Positions 1 to 64,000 of a stretch of DNA of 64,000 bases are shown one piece after another. Under the pieces are notes generated by a model, which had not been told where the DNA came from, did no database searches, and saw nothing but the letters and a program-made list of their open reading frames with translations. The stretch comes from Loripinus fragilis. Lineage: Eukaryota; Mollusca; Bivalvia; Lucinida; Lucinidae. Within the stretch, counting starts at the first letter, position 1, and each line of letters begins with the position of its first letter. The DNA is taken from NCBI GenBank assembly GCA_964019695.1, contig OZ026524.1:14872309-14936308 (forward strand). The letters are read 5' to 3'. Made by a program: the position numbers and the translations under genes.

Positions 1-117
1 TTAAATGGAAATGGTTTGACGTGACTTTGTCTGAGAAAAATAAACTAGAAATGTGTCCATGGGACACGGATGCCCCCGCTATTGCCAAAAAAATTTGCAT
101 AAATAGGGCATTGACAT

Positions 118-717
118 TATCAAAGGACCATAACTATGATTACAATCGGTGTATTTAATTCGTAATCGAACTTGACCTGTATTTTATGATTATATACCTG
201 TGTATGAAATATGAATCCAATACACCAATGTATTCAAAAGATATCGCCCGGAAACCATTTTTCATATGCAGATCAAAGGCCATAACTCTGATAATAATTG
301 GTGGATTTCATCCGTAATCCAACTTGACCTGTATTTTATGATTATATACCTGTGTATGAAATATGAATCCAAAACACTAATGTATTCAAAAGATATCGCC
401 CGGAAATCGTTTTTCATACCCAGATCAAGGGCCATAACTCTGATAATAATTGGTGGATTTTACCCATAATTGAACTTGACCTGTATTTTATAATTATATA
501 CCTGTGTATGAAATATGAACCCAATAGATCACTGTATTCAAAAGATATCGCCCGGAAACCATTTTTCATTCGGAGATCAAGGGCCATAACTCTGATAATA
601 ATCGGTGGATGTTGTCCGTAATCGAACTTGACCTGTATTTTATGCTTATATACCTGTGTATGAAATATGAATCCAATACACCAATGTATTCAAAAGATAT
701 CGCCCGGAAATCATTTT
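118..717. repeat. 152-bp tandem repeat, about four copies
   Basis: The phrase gatatcgcccggaaa recurs at 240, 392, 544 and 696, a constant period of 152 bases. Each unit holds 'ggccataactctgataat', 'gaacttgacctgtatttta' and 'ctgtgtatgaaatatgaa'. The first unit is more diverged (ggaccataactatgat). Units are otherwise about 90% alike by eye. No coding role is indicated: short reading frames through the units are by-products of the periodicity. Confidence 0.9.
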
Positions 718-840
718 TCGTGCGTACGGGACGGGACGTACGGGACATATGTACGTATGTACGTACGTACGTATGTACGGACGTACGGACAAGGGTGATG
801 CTATATGCCCCCCTCCCGATTATAAATGGCGGGGGCATAA
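718..840. repeat. ACGT-rich low-complexity tract and GC hairpin
   Basis: Directly after the 152-bp array comes a run of tacg/acgt words (720-790), followed by a short inverted repeat in which 'atgcccccctcc' pairs with 'ggcgggggcat'. The pair encloses about ten bases. It probably forms the end of the same repeat family. Confidence 0.6.
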
Positions 841-1109
841 AACGTTGATAACTGGATGTTTGAGACAATTTTACGTAAATATGCAAATTGCGAAAAGGGC
901 TTGAGATTTACGAAAAGGACCTCGTTTTTTTTGCGTGTGTGTGCGAGTGTTTCTGATTTTGTATGAACATGTTGATATTTATTTCTAGCGACAATCATAA
1001 GGGTACTCCTTCATGTCTATTGAATGGCCCTTAAAAGGGCCGTTTAACATCAATCTGCATTTACAGAGAGTGTCTGTAGCTACAGAAGATTTTTCTGATT
1101 CTGTTGTAG

Positions 1110-1400
1110 AACTTAATGCGACCAGCAATGGCTATGATCAGCCTGCGCATAGGCGCATTTTGATCAGAGCCTTTGCTACTCGCCTTAATATTCTATGACT
1201 CTTAAGCTAATGACTGAAAACTGAATCTGAAGATAGTTTTAATAAACATGGTATCTTTTTTTCAGTCACTTCTTGCAGTTCGCATGAACATTCTTTGACT
1301 CTTGGCTAATGACTGAATCAGAAAATAGTTTTACTGCACTAAACATGGTTTCTTTTTTTTCAGTCGCTTAATGCAACCAGCAATGGCTAAGACCAACTTC
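1110..1400. repeat. Imperfect direct duplication (~100 bp and ~255 bp spacing)
   Basis: The string 'gctaatgactgaa' plus 'aacatggt(a/t)tctttttttcagtc' occurs at about 1206-1265 and again at about 1305-1363. 'accagcaatggcta' occurs at 1120 and 1376. A partial hairpin-family motif (gatcagcctgcgcat) lies at 1136-1150. No gene is visible in the wider stretch 841-2080. Confidence 0.5.
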
Positions 1401-2089
1401 ACATACTCAATCATCATTTTTTTATAACCAATTGTGTCTTTATATAGCCTGTCCTTCCATTGCCTCATCACATGAAAATGTTGTCTGTACTCGATAAACC
1501 AAAAGATGCGTAAATTTGGGAAAGGGCTTTTGAATTTAAATACAGAATTAAATTTTGAGTTTTGTCTTCGAAAATATTTTAAAGAAGGTATAAAAGGAAA
1601 CAAAGAATTTTCTTTTCCCGTTTTTGCTTTCATTAAATGTCATTTTCAAATGTCAGGAAAATGTATCCATTATTCATTTCAGATGCAATTCTCGTAAAAT
1701 GTCACTCCCAGCACTAAATATCTGGCCCAAAAAATTAAAATATCACAATTTGTTGTATTATATCTCTCTCCTTATGTATAATAAAAGAAAAAAATCCTAA
1801 TTTAACTCTGTATTTATATTTAACAGTCCTATTCGTAAGACGATATATATAGTCCATTTCGCATTATCCAATTCGGCTACCATTTTTATAAAATATCACC
1901 CCTAGTACTGGATACTGGACATCGCCAGATATTTACTGTAAGAAACACATGATAAATAACCTCAATTCGCAAAAAAATCATTAAAAGAACTAAATAATCA
2001 TAATATAAAAGTCCTTTTCACAATATTGAAACTCCTTTTCGCTCCTTTTCATGAAAAGGCGTCCTTTTCGCATTATAGACCTACCCCAG

Positions 2090-2450
2090 CCCAGCCCACC
2101 AATTACCAAGGCATAACAGTCTTATCAGTTCTGTGCAAAATTCTTGAGCGGTCCTGCAGAATCGATCTAGGGAACGGATCGAGTCAAGGTCATCCAGGTT
2201 GCAGAGGGGCTTTACTGCCAATTCTTCGGCTGTCAATGCTGCCCTCATCGTTTCAGAGACCCAGAATGAGGTCAGAGACCTAGGTGAACCCCTCAGACTG
2301 ATCACTCTTGACGCCTGTAAGGCTTTTGATGTAGTCTGGCAGGAATTTGCTCCTGCGTAAGATCTTTAACGTAGGTGTCCAGGACAGTCTGTGGGTCTGT
2401 ATGAAAACTCTATATAGGGGAGCCTTTTCTGCAGCTAGATGGCAGGGCCA
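2090..2450 (+). pseudogene. LINE reverse transcriptase fragment, plus strand
   Basis: Conceptual reading across frameshifts gives NYQGITVLSVLCKILE, then RLITLDACKAFDVVWQ and LLRKIFNVGVQDSLW, ending in LYRGAFSAARWQGQIS. These match the first conserved blocks of non-LTR retrotransposon reverse transcriptases ('NYRGI...LSK.LE', 'D..KAFD.VWH', 'LLRKL...G', 'LY......V...G..S'). The frame is broken at least twice, and the catalytic YxDD block is absent because the fragment stops at about 2450, where sequence of the opposite orientation begins. It is a dead copy. Confidence 0.8.
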
Positions 2451-3020
2451 GATATCGGAAATGTTTGAAATTAAGTCTTTTGGTACGATTACTGTATCGA
2501 AAACTTCTCTGGAAGATTGCCGTCAGGTAAGGTGATAACTCCTCAACAAGTTCCTTCAGTATTCTGGCAGGTAGTAGGTCACGTCCAGAGGCTTTTCCTT
2601 GATTCAGCTTTTAAAGTACCTTTTTGACACCTTCATTGGTGACTTCTATGTCCTTCATCGATGGCAAAAAATTTCCATCAGATTCTGGTACTTGTATGCT
2701 TGTTTTGTCCTCTCTGGTCTATGTCGACTCATACTGCCTAATATGTCGGCTTTCTCCTTGGGATCGGAATGAAGTATCCCCTTGTCTTTAAGGGGTACAA
2801 CACCACCAGTATTCTTCCGAAGGGACTTTATGTACGACCAGAACCTTTTTTGCTTCGGCTGGTGCTCGATAAAATTGTCCGCATATTGCCAGACTCATGA
2901 CTGTCTCTCAGCTTTTTGTAGGTGTGCCTTTGTTTCTTTGTAATGCATGATGTCTTTGGCTTTCTTTGTCTTTCGCTGTCTTTGGAACAGTTTCTTGCTT
3001 TAACGCATGTCTGGAGACCC
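2450..3020 (-). pseudogene. LINE ORF2 linker fragment, minus strand
   Basis: Read on the minus strand, the region gives NFIEHQPKQKRFWSYIKSLR, then GVVPLKDKGILHSDPKEKAD and, after frameshifts, LNQGKASGRDLLPARILKEL followed by VEELSPYLTAIFQRS. This is the spacer between endonuclease and reverse transcriptase of CR1/Jockey-like LINEs ('FWSYIKS', 'PL....G.....D..KA..L', 'GKA.GPD.IPARILK'). It carries at least one in-frame stop and frameshifts. It abuts the plus-strand RT fragment tail to tail, so the two pieces cannot be one intact element without an inversion. Confidence 0.82.
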
Positions 3021-4043
3021 ATGGCTTCTGTACTCTGTTGCCACGCAGTATCTTTTATGTTATATATGACTCCATGAGAGAATGGACTTTGTTCTTAAAT
3101 GTTGGATTTGCCCCAAGTGAGATTTTTTCAAGTTTTCGGATTTTTTCTTTGATGTCCAGTTAACCAGGCAGCGAAGAAAATTTCGGTGTCCGAACACGCT
3201 TTCTCTAGTTTCATTTGCAGGGATGACACAAGATAAGTGCACCAATCATTGGCCTTTGGATCAGGACGTTGCCTGGATGTCCCCTGTCCAAAGAAAGTCA
3301 CCCCTTGTGCAGGTTAAAGAACCCTACAGTAATTTAGATATGGGTACTTTTAGGCTTTCATCCTGCAACCTGGAATGTACAAAGTACACCTACCGATAAT
3401 ACGGGAGACCGGGGCTAGTACGGCCCCATTTTAGAAAAAGTTCGATTTTCGAATGACTATTACAACTAGCTCAGCGATACCTTTATATTCAAGTAGGCAC
3501 AATAGGGCGATACCAGTCCTGGTAAACTTCTTCGTATATCTCTGTACGATAAAGAGTAAACTTCAGTCAAGGAGATCAGGTCATGATGGCCCAACTTACC
3601 CCACCAAGGGGTAAGTTCGGCCACCCCTCGGGGCAAGTTTGGCCAAAAGATTTGTCCTGGCCTATTACTACACAGTCAAGCTTCTGTAAGGACCAAGGAA
3701 ATTTCCAGGCATTAACATAACATATGAACGATCCAAATTGGTTGGTTACTAGAAAGACAGGAAACTACTTATTGACCGGAAAACGCAGGTAACTGCTGGA
3801 TAACGCCGGAAAACACCTAAAATAAAACAAAATTGGGGTTGCAGAGGTGGAGGGGTGGAGGCTGGATCTATATATGGACTTTATAGAAGTTATGATCACA
3901 ATATGCCGGAAAAACCGGCAAAATGCACCATAGAGTCGCAGTTTTCGGCGCATTGATGCGTCGGCACAGCATAAAAAGTAGACTATAATAGGAGCCTGCA
4001 GTTAGTGATGGTGATATATACTCATGGACCTGCTAGTCTATTG
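3020..4043. other. Gene-free stretch with small hairpins
   Basis: No coding region is supported. A GC-rich inverted motif (cttaccccaccaaggggtaag) lies near 3595-3617 and a text-like repeat (gtgcaggttaaagaacccta) near 3308. Otherwise I see nothing. Confidence 0.4.
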
Positions 4044-4839
4044 TACGAGGGCTGTTCAAATATGAATGCAAGTAGCTTCATAACTTTCTTCACATATATG
4101 CTACGACAAAATGGTAAACGTTTCTATAAAGGACTCTATGTCACCTTTAAACTGGCACCAAACCTAAAGAAAAACAAAATTTACTTCTCGAATTATAGTA
4201 AGTGTTGTTTGATTATTGGACTTTTCATAATCAATCATCGAAATTAAACGTTCAGAAGGTTTCGATTGATGATCAATTATAATCGAAAGTTACTCAATGT
4301 AAGATAAAACACAGGTTCCATCCCAAAGAATGTCTATCCTTGAACTGCTTTATGAAGATATTAAGTGTCAGTTTCATGCTGTTTTATGAACAGTACCTTA
4401 CCACAACAGGTCCTGACAGCAATCTAAATTGAAAAGCCATTGACATTAAAACCCTTTATGCACTAATGAATTCTTCTTTCTGGATTGAAACAATAAACTT
4501 GGGTGGTCCATTGTATACATCAATGGATCACAGGTTATTATTTCGAAATAAAATTGCATTTTCTTTCTCTGAAGATTGTTTTTGTCTGAGCAAACAAATT
4601 AGACCCTGGTGAAATGCCGCCTTCTAAGGCATTTCATCTGGGTCTTCACTGTTTGTGACTATGTCACAGTACACATTTAGGAAAATGTGAAAAAAAAGGT
4701 TAAGGTGTGCACTTGCTATAATTACAGTTTATATCTTTAACCTTGCATTTTCTTGTAGCAAAGTGGCAAATTTAGAATATCAGCTTACAATAGAGCCAGT
4801 TGTGAATCTTTCCGATTATCAGTGATTCATTTACAATTT

Positions 4840-4995
4840 TGGGCTTATGATGGGGAAGAGAGAGCTGATTGCTTTGCTTAATTTGTCTTCCTGGAGTCTC
4901 GTGATGGCTGAGAGGCTCTTCCTCGCGGTGCCACGGGGTTGTCTGCAGTCTGTGATTGTTGTAGTTCCTGATCATACATACTTACTATTTTTTAT
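4840..4995 (+). repeat. Dispersed repeat with MGKREL reading frame (copy 1)
   Basis: The segment encodes MGKRELIALLNLSSW and later FLAVPRGCLQSVIVV and PDHTY. Two better copies (26460-26990 plus; 36830-37330 minus) and a fragment (23350-23520 minus) share the sequence. See the finding on the conserved frame. Confidence 0.7.
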
Positions 4996-6414
4996 GGGTC
5001 CTGGGACTCGCTGTTTCCCATATCAATGAGTCCCAACTGCAGACTTATGAGTCCAGAACACTGTTTTTAATGTTTTAATGACAAATCTGCAATACTTTTG
5101 CATCCTGGGACTCGCTGAAATAAAAACTTTGCATCCCAAAGACAAAATTATGCGCAAAAGATGCAGTATGCACAGGTAACAACATCACTGGATTATTATC
5201 GATTATTACCAAACACAACCAATAAGTAGAATTGAAATAAATTTTCGATTGATCATCGATTATAATCGATCATCGATACATCACTAACTATAGTCCTTTG
5301 AATAAGGGTCACGTTAGTATACTAACAAACGCAATGCTGTGAACATATACCAGTGATATAGACGAGCGTATAATTCTTCGATAAACATGTGAAATTTCTT
5401 GAAATTTTTAAGGAAGTATCCCTATATTCTTATAATGATTCTGTGAAAGTTGTGAAAATCCGACAAGCTTTTTGTTAAATTACAACGAGTCGTTTCGCTA
5501 AAGTCTCCTTATGTTTGCAAATAAAGGGTTAAACAAAACACCACCTTTCAGTTTTCAGTCAAACTTATCTCTTGATAAAATGCACGAAGCAACATTTAAA
5601 CTAGTTTTAACTCAAAGACAATATGTTGATCGCTCATACTAAGTTGTAGCTACAAATTATTGATAGCTAGTGGGTATTTTGTAAACGCTGAAAAGTATAT
5701 TTATTAAGTCAAAAATGCCTAAAGTGAAGTGGTTATAGAATTTATAATTGATTTTGTTTTCATAATATTGCGACTTTATTCTAAATTTGAACGTAAACTT
5801 TATATTTGACCAATATAAGCGTTGTTTACAATAACATTTTTCACCTGATCTCGAGGACTAGACAGATTGAACATATTTTAATTAATGTAAACACGTCATT
5901 AAGAAAAAGAATAATGCCTGAAAAATGACATAGAATATGATATCTCTGTAAATAGAGGAGGGCGCGTTTTGAAAACTCCCTTATGACATATTTAGCATGT
6001 TTTCAGCAAAATGCAAAGAAAAAGACACAGCGATGATCATTATTATATCACCAGTAGAAAACTCAAAATGACGTTTATCATAAAATTTATGACGTCTCAA
6101 ACGTGCCTGTAACTCCAAATAGAAACAAGATTATATAAAGTTTTTCCTACAAGCAACTTTGGGATGGTTACTTAAACTTGTATGTAAAATTTGGTGTCAT
6201 TTTGTCTCAAACTTACAGAGATATGACACTATATCCGCACATGTACCAAAACGCTGTTGCAATTCGCTTCAGAAAACTTCAGTTTACTGGAGCGGCCTTT
6301 ATATAAGGGTCTGTAACTCGAGAAAAATAGTGAGTGATTCTTTATGTATGGTGCCATTGTAAAGGCGACAAATAGCTCTTTTCCGATAGCTTTTTTTTCG
6401 CTAAATGTGTTACC

Positions 6415-6420
6415 CTCTGA

Positions 6421-6470
<50 letters not shown>
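6415..6470 (+). repeat. (ATT)n tail after ataaag motif
   Basis: The phrase ctctgaaaataaagact runs into an ATT microsatellite of about 13 units. This is the usual 3' end of truncated non-LTR retrotransposons, in which a polyadenylation-like motif precedes a short tandem tail. Confidence 0.65.
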
Positions 6471-6471
<1 letters not shown>

Positions 6472-6696
6472 CAGAAAGGTATGACATTTTGTCATAGCAT
6501 ATACGTAAAGAAAGTTATGAAGCTACTTGCAGTCATATTTGAACAGCCCTCGTACTATGAACAATATCCTCACTTTATGAACAAAGAGAAAATAGTAGAT
6601 TAATTTATCGATTTATTTTCATTTTCATGTAATATGAAGATGGCTTCTCTGTTTCTCTCTCTCTCTCATGTTTTTAAAATATAATTATATAATCAG

Positions 6697-7095
6697 GACT
6701 TTTTGCTCTCTGTAAAGGCGGTAACTTTAATATTCATGTCTGGGCGTCGTTTGGCTATTTCATCTGCTAAGGAAGGGAAATCAGGTTCTATCTATAAGGT
6801 AAAGAATTAACAAGTTGTTTGGGCCGTGTTTGCGTGCGTTTCATGAAAATCCTAACCGTATACACGTTGAACTCACATTCATTAACCCTTAACGCGCATA
6901 ATCACAAACTTATTTTTTGTCAAATAAAATATTTGAAGCCTCAAAGACAAACAGTGTGGACCCAGATCTGATTGCTCCTGAAGGAGCAGTCTGATCTGGG
7001 TCCAACAATGTTTGCCTCTATGCTTATGTTAAATAGACATTTTCAGATGCAGTTATTTTGCTGGCGTTTTAAGGACTAAATCATGTTTTCCGCGT
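6697..7095 (-). mobile_element. Hairpin MITE, family B, copy 1 (minus)
   Basis: The end ctgtaaaggcggtaac at 6711 matches the 3' end of copies at 8611-9131, 19453-19985 and 50359-52200. A palindrome at 6959-7003 (cccagatctgattgctcc / ggagcagtctgatctggg) is shared by all four. Shared non-palindromic stretches such as 'aaatcaggttctat' confirm common origin. No coding frame is present. This copy is in inverted orientation to the one at 8611-9131. Confidence 0.8.
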
Positions 7096-7103
7096 CTATA
7101 CTC

Positions 7104-8600
7104 AAATCAAATCAAATCAAATACCTTTATTTTCTCTCAGTCCAAGTACATTGGCAACATGAGGTACAATTAACAATAATGGGTACAATATATGAGGCAT
7201 AAATGAAAAAACATGAATACAAACATTATTGCATGCATATAGTAATACTCGTACATATACTTAACTACTAAAGAAACCTGACACATACTGGGTAGTAAAT
7301 GAATACGATGCACACTTATCTTTCCATTGCGTAAAGTTGGGCAAATGTAGACTAAGATGCATTGAGATTATTTGAAAATATGAACTAACTTCCGACGTCA
7401 GCTATCAAAACGTCACGTAACCCCGAAAGAAAAAGGAAATCACGCAAAATTCACCAGAAACCACTTTAGTGTGATTCTTTGTTATTTCATTGACATATTC
7501 TGGGCATTGAAATAAAACATGTATGCATTGTTCAACTCAAAAGCCTATTCTCATTTTCTTAACGTCAATTTTACGTTATCAGCGTTTTATGAGCTTTTAA
7601 AAAGCACTGCCACTTTATCAACTTTTTTTTCATTTTGTATGATGTTTGGAATGCATTTTTCCAATGTTTCAGTGCTTTTGAACACCGTTGTTGCTGCCTA
7701 CGTCCATTTAGCGACGTCAAGCGTTAAAATTACATGCTGATATGTGTATACTGCAAAGCTTGAAATTCATACGCGATTGAAGTAAAGTGTAGCCACTTGG
7801 CACTATAACCAGGTAGATAGCACACTCTAAACGGCGACAAACGTTGACAGAGAAAAAACGATTACTATCCATAGTTTACGTTGTTTCTTAATTGACGTTA
7901 AATTCGGTCTATTCCGCTTTTACCCTTTAACGTGACGCGAAGAACAAGTTCTGATTTTTGGAAATGCATTCTCTTACAATGATTGGTTGACTCCAAGCCA
8001 TTTCAGTTTCTAAAAAAAAATGCTTAAACAAAGGAAAAAAACACTTCCGTTTAAATAACGTCAAAAGCACAAATTAAAACTTCCATATCATACGTCACAG
8101 CCAAAAATTGCAAATTTTTAAAATGCACTTTTGTCTGTACTGGTATTGGCCTTGCAAAAATGAAAAAAGTTTTCAAAAAAATATCTAGACGTACACCACC
8201 GAGGCAAAAGTGATAAAAACGGTATTTTTGACGTCGTGACGTCATGTTCTATAGTTTATTAATATATTTTTTCGAAGAAAACTTTCTTGTGTCTTATTAT
8301 TAAAATAAGCATAAAGGCGTAGGCCCATAATTTGTTATTTTAGAGTTTGAAGTAAATAAAAAGTGTCAGGTTGCTTTAGTAGTTCAGTATATAATGGCGT
8401 CTTATAAATTTATAATGGAGCAGTGTTTACGACGTGAGTAGTGAATGTGTTTAGAAACCAATAGGTATAATGATAAGAGAGGGATAGAGCTGCTATTGAC
8501 GTATTTGCTCTCTCGCTCTTTCTTTTCCCGATGTAAAGCGTTGAGAGTCAAATTTCTGAGTTCAAATACAATTTTGAGATTTTGGAAAATAATGATTGTT
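7104..8600. other. Gene-free spacer between inverted MITEs, LINE-like tail at left
   Basis: The stretch begins with tcaaatcaaatcaaatacctttatttt (7104-7130), which read on the minus strand is an 'aaataaaggtatttgattt' tail like those ending CR1/RTE-type elements. The following 70 bases (agtccaagtacattggcaac...) probably belong to it. The remainder is AT-rich with several acgtca words and no supported gene. Confidence 0.45.
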
Positions 8601-8610
8601 AATAGTAATT

Positions 8611-9131
8611 TAGGCCTCATGAATGTGTAATTAGGACTGATCAACCTTAGACATAGGTAAAAGCTAAAATTGAGGCGTGGTTTTATTCAAAAGTAACTGT
8701 ATCATCTTGCACCATTACCTTAGTCATTATTTAGTCGTTAAAACGCCAGCAAAATAACTGCATCTGAAGATGTCTATTGAACATAAGCATAGAGGCAAAC
8801 ATTGTGGACCCCGATCAGACAACTCCTACAGGAGCAATCTGATCTGGGTCCACACTGTTTATCTATGAGGCTTCAAATAGTTTAGCGGACGACAAAACAC
8901 ATAAGTTTGTGATTATGCACTTTAAGGGTTAATGAATGTGAGTTCAGTGTGTATACGGTTCGGATTTTCATGAAATGCACGCAAGTATGCGCGGCTCAAA
9001 AAGCTTATTAACACTTTACCAAATTATAAATAAAACCTGATTTCCCTTCCTTAGCAGATGAAATAGCCGAACCACGCCCAGACATGAATATCAAAGTTGC
9101 CGCCTTTACAGTAAGCTAAAAGTCTATTAAT
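8611..9131 (+). mobile_element. Hairpin MITE, family B, copy 2 (plus)
   Basis: It begins near cctcatgaatgtgtaattag and ends gttgccgcctttacagtaag. The central palindrome is at 8808-8852. With copy 1 at 6697-7095 it forms an inverted pair around 1.5 kb. The 5' terminal bases (ctgtaaaggcggc) are missing here, so this copy is slightly truncated. Confidence 0.8.
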
Positions 9132-9720
9132 ACATGTAAATCATAAATATACAGTAGCCGTTCAAAATAATCTTGATTTTCAGAAGATGAGCCAGTATAA
9201 ATATATAATGTAAGCATTAACCCATTTTACATTTAGCCTAATTAACTTCCCCACTCATGCGTTGATCCATCCCTGAGATTTTAAAACTTTTGTCATGCTC
9301 AGCTCAACTTAGCACGAAATTTGTCATGCTGATAAATGTTAAAATTCCAACAATTGTTGGCATTTTAACATTTATCAGCATGATGAATACTTGAAAGCAA
9401 GAAAATTCTTTATTTTCTAGCATTTTAGTTTTTATGAGCAGTTTAGATTTCATGTTCAATAGAGTTGGGCATAAAAACTGTTTTAACCCGGTACCAGGAA
9501 GTTTCGTCATGGGGATCAAGCCAGGTCCACAGTTTTTGACAAGTTTTTTTAGATAAGAGGAATAGGGGTCCGTACTAGTATTCCTAAGAAAAACTATAGC
9601 CAGTAAAGAAAAGGAGTGTTTAAATTACGTTTCGCTGGCGGGCCGGTACTGAATGATGGCTGGATAGTTTGGTGATATTCTAGGCGGGGGCGGAGAAGAA
9701 CGGGCGGTCCATACCAGTAT

Positions 9721-9920
9721 AGTATCACCTGTGTTAAACGGCCACGCAAAAGTACACAAAACAAAGGTCTAAGGGCACGTGATAGCTTAATGAAGGTCGA
9801 AAGTATTGCAGAATGCTCCCATTGAGCAATACGTTTGACCTGCATTAAGCCACAATTGGTCTTGAAAACCAATTTTCGGTCTTTTTGAGAGAGCTATTCT
9901 ATTACACAGGTTTCACTGTA
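9721..9920. mobile_element. Palindromic MITE, family C, copy 1
   Basis: The left arm (cacctgtgttaaacggccac...) and right arm (...cacaggtttcactgta) are inverted versions of each other. The centre 'gtattgcagaatgctcccattgagcaatac' is a short loop. It is shared with 23691-23896 and the split copy 20164-22346. There is no coding content. Confidence 0.75.
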
Positions 9921-10246
9921 TTCCTAAAGATCTACCGCTTATCTCAGCCTGCCCCCTCCTAGATGCCTCCCTTATCACTTGATCGAATCCATTTCCAAGT
10001 GTAAGGGTTGTTTGATGATAGTATTCTTGTAAATTCAAATTTTGATAGAAAGATATCTAACCAAAAAGTGAAGCCCCTGATCAGAGGCCGCAAAGTTTCG
10101 GCGTCTGGTCTGGTTCTGCACCATTTGTCTTTGTCCTTTAACGAAGACGTCAGGCCTACATATACATAAATGTATCCGGAATGTGTACGCTAGGGTTATA
10201 TTGGTGAAAAATCCTAGCACAGCTACTTAGTTTGGTCCCTTGTCAT

Positions 10247-12835
10247 TAAATTCTAAAGGGGGAGTTCCACCCTATATGGAATTTACATAGGGTTCTGCCC
10301 ACGCACAGAATTTTATAAAATTTTGTAGAAAGATTGTCTTTTACATGTGTGTTCTATTTGTGAGAAATTTACCCATTCATCTATTTCAGTTGTTAAAATT
10401 TAAATAATTTTAAGTCTTGAAATTAAAAAAATGGACATCTTAATTAAAAGTGGCCCTAGGCAACAAGATTTTTGATTTTTTAACCAAATTTATTCTCAAC
10501 ATGATGCCTAATGATTTGTAATTATGTATGTACCATACATGTATTTCAATGTATAAAATAAACAAGTCCACATCAAATTTTGTTTGAAGGTACCCCTAAA
10601 TTTAACATTTTGAAAATATTTTAAACAAATTAAATTGTCAATTTTGCCAAGTTGCTGTTCTTGTCAACCTATGAAATTTATATCAAATATGTCCACATAT
10701 GTGTTTATTATAATCATAAAATCTCAAGAAAAAATAAAACCGGTAAAGTGGAGTTTTCTGAATTTCAATCTTAATGGTCAAAATTTTCCAGAATGTAAAA
10801 ATTAAGATTTTATGTAAACTTCCAGCAGTATGCTCAATTTACATAGAGTTCTGCTCTGCACAGGCATAGATCTTGATGATATTATGCAAATTGACTGTTT
10901 GGCTTATAAGTATTTTGTTTTCAATCGCTTTTCATTGGTTGGTTACAATGTATGGTATTGAGTAGTAAGTGATTATAGGGGTACCCTCCAAATCAGCCCA
11001 ATTTGCATCTATCTGAAATCAGAATGTCTATAAATGATAATTATTAGAATAATCTGTGAGTTCTAGCTTATGTGTGCGGTGCACACATTACCATATCTAT
11101 CACATAAATTGTTTAAAATAATGTTTTTTTTAGAATATTTACTCTAATTCAGCTGTACAAATTATATCAAAAATGTTTTGGTTTTAATTATGGTGCCAGT
11201 GTTGCAGTTCTTGTCAACCTTTCCCATTTATATATATATAATTTGACTATATGTATAAGGATACTATTCACAAGATTTGAAGCCCGGAAATATATTTTGT
11301 TTGAATGGTGTCAGAGTCAGATTTTTGTTAAATGAATAAATATTATTGAATTCATCATAAATATTTATGCCCAGTTTTACAGAATTGTTTAGTATGTCAG
11401 CATTATGATTATGAAATCATTTGAGAATCAAATTCAAAATTCTATAACCACGATGGAAATAACAGCACAAAAGACTGTTTCACCTCGTCTAATGCCAGAT
11501 GTTCAGTATGTATACATTCAAAAATTCGCTAAGTGTTTCTTAATATTTGAAAATCCATTTATAATCTTAAGAAGTATCATTTTTATTTTCGTCAACTCTA
11601 TTTCTATTTATTGGAGCAGTTTTAAAGCTTTTGTTGGAATATTAATGATTTTAAATGGGGTTTATGATAAGTATTTTTGGATACACTTTTGAAATGTTTG
11701 GCGGATAGAACTTAATGCAGGAGAAATAACCACAATCAATACAAATTAAGATACAAGGCAATTCAAATAAGATTCTGTAAACCATTCATTAAAATGTACA
11801 CATTGAGTGACTAAGGGACTGCAAAATAAAGATGCTATTTAAATAATGTGGGAAAACGGATCATTCCAGAATAGAAACAAACTATAAAGTTTTACAACTT
11901 AAGACTCAGTTTCACTCAGTTTCTGCATGACACTTAATGGAAAGTGCTGCAGCTCTTATGCCTCCTAGCCTCCTAGCACTGGCTTAAATTGTCTTCTACT
12001 TTCTGCTGAAACTAAATATTCCAGAAGGAACAGAATATGAAAATACAACACTTTATCATTGTACAGGGGAAAGTTTAACCAATACAAAGACAGCTGGTGT
12101 GAAATCCAAGTTCTTTGAAAAGTGCTGCTGACAAAAATGCCAGTTTTATGCTATTGAATTAGCTAAAACTTCTGACACCAAAATTATTTTGGACCTAATT
12201 TGGATGAAGACACTAAATAGTGATAGTCAATGCGTTTTAAGAATAATACTGGTGGAAAAACTGCGGTTTGTAAGAGCTAACTGGAATATTTTATTTGAAA
12301 TCACTTAAGAATCAAAACTGACTTAACTCATTTCATGCAAATTATAACACTTTTACCGGTGTGCAAATTTTATGAAAATTTACATGCATAAAGAAGATGT
12401 ACTTGACCTACTTTTCTGAAAAAATTTTGGGTTGACAAAAACTGGAACATGGTAAATATTAGGACAGAATCCCCTATAGACACTAACTTTAGTGCTCAAT
12501 ATGGGGATAAATCAAATTTTGATGGGTCAGAAAAAAATTATTTAGGTGTATTCATATACATTAATGGTAGTAAGGTATACCCTGGGAAGTCTTCTTTCAT
12601 ATTCCAATTAAGGAATGTAGCAGTCAATAATGTTAATGATTTGAGACTGATATTTAAAAGGTCATATATTAGTACAAATAGGGTGTACATCAAGGTGCCC
12701 CCCTGTGGCCTAACAGCCATCGAGGAATGAAATAATTTCATTTTTGTAGTTGTTATAGCGTAGGTATTCAACATACAAAATATTATGAAAATCCATGCGT
12801 GGGCAGATTTGGAACTCCCCCTTTCCTAGAATGTA
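10247..12835. mobile_element. 2.6-kb TIR element of unassigned superfamily
   Basis: The left end (ttctaaagggggagttcca, then tctgcccacgcacagatttt-like sequence) reappears inverted at 12780-12835 (gcgtgggcagatttgg, aactccccctttcctagaat). The flanking duplication could not be fixed. Internally, 'ttacatag(g/a)gttctgc' is repeated at 10285 and 10848. Two small open frames (11405-11692 and 12449-12730, about 95 codons each) are not recognised and may be chance or relics of an unknown protein. Confidence 0.65.
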
Positions 12836-12850
12836 AAGCGAATTAAACAC

Positions 12851-13068
<218 letters not shown>

Positions 13069-13128
13069 TGCTCCTTGTTAAATGACACATATATGTACGT
13101 CTTTTTTTTCATGTTCGCATTGTATGTA

Positions 13129-14482
13129 CGAGGGTCATTTGGAAAGTTCTTAGCATGGCATCATAACTCCACAATGCGTTGATAAAATGCTATCAAATAA
13201 TATATTTTTGGAAACTAGAATTCAACGGCTACTTGATGGTTTATTTTTTGTCGAAAAAGGACTTGGCTTGCCCGTGCAGCGCATGCTCAAAATGAGTAGG
13301 GGTTTGTATACTGGCGGACATTTTAAGCAAAATACTTGGAAAAAAAAACGAAGGAAAATTGGGGACCTTATTTGCGATCACGGTTTGACAAATTAACGAC
13401 TTGGTGCCGAATTATTTTTCGTTAAAATATATTATGCGATCACTGCTTGCACCACTACCACCTTTAAATTCAGAAAATGTTGACTAATAGGGAAATGGTA
13501 AACTTTCAAAAATGGGACTTTTTTTTCGAATTTTCTTTTTACTTTTACTATAAATTGTGTCACTACAGAAGCATGAAAAATGCCTAATGAGTATATGTTT
13601 TGCTTTATTTGTAGCGAACAATGAATAAACACCATTTCGTTGCGCAAAAAGTATGGATTGTTTACTTCTGTATTCAAAAAAGTTATTCCTAATAACACTA
13701 CCCCAACTTTTCAAGAAGTGGGTGGGGTAACTTAACCCATCACATTTTGTCGATGTCATAAGAGCTCCTCATGGTATCGTGTTAATCAACACAAAATTAA
13801 TTGATTTCTACTCTCAAGGTGTTTTTACTTTTTTGTTTGCCACGATTTTCAATTGAAATGAACCAGAACATCAACTTATAGCTAAACTTACTCTGCCCCA
13901 TGGAAAGATTATGCGAGTTATCTTCCCTTTGTTCTAGTTTACAAAATTTATTTTGGTTTCAATATAAAGAGCATAAAGTGTGCTTGATAAATATACCAAA
14001 CGCACAGCATTTTTAAACTACTGTCGGTTATATATTTTCAAAATATGTGCATTTTGACATGCGATTTTTAGTCGAAAAATTTAGCACACTGCTTTGCTTT
14101 CTATGTGGTTTAGGTATTGCTGCTCCGGTATTTAGTTATAAGAAACATCCAACTCGGTCATCAATAGTATAATAACTGTACCAGGTTGTGGCCTACCAAA
14201 TGGTACACAATTATCTAATTTCATGAACTATTGTAAATGTTCTGCACACTTTTCAAAAGGTAAAATGTTATCTTTTCAACTGAAAGTTTTGCGTTTTCCA
14301 GTATACAAACAGTACATGTATTCACAATAATATTTTTCGTATCTGCATTATGATATCCTCATGAAATTTGTGCCATAACATAGAAAAAAGATAGCTCTTT
14401 AAAATGATACCAAACATGATAGGGTTTGTAAATTTGTCACTGAGATAAAAGACCGTGCTAAGAACTTTCCAAATGCCCCTCG
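13129..14482. mobile_element. Mariner-like element, degenerate (1.35 kb)
   Basis: The termini CGAGGGTCATTTGGAAAG and, inverted, CGAGGGGCATTTGGAAAG match over about 28 of 30 bases, and TA flanks both ends (13127-13128, 14483-14484). The length is that of an intact mariner (about 1.3 kb), but all frames are closed and no transposase motif could be read, so it is either very decayed or a non-autonomous derivative. Confidence 0.85.
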
Positions 14483-14559
14483 TATATTTGCCGATGTAGG
14501 CTAGAAACATGATTTTATGTTTAAGGCTGAATAAAGGTATTTGTATTTGTAAATACATT

Positions 14560-15000
14560 TAAGGGCAATTTCGGGTAATTCTCATGCGCAACATTCCTGC
14601 GTCGACAATCAGGAATAGTTTCTGGGTCCCGTCTTTCCGAACTTTTACGAATTCGGACCAATACAGTTTTCAGATAGTCTTATGTCAGATGGATATTTCC
14701 ACATTTTCTTGACAGACGAAAGTAAATAAAATGTGTCTTAAATATCAACTGACTCTTTATCAGAACTGATCGTCTCAGTTACAAATACAAATCAATAGAA
14801 CAACTATTTTAGCTTATTATTTAGGAGTTAGGTTATTTTCAGAAAATTGGTCAAATACTGAAAACTTTAATGTAAGATTGAGCATGGTAAAATGACAGTC
14901 CATGTAAAACAAACTGTTTGCAAAGTTTTGAGAGAAAAAAAAATGAAGAAGGCTTTGTCGAGACTTGTTCTTCTCCATGGTGTATTTGATTATGTGTACT
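14560..15000. other. Gene-free AT-rich stretch
   Basis: I see no coding region, recognisable repeat or RNA here. The segment separates the mariner-like element from a palindromic MITE. Confidence 0.4.
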
Positions 15001-15008
15001 CATATTAA

Positions 15009-15240
15009 GTACTGTATTGCCAGCCAAAAGTGACAGTGGCGTAATGCTTTGTTTACAAAGTTATTATGGACTTATCATCGATATATCACTTGTATATTAA
15101 TCCTATCCACAGGATAGGATTAATACACAAGTGATCTATCGATAAGCGTTAGCTCAAATGGAGTGTACAAGTTAAATTTTACTTAACAATTGTAAACAAA
15201 ATAGTACGTCACTGTCACTCTTGGTTGACACGACAGTACC
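15009..15240. mobile_element. Palindromic MITE, family D, copy 1
   Basis: The left arm (gtactgtattgccagccaaa, agtgacagtggcgt) pairs with the right arm (acgtcactgtcactcttgg, ttgacacgacagtac). The centre is a perfect inverted repeat 'taatcctatcc-acaggataggatta'. The same family is found at 34735-35170, where the right arm has been amplified. Confidence 0.8.
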
Positions 15241-15589
15241 TCACTCATTTCAAAAGTTAGATGCTCTCAATCGGTATCCGCAACAAAGGCTTCTGTATAC
15301 AACTAAATATACGTGTATTTAACTATACATTTTTCGGTAGGAAAATAAAGCTACATGTAGTTTATGCTTTTATTATATACAAAGTAATTATGTACAGGGA
15401 ACTATTATTGATTATATAATGCATATTTTAAAAAAGCTGTATTTCACAGCCTTGAAAATATAAAAAGCTGTATTTCACAGACGTGAAAATATAGAAAAAA
15501 GCTGTAATTCACAGCCGTGAAAATATAAGTTGTATTTCACGGGTGGAATTGGATGTCCTCTGTTTTCTCCATTGACTTCATTGAGCCCA

Positions 15590-15860
15590 CTTCAGAATTT
15601 CAAACGCCTGTAACTTTCTTATTACAAAGTGTGGAAATTCATTTTCTTAGTTAGATCGCAAGAAAATTTTGGTAATTACTGTTTGGGGATTTGCTGAAAT
15701 TTTTACTTTCTCTACTCCTGCTCATATGGTTCCAGTTTTGGCCGACATTGCACGTTGATGCAATATCATCATTAATATGACGTAATGTGCGAACGTGTAT
15801 GACGTCATTTAGTGCAAAATATCTGTCACGCTTAAAATTGTATATAATTAAAAGAAAATT
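15590..15860. repeat. Dispersed repeat, family E fragment
   Basis: 'aatttcaaacgcctgtaactt' followed by 'cattttcttagttaga' recurs in altered form at 30290-30590, 37950-38040 and 59155-59300. All are fragments without long frames. Confidence 0.5.
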
Positions 15861-15865
15861 CAAAT

Positions 15866-16011
15866 GTTTGGAATGAATATGCCATTTATTTCATCTCATG
15901 AAGCGAGAAAATGTATATTTCATTCGTCGTATTTCATTCGTGGCTTCGCCACTCATGAAATATGCATTTTTCGCTTCACTCGATGAAATAAATGGCATAT
16001 TCATTCCAAAA
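15866..16011. repeat. Foldback (inverted repeat, ~55-bp arms)
   Basis: 'tttggaatgaatatgccatt' at the left is exactly inverted at the right (aatggcatattcattccaaa). The arms continue through 'tatttcatc...gaagcgagaaaa' and the loop is 'gtggcttcgccac'. A minus-strand reading frame across it is a palindrome artefact. Confidence 0.85.
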
Positions 16012-16104
16012 ACTTGAATATCCTCTATGTTGTACACTGTAAAAATAGTGCAACTTGATACAAAATGTATTGACAGCTGAACTGTCATTGATCTTGGTGT
16101 AACC

Positions 16105-17365
16105 GTTCAACTGCAATCGGAACTGCCTCGACCAATTCCGTGGAATTCCGTGGAATCAGACCTCGGATGTACATCGAAGATCTACTTTGATAACGTGACG
16201 CCGACGTTACAGAAACAATACCAACACAATAACAAGTGTCATTGCAGCATAAACGGTTATAAATGTAATTAAATATGTTTGTTTTTTTTCAATAAAATAT
16301 CGCTATAGCTTGAAAAATCATCGATTGAAAAATCATAAACTTCTTTTATTCCGTTACGAGGGTCATCCAATAATAAATGAGACTTTCTTCATAGCCTGAA
16401 AGTCTTTGTGTGCATTTAGTTAAAATTCGCCACAATAATAGTATGACATCTTAGCAATTCAGGAATAGAAACAATATGTTTGTGATTTATTAGTTGTAAC
16501 GGGATGTTTTGTGGAAGGACTTGAAGACGCATGGCCACGTTTATATTATTTTTGACATACCCATGGCAATTCAAAGTCTTTTATTTTCGATCACAGATAT
16601 AATTTAACCAATTGATATCATTTCTTCAACTGAACAATCTTAGTGTTACATAACATTATATAAAAGAACAGCCAAATATACATATCCTTTATTTTGGTTG
16701 CCTAGCAACCAATTTGCTCGATTATTTTTATAAACACACTACTTTGCGTTGCTATGGTAACTATGTTAGCGATGTATATGCTACAAAAGGTATGGTTATG
16801 TACAGCTGATTATAATTAAGGTTACATGAACAAAAAAATGTTCACTTTAATTGCCTTAGTCTATTTAATATTAGCTTTTAAAGTCAAAAGGTCAGAAAAA
16901 AAATCCTGATATTTCTTGAAAACTTGATTTTTAAATCTTTGTTTCCATGGTAATAGCTGAAGACTCTGGAACATTACTTTCTCCTATTTGTTATAGACAG
17001 AATGCATGAGCATATTCAAGTATTAGTAGAAAAGTAAACTATACATCTCAATCTGTTGCTATGGTGACCACCTATAGTGAGCTGTCCACGTGTGTTTGCC
17101 TAGTCTTCTAATGTTGCCTAGCAACAAAAATTGGAACTATGCAACACGTCGAATATGGTACATGTGGACAGCCAAAATGACGAACAAGCATTGAACGAGA
17201 TTACATAAGTCTAGCATGTAAATTCACTGCGCTATTGAAAAAGTCTCATTCTTTATTGGATGACCCTCGTAAAACGTTTCGGGCAATCACATAAAGCCTT
17301 TTTATCCTAACATACATCCGAGGCTTGGTTCGAATTGAGCCGAAGTTTTCCGATTGCCTTCAGCT
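16105..17365. mobile_element. Host foldback element split by a mariner-like insertion
   Basis: 'gcaatcggaactgcctcgac...cctcggatgta' (16111-16172) is matched inverted by 'tacatccgaggc...ccgattgc' (17311-17358). The element at 16357-17269 lies between the arms and evidently inserted into it. Confidence 0.6.
16357..17269. mobile_element. Mariner-like non-autonomous element (0.9 kb) with X-box motifs
   Basis: The termini CGAGGGTCATCCAATAA are inverted at both ends with about 33 of 38 bases matching, and TA flanks are at 16355-16356 and 17270-17271. At 913 bp it is too short for a full transposase and none is visible. Inside are palindromic 'gttgcctagcaac' sites (16699-16711, 17113-17125) and related 'gttgctatggtaac' and 'gttgctatggtgac' sites. 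Confidence 0.85.
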
Positions 17366-18064
17366 GCTTTAAAATCTATGTTCTGTTCGATTGTTTTGAT
17401 TCTGAGAATAAATAGAACACTAGCCGATAGAGATTTATGTTTTCATTTATGACTGGAGAAATGGCTTCAAGTCTAAGCTGCTAAGCTGCCACCTCTTTTG
17501 TGCGAAGTCACTCCTGTTTAACATGTTATAAGTAACGTGACTATTTGCATATAGTTTCAGTAGACTGTGGTTGAAACATATGTGAACTAACTGTATTTTG
17601 AAATTATCAGCTAATCAAATAGTTTTATCTAATCAAAAATGTGATTGTCATGTGTTTTCTACACTTGATATATATTTATAAATATTCACAAAAAGCCCTG
17701 AAAATGTTATCTATCCCATTCTCAGGCAAGCATGTGAGAATTTTCTATCATTTTTACATTGTATCTCACATGCCCGTACCAGCCCGTGGAAAAGATAAAA
17801 AAAATGTCGCATGTCGATCCGTGACGGAATGTTAAAATAACGTCACCATGTCACAAATATGTCGCATCTCAGCGTATTCGGGATTCTTTACTGGAAGCTT
17901 TTCATGTGTTTTCTAATAAAGATAAGCTATTTTGCTTTGAGCAAGAAAAAAAATCCATAATTTGTGTGAGGATGGGATAGAAAAATTTGTCTCTCGCGAT
18001 CACCATTTGTCATCACTCTGCAAGCCTCGTGATGCTAACCGGTGATCCTCGGAACAGATTTTTC

Positions 18065-19365
18065 GGAAATACTTTAATATAGTGGACCTATGTGGAATCC
18101 TGCCATATAAGAGGATGTGTCCACACTTGTGTGGTCGAATTATATACAACTGTATCTCATCTCCATTTTTATACTACAATCAATACGCCTGGGTCCAAAT
18201 ATCGTTTGTAATACTCAGTTAAATCAGGCAAGGGTCAGTGTTTTTTCACGGTTGATGTCGGTCATTTCAATTTCTCAATGAAAATGCAAGCGTCTTTCAA
18301 ACATCGATCATGTCTTGGGGAGTTATGCTGTAAAACTCCCCAACAATTATTCGTCTTCTTGAAGATGTATCCATAGACAGGCATTTATAACAGAAATGCT
18401 GTTTATTCCGTATTGGTTACATTGACGGAATAAAATGCATTTTATATGAAAACATTGTTTTCTTAAGAAATGTGGAATCATCTCTATATAGAGATGCAAC
18501 CAGATTTTTGGTCCAGACTAAATAATTGTTTTCTTAGGAAATGTGGAATCATTCCTATATAGATATGCTTCCACATTTCTTGAGAAAACAATTATTCAGT
18601 CTTGGCCAAAATCTGGTTACATCCCTATATAGAAACGATTCCACATTTCTTAAGAAAACAATCATGCACTCTGGGCCAAAAATCTGGTCACATCTCTAGA
18701 TATAAATGCATCCACATTTCTTGAGAAAACAATTATTCAGTCTTTGCCAAAAATCTGGTTGCATCTCTATATAGAAATGATTCCACATTTCTTAGGAATA
18801 CAATGTTTTTATATCAAAATGCGTTTTTCCGTCAATGTAACTTATACGGAATGAACGGCATTTCTGTTATCGATGCCCCTCTATGACTCGGCACCCTTTA
18901 ATCTTGTGAGAGATACTGGGGAGTTCGCGACAATAGCAAGTGTTATCCAGGCGCTTTTTATCTACTTTTCTACCGAAATGGCCGACTTGTCAACAAGATT
19001 CACCGTAGTGAAGGATTTGTGCATTTTATGCTGTGAGAACCTTTTTATTGCAGAAAACACGGAATGGGTATCATTTATAATCATTGCCCAATCGTTCCAA
19101 GACCTAATTTCCAAAGTGCATAATCCCAGAGGCTTGCACGTGTGTTGGAAATGATCATGTACACTGATGCGCGATGAAGCGAAAATTGCGTTGACCCCTA
19201 TGAAGTTTAAAGGCCTCGATAATCACTTTATACGAGAATATAGCTATTATTATTGGTCTTTCTGTGTAGTTAAGATGTCAAAGTTTATTTTGATACCACA
19301 TTTGTATGGATACATCCTCTTATAAGGCAGGATTCCACATAGGTCCACTATATTAAAGTATATCC
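18065..19365. mobile_element. hAT-like non-autonomous element with 8-bp TSD
   Basis: The terminal inverted repeats start GGAAATACTTTAATATAG (left) and GGATATACTTTAATATAG (right, inverted) and match over about 57 of 60 bases. GATTTTTC occurs immediately outside both ends (18057-18064 and 19366-19373), an exact 8-bp target-site duplication, characteristic of the hAT superfamily (P elements also make 8 bp). The element is 1301 bp. A 93-codon open frame (18873-19154) resembles no transposase I know. A 71-bp array lies inside. Confidence 0.88.
18375..18870. repeat. 71-bp repeat array arranged as a large palindrome
   Basis: 'ccacatttctt(g/a)agaaaaca' plus 'ggccaaa(a)atctggt(t/c)(a/g)catc' repeats in direct orientation starting at 18571, 18641, 18712 and 18783. 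Two inverted units lie at about 18450-18560. Outer arms (gcatttataacagaaatgct, 'attccgtat', 'attgacgga') pair across the whole block, so single-stranded DNA or RNA could fold into one long stem. Confidence 0.85.
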
Positions 19366-19452
19366 GATTTTTCTATCCCGCCCACACCTCCATGATGTAT
19401 TCTTATTAATCCCAAGTCTTTGACCAGGAATGTATTATAGGACGTTTTGGTT

Positions 19453-19985
19453 ACTGTAAAGGCGGCACCTCATGAATGCGTACTTAGGACTGGTCCACCA
19501 TAGACATAGGTAAAAGCTGAAAATGAGGCGTGGTTTTATTCAAAAGTAAATTATCATCTTGCGCCATTACCTCAGTATAGACGCATGTCCTTAAAACGTC
19601 AGCAAAATGACTGCATCTGAAAATGTCTGAAAACATAAGCATAATGGCAAACATTGTGGACCCAGATCAGACTACTCCTACAGGAGCAGTCTGATCTGGG
19701 TCCACACTGTTTGTCTATGAGGCTTCAAATATTTTAGTGGACGACAAAAACATTGCTTTTGTGATTTTGCGCTATAAGGGTTAATGAATGTGAGCGGTTA
19801 GGATTTTCATGAAATGCACGCACGTTTGCACGGCCCAAACAACTTATTAGTTCTTCACCAAATTATAAATAGAACCTGATTTCCCCAGTTTAGCAGATGT
19901 AATAGTCGAACCACGCCCATATATGAAGATTAAAGTTACCGCCTTTACAGAGAGCAAAAAGTTCTATTATATCAATCACAGGTAA
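19453..19985 (+). mobile_element. Hairpin MITE, family B, copy 3 (complete)
   Basis: It starts actgtaaaggcggcacct and ends accgcctttacagagagc, giving 13-bp inverted ends (CTGTAAAGGCGGY). The palindrome is at 19661-19703. It begins about 35 bases after the foldback of family F ends. Confidence 0.85.
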
Positions 19986-20163
19986 CATGCACACCTCTGG
20001 CACCAAGAAGCAGAAACACTAGAATTTAAAAACAAAATTATTACAGTAAGACATGTGTAAAACGGCCACACTCTAAAAGACCACAAATTGATTTCTAAGA
20101 CCAATTTTCGCTTAATACAGGTCAAAAGAACAATATGGTTAAGTGGGCTGTTGGCGTTGTGAT

Positions 20164-22346
20164 ACAGTAAAACCTGTGTAAAACGCCCACTCTCAAAAAG
20201 ACCGAAAATTGGTTTTCAAGACAAATTTTCGCTTAATGAAGGTCATTAAAGAATGATCCATTCTGCAATACTTTCGACATTCATTAGGCACATCCGTTCG
20301 AAAGAGATATATTATGTCGGTCCAAATATAATATCTAATTCGAAATAACATACCTTAATCGAGATATAACATACTATATTTCAACTTAGATATAATATCT
20401 CCTTCGAGATACATATAACTCTACATCCAGATATCTATATTTCATTTGAAATATTATATCTAAAACGACATATATGTTTAGGCTATTTCAATTAACTTGA
20501 TATTTTAAGGCGTTTATATCAGATGCGACAAGACAGTTCACTGACATACATTTTGAAGACAGTTCACCGACAGATTTGAAGACAGTTCATCGACATACAG
20601 TGTTGCGAGCTCTGTGCGCTCGAGCAGCAAAATCTATCTGTCTTTCTGCCTGCTTGTCTGTAACAAAACTACCTTAACATAAGCCTTTTTGTATCGATAT
20701 CAACGTTAAGCTAAATCGTATTTAAGAAATAGATCAGCTCTTGCAGTGAATTGTTGAGTAATAATTCATTGTTTGGAGGTCAGTTGTAAAGAAGATAAAA
20801 TCACGATCGCTCTAGAGCTGATCTATTTCGATTCGAACACGCAATAAACGACGAAAACACATTGAAGTCTTCAGCTTCTTCCAACTTTCCGCCATTGCAC
20901 TGAAGAAATCCAGCACTAGTTGAACTGTTTCGCATGTATGTTGATATGTATTTGTAAAGTCTTTCAAGTTACACCGTCTAACGTAATGACTGGCGTCATT
21001 TTGCAGTGGACATTGACGTCAGCTATAGCGCGCGCTTTCCTCACGCTTTCAAAACTGCGACTTTGTTGTTTCATAACACGATTTTTTAGCATTGGCTTTA
21101 GGCGAGGTGTGTTCGAATTAATACTAAAATACTTTAGTTGCGTGGAAGTTTTTTGTGTGTGCGCTATTTGACCAGATATTTGAAATGATAGGTCTGATTA
21201 ATCAGCGTAGACCCGCCTCAGCCTGCTCTTGAAAGAGCAGTCTGATCAGAGTTTACACAAATTGCCTCTCCATCGCAACATTAACATGCCTCTCTCGTAA
21301 AGCTAGTGAGTGTAAAGGTCTCAGACGTTGTCGCCACAGTGAGCGCGCGCGCGTGCGTGTGTGCGGTGAGGGTGGTGGAGGGGGGGGGGCAATAACCAAA
21401 AAAAAGAGCTTGTTGTTTGTTCGATGTTCGATGTCATCAACATTGTAGCAATAAATGATCATAAATGGCAATATCTTCATACAGTTTATTTGTTTCGCGA
21501 GCGGGCTAAATCTATATGATGGTCAGTTATTTATACATGTACAATTCCATGTTCACATAATGAAACTAGCATATGTATGTTCCTAGAATATGCGTTTGAC
21601 GATATTCTAACGACAGTTCATACTTCAGAAAGTGAAATCAGCACTGGCTGGTCCCAGTAGATATTGCATTTCTTGCATATGCATCAACAGGGACGTTTCT
21701 AGATATTCCAAATCAAATTAATCATAATTTGTGGGGTTCGTAAGGCTATTAGCATAATTGAAAACCTTAACATTGAATGTACTCTTACGGATTCGCCACA
21801 ATCTTCTTTCCCAATTTTATTCACAACCTATACGAAAAAATTGCGAAACCTGTAGATTTTATTCGGTGCCTGTAATGTAATGACGGACCAGGGTGATGTA
21901 TCCAGGTTTCAAACAACGTGACACACAATGTGTCGGGTGGAATATTTGAAACGTTATTTGGATTTACTTCAGCATTGGAGGACGAGAACTTTCGACACTA
22001 TTTTGTATAAAATTTCCCTGGTGAACTTACCCATGACGCTGGCTTTTTTGTAGGTATAAATTGTTTCTTTCGAATTCAAAATCTCGCGCAATGCGCAAAT
22101 CGATACCAGACTGCGCATGACGCAAGAAAGACCACGTGTGCGGATTGAGAAAAAACAATATTTCGATCGAAATATATGGGATATGTCGATTGACATAGCA
22201 TATTTCGTTCTGGATATATTACAAGTGTAATATCTAGATCGACATATTATATCTCGTTCGAACGGATGTGCCTAACTGACTATTAGTCGTTAAGATCTTT
22301 CTTTTGTCTTTTTTGATTGGCCGTTTTTACACAGGTTTTACCGTAT
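20164..22346. mobile_element. Palindromic MITE, family C, copy 2, split by insertion
   Basis: The left piece (20164-20286, acagtaaaacctgtgtaaaa) and right piece (22273-22346, ending acacaggttttaccgta) are the two arms of the family intact at 23691-23896. The two pieces are separated by the element at 20287-22272. A further arm-like fragment at 20041-20130 lies just upstream, with the shared spacer 'caatatggttaagtgggctg'. Confidence 0.82.
20287..22272. mobile_element. TA-flanked TIR element (2.0 kb) with GATATATTATGTCG-type ends
   Basis: GGCACATCCGTTCGAA begins both ends in inverted orientation, followed by gagatata(t/a)tatgtcg. TA is present on both sides (20285-20286, 22273-22274), and joining the flanks restores the host MITE. 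The subterminal 200 bases on each side hold many variants of 'gatataatatctcgttcgaa' in both orientations. No transposase is visible. A GC-rich microsatellite-like tract (gcgcgcgcgtgcgtgtgtgcgg, then a G run) lies at 21343-21390. Confidence 0.82.
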
Positions 22347-22789
22347 TCATTTTGACAAGCAATTATCAAACAACTTTCCTCTGTGAGGAAAGGACCCAAA
22401 CTATAAAGCATATGAACCATAGAAAGCAACACCATACTCATCTCCAGACAAAATCTTGTAAATATAGCAGTAAAAAGAAATACTGAAATAAAACTAGACA
22501 TTTATGCAGCATTGTTTACCTGAATAATCTGGCAACATTAATATAAACCAATGAGAAACTATTTATTTTCAACATGACAGTTTGTACATTTGTTAAAGGG
22601 TAAACCTGCAAGCATGTTGTAAAATAAGAAATCTGTGCATTATTAATCCACTGTTTGTACATTCACGGGGATACATGTAATTATAACTTACAATTTATCC
22701 TAGGATTGACATTCTTATCCAATAAGCTACATGTATGTTATTTTAAGCTAACATTTGCGGACTGTTCATTTATGTATTAGAAATCGCCC

Positions 22790-23020
22790 TTATGGTCGTT
22801 AAATGGCGGCATTGTAATGTCGTGTCCCGGCATATTCAGGAGTTTATTTTAGTACAAAAAGCGGAATTTAATGTTGAGCAAGAAAACACATCCCATCCAT
22901 CTCTCGGAATCACCATTTGTCATACCTCGGCAAGCCTTGTGATGACAAACGGTGGACCTTGGGACATATTTCCCTATCCCACCCTCACAGACAAAATTCT
23001 TATTATAAGTAATGTCATCT
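22790..23020 (+). repeat. Foldback family F, copy 2
   Basis: It contains 'gagcaagaaaacacatccc', 'atcaccatttgtcata', 'ctcggcaagccttgtgatgac' and 'ccctatcccaccctcaca', in the order of the complete copy at 33640-33990. The arms are more diverged. Reading frames on both strands here follow from the palindrome. Confidence 0.75.
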
Positions 23021-23349
23021 GCTGAATAATTTGTAAATATGCTATTACACATATTCGCCATTTAAATTTGATGATTGTTACAATGCATAGCTTACTTAAT
23101 AAATACATTCTCGAAGAGGCAGCATCTCGACAAAATCTTCCTCATAATGGGTATAATACATGATGAATATTGCTTACGTGTATCTGGACCTATGTGTGTA
23201 CATATTTAATTGCATCTAGGTTAAAGTCTACGCTGTCGTAATTGCTGTATGGGTTAGTAATCCAACAGATTCCGTTTGTTATTTCGTCCACAGTGTCTTG
23301 GAGTTGGTAATTATGAAGGGGTATTGTATATTAGAAAGTTTAATCTCAC

Positions 23350-23520
23350 TAAAGAGTAAGTATGACAAGGAAATACCACAATCACGAACTGCAGAGCAAC
23401 CCACGCAATCGTGAGGAAGAGCTACATAACCCAACTAGCACCAAGACAGTAGGAAGGCAATTAAAGTCAAGCAACAAGCTCTCTTCCTCACCAATGTGAT
23501 TGCAAAACTAGAAACACATT
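23350..23520 (-). repeat. Dispersed MGKREL-type repeat (fragment, minus)
   Basis: 'gaaataccacaatcac(g/a)aactgcaga' and 'caagctctcttcctcacc' match the copy at 36830-36970. The coding-like frame is broken here. Confidence 0.6.
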
Positions 23521-23690
23521 TAGCACTGCACATCAAAACAAAAAAAATACACATAGAACCCCTACAAACAATGGGAGCAACAAAAAACAATGATTCAACA
23601 ACAACAGAGCCAACGCCTTAGCCAAGACAACATTGAGGAATATAAAAGGCAATATGGTTAAATGGGCTGGTGAAGTTGTGATAGTATTAT

Positions 23691-23896
23691 TACAGTAAAA
23701 GCTGTGTAAAACGGCCACTCTCAAAAATACCAATAAATGGTTTTCAAGACCAATTATCATTGAATGCAAATCAAAAGTATTGCAGAATGCTACAAGGGGA
23801 GCATTCTGCCATACTTTCGACCTTTATTAAGCTAGCATTTGTCATTAAGACCTTTGTTTTGTCTATTTTTGAGTGGTCGTTTTACACAGGTGTTAT
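23691..23896. mobile_element. Palindromic MITE, family C, copy 3 (complete)
   Basis: The ends acagtaaaagctgtgtaaaa and, inverted, acacctgtgtaaaacgac pair. The arms continue into 'agtattgcagaatgct' with the loop 'acaagggg'. It gives the uninterrupted reference for the split copy at 20164-22346. Confidence 0.82.
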
Positions 23897-23999
23897 AGAG
23901 CGACCAGCTAACAGAGACTGGGCGTGTCAGACAGAGGGCTGCAATACACTGTCAAATAAGACTACGAGACCTGTTTCATGTTTATTTGAACAAATTCGA

Positions 24000-24900
24000 A
24001 TTTCACTTTTTGCGTTTGCATATAAATAAAACAAACAAATATTGCTTTTTCATTCATAACGGACGTGTCACTGGTATTGCCAAGAGGACAAGATAGCAAT
24101 TTAAAGCACAGCCATAACACGGCGGTCCTAAATACATCCCCACACCCTTTTTACTGATTTTAAGACCTAAAACGGGTGTAGCTTCTAGGAAAATACGTAT
24201 TTAAGTTTGAAATTTTCTTTTAAGTTTAGAGAAACACTCTGTCTATTTTTCAAATGAAAAACAGCCTATGCGTGCCTGCTTTTGCTTGGAAACTGGGCTT
24301 AATAAGTTCTTCCATACAAGTGCCCAAATGGGTATCTTATGTATAAAATGTGTCTTGGAAGAATTTTAAAAAACAATTTCTCAAAACTCACAACCGACTC
24401 AATGTACTGGATATTTCAAGTATCTATCGCCGATAAAACTGATAACCAAATATTGTAATTGAGTATTTTGAATACAATTAAGTGTTGCTATGGAAACTAA
24501 CTGTAAACCTTACAATTTGATGTTCAAGTCGCTTCCGAAACGTAAATATCCAACCGGAATGCTTTATTTTCTAACAGAACACACTTTAATTATTTATGTA
24601 CAATATATAATAGGTTCCAAGAGGAAGACTTCATACACTTTAGAGAAATTGTTCTAGAAAGATCTCCTTGTTATCCAAATTAATTTGAGAAGCCTTTTCC
24701 TCACAATGGGCTCAAAACTACTACAGGTATATACAGGTATGCAGCTGTAAAGCGTTTCACAGGTGAATAGATACAGTCTGTCTTACCTTTTTTACATGGA
24801 AATGTGCATGGGAGTGTCTTTGCTAAGAACCGCCCAGTCTCTCTTAATTGGTCGGACTTTACAGTAGTTGTGAGGGCAGAGAAATGACGTCTGTACAACA
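24000..24900. other. Gene-free stretch
   Basis: No gene is supported. A minus-strand frame at 24701-24901 has no recognisable features. I see no clear repeat apart from a single 'gttgctatggaaac' site at 24485. Confidence 0.35.
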
Positions 24901-24905
24901 TTAAC

Positions 24906-25935
24906 CCTTTCTAAACTGTTTTCCCTGAATATGATGTCTACTTTTTATGCCTGCTACATATATTCAGATGCACTACATAATATTTTACTTTGGATGCAAA
25001 CCAACTGTTTGCTAAAGGAACAGTTCAATCAATAAAGGTTACCAAAAAGACTAAACAGATAATAGAGCAGACAATTTTTTTGTAAAACATTCATGGTAAA
25101 GGGTTAAATAAACATGAAATGAAAAAGGCCTATTATATAGGGTCTATTGGATGATGTGTATGCCATCAGATAAGGGGTTAATATAAATCACTATATGACA
25201 TTCTCCCCTGCTTACAAAAAATTATTTACAACATGTAAAGCTTGTGTTGGTTATGTTCAATATAATGCTGTCTTATGACAATACTTACAAATGGTCAAGT
25301 TTGCACCTGACAAGAATCTTTGCTGTGTGTTAATTGGGCATCTAAGGGTTTATGGTTTCTTTATATGGACAATACCTGACTAGTAGGCAGATATCCAGAA
25401 TGATATGAGTTTTCTAGGCTTGAATGTCATTTTCTGATTTGCATTCATGACACAGCTGATATTAAAGCAGACGTAAACTATACTAAGAACACTAGTATGG
25501 TTCATGGACTGCCAAAGGACAGGGCATGTACTACTAGGTTTAATATGGTCCCAAATACAGATCAACCCGGTAGTCAAGGCTCTGTGTCGAGTGCAGTCTA
25601 TTCACCTTAAGAGTGCCAAAAACTTAAATTTCTTTTATTTTAAAGGCATTGAACATTTGATTGACTGTTGAATTGGATGCAAATACCAATGTATGAGCTA
25701 GATAAGGACTATGAACACACCTTAGACCTCTTGCCACTCTAGATTTTTCAGCTTTGGCGTTGAAAAGAAACATTTGCGCATATGTGATTGGAACCAAAAT
25801 CCCATGTGCTTTCCCAAATAGCCATTTATTTGCCAAAATCATTACTTATATTACTTATGACATCATTGACTGTTTTTCTCAGCCTGATCACAGTAACCAT
25901 TGCTTGAATTCTTAGTTATCAATTGAGCGCACCGT
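24906..25935. repeat. Long dispersed repeat, family G, copy 1
   Basis: Blocks in this segment (e.g. 'ctactttttatgcctg..acatatattcaga', 'atgttcaatataatgctgt', 'tgacacagctgatattaaagcag', 'atgtgctttcccaaatag') recur in the same order at 26308-29110, where other repeats have inserted between them. No coding frame is shared, so it looks like an old non-coding duplicate or an unclassified element. Confidence 0.6.
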
Positions 25936-26459
25936 AAAGACACTGATTAGACTTGTCAGATGCATCTCTGCTTTGTGCACACACATTTTATTGGTTTTGT
26001 CATGGCATTGCCATTGCCCAAAGACAACCATCTACATATACAATAAACCATCCCAAGTTTATTGCATCAAACCAGAAGAACATTTTTATTAGTGCATAAA
26101 GTGTTAAGAGTCTCTGGGTACCTGGTTGCCAGAAGACCCTTTCAGAAGTGATCACTTCTCTAGGGACCAAGGTAGGAGTCAACAATTTGAGTTCCCCATG
26201 TTCTATACTGACTCGAGTTGGTTCACAGGTAAATCACAAGATCACACAACTCAATAAACAATGTGCTCACTGCTGAAATAAATGTGCATATGCTATTTAA
26301 AAGACGAAATTAACCCATATTCTGCCATTTTGTCCTGAAAATAGTGTCTAGTTTTTACGTCTGGTACAGATATTCAGACCAACCACAAAATATTTTTTTT
26401 ATTTTTGAGGACTATGCGTGCTGAGCCAACTGTTTCTGAATGAGAAGTTCTAACTGGTG

Positions 26460-26990
26460 TCAATTGTGGTACAACTTGAGGTTTTCTTTAGTTCTGACTA
26501 TCTGTGAGTTGTGAGGTGTGAGCCATTTTCTTTGTTTCATCATAGTGTGTTAATTTGCGATTGTTTCCTTGTAATGATACATTGCAATAAGTAGGAAGCC
26601 TCCATGCGAGCTAAACACCTTTTATGTTTTAACATTTTAACAACAACTAAATCTAGGGCGAAGATTCGGAACCAGTAAAATGATTTAAGCCCCCCAGTGG
26701 CTTGGGCTGCTGTCCGTTCTAAAACGGTAGATTATTTTGTTGCTGATTCGTTGTTTATAGGTGTTCCCATTGTGAGGGTCCTGTGTTTGTTCATATTTTG
26801 TTGTGCGTTACTTTATGTCCTTACTAGTTTTGCAACCATCTTGATGGGGAAGAGAGAGCGGCTTCCTTTACTTTGTTTGTCTTCCTGGTGTCTGGTGAGT
26901 TATTTTCTGTGGCTTTTCCTCACCGTGCCTTGGGTTGGTCTGCAGTGTATGATTTAGGTATTTCCTGATCATACTTATGTACTTTTTTCA
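26460..26990 (+). repeat. Dispersed MGKREL-type repeat (long copy, plus)
   Basis: The copy runs from the acttgaggttttctttagttc region to 'cctgatcatacttatgtac' and matches 36830-37330 inverted over about 500 bp. It encodes MGKRERLPLLCLSSWCLV followed by FLTVPWVGLQCM before a stop. Confidence 0.75.
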
Positions 26991-27747
26991 TATTGTTTGC
27001 ATGACAAAAGAAGCATACGCAGATGATAGAGTAGACAACATTTGTGATGAATGACAGAAAAGGGATAAATGAAGAGGATATGAATTAGAGGCCTATTGCA
27101 TAGGGTTTGTAGGATGATATATGGGCCTTGACACAAGAAAACCTGTCTTCGGGGGTTTGCTAACAACAAAGGCGCAGACCAGCCTGCGCATCTAGAAAAT
27201 TATTTACAAAATGTAATTATGTAAATCTTCAATTTAAGCAAATAATAAAGATTGTCTTATGTTCAATATAATGCTGTTGCAAATGCGAAAATGTGTGCAC
27301 TGTAATAAAAATCAGCATGGGCATTTAGTAAAAATCGCTGCTATGAGTTAGATGGATATATAAAAGTTATTGTGTCTTCTAAACGACTCATGGCCAGGAA
27401 GATATAGGTTTGTGAGGTTAACATTTAATTTTTGGTTTTGTTTTCCTGCACTGATCCAGGAAAATATGTCAGGGGGTCCTGAAACATTTTTTTTTCGTTG
27501 TTTGTTTGTTTTTTAGACATTATCATATTTCAAAGAGGGCTGTATGGACCTCTCTTAAGAAGCAATTGGACACAAGGGGTCTTATTGCTTCTTGAGGGGG
27601 TCCATACCAGTATTTTCTAAGGAAACCTATAGCCACTAATAATTTTTCTGGGAGTGATCTGGACCCCTGGGAGTGATCTGGACCCCCTGTCTCCCCTTCT
27701 GATCGGTGCCTGTTTTTTTATGACACAGTTGATTTTAAAGCAGTAGT

Positions 27748-27942
27748 TTTGTTTGATTTGATTCTTTACGCCCCATCAACAATCTTTCAGTTATAAAGGG
27801 ACGGGTCTTCCTGGGTTGAACCAGTACTAAGCTAGGATTAATGCTCTTGCTTAAGGACACAACGCAGTGACGCTGGTGAGGCTCGAACCCGCGGCCCTTC
27901 GGTCTCGAGTCAAGTGCTCTACCACTGAACCACTGCGCTCCC
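27748..27942 (-). mobile_element. tRNA-derived SINE (195 bp) with 13-bp TSD
   Basis: Read on the minus strand it begins gggagcgcagtggttcag and contains a polymerase III box A-like TGGTTCAGTGG and a box B GGTTCGAGCCT at tRNA spacing. A second region (gcgttgtgtcctt...) and a tail rich in 'gaatcaaatcaaac' follow. TTAAAGCAGTAGT flanks it on both sides (27735-27747, 27943-27955). The related copy at 45065-45259 has the same length. It is non-coding and would have used a LINE for mobility. Confidence 0.93.
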
Positions 27943-28009
27943 TTAAAGCAGTAGTAAACTTAACTGAAGACACTATGAAGGTCTATGAACTGCCTGAGAA
28001 TATGTGTTC

Positions 28010-28345
28010 AAAAAGTTACTTTACGTATATGCTAGAATGTGACAAAATCTTAAGGGTTGAACTAAGGGTGAGGTTGGCGCTACCTGAAACCGGTTTAAGC
28101 ACTCCAGTGAAATATTTTTACTGAGCATTCCAAGGCGGTTCTCCTTTTTGGATTATTTGTATTATTTATGTTTTGTGTTCGTCATGCTTTTGCGTTATTT
28201 CATTGCTGCCTTGTGGTCACCTGAAGTGAAAGGGCAGTCCTCTTGGCTCTTGTTTGTGATGTTTATTGTGGTTTTGTTACTTTCCCATTTGTATCCTCGG
28301 ACAGGTGTGGTACATGTGCTTAAATTAATTGATTCCTGATTCTTT
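28010..28345 (+). repeat. Dispersed repeat, family H, copy 1 (plus)
   Basis: 'aagggtgaggttggcgct', 'aaccggtttaagc', 'ccaaggcggtt' and 'ttgattcctgat' match the inverted copies at 38702-39160 and 60841-61345 and fragments at 50640-50695 and 55735-55810. It carries an open frame with AALWSPEVKG, comparable to CALWSPAGKG at 38717-38908. Confidence 0.8.
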
Positions 28346-29120
28346 CTGTCCTTCTTACTTTGAACATTATATGGTCTCAATGCGAGAAACTCTGTCTTTG
28401 GGGTGTGTGAACAACAAAGGCACTGACCAGTTTGCGCATATGAACAATCTTATCAGCTCTTTTGTTATTTCTTTATTGGAAAAAATGATATCTAGACTTG
28501 CTACGGGCGAAATTTCAATTTTCTATCTAGTCTTTGTAGCTGAGCAGGCTAGTTTGAATCTCACTTTGTCAGATACCCCGAAGACAGTTTTTCTTGTTCT
28601 GGTGGTGGTCTACCAGCTGCGACTTTATGTCAATTTTTTATGGAGTTGAGTGTCTGAATGTGCCAGCACATGAGATTTTAGTATTCATCACATTGTAGAA
28701 ATGCAACAAGTGACTCCACAAAACCTTCGCTGCTATCATGCACAAAATATCGATGTAGATGAAGACCCAGAGAAAAAATTAGCAGGGCTTTAGTTTAGAG
28801 TGTGTAACAGAAAATGCTTTTCTTATTTTTCAATCAAAACATATGTTGTGGGTACTCAAAAGAACCATTTGAATGAGACGGTTTTATTGATCACCCAAAA
28901 CATATGCTAAAACTGTTGGTAAGAAAATATTCATTTTTTTACGCTGAAAATGTGCCTATCTAAAACTGTGACATTAGCACTATAAACACTCTGGAAACGT
29001 ACGCATATCAATGCGTCCACATATGTGATAAAAACCATAATCCAATGTGCTTGCCCAAATAGTCCTCTTATTGCCATAAGTATTCATTATTTTGTTTGCG
29101 ACGTCATGAACAGTATATAC

Positions 29121-29285
29121 ACATTATTACTTGAGTAACTTGATCTGATGGGTCGGATCAGGTTGAGTGGGTGCGCCAGGAACGACCAGATCACACAAGA
29201 CGAATTCAAGTGTGAACATGTCGTTCCTAGCGCACCCTCCAGACGTGATCCTACCCATCAGATCAGTAACTAAAGTAATGATGTA
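29121..29285. repeat. Foldback (~65-bp arms)
   Basis: 'cattattacttgagtaact' and 'gatctgatgggtcggatca' are inverted at the right (tgatcctacccatcagatc, 'agtaactaaagtaatgatg'). The loop is near 29189-29217. The Tc1-like element starts at its very right end. Confidence 0.85.
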
Positions 29286-29287
29286 TA

Positions 29288-30063
29288 CCCGACAAAAAAA
29301 GAAACGCACCACTACGATTTTCCCATTAAGTTCTCCTTTCAATATGAAAATGTTAATTGCCATGAAATATTCATTTCTTATCAAATCTTACTAAAACTTA
29401 AGTGTGACGTAGATGAGTATCTGTTCTTTCCATATGTAGGCATAAAACACATCAAGACGAATGGTAAACGAGTTTTGGAAGCGTTAATTTAACGCTACTG
29501 TCGGCATGGAATTCCAAGTATGTTTTACATTAGCAAAGTATGAAAACGATATGTTGTCGTTATGTGAGACATCCAATGTGTTTATTGATGCTTTTTTGTA
29601 ATTCCAAAATCCATTTTCATCAGTTAGGACCGTTTAATTTGATTAAAACAATGTTGAAATCTTTAACTGTTTTGTAAGGTTTATCTCCAGTGTGTAATCA
29701 TTATCCAAAGAGTAGTCACAATACATGGGCTATCTAGCGTTCAATTATCGCATATGATGAATTTAAAGATAAAATTTGCAAAGAATAAGTGTCTGGATAC
29801 AATTTGTTCAACTGAGATGATTCAAATTGCTTGAACTTATCCAGCAAAAGAGCATTATAAAAACGCTTATTTTCTGTGACTTTGCAATTTGACCCCCACT
29901 TTGTTCATGGCCAATTATCTTTAACACAATTTCGACGCCAGATTGCAAAAGACGTGTGACGCAGCAGTACCTGACATACCTGATATAAACTAAACTGGCC
30001 TATCACTTGTGGTCTTCCTGAGAGTTGAGCAGTTCTAAGTGGTGCGTTTCTTTTTTTGTCGGG
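29288..30063. mobile_element. Tc1-like non-autonomous element (776 bp)
   Basis: CCCGACAAAAAAAGAAACGC at the left is matched inverted at 30038-30063 over about 26 bases with no mismatch seen, and TA flanks both ends (29286-29287, 30064-30065). No transposase frame remains. The near-identical ends suggest a relatively young copy. Confidence 0.9.
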
Positions 30064-30284
30064 TATATTTATTATAAACCTACAACAAATAACAACAATT
30101 AGGCTAGAACGGTTCACTAAAATACATGCATTTGCATAAATGTAAGGAAAATACTATGGCATATTTATATGATGTGGCATGATGAAAGGTATAATTTTTA
30201 ATCGAGTAGTAATACATCAGCTGTTCCCTGCTGAAAGAATTAGTACATGTAGACTGCCATTTTGAAAAATACTTTTCCTTGTGT

Positions 30285-30590
30285 CACCTCGGAATTTCAA
30301 ACGTCTGTAACTTACTTATAAATGAACGAAAACATAAAGTGAGTGTACTCGTTTCCTTAATTAGACCGTAAGGAACATTTTGGTACGAAATTCATTTAAA
30401 AGTTTTAATTCTTTTACCTTTAACTCCTCCTATTCCAGTGGTAGAAGACAGAAACGTTATGCAAGGTCATTGCACATATATGACTTCATTTTTGACGTCA
30501 AAAGTGCAGACAACCGCTGTGTCTTTCTTTTGATACAAGTTAAAAAAAAACAGTGGAAAGAAAATGACATCGTTATTATTCAATTCTGAT
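30285..30590. repeat. Dispersed repeat, family E fragment
   Basis: 'ggaatttcaaacgtctgtaact', 'cgaaaacataaagtgagtgt' and 'gaccgtaaggaacattttggt' recur at 15590-15860 and 37950-38040. It is unclassified and without a useful frame. Confidence 0.55.
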
Positions 30591-30599
30591 TCTGGCCCG

Positions 30600-32010
30600 T
30601 TGCTGGGTTTTACCCAAATACAGTGCCAGTGTAAAAGTAGTTCAACATGGGAAAAATTGTAGAATGGTGATACGGAATCAGAAAACGCTAGTAGGGTGAT
30701 ACAGGATTTTCTATTTTTGTGTAGGAAAATAGGTAGTGCCAATGTTTATTTATAGGTATATACTTATTTTGCTTATCAGTTTGCCAGTGTCAAACTGATA
30801 AGCGAAAAACCTGTCCAACTGGCAAACTGATAAACAGATATACTGTCCATGACGTCAGCAATAAAATGATTTATCTATAAGCCTAAACCTTACTTTCTAA
30901 CATTATTGCACGCATGTTAATTGTTAATACTCATCATCATCATTCTTGTCCACACCATATATGTGCTCATCCTAACATTTGCAATGATGTCAGTATTTTT
31001 TTATACATGCCAACAACACAGCGAATTCTCTATCCCAAAAACTTTCTTGCTAATATTTGCAAAGATAGCAGAAATTTTTGTCAACTTGGTAAATTTCAAT
31101 CACTCCCTCAACACAGCAAGTTCTCTTTATCCCTAATATGGCAAGTTTTCTATATCCCTAAAACTTTCTTCCTAACATTTGCGACGGAGGCAGCAATTTT
31201 CGTTGACCATTTGGCTATCTCGGTGTCCACAACACGAGGAGTTTCTGTCTCGTTCATGCACTGCTTTAGTTTATTTTCTCGACAAGCTCTGAAGTGGCGA
31301 ATGTAGCCCATCTCAGGTGGTATAGAATGCCTAAAAATACCACAACAATCCGGATAAATGCCATAAAAAGAGGATCTTGCGTGTCAATACACTGAACCGA
31401 AGTTTTATGAAGCCACTTTTTAATTCATTTTATTCTGGCTTAGCTCTTATGATATTGAAATGAGTTTTTGTCCAAGTAAGTGCATTGTAATGGACTAAAG
31501 CTAAGCGGTGTTTTGGAAGTTTTCCATCACTTCACGAATTTTGGGTTCAAAAATGCAAAAATCAACTTTTTGAAGAAAATAAGCGTTTTGAGCGCAGTTT
31601 TTATCGAAATCAAGTATAGGTGATTGCAAACCTGCCTAGCCGACTTGAAAAAACACCAAACGCTTGACATTTTGCTTATGACAGATTTTTTATGAATTTT
31701 TAAAAATTGATAATTTTCCGAATTTTCCAAAATTTTCGGAAATCATCAGTTGCACATACTAAAATCATTGTATGTGTTTTATTTTATGTTAATATGTTTG
31801 ACAAAACACCATGCAACTTGATGAGCCCATTTTCTAACGAAATTTTTATTACTAATTTGGTGTCCACTTCCAATTTTAATGTCAACCCTTAAAGGTCATT
31901 TAAATGGCTTTTGTTAAAGATTTCTTTTAATTTTTAAGCAGAAAAGTGACACCAATTCATAATAAAGAACACCCAAAAATTGCACTGATGTGCCGCAGAT
32001 AATAAAGCAT
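30600..32010. other. Gene-free stretch with short hairpin and weak ~120-bp periodicity
   Basis: A hairpin 'cagtttgccagt...actggcaaactg' lies at 30778-30830. 'ctaa(c/t)atttgc(a/g)a' with a following 'cagaaatttttgtcaac' recurs at 30972, 31050 and 31172. A 130-codon plus-strand frame (30914-31306) crosses these repeats. It has a low-complexity His-rich start and no motif I recognise, so it is not called as a gene. Confidence 0.4.
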
Positions 32011-32012
32011 AC

Positions 32013-32785
32013 TGTAACATGTATGGTGTTTATCTGTTTCATATTTTGTTTACTTAGTTTCTGTTGACCCAGATATTGGAGAAATTGATGGTTAATAAGT
32101 TATTGTAAACAAGGTATTTATTTGGTTATAAGAATTTTCTAGAATGATGACTAATCATCTAGAAATTAAAAATGCACTGTAATGGAAGTTTCCAGAAAAG
32201 TCAAGAATTTTCTAGAATTTTCTTTTCTATGCCAATAGAAGCTTTGAGTAGGTTCTGGAATTCAGTGGAATCATCCAGCAGAATGTAGAACCTTCCAGAA
32301 CCCATGTATTGATTTATATTTAGCATATGATATCATACTTGGTACCTGATCGTTCTAGAACTTTCATAAACAGTATATATAAGAGTAATTTTTTCAAAAG
32401 GGCATCTTTGAAATAATTTCACCATTTAAAAGTCTAAACCTTTTGTACTGGAATTCTATAGTGGAATACTTATTCATTCTGGATTACTTTGGATTATTCA
32501 GTTTTGGATTCAGACTTAGTGTTAATTTGGAATTAACTTCAAAATCTGGGAATCAGAAACTGCTAAAAGACTTGTGTTGATAAATATTCTGAGGGACAGT
32601 TTGGACATACAAGGTATTGTAAATTAGACTTTCTTTGATAGTATAACTATTTTCCATTGCTTATTGTAAATGATAATTTTGTTTTTAATAAACTTTGTTA
32701 AATTTTAAAAGTGCGTTTTGCTGACTTTCCAAATAACAAATTTTGGCTTCCTGAATTTGTTTCTAGTTACGCCTGGCACGTAACA
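32013..32785 (+). mobile_element. Probable solo LTR (773 bp) of a Gypsy-type retrotransposon
   Basis: The segment starts TGTAACATG and ends GCACGTAACA, a common TG...CA form of metazoan Gypsy LTRs. A TATA box (TATATATAAG, 32374-32383) and a polyadenylation signal (AATAAA, 32687-32692) lie about 300 bases apart in the order expected of U3-R-U5. No primer-binding site or internal region follows, so it would be a solo LTR. Flanking bases atac/gtac form only an imperfect 4-bp duplication, so the boundaries are tentative. Confidence 0.5.
32132..32383 (+). promoter_or_regulatory. Heat-shock-element cluster upstream of a TATA box
   Basis: Units of alternating GAA and TTC spaced by two bases, the binding pattern of heat shock factor, occur perfectly at 32132-32144 (GAAttTTCtaGAA), 32185-32197 (GAAgtTTCcaGAA), 32205-32222 (GAAttTTCtaGAAttTTC), 32288-32300 (GAAccTTCcaGAA) and 32353-32365 (TTCtaGAActTTC). 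A further two-unit site is at 32253-32260. The last complete site ends eight bases before TATATATAAG. No coding sequence follows, so it most likely drives a retroelement transcript. Confidence 0.8.
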
Positions 32786-32999
32786 GTACATAGCAATGCA
32801 AAGTGAGTATGTAGACTGCATGGTTAATGGCTAAACTAAAAATCCTATGATTAAGTTGTTGACCGTGGCTGTCTTCATGTTAACGCAGAAGAGAAATAGA
32901 GTGTTCAGTTGTCACAAAACTTTTGATTCTTTTCAACTTATATCACAGCTGTTATAAACATCTTTAAACAAATAAAAATATAAATGGATAACGTATCTA

Positions 33000-33640
33000 A
33001 TGAATAGTTTATATTACACTAAAAATTGACCTTTTGAAATGAGGGTACCTTTACTCGGACCTCGTCTGTGCAAGGTCTACCAGTCATTTTGAAATGACAC
33101 AATTTGCAGAGTCTCATCAAAGCCTTGGACCTCTTTATAGAATTAAAATTTTGTGAGAGCGATTTTTACTTTCTGAACGGGAGCAAAAATTGTATGGTGG
33201 CTACTTATAACTTCAGTCCAGTGTATCTTTGATATGTAATGTTTGAAATAAATATACATAACTCCAGATAAAAGTTGGTCATTCCGTATTGAATTTATGA
33301 AACGAATGTCACAGAGCTACAAATAAGAGGGATAGATATAGAGGATGTTACACTTGTGGTCATTTGATATGAAATTAATGAAATAACTTTCATTAATTTC
33401 GTATGGAATGCCTACAACTATAAGTTTCAGTTTATCATCTAACCATCATAACCAGAAAGTATGCTTTTAAATATAATACAAGTTTTATGAGGGTCTCAGT
33501 GGGATTTATTGATTAGAGAATAATAGCCTTAATTATAAAAAGCAAAGAATCTAATAATTAGAGACTATTGAGGCCCCAAAAATAAATAATAATTCTCTTT
33601 TTTAAAGAATATTCGAATATCCGTTGTTTTTACCGATGTG
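33000..33640. other. Gene-free stretch with a small perfect hairpin
   Basis: 'gatatgaaattaatgaaa' at 33366 is inverted as 'tttcattaatttcgtatg' four bases later. Nothing else could be assigned. Confidence 0.4.
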
Positions 33641-33990
33641 AGATATTTCTATCTCACACACCCATACCAGCCCTAGGGAAAGATAAAAAGCAAACAGTCA
33701 CACGCTGGCCGCACGTCGATCCGTGACGTCATTGTAATGTTAAAATGACGTCACCATGTCGCATCTCGGCGTATTCAGAATTTTCTGGAAGTCTTTTTCA
33801 TGTTTTTCCAGTATTAAATGAGGTATTTAGTAGTGAGCAAGAAAAAGAATCCATTATTCGTGTGAGGGTGGGATAGAAAAATCCGTCCCTCATGATCACC
33901 GTTTGTCATCACTCGGCAAGCCTAGTGATGCCAATCGGTGATCCTCGGGACGGATTTTTCTATCCCACTCTTACACTCATGATGGATAAT
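33640..33990 (+). mobile_element. Foldback family F, copy 3 (reference copy)
   Basis: The unit runs from 'atctcacacacccataccagc' through 'gacgtcaccatgtcgcatctc' to the inverted pair 'gggtgggatagaaaaatccg' / 'cggatttttctatcccac'. Inner arms 'gatcaccg...tcggtgatc' enclose 'cactcggcaagcctagtga'. Copies are at 17705, 22790, 37380, 59330, 61455 and 61840. No protein is encoded. Reading frames through the stem are artefacts. Confidence 0.85.
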
Positions 33991-34312
33991 TATAATAATG
34001 ACTAATAAGTTTTAAAAATATAAAGGATAAATCAAGTCTAACTCCAAAATTGGAAAGCGGGAGAACAAGGTCACACTGGTAAATGTGTATGTTGATTTGC
34101 TGGTATATACACGTATTTCCGGTACTTCATAGACCGGAAGTGGTAGATATTGGTGTTAATACTTTATAGAAAAATATGCCATATGCCTAAAGGACTATAG
34201 AATTAGATCATTTTTAAGTATTCAGTATATGCACGGCGATTTATGTAAGCATTTAGGAATAGATTCGAGTACCGATCATTCAGACAAACATAGTTACAGA
34301 AAACGTAAAAAA

Positions 34313-34490
34313 TATATACCCCCTATATACTTTGTACCGGGGGCCATAAGCTTTGTACCAAATTTCAGAATCCTAACCCAAGTAGTTGCTGAGAAATCTT
34401 TGACGGAAAAAAAAGTTTACAGACAGACAAACAGACAAACAAAAACTATATACCCCCTATATACTTCGTACCGGGGGTATAATAATGTGC
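34313..34490. repeat. Dispersed repeat with 'accgggggt' hairpin and CAGA tail
   Basis: 'tataccccctatatactt' plus 'gtaccgggggcc/tat' occurs at 34313-34352 and 34449-34482. Between them lies 'atttcagaatcctaaccc' and a 'cagacagacaaacagacaaac' run, a layout typical of short mobile repeats in invertebrates. Confidence 0.6.
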
Positions 34491-34734
34491 TAAATTGTAA
34501 TGATTGAAGAATATCTGATCGTCCCCTTTCTCAACCCAAAGACTCTTCTATATGGCCCCGATGTGTCTCTATGTCATTTTGACACTTGATAACCATATTT
34601 CCCCGAGAACTTTAGTCTGAGGACTAATATGATTGTCAAATGCCAATATGACCTAGAGGCACACTTCGTTCATAATATAGTCTTTTTACTACATTTGACG
34701 TTTCCATAATACCTGCAGGTGTGTTTACACAAGG

Positions 34735-35170
34735 TGTACTACTGTCCTGCCAGCCAAGAGTGACAGTGGCGTCATGTTCTGTTTACAAAGTTTTCATTGA
34801 CTTGTAATCGATGGCAGGATAGGATTAATACACAAGTTATCTAACGATTATTGTAAGCTAATGTGGAGTGTAAAAGTTTATGTTTTGCTTAACAATTGTT
34901 AATAAAATATTACGTCACTGTCAATCTTGGTTGGCACAACAGTAGAAATCTAACGATTATTGTAAGCTAATGTGGAGTGTAAAAGTTTATGTTTTGCTGA
35001 ACAATTGTTAATAAAATATTACGTCACTGTCAATCTTGGTTGGCACAACAGTAGAAATCTAACGATTATTGTAAGCTAATGTGGAGTGTAAAAGTTTATG
35101 TTTTGCTTAACAATTGTTAATAAAATATTACGTCACTGTCAATCTTGGTTGGCACAACAGTAGAAATTGA
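34735..35170. mobile_element. Palindromic MITE, family D, copy 2 with amplified arm
   Basis: 'actactgtcctgccagccaa' and 'gagtgacagtggcgtcatg' form the left arm and 'acgtcactgtcaatcttggt' with 'tggcacaacagtag' the right, as at 15009-15240. The right arm is present three times (see 34841-35167). Confidence 0.82.
34841..35167. repeat. 109-bp tandem repeat, three near-identical units
   Basis: Units start ctaacgattattgtaagc at 34841, 34950 and 35059 and end cagtagaaat. By eye the first two units differ only at one base (gcttaac/gctgaac). Such identity shows very recent amplification, or an assembly duplication. Confidence 0.95.
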
Positions 35171-35698
35171 TATTTATCATGAAGAAAATGACAGTAGTGG
35201 GATGGTAAGCATGCTGGCAAAAGAGCATGTGTCATAGATCAATGAGTCATTTGAATACACATTCTTTACATTGACAACGCTTATGGTTCTGTTTTGTTGT
35301 CATTTTACATATTTACATTTTCAAAGCAAGCCTTTAATGAATCTTTAGAATTTTGCAACCGTTCATAGCCTCATGAACCACACAAAATTTGATCGACGGC
35401 TGCCAAGCTCACTTGCCCGTACAATACGCTTCGAACACCGACTTCATTCGCCAAAAGTGACACTGGTGTTGTGATTGACAGCAAGCCACACCTGAGTTGC
35501 ACGTGCAAAACAAGCCTCTTGTTTGCTCCATTGCTTGTCCATGGTCACACCGGCTGTTCCAATTTTCCATTTTACACTCCGAATAAACCGTAAATACAGT
35601 TATAATTTAAATAAAAAACTGTTTTAATTCCTAAATTAAGAATATTTTTTTTTATGTTTTAGACATTAATTATAAAATGTAAATGTAAGCAATAAATT

Positions 35699-35830
35699 CA
35701 ATTTTTAGAATGTTCATGGAAGCATGAATACTTTGGGTCCCTTGCAACGTTAACGTGAAGCCCTTCGGGCTTCGCTTACTTTCCGAGAGATCCGAAGTAT
35801 TCATGATTCCATGAACATTCAAAAAAATTG
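35699..35830. repeat. Foldback (~36-bp arms)
   Basis: 'agaatgttcatggaagcatg' pairs with 'catgattccatgaacattc'. The loop includes a smaller hairpin 'gaagcccttcgggcttc'. Confidence 0.85.
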
Positions 35831-36123
35831 AATAAATTTCTTAATTGACTTAAAGTATTGTGAAACAATTCATGAGAGGAATGGTAAAACTCTATTTTGG
35901 TATATTAAAAATTCAGGTGAGATTCTTAATAAGGTAAAATGTCTACATCAATAAATTCCATTGAAGTCTACCGCCCATAAAGAACGCTAAATGGACCATT
36001 AGAAGTGGTTTACCTTCTTAATCAAGGTCTCAATGATGTTAAGACATGTGCGCATATAGTTGCTGCTATGAGCTCTTATTATGTGGAATACGGTTTTCAA
36101 TATAGATAAATACGTGTACATAC

Positions 36124-36356
36124 ATTTTAAACCCCTTCGCTGCCTGAATAATGTGTGTGTCCACTTTTCCCAGGGCTACTCGACTAGGCGTGTAAACATT
36201 CTTCACGCTATCGAGTCTAGGAGCTCGTTCTTCGCGCTGGGTATAACTTCCAAGAAACATGTCAGTCTGGTTCGAAGACCTCCCCCAGGACAAATGATAG
36301 TACTGTGACGAAAGACTGTATCCAGATGCTTTTGGGAACACTTCACTCAGAGCGCC
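36124..36356 (-). CDS. GT92 gene, exon D: C-terminal part of catalytic domain
   Basis: The exon follows acceptor ttaatattttcag (AG at 36358-36357) and reads in phase 0 as GALSEVFPKASGYSLSSQYY, HLSWGRSSNQTDMFLGSYTQ, REERAPRLDSVKNVYTPSRV and ALGKVDTHIIQAAKGFK. This resembles the GT92 section with a Trp-Gly after a hydrophobic strand, then 'R...R....K.VY.P.RV....VH.......G'. Phase 0 agrees with exon C, whose last residues RTLKQVL run directly into GALSEVF. The end is set at donor GTATGT (GT at 36123-36122), giving phase 2. Other GT dinucleotides within about 10 bases are possible, so the 3' boundary is the least certain part. The family usually continues with a His-His-Tyr-Arg-like segment, which was not found on the minus strand to the left. 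Confidence 0.82.
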
Positions 36357-36829
36357 CTGAAAATATTAACCCTTTATAAACAAGTTCATCCCCTTACGTT
36401 TAATACAATAAAGTCATTATGGTCCATTACCTATATTGATGGCGTAACAAGTATTAATTTCCAACTATGGAACTCCAATGGCTTTACTCTGATGATTCAT
36501 TCACCTTGGCAGACTAGGGCTATCATTATGGTCCCTCCAGGTCATTGTTTGCATAATCCACCCTGGGTGGCTGGAACTAGCATTTTATGGTCAAAAACCT
36601 GTATCGAGACATTTAAGTTCTACTGAGATAGATTTTTTTATATTTCTATCTCTAGTGATTGTGTTTGTATCAAAGCAATTATTGGAGGCCCTGATACAAC
36701 GCCATATTTATGTCCTCTAGGTCTTCAATATTTGCCAACGTACCCATTATGGGTTTCCAGCATACAATCTATTAAAATAAGCTAGCACTGATTGGTCAAT
36801 GCAAATATGAATCCTACCGTTAGGCATAA

Positions 36830-37330
36830 AAAGTAAGTGAATATGATCGGGAAATACCACAATCACAAACTGCAGACAAGCCCATGGTACCGCGATGAAG
36901 AGCCACACAACAATCACGAGACACCATGAAGACAAACTAAGCAAAGCAACCAGCTCTCTCTTCCCCAACCAAGATGATTGCTAAGCTAGAATGGACATAA
37001 AGTAACACACAACAAAACATAGAACAATTACAGAATCACATAATGGGAGTAACAATCAACGACGATTCAACAGCAACAGAACCACCACCCTAGAACGGAA
37101 ATCAGCCTAAGCCACTGGGGGCTTAAATGCATTTTACTGGTACCAAATCTTCGCCCTAGAGGCACAAAAAATGTTCCTAACTATAGCAATGTATCATCAT
37201 GGAGAAACAATCTCAATCTAATTAAATTAACGCACTATGATGAAACAAAGAAACTGGTTCACGACTCACAGATAGTCAGAGCTAAAGAAAACCTCAAGTT
37301 GAGCCACGGTTAGTCCAGCTACTGGCAAAC
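36830..37330 (-). repeat. Dispersed MGKREL-type repeat (long copy, minus)
   Basis: On the minus strand it encodes MGKRELVALLSLSSWCLV, then WLFIAVPWACLQFVIVVFPD and HIHLLF, the most open of the copies. It lies 470 bases upstream of GT92 exon D on the same strand, within the intron. Confidence 0.78.
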
Positions 37331-37379
37331 ATCAGGCACCATAAGTCAGGCACCATAGTATTATGTTTTTTCTTGCACA

Positions 37380-37715
37380 CCGGATAAGGATATCTGAGAT
37401 TTTACCCTGGGATAGACAATCTTATTTTACCCATTCTATCTTACCCGAGACGTTATGAAACGTCATCATGTAAAATTGCATCTTAGCGTATTCAGGGACT
37501 TCTGGAAGCGTATTTTAAAATAAATAAATTGGTAAATAAATAAACATGACAAATAAACGAAAACAGTGGTAAGCAAGAAAAAGAATCCAGTATTCAATCG
37601 TGTGAGGGTAAGATAGAAATATCCGTCCCTCGGGGTCAACGTTTGTCATCACTCGGCAAGCCTGGTGATGCCAAACAACGATTCTTGGGATAGATTATTG
37701 TATTACCCAACCGTC
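37380..37715 (+). repeat. Foldback family F, copy 4
   Basis: It shows 'gcatcttagcgtattcagg', 'agcaagaaaaagaatcca', 'gtgagggtaagatagaaat', 'ctcggcaagcctggtgatg' in family order. The arms are partly decayed (gataga for gatttt). Confidence 0.75.
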
Positions 37716-38139
37716 TATTAAACGGAGTAACTGTCTATATTTTGCTATGTCCTGAGTTACTGAACTATTGACCAGGCAATAGTTTCGACTATTGACTGGC
37801 ACTATACCATGGCCTGGTTTCCCGCTTCCCTGTTAAAAACACACAGGCGCTTATCGACATGCGCGACGACGATGCGCTATGGAAGGAGACGTTATGCAAC
37901 AATGGTGAAAATGAGGCATGATTTGTCAACTTTAAACTCCAATAAGTCCGTTGTTTATGGTCAGAAACATAAAGTGTGGGTACTCGTTTTCTTAGTTAGA
38001 ACAAGAGGAACATTTTTAGACCAAAATTTAGCAGATTTGATGAAATTTTCTGCTTTGCAACAAAACCGCATCGTCTGCAGCATATCCATTCAAAGAACGC
38101 TGTTAAGAATTTCTTCAGATGGGCTGGGTAATAAAACAA

Positions 38140-38304
38140 TTATTTCATGCCTGTTAGTAGTATAGTCAAACTATTACCCTCGGTACCGGGGACGACCTGA
38201 TGTACTATTGCACTCGGCCTACGGCCTCGTGCATAGGTGCATCAGGATATCCACGTCACCTCGGGGTAATAGTTTTGACTATACTACAAACAGGCATGAA
38301 ATAA
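38140..38304. repeat. Foldback (~40-bp arms)
   Basis: 'ttatttcatgcctgttagta' with 'gtatagtcaaactattaccc' is inverted at 38263-38304. An inner inverted repeat 'cactcggcctacggcctcgtg' lies at 38210-38231. Confidence 0.88.
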
Positions 38305-38701
38305 CTGTAAACTATCCTACCCTCACACTCATTATAGGTTCTATATCACATGTTTGGTGACAAAATACATTGTTTTATCAAACAATTAAAATCTGCCTAG
38401 AAAGATTTATTCCTCTAGTGGAATAAATCCCTTTAGCCAGAACTCCTTTTTCCTGACCACAAGTGACCAAAAGGCATCGATGAGATGAAAGGCATGTCAT
38501 ATTCATTTTCATTTTATATTTTCAATTTTTAAACAAGCATTACGCTTCTCTGAACTTTAGACGTCACAAGCACTAACAATTGACGTCATTTACACCTGCG
38601 ATGACGTTGCTTAACGTTTCTGTTTTCCAACTCTTAAACTGGAGGATGGAGGAACGAAAACGAAAAATTCTAGAAAAACACAGCAAATTTAGTAAAAGTA
38701 A

Positions 38702-39160
38702 GTAAGGGTGCAAAGATCAGGAATCGATACAATCAAGTACCACACCTGACCCAGGATACCAATGGGAAAGTGACAAACTCACAGTAGACACCACAAACGA
38801 GAGCCAAGAGGGCAGCCCTTTCCCAGCAGGTGACCACAAAGCACATATAAACAGACGCGCACAAAGACATAGCAAACACAAGACAGAACAAAAACATAAA
38901 AGATCCACAAAAGAAGTACCGCCTTGGAACGGTCAGTAAAATATTTTACTGGAGGGCTTAAACCGGTTTAACGGCGCCAACCTCACCCTTAATTCAGATG
39001 TGGATCAAGACACATAGATATTTGGTTTGCATAAAAGACCCCTAACTTATCAATGCATCATCTCCTAAAACATATAAATCAAGATATAACAAGGAAATAA
39101 AGCAAGGATAAGGACTCAGCAGTAAATAAAACTGAATACCGGAGCAAAAGAAATTCAACA
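38702..39160 (-). repeat. Dispersed repeat, family H, copy 2 (minus)
   Basis: It shares over 400 bp with 60841-61345. On the minus strand there is an open frame with CALWSPAGKG, LPSWLSFVV and SLSHWYPGSGVV. The 5' extension (agatgatgcattgataagtt on the minus strand) is common to both copies. Confidence 0.82.
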
Positions 39161-39230
39161 GGTAAACCCTGGTGGGCCCGACAAACGGCCAAAGCATCAG
39201 ACCCCTACCATCTCATCAATAGATAAGTCT

Positions 39231-39803
39231 TTAAGTCGGAACCATCATAGAGTCTGAAGTCCGACCCACCGGCGTGCAATTAAAGAGGAAAGCAAAGTTG
39301 CCAGCCGTGATTGGGTTGACCACCAAGCATGCAGTCTGTTGCAATACATTAATGTTATAGCTAATCTTTAAATAATGGGAAATTATTTTAATGAACTGCG
39401 CTGAAATTGTTTTAGAGCCAAGAATCTTCTTCAATTTATACACCAAGTCACCATAGAAATCAGGTTCTGAAAGTCCTTGGCGCAAAAGAGATTTAAGTCC
39501 AACTTGGAATTTAGAAATCAAATCATAGTATGGTCTATAAAATTTTGAAAATGTTTTGTGAAGTTTATGATACCGATAGCCTTGTTTAAGAAGTTTCTAA
39601 GGTAACAATATATTGCGAGTGTTGAAGTCAGAAACAATTCTAGATGCTCTAGCAAAACAAATGAGTTGAGAAAAATAGACTCCATAGGATGTAGAACGAG
39701 GAACATCACCATCTAAAAATGGGAAATTGACTATTTCAAAATCAAGGTCGTCACGTTTATCATAAATTTTGGTAGAAACAATATCATTAGAAAAAGATAT
39801 CAT
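39231..39803 (-). pseudogene. Retroelement C-terminal region, degenerate
   Basis: The minus strand reads VSTKIYDKRDDLDFEIVNFP, FLDGDVPRSTSYGVYFSQLI, CFARASRIVSDFNTRN, then after a stop KLLKQGYRYHKLHKTFSKFY, and after a frameshift ISKFQVGLKSLLRQGLSEPD, FYGDLVYKLKKI and VVNPITAGNFAFLFNCTPVG. The 'K.YDKRDDFDF...NFPFLDGD.P.STSYGVY.SQLIRFARA' segment is widespread in invertebrate reverse-transcriptase elements downstream of the catalytic core. I cannot fix the clade. One stop and one frameshift show it is dead. Confidence 0.75.
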
Positions 39804-40189
39804 TAAGGCCTTTTACTAAAGCTACCCAACCAGTTCTGCTCTTCTGAACATCATTATCACCAGAGCTAAAAAAGAACTCTTTACACAACATCTGATCTAT
39901 TGATCCAGATTCAAAGTAATTATAAAAAAATGTTTCAGATTGATCTATGTTCCTTATATTGCTCACAATCATTCAACTATGCTTAACAAAGTGCGCCAAG
40001 GGCTTCGATTCAGGTGAGCGTTCCGGAGCCACCCATGATTGCCCTCTTGTTCAATATTATATGGGAATTCCCCTTTTTTAGCCATATTTTCCCCATTCAT
40101 CCGATATATATATATTTTAGAAAACAAATCAGACCTACCTACCTTATTTTAATTTTCCATGCAATAGAAAACTCACATTTTTTTTGGCC

Positions 40190-41810
40190 TATGTAATTCT
40201 GTATGTATACTCTCCTATTTTTTCTGCGATTTTTCTATCATTTTCAATGTTTCATAAATTCATAGGAAAATAAAATTAGATCATATTAATATTGAAGCAC
40301 ATGGTATAAGGACTATGTCTAAGCATCAATTAAGAGCCGAGTTTGGTTATTTAGGGCATCTAGCAGCTGCGAAGTAATTTTGAAAACATACCAACTTATT
40401 ATTTTTTCTGAGATTTGTCTATTATTTTCAATACTTCATTGATTTCCGTGGATATATTAATTAAGTAATTAGAATGTTGAACAAGGGGGTAAAATAATTC
40501 TGAGATGTGAGTTTATCACGCCTTTTTTCTGGTTTTTCCTTTTTACAAATTTTCTTACTTCTACAATTTTCATTAATATTGATGAATATGACAATTAGGT
40601 AATTTACATATTTAACCAGAGTAGAAGAGCTTTGTCTCAGCATTAATCTGGTACCAGTTTTGTATACTAGTGCAATAAGTAGCTGAGTTGTATACCCCAT
40701 TTTCCTGAGTTTTCTCTCAATTTCTCAGGTTTTCGTAAATATTCGTGAATACTCTTTACAAGAAAATTGCATACCGGACAGTCTAGAAAAAATTCTATGA
40801 CTAAGAATTAGTTTGATACCAAGTATAGTATTCATGGGTGAGTTGCTGCTGATATATGAGTATTTCTGTAGGTACATTCCATTCTTAAGAATCATTCTTT
40901 AGGTTGTCATGGAAACTGTTCAATTTCACATAACTCAAATGGGTCAAATTTTGAGGACAATACTTTTGCTTTTTGGTTGTCCAAATGAACAAGTTGGCAT
41001 CCAGTAGAAATCGTCATAGGGGTGAAAGGTAGGTCAATCACAGGGTCCTAATTTCTAGTCGTTGCTTCCTGTTTTTCTCTTCAATGTTTTATCTATCATT
41101 TCCCAAGTTTTCATAAATATTCATGAATATGCAAATGGGATAGTTTACATCTAGAACCACCAGATGAAAGACCTTGTCAAATTATATCACTTATGATATA
41201 ACAACATACAATGTACATCAGTGATGTTTTTGGGCAGAAATCAGTTAACCTACAGGTATTTTTCCAATTTTCCCGTATTTTAAAGTTCTCATTAATATTC
41301 ATGAATATTCAAATTATAAAATTTGCATATCTGACCATGTAATAAAAGGTCTATGCATAGGCTTTAATTTGGTACCACGGTAGGTAATCTAGACTGAGAA
41401 GCAGCTGAGATATGGTTGTTTTTGTAGGTATACCCCCATTTAGGAGAAAGCATTATGGGTTGCTATGGAAACCATGCATTTAGACATAGCTAAAACAAGT
41501 TTTTGGAGTACAATTTTTTTGGGCATGACTGGGGTTCCAATGAGCAATTCAACACTCATGGAAACTTGTCCTGGGGTAGCAAGGTAGGTCAAATTAGATC
41601 CTATGATACCAGTAACTTGATATTAATTGCTTGTTTTCAGCAATTTTTCTTCATTTTTCGTATTTTTTCCACCCCCCAAAAATACCATTTCCCCTCGGAT
41701 TTTTTAGGACTTTTTTCTATAAAACAGGACACCTTCTTGATACTAAAACCGTTGATAACATTTCTCAAGGAATTAGTTGTGGGTTAAGGGTCATTTTGGG
41801 CTAAATGTAC
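40190..41810. repeat. Diverged tandem array with ATTCATGAATAT palindromes
   Basis: Versions of 'ttttcataaatattcatgaatat' recur at about 40243, 40430, 40568, 40730, 41108 and 41290. Each is followed by 'taatttacat', 'ctaagcattaatttggtacca' and 'gcagctgagatatg'-like blocks. The most frequent spacing is about 160-190 bases. 40855-41055 and 41395-41600 are clear partners. No coding frame is shared. Confidence 0.7.
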
Positions 41811-44800
41811 TGGCCTAATTGTAGATATCTGTTCCCTGTCCCTTCTTAAGGTGCAGTGGGTCAGTCAGGAGTCTGTGATTGTGACATTTCCTAGTAATGT
41901 TCACTTTTAGAAAGGCGTTCGCTGGCAATCTAGACAGCATTACTCCTTTATGAATTTATAAAAAAAATGTTGTTTACGTTACATTTAATTCAAGGAAACA
42001 TAAGTGTTTGTTATCATTTATTCTTTAAGAGAGTGGCTCTGTTATGCAATATTTTACCACATCAATTATGCATATATCAAAACTCAGAATGTGACTTTTG
42101 AATTTATTCTAGCTATGGACCTTAATTTCAGCTTATTTTTAACATGGCTTTCATTTTTGGATTAATGAAACTGATAGTCCATTTGACTTAACACTACTAC
42201 TCATTTGTCAAAGCAATGCAAACTTTAAACTAAATGGGTTATTCAAAATGAAGTATTGCCGTTGAAATTGGGGAAATCATCCATAAAGATGGGTTTTACA
42301 TGACAAGGCAGTGATCATATCCAAGAAATCTAGATTTCTTCAGTTGTAATTTACGATACCACATTTACTTTATAAAATTTCAACAGAGAGAATATGTTTA
42401 AGCCAAATTGAACTAGGACACATTAAAATTACCGTTTAAAAGATTATTTACGTTAATCAGAATGTGAATAGGAATAGCAATATCTTAGAGTAAAAGTAGC
42501 AGTCATAAGATCAGACTTAGCTTTAGCAATTAGTGCTAATATAACTGATGTAAAAGTTCTATCATAATACCAAAGAAGTCATTGGACCCCATCTTAAACA
42601 AACTGTTGCAGGAATCCTGTCAATTGATTCCTTTTATGTCGTTAAATAAAGATGAGTTATAAACACATCAGGGTATAGAGACAAAAAGGCATACATTAAA
42701 TTATCTACTGTGCTAATAAAATAATAATTATATGGACAATAGAGAAGGATCAATAGTTAGTGTAATTACTTACACAAAAATAGATTAACATGTTATGCTA
42801 AGAAAGTATGCATAAACTTAACAAATAGTATGTATGCATGTTTAATTTGTCTGTCGCTATTTTATCAATCGTCTGCATAAGAAATTGTATTTCTTACGGC
42901 TTGTAAAAGTATCATGATACATCTCAGATAGTGATAACATTGTCTCTATTGCCAATTGCACTATATGTAAGTATGATACAGCATAGCATTTGTTGAGTAT
43001 ACTATCTGAAAGTATTCTTTGAAAGTAGCATAAGTATGGATTTTGTTTCTATTACATGAACTATCAATATACCGTAAATATAGTATCGTTTAACAAGTTG
43101 GTACATGTTTTATGGGTATTAATGAGTTAGTTTTAAGGACTGAATGACGGTTGTTATGATTGCTTATTGTGAGTGTAAAAAATAAATAGTGTCCTGTTGA
43201 ATAAAACAAACATTAAAGCAGATTCTATCACGTATGCTGATATGCTATATAGCTAAAAAGCAAACGTCTGCAAACATTCTGGAATATATATGATCAATCA
43301 AGTCCTATTCTAGAAAGTTGTTTGCTCAAGGTCCTGAGTATCGAAGTCAAATCATTTAAAAATGTCTACAATACTAACAATGCAGGGGAGCCTTTCCAAC
43401 TTATTAACAGACATGTGCCTGTTTCTAAAGTATTAACATGGTAATTTAGAATAAATGCTGTCCTGTTTCATTGCTTCACAAACGTGTAGAACCAGGCAAC
43501 ATAATGATTAAAGTAATGATTTATATTTTTGTTGCATACGTTACCAACATAAATAATACTCTTTTTGCAAAGGGGGCACATTGTAGATACTAAAATATTA
43601 TAACCCCCAAGGATAGCTAGGGCGGGTGCTAAATCAGAGACAGAAATCATCACGATTTGCACAAACTTCAGTTTTGTTTCATATGACACAGATGAAGGTA
43701 TCTTTAATGTTTCACTTCTTGATTTGGACTTCTGCTTTGAATATCTTATATTTTTTTAGAGTTTTAAGGTATATTTTGTGCCTTATTGTTTTAAATATAG
43801 CTGCTGTAACGATCGCGCAAATAAATGTTTATAAATGCATATATTTGATGGCTTTTACAACATGTAATGGATCTGACTATGCTACTGTGTGCTTTTAATT
43901 TATTTATTGAGCTGTTGACGGTAAAAGAAAATGTCTTGTATATTTCATTAACGCCATGCAATGCATTAAAAGAAGCAAATACATGGTAGTGGCACAGATT
44001 TTAAAGAATCATTTGAGCTTTTTGAAACAATATAGTTATGAATAATAAAAAGGTATCAGTGAACCTATTTACATGAACCATAAAACATATACTTAATGGC
44101 ATATATGTGCTTTATTTTCAAAATTTTTCCCTTTAAACCAAATATGATTTTGTTGATGTTGCATCTCATTCATATTAAATGTTTAAAAATACAATATTTC
44201 CAATCTTATTTTGAGCACTAAGATGGTAGTAAATTTCATTTTCACCTACTAGCTGTTTGAACGCATATAGACATAACATTGCACAAATATTGTTTTTTAA
44301 AGTAACGTATATAACAGAAACTCCAGGTGCCTAAACTAATATTATTATTCTGCTATTAAGCTGTATCTAATTAAAATATCAATCATAACGATATGAAAGA
44401 AAGCGATGCAAATGATGATAGCACTATACTAGGAGTTTCCTTATTATCTAATGGTAACGTATTAGACTTGGCTATTGCATGGTAAATGCACATGCTCATT
44501 AAAAGCTAGCAGACATTTTATAATGTATAAAGTAGCTAAGAAAATCTTAATGTAGAAAAATCTCCCTCCACAGGCTTTGGCAGCCCATGGCCAAGTAAAC
44601 AATAGTAATATATTTGAATGTACATAACGTATATAACAATTACGTAAGCGTAGTCATTTAAACTTATTTTCAGTTTGGTGGTTTTTATCAAGTTACTGTG
44701 AAGCAATATGCAGATAGTAGGAAATGTGGCCTATCCGGTCTAAATAACTTTTCTTTCCAGTAATGTAGCCAATAGCCTACTACATTAAGCCTACTTGAGG

Positions 44801-45055
44801 GTAGCTATGGTTACCCCATAAATAAACATCTTTTGCAATACTTGTAATTTGTGCAATATCTATTTTCAAACTTCTGAAACACCATACTAACAGAGGATAT
44901 AGTCTAAAATTCCGCTACTTTCCGGCCACTTTTTCCATTTTTCTTAATCTCTGGCTCCCCTACTATTACGTTTATCTAGATAATCAAGCATTTTGAGTGC
45001 AATCGCTCTTTCCAAGCCTGTGCTTCTATAGGGACGTTCATTGACCATCAGTACA
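41810..45055. other. 3.2-kb unique AT-rich intron sequence
   Basis: This is the longest stretch in the window without recognisable repeats. It lies inside the 16.3-kb GT92 intron. I found no exon, RNA gene or clear motif. Short frames at 43468-43689 (minus) and 43626-43898 (plus) overlap each other and have no recognisable features. Confidence 0.45.
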
Positions 45056-45064
45056 AAGCAGACT

Positions 45065-45259
45065 TGGGAGAGCAGTGGTAGAGTGCTTGACTCGAGACCG
45101 AGGAGCCGCGGGTTTGAGCCTCGCTGGCATCACTGCGTTGTGTCCTTGTGTCCTTGAGCAAGACACATTAATTCTAGCTTAGTACTTGTTCGACCCAGGA
45201 AAACCCGTCCCTACACAACTGAAAGATTGCTTGTGGGATGTAAAGAATCAAATCAAAAC
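45065..45259 (+). mobile_element. tRNA-derived SINE (195 bp), second copy
   Basis: It carries a degenerate box A region (gcagtggtagagtgcttgac) and box B (GGTTTGAGCCT), then 'cactgcgttgtgtcctt' and the tail 'gaatcaaatcaaaac'. AAGCAGACT flanks both ends (45056-45064 and 45260-45268). It matches the copy at 27748-27942 in length and order. Confidence 0.9.
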
Positions 45260-45549
45260 AAGCAGACTATAGCTTAAAACCATTCGAATAGAGGTAAAAT
45301 TTGTATAGAGTACAGTGACGTCACTAATTATAACTGTATAATGCCTTCAATGTTTACCGTCGTGAGTTGGCTCCCGATACCGTTAGTTTAACAGGTGACA
45401 GGGCCCAGGGCGACGACAGTAAACATTGGGCTAACAGTAATCAGAGAGGTCTATTGTCAATAAAAGGTAATTCCGCATTTAGACAGGTAAACAAACGAGG
45501 GTATTGGTAGTTCTTTCCTAACTAATGCATTAAAGCTATCATTAGGTGT

Positions 45550-45640
45550 CACAGACCAGTAGTCCAGTGGTTAAGTAGCGATTTTTACATATTCGAACCT
45601 GTATTTTTTTCTGAGGGTCCGAATCCCTGAGTTTTTATAT
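45550..45640 (+). repeat. tRNA-like SINE head or tRNA pseudogene
   Basis: 'agtagtccagtggttaagtag' resembles a box A region and 'gggtccgaatccctga' a box B region, about 50 bases apart, followed by a T-rich tail. The cloverleaf cannot be completed, so it is not called as a tRNA. Confidence 0.5.
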
Positions 45641-45704
45641 TCTTTTTTTTTCTTTTTCTTACTCCTTCAGTGGACAGTTTGAATTACCAAGCGCTGTAAC
45701 AAAC

Positions 45705-45855
45705 AGTGGCGGATCCAGAAAGGGTTCAGGGGGCTTCGGAACAGATTATATCATTTTTAAAGGGATATTCAAGAAAAATGAGAGATCATCTGCAAATCGA
45801 CCCCCCTCCCTAATTAATCTGAATCCCCTCTCCTGGAGTCGTGGATCCACCTTTG
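45705..45855. mobile_element. Short MITE with CAGTGGCGGATCCA ends
   Basis: The left end cagtggcggatccagaaa is partly inverted at the right (ctggagtcgtggatccacctttg). The interior contains runs of c and g (cagggggc, gacccccctcc). Ends of this kind are common in hAT-type MITEs. No target duplication was identified. Confidence 0.6.
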
Positions 45856-46660
45856 AACAAAAAGGTTTATGTTGATATTTCAGGCTTTACAGGAAACCCA
45901 GTAAAAGGCGAGGGTTTTAACGACCCACTAGGGGTGTAGCAGACGTTCCATTTTTGGTCGTTATTATCTCATAAAGTCATATTGCAACTTGAAAACTTTG
46001 AGAAAACACTTCGAAATGCTCATTTTTGCATTACTATAATGGTTCGCAAAAGCATGAAGGATTCGTAGATTTTAAAAAAGCCTGTTCCAGAGCAAAAACT
46101 TACGTCATCCTAACGCCACTAAATTACGTTCATTTCTATATACGCTACTGTTGATGACGTCAATTTTTGTGACGGCCTAGAATGCGTATATGTAAAGTAA
46201 AAAAGCCGTGCATCAACAGCACGTAAATAGCCTGATTAATACTTGGGTTTTTGCCAGTTAAAACACGGTTGTTAATAGCGTGCGACACGGGTTTTTATAC
46301 AATAATTAAAGTTAAAATGAGTCTTTATCTACATCCACACAGTACGTTGTGTATGCGAGCGGCAAACGCTCTGGTGAGTTTGCGTATTTCTGCATGCTCA
46401 CCTCATCCTTTGATGCTCAGTATTGCGATCAAAATCTCACTATGCTGGCATTATTTTATGAACTTTTTATATCATGTATATATTGAAATAAAATACTATT
46501 CGTTAAAAAATTAAAATATAAAAATTGAAAAAATAAAATATTAAAAATAGAAAGAAAAATACACAAAATAAGAAAATATCTAGAATAAGAAAATACACAG
46601 TGCAAACAAATGAAAAAAAAATAGAGCATATCAATAGGCCTATAAAATTCTAAACAATGG

Positions 46661-46752
46661 TATTGAACCCTTAACTGTTTACATAGCTTATCTTAACTTT
46701 TTACATAGCTCACGTGCATATTATTACAGTTGCCTCTCTACCTACTGAGCCA
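46661..46752 (-). repeat. Degenerate tRNA-like element with internal duplication
   Basis: On the minus strand 'cggtggctcagtaggtagag' (box A-like) is followed, after a duplicated 'gctatgtaaa(a/c)agttaag', by 'gggttcaatacc' (box B-like). The duplication widens the A-B distance beyond that of a normal tRNA. Confidence 0.45.
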
Positions 46753-47126
46753 CCGAGGCTTTACATGCCATGATCATTATTTATCGCTAAATCCGTACAA
46801 TTGTTTTACCTGCAGTGTTATTATTTTTTCTGAATGAACTTGAATGAATGAATAACGGTATTAAGCTGCTACACCTGTTTTCTATTGGACTCTATCCATG
46901 ACGGACAATACTCTTACTGTGTGAGATCTATACCGTCGTTTAATGATTTGGAAGCCGTTTTCTCGTATACGTGTATTTTTCTACGATTTTTATCCAAAAT
47001 TTAAAAATATCAACAATATACTCAAAACGCTCTGATGTAAAATAAATGATACAAAATTCATTAGAACATGACGTCGCGTCTGGGAGTAATGCAACGCCAT
47101 GCAATAACTTCGATAAACCACCTAGG

Positions 47127-47259
47127 GGATAACTGTATTCAAATTTTTTATTTGGGGAGGTATATCGTCGGATATACGGTCGGAAATTGAGTTTATGTGA
47201 TTTACGAACGTATATCCGACGATATACCTCCCCAAATGAAAATTTTGAATATGGTTATC
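47127..47259. repeat. Foldback (~50-bp arms)
   Basis: 'tttggggaggtatatcgtcg' is inverted as 'cgacgatatacctccccaaa', and the arms extend to 'ggataactgtattcaa'. A related short inverted pair 'gacagtatatcgcaggatatactgtc' lies at 47428-47453. Confidence 0.88.
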
Positions 47260-47519
47260 CCCATTCTAATGCACTATTAACGTTTCCCTTCAATAAAACA
47301 GTGAAAAGGTACTTTGTTGCCCCTATACGTCCAGCGGCTGCAAGCTGCATAGAACCGCTTGCCAGCTGCATATATACACTTGTCAACCAATGAAAAGCGA
47401 CGTTACGTAATGACGTCGGGTTTGCGACAGTATATCGCAGGATATACTGTCACAAATTTATGTCGTTATCCAATCAGACGTCGCGTTGCATTTGCAAGTG
47501 CATTAGAATAATGGTTCAC

Positions 47520-48260
47520 AGATTAAGGAATGGTAAGCAACGACGCCGTTTAAAGCGTTGCGTAATTTTAGATGGCAAAATATTGACGTTTCACGCCAAA
47601 AATGCGATTTTAACAGATGTTAATGTCATGTGATAAACAGAATCTAACACGAGTGTTCCTGTGTTATTGAATTTATATAACTCGACAAACCTCGCATTTG
47701 ATCTATTTTCTTCATTTCGTTCACTACTTTCAATAAAACATGAGCGCTCATGTTAGATCCCTATGTTAGCATTTACGTTGAGATATCCGTAATAGAGGCA
47801 TTAGGAGACCTGTAGTTGAGGCCACAGGGGTCAGTCCAGCTTATGCCATCTCGACAGTTTCACTGTTGAAGGAGCTGTAAAACTTTGTTTGCGAAATTTG
47901 ATCTGAGACTGCTTTAAATACCCCAAAATCTTCGTAGTATTCGTATCCGCGCATACATGTAGCTGTGACCATATGCGTAGCTCCCATTACGCAGTTCCAT
48001 ACTTGCGTATTAAACTTGTTTACAATCAATGGAAATCACGTTTTACTTCTCTCTGGGAGCAAATTCTTTCCTTCAAATGAAGTCCCCATTTAGAAAAAGG
48101 GACGCAACTGACGAGAATCATGCTTGTTTCAGTAGTCTCCCTTTGATCTGCGTAATTATTTCAGCGTTCTGGCTACGCCCTTGGTGGCGCTTACCTGTTT
48201 TTACCAATGCTGATGGCAATCATACAAATGTTCTGAGTGCCTACTGGTCAGATCGAGACC
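47520..48260. other. No supported gene; unassigned small frames
   Basis: Overlapping frames occur on both strands (47841-48029 minus, 62 codons; 48029-48295 plus). The minus frame VWNCVMGATHMVTATCMRG is not recognised and has no convincing splice sites. The stretch near 47700-47770 resembles 63700-63775 (both contain atgagc(g/a)c(t/c)catgttagatcc). Confidence 0.35.
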
Positions 48261-48262
48261 AG

Positions 48263-50343
48263 GGGCCACTAACTCGTAGACATCTTAATCCTTAAGATCA
48301 CCTTAAGTTCATCTTTAGTTCACATTAACGGTTATGGCCACTAAGGCGTACTTCGAATCGAACTAAAGTTCCTACTATAGTTCTCACGTAATAGATGCGC
48401 ACGCACCTTTACACCCAAACGGCTGAAGTTGGATCTTTTCGTTAGTTGGCAAGTAAACTAAAATAATACCCCTGTATGCTTCACTTCAATTCTTCATCGT
48501 AGACAAAAAGGATGTTATAAACTGCACAGCGCTTTCTAATAGTCAATTACGAATACATGTAAGTGGGACCAAAAATTATGCTCAGCTACGTTTTTTACAA
48601 AAACATAATTGAGCAAGTGCATGAGATTTCCAAAGATGTGGCATTTTGGCATGAGTAGACTCGGACGAGCCTCTGCAGCTTCCTTTTAAGCTTAGAAACT
48701 CCAAACGGTTTTCAGTCAGTAGTTAAACAATCATAGAATATATAACACGTGTATGTACATGTAAATTGCTTTATGTATCTGCATATGCGCAGGCTGATCT
48801 GAGGCTTTGCTAGTCGCACATACCATATTGTTGGAAATCTCATGCACTGGCTCAATTATCATTTTGAGGCTACTGACCGATCTTGAACCCATCGTGCTAG
48901 ATCTTGAACCCATCGTGCTAGATAGGTCAAGAGTAGGGAACCAGCCTATCTACAAGAGTAACGTGCTCCGACCCGCCGTTTATCTCTAGTAGGCTCGTGA
49001 CGTCACCCTAGTAGCGACTATAGGTGTTCGAATCAAACTTTAGTTACTATATTAGGGACTATAGTTCGTTTCGAAGTGCGCCTAACTCGTACACACCTTT
49101 ATTTACGGAGTCGTAAAGTTACATTGTCTTGCGCAGGCGCGATACTAAAGAATCGACCTGTCTGCTAAGGCACATCACGACTAAAAAGTCGGATTTGTGT
49201 CAATACGCGACGAGCATTAACCAAAACACTACGTTAAAAAGTAGCAAGCACTGAATGGCTGTGAATAATCCGTTTATGGAGACATCAAGTAACATTTGCT
49301 AGCCAAACAATAACAATGATTGGTATTACAGAATTTAGCGATACAATAATAGGCGTACTTGGAATCGAACTATAGTCCCTACTATAGGAACTAAAGTTTG
49401 ATTCGAACACCTATAGTCGCTACTAGGGTGACGTCACGAACATACCGTCGGGGCACCGTTTCTCAAGTAGATAGGTTCCCTAGCTGGTTCCCTACTCTAG
49501 ACCTACTCTAGACCTATCTAGCTCGATGGGTTCAATATCATATCTAGCACGATGGATTCAAGATCGGTCAGTAGCCTCAAAATGGTATGTTTTTGTAAAA
49601 TAAACCTAGATTAGCATAATTTTTGGTCCCACTTATTCGTAATTGATTATTAGAAAGCGCTGTGCAGTTTATAACATCCTTTTTGTCTACGACGAAGAAT
49701 TGAAGTGGAGCATAAAGGGCTATTATTTTTGTTTACTTGCCAACCAACTAAAAGTTCCAACTTTAGTCGTTCGGGTGTAAACGTGCGTGCACATCTATTA
49801 CGTAAGAACTATAGTAGGAACTTTAGTTCGATTCGAAGTGCGCCATAGTTGCACGCGCACGTTTACATCCGAACGGCTGAAGTTGGAACTTTAGTTGGTT
49901 GCCAAGTAACAAAGTGAACAGCCTTGCATGCCCCCTTTCAATTCTTCATTGCAGATAAAAATGTTGTTCATATACTGCACAGCTAACTCTAATTAACAAT
50001 TACGAATAAGGAGGACCGCAAATAGAGCATAGCGAGTCTTTATTTTCTAAAACAAATTATTTTGAGGCTACTGAGATATCTTGAACCCATCTTGTTAGAA
50101 AGGGCTAGAGGAAGGAACCAGAAAATTCACTAGAGTAACGGTGCTCTGACCCACCGTTGATCTCTAGTAGGACTATAGTAGCGACTATCGATGTTCGAAT
50201 CGAACTATAGTTACTATAGTAGGAACTATAGTTCGATTCGAAGTGTGCCTTTATGTTATCGGAAATATTACGGTCGTCACCTAAAGTTCATCTTAAGACC
50301 GTATTAAGTTGGCCAACTTAAGAAGTCTACGAGTTAGTGGCCC
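48263..50343. mobile_element. 2.1-kb TIR element containing alternating inverted copies
   Basis: GGGCCACTAACTCGTAGAC occurs at both ends, inverted and perfect. Inside, a unit with ends 'gcgcacttcgaatcgaacta' appears three times in alternating orientation: 48350-49086 (plus), 49350-49853 (minus) and about 49847-50252 (plus). Many short palindromes of the type 'ctatagtcgctactag' and 'actatagtaggaactatag' lie at the unit ends. No transposase is visible. It ends 15 bases before the next element. Confidence 0.8.
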
Positions 50344-50358
50344 ATGGCTTTTTGAGTA

Positions 50359-52200
50359 CTGTAAAGGCGGCAGCTCATGAATGCGTAATAAGGACTGGTC
50401 AACCTTAGATATAGGTAAAAGCTGAAAATGAGGCGTGGTTTTATTCAAAGGTAACTGTAACATCTTGAGTCATTACCTCAGTATAGACACAAAACTCATG
50501 ATTTAGTCCTTAAAGAGGCATCTGAAAATGTCTATCTAGCACAAGCAAAGATGCAAACATTGTGGACCAAGATCAGACTGCTCCCTACAGGAGATGTCTG
50601 ATCTGGGCCCCCACTGTTTGTCTATGAGGCTTAGTATCCTGGGTCAGGCGTGGTGCTTAATTGTATCGATTCCTGATCTTTGCCCCTTTCTTACTTCAAA
50701 TATTTTAGTGGACGACAAATAAACATTCATTTTGAGAGTATGCGCTTTAAGAGTTAATACACGTGAGGTCAGTGTATATACGGTCAGGACTTTCATGAAA
50801 TGCACGCACGTTTGCGCGGCCTAAAAGCTTATTAACTCCTTACCAAAATAATAAATAACACCGGATTTCCCTAACAGCCGAACCACGCCCAGAATAGTCG
50901 GGGAACCAAGGTAGGAAAAGTGGAAACCTTTTCACCCGTAAATATTGAATTTATATATTAAAATGACATCGGCGTAGACCCCAGAAGCCATGGTGGTCAT
51001 TTAAGAATATTGCTTACTGGTTTTTAAAGCTTTTAGATTAGGGCATTCCAATTTTGAATTTAAATTTACAAATTTCTTTGCTTCAAATGTCATTAAAACT
51101 GCATTTATTGCCCAGAAGTGTATTTGATAATTATTTATATATTGCTTGGAGGCACATCTTGTAAAAATTGTGTGCCTACTTATTCACTTATATCCTCACG
51201 CTGACGTGGTCTGCATTGCATATTTTTCAACATAGATAAATAACTTTTAAATTGTATGCGTTTAAACACTGCATACAGTTAGACAGACGTTTGGAACATA
51301 ATTTTAGGTAATTTATTTATTTTATATGACAAACTAGAAAAGGTAGCTGACAAGTAAAATTATGAAACCACGAACATTTTATACTAAGTAATTTAGTCCA
51401 TGTCAGCTGGTTCTTATTAAATACTATGGACAACTTAAGAACAATTTAACAAACAACTGAATTTTATCAAGGTTTAAAGGATGCTTATCCCATAAATTTA
51501 CAATGGCGTTTATACAGAGGGCCCTTGTAGGGACAAGTGGGATTTTTTTCTACTGAACACATTAATTTCACTTAACAGTGGTAATATAAAGATGGAAATA
51601 CTCGTATAACTATTATCATATCACCATGAAAAGCTTGTCTGTTCCCGTTTGAGATGCAATAACGTAACAGCATAGTATTTTTAAAGAAAAAAATGTCCAT
51701 AGGAAGACTATTTTGGTGCACATATGGCTGCCAATACTTTTTAAATGCATTTGATAGTGTATAATTGTATTATATGATAGTCAAACGACTTCTTATACCT
51801 GTTCTCCAGATAAGAGTGTGTAAAGTAAAATTTATTTGTTATTACTCAGCCAAAACATATGCTGTGGGTAATTAGATGGGCATATTCAATGAGACGGTTC
51901 TTTTGAAGACCAAAACACACTCTTAAACTTATTGACAAGGTAAACATCACAAAATCCATGCTATGAAAGTTTGCTTAATTTGACCTATGTGGCATACAAA
52001 AATGCATTTTCCGCGAAATGCAATTCAGGTCGCATTGCTATACAGTGGTTTTTACATCAAGTACTATTTATACTATCAGTATACAAAAATGTAGCCGTAT
52101 ACCTCTCGGGTGCAAAAAATTGTGTTTTCGCACGATACGCGACTTTGGTTCCCTGACTAGAAGTTGCCGCCTTTACAGTAAGCGAAAAGTATATTAATAC
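50359..52200 (+). mobile_element. Hairpin MITE, family B, copy 4, split by insertion
   Basis: The left part (50359-50896) starts actgtaaaggcggcagc and holds the palindrome at 50564-50613. Within it is a short family H fragment (50640-50695). The right end (gaagttgccgcctttacag) reappears at 52160 after the inserted element. The combined outer parts rebuild the family B element. Confidence 0.83.
50897..52157. mobile_element. TA-flanked TIR element (1.26 kb) nested in the MITE
   Basis: GTCGGGGAACCAAGGT at the left is matched inverted by GTCAGGGAACCAAAGT at the right, with TA on both sides (50895-50896 and 52158-52159). No transposase frame is seen. Part of family G (aaaacatatgctgtgggtaa) lies at 51850-51940. 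Confidence 0.8.
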
Positions 52201-52470
52201 AAATGTGGTAGATTGCTTACTGGTCAGTCAACTGGGACGAGATCGCGACATACATGTATCTGGTACGATTCATGAAAATCATTATTTTTTGTCAACCATG
52301 ATCAATTGACAGTGCGTCCTTTGTGTTGATTCCAGCCCTGATAGACATGGTTTTATTTGAAAAGAAAAATAGGTAAATGTTCGAAATTTTAAAACATAAA
52401 TATTTGGGAAAACTTTTGAAATGGCGTGGCAAACTGTTAAGACTGAACTGGTCCCTGGGGTTGAGGCTGT

Positions 52471-52690
52471 AGGGTAAAGTTAGGTAACTTCGAACATCAG
52501 GTTAATTCGGACATGCATTTGCAAAAACAGTGGGAATCTAGAATGAGCCGTCTCATCAGGATATTAAGAGCTGTCTAATCAGGATTTTCACTGTTTACAT
52601 AGTTAGTTTATTTTTTTTATTCCAATAATTAATTATGAAACAAACAACCTCGTTATCCGAATTCAGCTGACCGTCCGAATTTACCCGACT
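52471..52690 (+). mobile_element. MITE, family J, downstream of GT92 exon C
   Basis: It begins agggtaaagttaggtaactt and ends gtccgaatttacccgactt. The central hairpin-like part is 'gccgtctcatcaggat...ctaatcaggattttcactgt'. The copy at 52919-53122 is its inverse. The end lies about 15 bases from the exon C donor. Confidence 0.85.
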
Positions 52691-52704
52691 TAAACTTAAC
52701 TTAC

Positions 52705-52877
52705 CAAAACCTGCTTCAGCGTTCTGTTATTTGAGGGTATGAAGAATTCATCGTGATCAATAATTCCAAAATACTGGTATCCTGACATCCGTTCAAAGGA
52801 ATCGTCCACTACCACTTGCTGGTCATTCCACCTCTGGTTGTGTTTGGTGGCGAACACTGGTAGTCTTGGGTAAGTTT
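52705..52877 (-). CDS. GT92 gene, exon C: DxD-type motif exon
   Basis: The 173-bp exon begins after acceptor tatgtttaag (AG at 52879-52878) and ends at donor GTAAGT (GT at 52704-52703). Entering with two bases, it completes Glu with the previous exon and then reads 57 codons: TYPRLPVFATKHNQRWNDQQ, VVVDDSFERMSGYQYFGIID, HDEFFIPSNNRTLKQVL. The motif IIDHDEFFIP matches the acidic nucleotide-sugar and metal-binding motif seen in GT92 enzymes as 'D.DEF(I/V).P'. A nearer AG at 52866-52865 would give the wrong phase, which is why the upstream acceptor was chosen. The exon ends in phase 0. It is bracketed by two inverted copies of one MITE (52471-52690 and 52919-53122). Confidence 0.88.
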
Positions 52878-52918
52878 CTTAAACATAAATTACATAAACA
52901 CAATCGAGAGTGATATAA

Positions 52919-53122
52919 GGTAAAGTCAGACCGTCTGCTTAATTTGGTCAGTGACCATGTTTGTTTCATGTTTTGATTATTGGAATAAAAAATAAATTAA
53001 CTAAGCAAACAGCGAAAATCCTGATGGGACGGCTCCTAAAGAGCCGTTTCATCTGGACTTCCACTGTTTGCAAATGTATATCCGAATTTACATGATGTCC
53101 GAAGTTACCCGAATTTACCCTA
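52919..53122 (-). mobile_element. MITE, family J, upstream of GT92 exon C (inverted)
   Basis: On the minus strand it reads tagggtaaattcgggtaact, 'cggacatcatgtaaattcgga', 'cagtggaagtccagatgaaa', 'gccgtcccatcaggattttc', 'aatttattttttattccaat', in register with 52471-52690. It starts about 40 bases upstream of the exon C acceptor. Confidence 0.85.
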
Positions 53123-53906
53123 ATGCCATTAAATAGGGTAAAGTCGGGCAATCACGGACATCGGGCTACTTCGGACATTTTTAAAACACGGAAAATTGAT
53201 TTATGTAGTCAGCGCTACCCCATTAAAGTTGGTAGTGTTGCAAAGAACCGTTATATTCCTGTAGAACGGTGTACATGTACAACCAGTTGATATATCGGTT
53301 ACACCCGGATCCCGTTCACGCGGAATTTCAAGGTACCCTCGTGGCATCAAGAAAGTTTGGGAGCTGCGAAAATACAAAAAGATTTTCACAAGTGAAGAAA
53401 ACTGCCAAAATGTATGAACTGGAAATAACGTTTTTTTCTACTTTTGGAAAAGTTAATACATGACCTATAAAAAAGATTTATGAACAAATGCCAGTAAAAC
53501 AATCCAAATTTTACGATTTTCAGATGTCCGACTTTACACCGATGGTGAAATATTCGTTGAGTACAAATTCGGACAATCATTTTTTTCATTTGTATTTCAT
53601 CATCATGCATGGTTTAAAAGTGATTTTCTAGTCTGTTGCACCTGAATAAATCTCCTCAAAGGCAGTAGAATTAATTCAGAGACGAATGGTCATGCCTCGT
53701 CATGAAGTTTCTTTTGGCCGCTGCAGATATGGCACGTGAAATTTCCTGCGCCACATGTGCCACATGTAAAGTCTCGAGATTTTTCCCGCCAACTGTCAAT
53801 ATCTACTGAATCTTAGTGATCCTATTTAATGGCAGGTACTTCATACTCCCTGTCCCGAATTCTGTCTCAGGCACATGCCTATGCAATATACTATGACACA
53901 AATGGC

Positions 53907-54430
53907 CTAGACTCTTTGACTTGGAAAAATATGGCAGTTCGCCATTGGTAAAATCACCAGCCAGGAGCTACTGACTGATCCTGATTGTGCTCCAGAATCT
54001 GCCAAATCCGTTTCAACTTCTATGACTGACTCACATGCGCGTGGCTGGGTATCTTAGGGAAAATCAGTCTACTATCTCTTCCTTGGTTTTATTGCTTGGC
54101 TTAATCTCCCGATTCCCCACGAATGAGGTAAGAGTAGCTACTATTGCCCCAAAATGCCTCCGAATCGATTACGATTCATTTTCGATGTCCAAGAATGCCT
54201 TAGGAATTTTGTACGAATCACGCACGATTTTTCGAATCGGGGAATTCGTGGCCAAAGTTTTGAACAGTTCAAAACTTTTGAGCCTAATTTCCCGATAGAC
54301 CTACGAATTGCAAGAACTGACTACGGACTGTGGGAATCAGTTAATATCTTCATGAGCTGAGTACGATTCAGACACGAATCCAAATATTTGTCAATTCGTG
54401 GCAATTCGTGGGATTCGGGGCCTGTGTGGA
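53907..54430. repeat. CACGAAT-rich element, partial upstream copy
   Basis: From 'ctagactctttgacttgg' to 'ggattcggggcctgtgtgg' this copy is about 90% alike to 54935-55470 by eye. It precedes the complete copy head to tail. Confidence 0.85.
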
Positions 54431-54433
54431 TAA

Positions 54434-55480
54434 TACCCCTGTTCCACACAGGCCACGAATCGCCACAATTTGATTTTTTTCTTATTCGGAGGGATTCGTG
54501 AGGTTTCGTCATTTTTTTTTCTCCAATCGTGATGAGCTACAATTCATTCCCGATTCAGATATGATGTCGTTACGAATAATCGGGCGAATCGGCTTAAATT
54601 GGCTGGAATCGCGCAAGAATTCATTACGATTAGAAAATAACATTAGAACATGCTGCACTAAAGTTAAGGAATCAATTACGAACCAGTTAAGAATATGCGG
54701 AATGCAGCACGAATTGGGCACGAATTAACAGAAATCCGCGACGATTCGACACAATTCGCGAGATTTTCTCTCACGATAGCTATAAAAAAAGGCCCGTACA
54801 TGCTTCGGGACAAAGTTCCAAAATGAATGTTCCTTGTAAAGCAGCAGTAGAATTGATCCTGCAACTTGAGTGTTGAAAACGGCTTTTTATATAGCTAAAA
54901 GAAAACAACTACGTTAAAGTCGAGAGGCCCTGACCTAGACTCTTTGACTTGGAAAAATATGGCAGTTCGCCATTGGCAAAATTGCCAGCCAGGAGCTACT
55001 GACTGATCCTGATTGTGCTCCAGAATCTGCCAAATCTGTTTCAACTTCTAGGACTGCTCACATGCGCGAGACAGGGTAATTAACCTTAGGGAAAATCCTT
55101 CTGCTATCTCTTCCTTGGTTTAATTGCTTGGCTTAATCTCCCGATTCCCCACAAATGAGCTAAGAGTAGCTACGAATGCCCAAAACAATGCAAAAACGCC
55201 CCCGAATCGATTACGATTCAGTTACGATATCCAAGAATGCCTTAGGATTTAGGTACGAATCACGCACGATTTTTCGAATCGGGGAATTCGTGGCCAAAGT
55301 TTTGAACAGTTCAAAACTTTTGAGCCGAATTCCCAATAGACCTACGAATTGCAAGAACTCACTACAGACTATGTGAATCAGTTAAGACCATCACAAATTG
55401 AGTACGATTCAGCCACGAATGCAAATATTTGTCAATTCGTGGCAATTCGTGGGATTCGGGGCCTGTGTGGAATAGGGGTA
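54434..55480. mobile_element. CACGAAT-rich TIR element (1.05 kb)
   Basis: The ends TACCCCTGTTCCACACAGG and, inverted, TACCCCTATTCCACACAGG continue into cc(a/c)cgaatc, about 26 of 28 bases alike. The interior holds many 'cacgaat' / 'attcgtg' and 'acgattc' words in both orientations and a perfect hairpin 'aaagttttgaacagttcaaaacttt' (55298-55322). No transposase is seen. The superfamily could not be assigned. Confidence 0.75.
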
Positions 55481-55539
55481 TTAGGGGTATAACCACGATT
55501 TCCTGTTCTTGTGCTCACACCTGTTAGGCAAATAAATAA

Positions 55540-55810
55540 AAGTTGTACTTGAAAGGAGCCTCTGTTTTCGCAAGGGAACCTGCAAATTACAGAGGCCCTG
55601 CAAGGGGTTTGTGGGAACAGGGAGAAAGGGACATTTATTTCAGGGGAAGAGGGGAACAAAGGCCCAGTTTTGAGGGGAACAAAGGAACAAAGACAATAGT
55701 GGGGAACAGGGAACATACGAAAAGTACGAAAGAGGGCAAAGATCAGGAATCGATACAATCAAGTACCAAACCTGACCCAGGATACCAATGGGAAAGTAAC
55801 AAACTCATAA
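55540..55810. repeat. Purine-rich tract followed by a family H fragment
   Basis: A G/A-rich run with repeated 'ggggaacaaagg' words (55590-55710) is followed by 'agatcaggaatcgatacaat' and 'gacccaggataccaatggga' of family H (55738-55800). A 170-codon plus-strand frame crosses both (55543-56055). Its composition reflects the simple sequence and it is not called as a gene. Confidence 0.6.
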
Positions 55811-56639
55811 TAGGACAAATTTCCGATTTTTTAGGAACAGGGGAACAAGCCAATTTATTTCAGGGAAACAAAGGAACAGGTACCCCAGCCTCCTTTCATT
55901 TGTTTGTAAAATTGATGCTTTACGTCCTTGGTAAACATGTAGCTAAGGTCATGTTGGGACGGTCAATTACTTTTAAACCACTTAGTTCCCGCGCAAGCCT
56001 CCCGGAGTTTATTAAAATAATTTTAGAAGGCCTAGGGAGTGTCACAATCTGTTAAAAGTCGTTGCTGAGCACAAGTCTAATAATGAGCCAGTATTTAGGC
56101 AGCGCAAAGAACAAATTGGCATGTGCGACCATCGAAGTCTCGGATCAGCCTGTACGTTAGTACCCTACATATATGTGTAGCCAACAGTCCAACATTGTTT
56201 CAGGGGGGAAACTAAGACTCTAATCAGACAGTGCGGATGCACATATTGATTTAAATCTTCTTTATTATTCAAATGAGCATTCTTATTATGCTTAAATAGC
56301 ATGAAAAAGGGACAACAGTGCACCTAGTATTTATCTAGTCATATTATAAAAAAGTATGTCCGATTTTGCACCCTCACTCATAGTTCGGTGTCCGACTTTA
56401 GCCTTTTATGTCCGGGTTTACCGATATTGACAATACTGTCAAAAAGTTCATATTTTTGGCACCGCACGGCTAGTTACCAATCAAAATCGTTATTCAAAAA
56501 GCTCATTTGGCACCCCTTTAGACTATACATAGCACACTGACAAATATCGGACGAGATTAGACACTGGGAAAAGGAGAACTTTGCCTGGTTACTTTTCTGT
56601 CCGAAATTTGATGGTTTTACCCTATAGTAAATGCACTGT

Positions 56640-57225
56640 AATGAAATACAGGAATGTCTTGATTAAATATGGTAAACATTTGAGAAAAAAAATATAATAT
56701 ATATATATACATGTATATATATGAAATACAGGAAATTGCTATATGACTGGAGATAATCCTCTTTCCTGATTGGCTCAATTTGTCTTAATAAATCTCTATG
56801 TCTACCTGAAAGCCGGTCTTAACTGGCCTACAAGTTAATATTGCATGACAACCTTTCCAGAATTTAATATTTTGACACATTTCTAATATCTTGAGAACTA
56901 AATATAGCATGATGAGTATAAAACCAGCATATGCTGCATGGAATTGACATGATTTGCTGTTTCACATCCCAACAGGTAAACTAAAGACTTTCATGAATTT
57001 TAACAATTGTTTGTTTTGTTTGTTCATTTATCTTTGTTTGAATAAACAAAATGTACAAAGAAGTTTTATGATAAAATTTCGTATTCCACATTCACAGAAT
57101 TAATATACATGTCAAAATGCAAAATACTACATTAAATTATTTTCACAACAGTTGATAAAACAATGAAAAAATCCTTGGGGTGAAGGTTGAACATGACTTC
57201 AACAACAAAAGTGAAAGTAGAAAAT
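56640..57225. other. Gene-free AT-rich stretch with a TA microsatellite
   Basis: Only a short (AT)n tract (56693-56724) stands out. No exon of the GT92 gene was found here. Confidence 0.4.
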
Positions 57226-57740
57226 GTTCATTCTTAGTTGAAAAGTCATATAAGAAAACAGTTATTGGCTTCAATGAGGTAGACATGAGGATGTATCTAC
57301 CCTTAAAAGTGATATTCATCTCGGGGGAAAAAGTGATAATTTACCAAGGCCTACTGGTGTATTGCACCTGAAATGGAACACAGTTTTTCGTTTTTAAAAT
57401 TTTACATGAAGGTTTCTTCACCCTAAAAATTTGCATGCGCATAGATATAGCAAAACCCTAACTAGATTTAAATTTTGGCGGAGAATGATATCAATCTTAC
57501 TGCTCTGATATCTTGTAAAAATAAATAACTTAAGTTTTTGTTGGAATGAAAATACCCGTTTAGTACCCATTTTTGTACTGTCAGTGAAATAAACCTGGGA
57601 TAGATATCGTAGTATTTGCTCAGCTATAAAATGTCCATTAAAGATTACAGCAGACAATTATTTTGTAAAATCAAATGGTGCGGTTCACGATGCAATCCAA
57701 GTTGCTTATATAGTTCTACGGATAATGGGTTATTTACTTT

Positions 57741-57905
57741 CTCATGCCTACCAAGCACCATCATTGTGCCTGCTTCCGCCTGTCTACCTATATGTATGTT
57801 TTGTTAATGTGTTTACGCGTCTCATGCCTAACAAGTACCATCATTGTGCCTGCTTCCGTCTCTCTACCTTTATGTATGTTTTGTTCATGTGTCTGCATGC
57901 GCCGA
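57741..57905 (+). repeat. 80-bp tandem duplication
   Basis: 'ctcatgcctaccaagcacca' at 57741 and 'ctcatgcctaacaagtacca' at 57821 start two units that continue 'tcattgtgcctgcttccg' and 'tatgtatgttttgtt'. The second unit is a few bases shorter. Confidence 0.9.
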
Positions 57906-58019
57906 TCCAGAAAGTTATGTCAGAGTGGGTCCAACTCTGACATTTTTTGTTATGTTTTTTATTTTTTTTTGATGAGGGGAGAGTTGATGGGGTGAGTGTA
58001 GATCCAAATACCGCTATAA

Positions 58020-58095
58020 GCGGGCCATTATCGGCCCGCCAGCAAAACGCCATTGAAATGGCATTTTGCTGGCGTGCCGATGTTGGCCCAACATC
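58020..58095. repeat. GC-rich compound hairpin
   Basis: 'cgccagcaaaacgccatt' pairs with 'aatggcattttgctggcg', inside flanking 'gggccattatcggcccg' and 'gatgttggcccaacatc' inverted repeats. It is GC-rich relative to its AT-rich surroundings. Confidence 0.8.
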
Positions 58096-59329
58096 GAATG
58101 TTGGCTTGGTTTTTCATCAAATGCTGGCTTGGTTTTACAGGGGATCCGGACGAGTATTACTAAGAAACCCTATATTTTCGTGATTTTTCAGGGGGGGTCC
58201 CGCTGTCCCCCCCCCCCTCTGAATCCGCATATGGTCAGTATGTGCGAGTGTACAACTAGAAATACACAGTCCTGAAAATACGAATAAGATCCCAGAAGTA
58301 TGGGCACTTACATGTAGTACATTTCATTTTATATTTAACTATTATTGCTTCTTTATATGATGGGAAAATATGCCTGGTTTCATATAGGAGTGGTGAGATC
58401 AATAAGCAGACCCATTCATGGAAAAGCTAGGCAAATGGGCGCTTCGAATTGGGCTGTAGACATCTATAGATGTAGCCTTTCGTTTTCGTCACCGACTTTG
58501 TAACATGGTTAGATAACTGAAATAGTGTTGACTATGCTGTTAAACAGCAAGCCAATATGCAGCTACATTTAAAACCCACTGATGCATTGATGTAGATTGT
58601 CTTATAATATAGTATATACATAGCTTTATGTTCAACTGATAGTCATTGATCCATATCGCTCAAGGTACAAGAAGGGAATGTTATTTGGCATAAAACATTA
58701 AGAATGTAAAAATTCCATCCTATCACAGCATTTATGAAAACGTATACAAACTTCAAAAATATATTTTTGGTTAGGGTTTTTTGATAAAAATATATTTTTC
58801 TTTAAAAAGATGTTCATCTCGGTTTAGCGGCCTCAGTGAATTATCACTTCTTCGGGTAGATAAATCCTCATGTCTACCTCAGTGAAGTCAATAATTGTAT
58901 AATGTTTCTTACCCTTTAAAAGCCCAGCATCCTTGAATTAAAATACCGCACAACAACACTTAAAATGGAAATGGACTGGTCCCAATGATAGGAGTGGGAA
59001 ATTCCATTTGGCTTAAAGTATTAAATATACTATACATTTTAAATAAAGAAGTGAATTTTAACCGGCCAGGAGTGAAACATATATATAACCTCTTATCACC
59101 GGTGAAATATGATGTCCTGTGTTTGCGATATTGATTGTCTTCCATTGAACTAGATTCGAATTTTCAAACGCCTAAATTTTATAAACAACTTTACAGATAC
59201 ACATAGTATGGATATTCATTTTTATCTGGATAGTAAGGAACATTGTCTAAATAAAATTGTCAAATTTTGCTAAAATGTTCATTTTATTACCCAAGCTCGT
59301 GTGATTTCAGTTTTAGATGACTATAAGAA

Positions 59330-59680
59330 TATATAGAGAGTGTGAGGGTAGGATAGAAAAATCCATCCCGAATATCATCTTTTGGCATCACGAGGCTTGC
59401 CGAGTGATGACAAACGGTGATCCCGAGGGACTGATTTTTCTATCCTACCCTCACACGAATTATGGATTCTTTTTCTTGCTCACCACTTTTTTATTCATTT
59501 TTATTTTTATGTTTTTATTTATTTATTTTTTAAAATAAGCTTCAAGAAGTCCCTGAATACGCTAAGATGCCATTTCAAATGATGACGTTACTTGACGCCC
59601 TTGGTAAGATAGCATGGGAAAGATAAAATTTGTCTATTCCAGGATAAAATCTCAAATATCTTTATCCTTTGTGCAAGAAA
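59330..59680 (-). repeat. Foldback family F, copy 5 (minus)
   Basis: 'gtgagggtaggatagaaaaa' pairs with 'tttttctatcctaccctcac'. On the right are the family's body words 'attctttttcttgctcacc' and 'gaatacgctaagatgcc'. The stem is one of the most complete in the window. Confidence 0.85.
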
Positions 59681-59982
59681 GACACATTATGCAACGCCAT
59701 CATAACTAGGACGTTACGAAGGCTAATATGTGACGTAATAAGTGCAAAACATATGTTGTGCTTCAAAGTTGTATATAATAAAAAGGACTTTTCATTGTTC
59801 TTGTCATGACTATGTCATTTATTTCATTTTTACCGATACCTATGAAGGACAAAACAACTGTCTAGCTCACTTCATAAAATGTGTGGCAAAACCTATATCC
59901 AAATAAATTATGTTCACTTACCATTCGTGGATCCAGAGGAAGAGATATGGGTTCAGACCCCTTCCCACACCCAACCAGACCC

Positions 59983-60018
59983 CCCCCCCACACACACACA
60001 CACATACACACACAAACA
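59983..60018. repeat. Poly-C and (CA)n tract beside a splice donor
   Basis: A run of nine or ten C is followed by cacacacacacacatacaca. In the GT92 transcript (minus strand) this is a UG repeat and then a G run starting about 30 bases downstream of the exon B donor. Confidence 0.95.
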
Positions 60019-60050
60019 CGACGAAAATTTCTGGATCTGTGTGTACTTAC

Positions 60051-60776
60051 CCTCGGCAGCTGGTTCGTAGAATGTCAAATCCAGGAACCCTGTGGATTCA
60101 TAGTACTTGAGCACTTTTAGAGCATCAGCATTGAGGATCTTTACGTAATAAGACACAACCTTGTCCACCCCAATATACCTATAGGTCTCCATCCATTCAA
60201 TGATTTGTTCAGGGTTTATACTACCAAAGGCTGTCTTTGTACCTATGGCTATCTTCCCTGGAGTTATCAAAGGATGGAAAGGCTTGACGTAAGACACGTC
60301 CTTCTCCTCACAACTGAAGTTATCTGCAGTCACAGCCACCTCAACAAGTGTATGCGTATCTATTGTATTATTATCATTAGACTTTAATGGTGGAGTTGTC
60401 TGAGATCCATTGTTGTGACCCCCTGCTACAGCTTTATCTCCAAATAGTGTCCTGTTGAGTTCACTCAGGTTATTGGTATTTGGACAAGCAAGGTAGTAAG
60501 ACCACATATCTGCTGCAGATTGAAATTTTCGATTCACCAATGGCGTCACCCGTTTTATTAACTTCTTGGCTCCATTGTTATATTTAAAACAACAGTAAAA
60601 TGGTGATTTAGCGAAGCTCTTTCTCTCAAAATTTCCATAGATTTTAACAAGGTCAAATGTTTTCTCATTTGAACTGTTCCCGGTCGCAGCACCAAATATG
60701 TAAAAATGTCCAAATTTCATCTTGACAAATTTTCTTTCATTTGTTATAAGAGCTGTGGTTGGAATTGGATTTATAT
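60051..60776 (-). CDS. GT92 gene, exon B: N-terminal part of catalytic domain
   Basis: This 726-bp exon is open throughout and flanked by acceptor tttacatttacag (AG at 60778-60777) and donor GTAAGT (GT at 60050-60049); both introns are phase 1. It encodes about 241 residues beginning INPIPTTALITNERKFVKM and ending ...DLTFYEPAAE. The last third contains GKIAIGTKTAFGSINPEQ, then IIEWMETYRYIGVDKVVSYY and NADALKVLKYYESTGFLDL, the typical start of a GT92 domain (a strand, then a helix with the 'E W E..R..G' pattern, then 'V..YY'). The earlier part holds a CCFKY cysteine pair and three Asn-X-Ser/Thr sites. An ATG at 60807 opens a longer reading frame, but it lies in the intron before the acceptor, so it is not taken as the start. 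The frame also runs on past the donor into TG-repeat DNA, which is not protein-like. Confidence 0.9.
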
Positions 60777-60840
60777 CTGTAAATGTAAAATGGATTATAA
60801 GAATCATAATTCTAACTTCCGTATTTCATTAGTTACACAG

Positions 60841-61345
60841 TAAGTAAGGGTGCAAAGATCAGGAATCAATACAATCAAGTACCACACATGACCCAGTATA
60901 CCAATGGGAACGCGACAAACTCATGGTTAGACACCACAAACGAGAGCCAAGAGGTCAGCCATTTCCCAGCAGGTGACCACAAGGCACATATAAACAGACG
61001 CGCACAAAGGCATAGCAAACACAAGACAGAAAAAAACATAAAAGTTCCACACAAGAAATACCGCCTTGGAACGGTTAGTAAAATACTTTACTGGAGGGTT
61101 TAAACCGGTTTAACGGCGCCAACCTCACCCTTAATTCAGATGTGGATCAAGACACATAGATATTTGGTTTGCATGAAAGACCCCTAACTTATCAATGCAT
61201 CATCTCCTAAAACATATAAATCAAGATTTAAACCGGTTTAATGGTGCACCAACCTCACCCTTAGCTCAGATGTGGATCAAGACATAAAAAGGAGATAAAG
61301 CAAAGTTTAGGACTCAACAGTAAATAAAACTGAATACTGGAGCAA
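60841..61345 (-). repeat. Dispersed repeat, family H, copy 3 (minus)
   Basis: It matches 38702-39160. 'ttaaaccggtttaa(c/t)gg' with 'ccaacctcacccttaa' occurs twice (61097 and 61225), an internal duplication absent from the other copies. It begins about 65 bases from the exon B acceptor, inside the intron. Confidence 0.82.
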
Positions 61346-61454
61346 CATAAAATCTCACATAAAATGGTTGTTCAGCAATTTTTTTAAAAAAAGTATCACC
61401 AAAACTGATATGTAGTTTGCATGCATTTAGAGCAATATGGGTTTATAAGAATTT

Positions 61455-61740
61455 GTCATGAGGGAGGGAGGATGAATAATCCGTCCCGAGGATCACCATT
61501 TGGCATTAGGAGACTTGCCAAGCAATGAGAAACAGTGTTTGCAAGGGCAAATTTTCTATCCCATCCTTACACAAATAATGAATCCTTTTCTTGATCACCA
61601 TTAAATACATTATTTTTATTATGACAAAATGCTGCCTGAAGTTCCCAAATACGCATAAATGTGACATAACATGATGGCGTCACCTTAACATAACAATAAT
61701 GTCATTTGTCTACGACGTGCGACTGTTCGATTTTGACCTT
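61455..61740 (-). repeat. Foldback family F, copy 6 (minus, decayed)
   Basis: 'ggatgaataatccgtcccg' and 'caaattttctatcccatcctt' form the damaged stem. The body words 'gaatccttttcttgatcacc' and 'gttcccaaatacgcataaatg' follow. Confidence 0.7.
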
Positions 61741-61839
61741 TCCACTGAGTTCATACTGAGTTTGTGAGATAGAATTCTCTCACATTGATAAAAACAGAGG
61801 AAACCCAGATCTGGTGTGCAAGAATATAAGTATTGATAA

Positions 61840-62110
61840 TGAGTATGAGGGTTGGATAGAAAAATCCGTCATGTGGCTTGCCGAGTGATGACAATTGGTG
61901 ATCGCGAGGGACGGATATTTCTATCCTAGTGAATATTTTTTCTTGCTCCCCACTACCTAATTGTATATAACAAAGACATGAAAAGCTTCCAGAAAAACCT
62001 GAATTCGCTGAGATGCGACATGGTGACCTCATTTTAACATTACAATGACGTAACGGTTCGACGTGCGGCCAGCGTGCGGCTATTCGTTTTTGTATTTACC
62101 TTGGGCTGGT
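61840..62110 (-). repeat. Foldback family F, copy 7 (minus)
   Basis: 'gagggttggatagaaaaatc' and 'ggacggatatttctatcc' form the stem, followed by 'gaattcgctgagatgcgaca', 'gacgtgcggccagcgtgcgg' and 'gctggtatgggtgtatgaga' of the family body. Confidence 0.8.
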
Positions 62111-62129
62111 ATGGGTGTATGAGATAAAT

Positions 62130-62296
62130 AGAATCCATCATTGGTGTTAAGTGGGGACAGAAAAATCCCAACCCGAGGGCCCACCGTTCCAGTGGGAAAC
62201 GAGGCTTGCAGAGTTTCCCACCGAACTGTGAACAAGAGGGTTGGGATTTTTCTGGAACAACTGAACACCAATGATCGATTCTTTTTCTCATATACC
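62130..62296. repeat. Related foldback with different stem
   Basis: 'catcattggtgttaagtgg' with 'agaaaaatcccaaccc' is inverted as 'gggttgggatttttct' and 'gaacaccaatgatcg'. An inner pair is 'cagtgggaaac...gtttcccac'. It abuts copy 7 of family F. Confidence 0.82.
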
Positions 62297-63146
62297 ACGA
62301 CCGTACGGTACAGTATTATATTTATTTGTTGGTGACGTCACTGAGGTCGATGTTTACAGTCAATGACGCGCGCTATACAAATTAACTTGAAACAGCGAAT
62401 AAACAGCGCACTAAACAATGAACAAATGGTTATTTCATCAAAATGGATTTACAAGAACAAGCTTATCAGCCACAGTAACTCGAGAAAGTAATTCTGTTGA
62501 TGAAAATGTGTGTTTGTTTGTTTTTTTACATCGCCAAGGCTCCCGTCCAGATGCATTCAGTCAAACATGTTAAATTTGTCAATCGCAATGCACTCAGCAT
62601 GTTCAAAGCATTGAATAAAGGTTTTAAGCAAAAATGCGCAGTTTTACTTTTAAACCAAGTTGAAGGCCGACTTAAATCGCTGAAAATTCAACTTCGAGGT
62701 TTTCCTGACTGAACAATTCAACTTTCGTTTTCGAAGGAATACAGACATGCGCCAAAATTGTTATCCCGCATTAGCAACGGGCCGCGTGTGGCTTATCTCG
62801 TATTAGTTACGCTTATCTCACATGGGTAGCATTGTGGGACAGATTTTTCCAACAGCCAGCTTACATCTGGATCACTCGATCTTGTATGCATTGGTATGTG
62901 AGAAAGAATTTCACATGAGTAAAACAGCGGAAATTCCAATCTGGTGTTCGAGAAATTAAAAGTGTGGTCATAACAAAAAGCAAGTGAATAAGAGGTGAAT
63001 AAGACCAGTATGTTCTAGAGTCACAGACCAACCGACGGCACCACAAGGAACTTCAGAAACACAGAGCACTAACTAACATCCGATAACGAAAACACAATTA
63101 AAATACAGCGACCGGCTCTTTGCAATAGGAGAGTGAAATTAATTAC

Positions 63147-63252
63147 CTTGTTGCTTTACTGGCTTCTTGGCTTCTATTTTAGTTTCTGATATGTCTTGTT
63201 TTTTCTTGTCTGGTTCTCGTTTATCTGCTAGTTTTTTGTCCATCAGATAAGT
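63147..63252 (-). CDS. GT92 gene, exon A: charged stalk region
   Basis: This 106-bp exon reads in phase 0 as 35 codons (TYLMDKKLADKREPDKKK... to ...KKPVKQQ) plus one base. It is preceded on the minus strand by a good acceptor (ttgttttccag, AG at 63254-63253) and followed by the donor GTAATT (GT at 63146-63145). The encoded segment is very rich in Lys, Glu and Asp, as expected of the stem between the membrane anchor and the catalytic domain of a type II glycosyltransferase. The single 3' base G joins with AT at the start of the next exon to give Asp (GAT), so the phase agrees. The donor is weaker than the consensus. The identity rests on this junction rather than on sequence motifs, because low-complexity stalks cannot be assigned by homology alone. 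Confidence 0.6.
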
Positions 63253-64000
63253 CTGGAAAACAAAACAAGAATTGGCTTTCAGGAGAAGTCTGGAATACGC
63301 TTACATAAAGCAGCATATCAGAGGTGTGTTTCGGGATGACTCTTGCTAGTTTTATGCATAATTATGCATGCACCCCATTAACTTCGATCAAAAATATATT
63401 AAATATATAAATTAGATTTGATTGCATGCTTTATTGTTTTTATCATATGCCGTTGCGTCTGTGAGTGAAATAACGCTATGAAATAAAATCGATAAACCAT
63501 AAGTTGTTTACAGATTTTCGGAAGACGTTATGACGTCCATAGCAACGTTGCGTACATAATGACAAAACTATAACGTTTGTACAGTAGAAAAATCTTAACA
63601 ACATATGATACATAGAATCAAATATCCATGCTATTCTATTATTGAATTTATTAAACTCGTTGCGAAAAAGAGATTAAAATGCTCGGCAAGCATCGCGTTT
63701 TATCTCTTTTCCCCAACTCGTTTAATAAAATCAATAAAAAAAATGAGCACCCATGTTAGATCCTCTATGTTTATTACTATTTCATAACCAATTCAAATCC
63801 AAATTAATCATAAGCATTTTTTTTCTAATGAGTGTTGCTATCACATTCTCGCGGGTTGGAAACTTCATAAACAGAGTCGCCAGTTCTGTAATGGATGCTG
63901 AAAAATCGCCTAAATTTATCTGAATAGGTATTGTCGTGAGGTAAACAACTTTCATGTAATTCACGACAAAAAGGGTTCAGACAAAAGCGTACACAATTTG
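63253..64000. other. Right edge: no exon found
   Basis: No upstream GT92 exon, promoter or signal-anchor could be recognised here. A small inverted pair 'tcgtgaggtaaacaact...tcatgtaattcacga' lies at 63933-63967. Part resembles 47700-47770. Confidence 0.4.

What the first reader, a model, noticed from the sequence alone, without database searches (positions are those of the whole stretch)
52471..53122. Catalytic GT92 exon bracketed by inverted copies of one MITE
Exon C (52705-52877), which carries the DxD-type motif, has a ~220-bp MITE about 15 bases past its donor and an inverted copy about 40 bases before its acceptor. In the transcript the two could pair, looping out the exon. Reverse-complementary repeats around exons are known to favour circular RNA or exon skipping (Alu pairs, for example). 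Loss of this exon would remove the acidic motif, and its 173-bp length would also shift the frame.
Basis: partly seen in the sequence, partly recalled or inferred. Interest (0 to 1): 0.8.

Follow-up and report, generated by a model that had tools for sequence, protein, structure and literature searches.

The report
Enzyme exon between two inverted transposons
Two old copies of a small transposon sit in opposite directions on either side of one exon of a sugar-transferring enzyme gene; their RNA copies could pair and occasionally disturb splicing, but a sister gene with the same pair shows the exon kept intact by selection and the transposons decaying, so this looks like a tolerated accident and not a switch.

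Summary
Exon C (52705-52877, minus strand) encodes the IIDHDEF stretch of a GT92-like gene and lies between two ~210-bp MITE copies in opposite orientation (L 52470-52698, R about 52916-53122). They differ at about 21% of aligned sites and are predicted to pair across the exon (MFE -270.8 kcal/mol; -199.3 if pairs span at most 260 nt). Skipping the exon would shift the frame.

The pair is inherited. A paralogue on contig C19 has both MITEs at the same sites. One on C14 has the empty site for L: a TA target at intron +7/+8 beside a donor that already existed. Since the C13/C19 duplication (dS 0.165) exon C has stayed under purifying selection (8 synonymous, 2 nonsynonymous changes), while the arms diverged at roughly the neutral rate, with deletions and no consistent compensation. 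The family has at least 3,677 core matches; 4 of 59 copies inspected have an inverted neighbour.

This is an ordinary inverted-repeat configuration. It may yield some circular or skipped RNA, as such pairs do elsewhere, but evidence for a regulatory role is lacking. One lead: the C13 acceptor is TTTAAG, while 16 of 16 other exon-C loci compared have CAG or TAG. No RNA data were available.

The parts
52470..52698 (+). MITE copy L (TA target duplication at 52470-52471 and 52697-52698); in intron C-D, 6 nt past the exon C donor boundary
   Evidence: alignment with 39 other copies; empty site in the C14 paralogue L058; present at the same site in the C19 paralogue L057
52916..53122 (-). MITE copy R, inverted relative to L, in intron B-C about 38 nt upstream of exon C
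   Evidence: blastn to family consensus 90.7% over 204 nt; same site in C19 L057
52705..52877 (-). exon C of a GT92-like gene, 173 nt, encodes GYQYFGIIDHDEFFIP
   Evidence: open frame with B and D; Pfam PF01697 on spliced B-C-D; 96.5% protein identity in C19
52703..52704 (-). GT donor of exon C (GTAAGT); GTAAGC in the C14 paralogue that lacks MITE L
52878..52879 (-). AG acceptor of exon C, TTTAAG; TTCAG in C19 and C14
   Evidence: 17 exon-C loci including this one
60051..60825 (-). upstream GT92 exon B (donor GTAAGTAC) with the open frame in front of it; the true 5' end was not determined
36101..36356 (-). downstream GT92 exon D (acceptor TTTTCAG); its 3' end was not determined
53134..53275 (+). 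fragment of a different repeat family with a similar terminal sequence, next to R; not seen at this place in C19
   Evidence: 27 genome matches including itself, most covering about query 5-146 of 161

Best explanation
Two independent insertions of one high-copy MITE (TA target duplication shown for L) landed in opposite orientation in the introns on either side of a GT92 exon in the ancestor of two paralogues (C13 and C19): L first, R shortly before the gene duplication. The pair is selectively near-neutral genomic clutter. Its transcript can form a long imperfect duplex across the exon (shown in silico), which probably allows low, unregulated back-splicing, skipping or A-to-I editing (inferred), while normal linear inclusion of exon C remains the functional output (inferred from purifying selection).
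For: Both MITEs lie at the same sites in C19 L057; C14 L058 has the empty L site. Shared-branch estimates put L well before the duplication (0.10 per site) and R just before it (0.01). Exon C: dN 0.015, dS 0.277; 240 codons of B+C+D: dN 0.031, dS 0.165. Arms: JC 0.107 (L, plus 35 gapped columns) and 0.158 (R), against 0.060 for exon C. Of 173 aligned arm columns, 133 pair in both genes, 10 in C13 only, 17 in C19 only, 13 in neither. Two-sided changes keeping the pair: 0 of 3 or 1 of 4 with another gap placement. Retention against simulation depends on direction (P 0.01-0.12 one way, 0.70-0.87 the other). The family is large: 3,677 core matches, control 0. Inverted neighbours in 4 of 59 copies inspected.
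Against: The pair has survived in both paralogues for the time given by dS 0.165. Pairing is still strong in both (gain -78 and -64 kcal/mol), and no other copy of at least 100 nt competes in the window. The C13 acceptor departs from that of its relatives, which could reflect altered inclusion. One simulation direction gave a slight excess of retained pairs (P 0.014 and 0.029 at two column limits; 0.027). In C14 an 83-nt piece near the place of R matches the middle of the MITE at 77% in R's orientation; if it is a decayed R, R is older than stated.
Confidence: 0.77

Rival explanations
1. The MITE duplex works as a splicing switch: it loops out exon C to give a single-exon circular RNA and/or a frameshifted transcript lacking the acidic motif, and this output matters to the animal.
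For: Strong predicted pairing that beats the two self-hairpins (-61 and -67 against about -209 for the cofolded arms). Known precedents for repeat-driven back-splicing and skipping (PMC8330042, PMC11263572). The pair is kept in two paralogues. The C13 acceptor is AAG.
Against: No consistent compensation; arms decay at roughly the neutral rate, with deletions in C19 L. Exon C is under purifying selection. Predicted gain (-78, -64) is below the mean for random inverted pairs of the family (-120 +/- 23, n=40; the two were computed differently). At 173 nt the exon would be a short single-exon circle (rice exonic circRNA mean 474 bp, passage of PMC4647462).
Confidence: 0.08
2. The main consequence of the duplex is A-to-I editing by ADAR, or dsRNA processing, in the introns, with no effect on exon C.
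For: PMC9989829 (summary and passages) reports that animal A-to-I editing mainly targets dsRNA formed by young repeats, with pairing of nearby inverted copies as the conventional source.
Against: Arms differ at about 21% of sites, and the same paper reports lower editability of diverged repeats. No RNA data here.
Confidence: 0.13
3. MITE L supplies the exon C splice donor (transposon-derived 5' splice site), because its terminus almost touches GTAAGT.
For: L ends 6 nt from the exon boundary; a gapped reading of its terminus, like that of copy L018, would run into the donor (my reading of the alignment).
Against: The C14 empty site already has GTAAGC at that place.
Confidence: 0.02

Closest known systems
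Inverted Alu pairs flanking human exons (exon circularisation and skipping; PMC11263572, passages seen)
   Same: Inverted copies of one repeat in the two introns flanking an exon, able to form an intramolecular duplex
   Different: DNA-transposon MITEs, one pair around a 173-nt exon, about 21% diverged; no transcript evidence here
Reverse complementary matches in C. elegans zip-2, Y20F4.4 and arl-13 introns (PMC8330042; abstract, sections 8 and 10 read)
   Same: Complementary intronic sequences around the exon(s); effect on both back-splicing and skipping is plausible
   Different: There deletion experiments show the effect, and in zip-2 the 13-nt match is conserved in nematode orthologues; here no experiment, and the arms decay
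MITE-flanked circRNAs of rice (PMC4647462, passages seen)
   Same: MITEs in both flanks of a potential circular exon
   Different: There only 72 of 2,354 circRNAs had MITEs on both sides, so this is a minor route even where circles are observed

Membership tests
MITE (short non-autonomous DNA transposon) | Short, high-copy, terminal inverted repeats | tested here: met
   ~210-217 bp consensus with ends TAGGGTAAAGTCGGGTAA and TTACCCGACTTTACCCTA; 3,677 core matches
MITE (short non-autonomous DNA transposon) | Target-site duplication shown by an empty site | tested here: met
   C14 L058: GGGTTGAGGCAGTAG joined to CTTACC; TA on both sides of L in C13. Met for L; for R no clean empty site was found
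Tc1/mariner-type MITE (lead: TA duplication, recalled) | Mobilised by a Tc1/mariner transposase sharing its termini | not tested
   No autonomous partner was searched for
Inverted-repeat pair driving exon circularisation or skipping | Complementary repeats in both flanking introns able to pair | tested here: met
   (pairing predicted, not observed)
Inverted-repeat pair driving exon circularisation or skipping | Back-splice or skip junctions in RNA that depend on the repeats | not testable with these tools
   no RNA-seq or wet-lab data
Inverted-repeat pair driving exon circularisation or skipping | Pairing maintained by selection (expected only if the effect is useful; not needed for the effect itself) | tested here: not met
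   only one paralogue pair was available, so power is low
Glycosyltransferase family 92 | Pfam PF01697 match above the curated cut-off | tested here: met
   52.2 bits against 23 on spliced B-C-D; exon C alone gives no match at E 1e-3

The most novel reading that the evidence does not exclude
In the C13 gene the MITE duplex, with an acceptor that has changed from CAG to AAG, shifts a real share of transcripts to exon-C circles or catalytically dead frameshifted mRNA, while the C19 sister keeps inclusion: a transposon-pair switch separating the output of two duplicate GT92 enzymes.
Probability: 0.06. Interest if true: 0.6.

Novelty: new member of a known kind. Interest (0 to 1): 0.27.

Why it matters
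If the pair did act on splicing, this locus would be a clean natural experiment: C13 and C19 carry the pair, C14 lacks L, and the exon between encodes the acidic motif of the enzyme. As it stands it mainly shows that a strong predicted duplex around a catalytic exon can sit in a gene for a long time while the exon stays under purifying selection, a caution against reading function from inverted repeats alone.

Tried and rejected
Donor made by the MITE: rejected by the C14 empty site.

Composite transposition of MITE-exon-MITE as one unit: the C19 copy is a gene copy with exons B, C and D in order on one strand and with homologous intron flank, not a moved 650-bp unit. Of the 17 genome matches of exon C DNA the surroundings of 13 were held, and besides the window only L057 has MITE copies of at least 100 nt near exon C; 4 matches were not examined.

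Exon start / donor complementarity (AACTTACC at the exon start against GGTAAGTT at the donor), which may be why the fold hides the donor: broken in C19 (AAACATACCC) and C14 (AAAGGTACCC), so taken as coincidence.

Selection on pairing: the excess of retained pairs appeared only when simulating C19 to C13 (P 0.014, 0.029, 0.118 at three column limits) and not in reverse (0.87, 0.79, 0.70).

Protein database search found 17 proteins, none covering more than 47% of the spliced query; no spliced model of inclusion or skipping came out of it. PDB by sequence: one chain at E 0.71, taken as chance. Literature searches. The search for circRNA + reverse complementary + oyster, and that for inverted repeats + dsRNA + bivalve + ADAR + introns, found 0 papers.

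The genome-wide density could not be measured from unselected sequence: only 14 kb at seven arbitrary places was obtained, with no copy in it.

Full report
The window is a stretch (C13:14872309-14936308) of an unnamed 1.99-Gb genome in 685 contigs. The gene lies on the minus strand. Exon C at 52705-52877 is bounded by AG (52879-52878) and GT (52704-52703). Spliced between B (ending 60051) and D (starting 36356) it gives an open frame containing GYQYFGIIDHDEFFIPSNNRTLKQVL. The spliced 233-aa product matches Pfam PF01697 (Glyco_transf_92) at E 8.4e-14; exon C alone gives no match at E 1e-3. Dropping the 173-nt exon shifts the frame and gives a stop after four changed residues.

The two repeats are copies of one family. 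A search with L gave 43 matches: 40 near-full-length places (itself included) and 3 short ones, with 40 of 1,345 candidates scored. I aligned the 39 other copies with the two window copies: consensus about 210-217 bp, ends TAGGGTAAAGTCGGGTAA and TTACCCGACTTTACCCTA. A 31-nt core with up to 3 mismatches occurs 3,677 times in the genome (reversed control 0); this is a lower bound, since 2 of the 39 aligned copies have more than 3 mismatches to that core. A stricter 58-nt pattern with up to 3 mismatches gave 172 matches. L and R in the window are 75.6% identical with gaps.

Predicted folding. The minus-strand RNA 52440-53150 has MFE -270.8 kcal/mol; 20 shuffles average -161 (sd 7.2). This z-score partly reflects each MITE's own hairpin: alone L gives -61.0 and R -67.3. 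The fairer comparison limits pairs to a 260-nt span, which excludes L-R pairing: -199.3, so cross-exon pairing gains about 71 kcal/mol. For 52470-53122 the gain (limit 250 nt) is -78 in C13 and -64 in C19. For 40 random inverted pairings of other copies the net cofold gain averages -120 (sd 23); the two measures are not computed identically, but nothing marks this pair as unusually strong. In both folds the C13 donor is predicted to be paired; an 8-nt complementarity between the donor and the start of the exon, which could explain this, is broken in C19 and C14.

History. The exon C DNA search returned 17 matches including self. The best other one is C19:38727731-38727949, 94% over the exon and its intron edges; L057 there carries both MITEs, L at 73% and R at 93% to the consensus, at the same places as in C13. 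C19 also has exons B and D. The next, C14:33596100 (89%), has flank GGGTTGAGGCAGTAG joined directly to CTTACC|AAAACC, the empty site of L: a TA target and a donor (GTAAGC) already present. C14 lies outside C13+C19 by exon C distance (JC 0.13-0.15 against 0.06), so absence is the older state. No clean empty site for R was found. Near that place C14 holds an 83-nt stretch matching the palindromic middle of the MITE at 77%, in R's orientation; I read it as part of another palindromic repeat, but a decayed R is not excluded. From distances over 173 common columns, L shares about 0.10 changes per site between C13 and C19, and R about 0.01: L is old, R entered shortly before the duplication.

Selection. 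C13 against C19: exon C has 8 synonymous and 2 nonsynonymous changes (dS 0.277, dN 0.015); B+C+D over 240 codons, dS 0.165, dN 0.031. The C14 comparison was gapped in B and C, so those two rows are not used. The arms: L JC 0.107 with 35 gapped columns, R 0.158, close to dS. Pair fate over 173 columns: 133 formed in both, 10 in C13 only, 17 in C19 only, 13 in neither. Two-sided changes keeping the pair: 0 of 3 or 1 of 4 (I put the one down to gap placement). Simulated neutral retention was below observed in one direction (P 0.014-0.118) and above it in the other (P 0.70-0.87) (P 0.027). With one paralogue pair this has low power, but there is no consistent sign that pairing is kept, and clear sign that the exon is.

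Base rate. Of 59 other copies with flanks (39 with about 1 kb each side, 20 with about 0.6 kb), 4 have an inverted neighbour (L020, L052 and L111 near full length, L038 partial) and 1 has a direct neighbour (L104, partial). Two rows of 67-70 nt printed as 'direct' in L020 and L052 lie inside the inverted partner (its palindromic middle) and were not counted; nor was a 41-nt terminal piece in L111. By my arithmetic from 3,677 copies in 1.987 Gb, random placement would give about 0.2% with an inverted neighbour within 1 kb, so copies seem clustered unless the true copy number is many times larger. Extrapolated from 4 of 59, a few hundred copies in the genome would have an inverted neighbour. Among 17 exon-C loci held besides the window's own (L057-L063, L084-L093; L058 and L059 overlap), only L057 has MITE copies of at least 100 nt.

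A lead. Of 17 exon-C loci compared including this one, C13 alone has TTTAAG at the acceptor; C19 and C14 have TTCAG and the other 14 end in CAG or TAG (for L061-L063 I placed the exon edge a few bases further in, by eye). A weaker acceptor about 38 nt from a MITE could lower inclusion in C13. This is inference; no splice-strength model was run.

Comparison with the known. Complementary intronic sequences promote both back-splicing and skipping in C. elegans, shown by deletions (PMC8330042; abstract, sections 8 and 10 read). Intronic inverted Alus are strongly associated with circRNAs (PMC11263572, passages). In rice, 72 of 2,354 circRNAs had MITEs in both flanks (PMC4647462, passages). In animals, dsRNA from young repeats is the main A-to-I editing substrate, with lower editability for diverged repeats (PMC9989829, summary and passages). 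The locus fits this kind anatomically; whether it works that way is untested.

Verdict. Observation confirmed, with distances corrected. It is a new example of a known configuration, with useful evolutionary dating, and of modest interest.

Noticed in passing
window 52878-52883 (acceptor of exon C): C13 alone of 17 exon-C loci compared has an AAG acceptor (TTTAAG); C19 and C14 have TTCAG, the other 14 CAG or TAG.
   Followed up: partly
L058/L059 (C14:33596100 and 33596889): The C14 GT92 gene has a second, partial exon-C-like copy about 790 bp from the first (85% identity over 134 nt).
   Followed up: no
G000, MITE copies L017-L055 and L101-L120: Close neighbours of this MITE are mostly inverted (4 inverted, 1 direct among 59 copies) and commoner than random placement of 3,677 copies would give.
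   Followed up: partly
window 53134-53275: A different repeat family (27 genome matches including itself, about 142 bp) begins with nearly the same terminal sequence as the MITE and lies 11 nt from R; it is not seen there in C19.
   Followed up: partly
G000 contigs C2, C4, C10, C11, C19, C20: GT92-like exons are greatly expanded (93 Pfam matches; 148 protein matches, with 150 of 257 candidates scored), often in clusters, including a run of long open frames on C19 at about 61-72 Mb that look intronless.
   Followed up: no
L075 (C4:73443406-73446696): Another GT92 locus carries two copies of the same MITE in the same orientation within about 1 kb.
   Followed up: no
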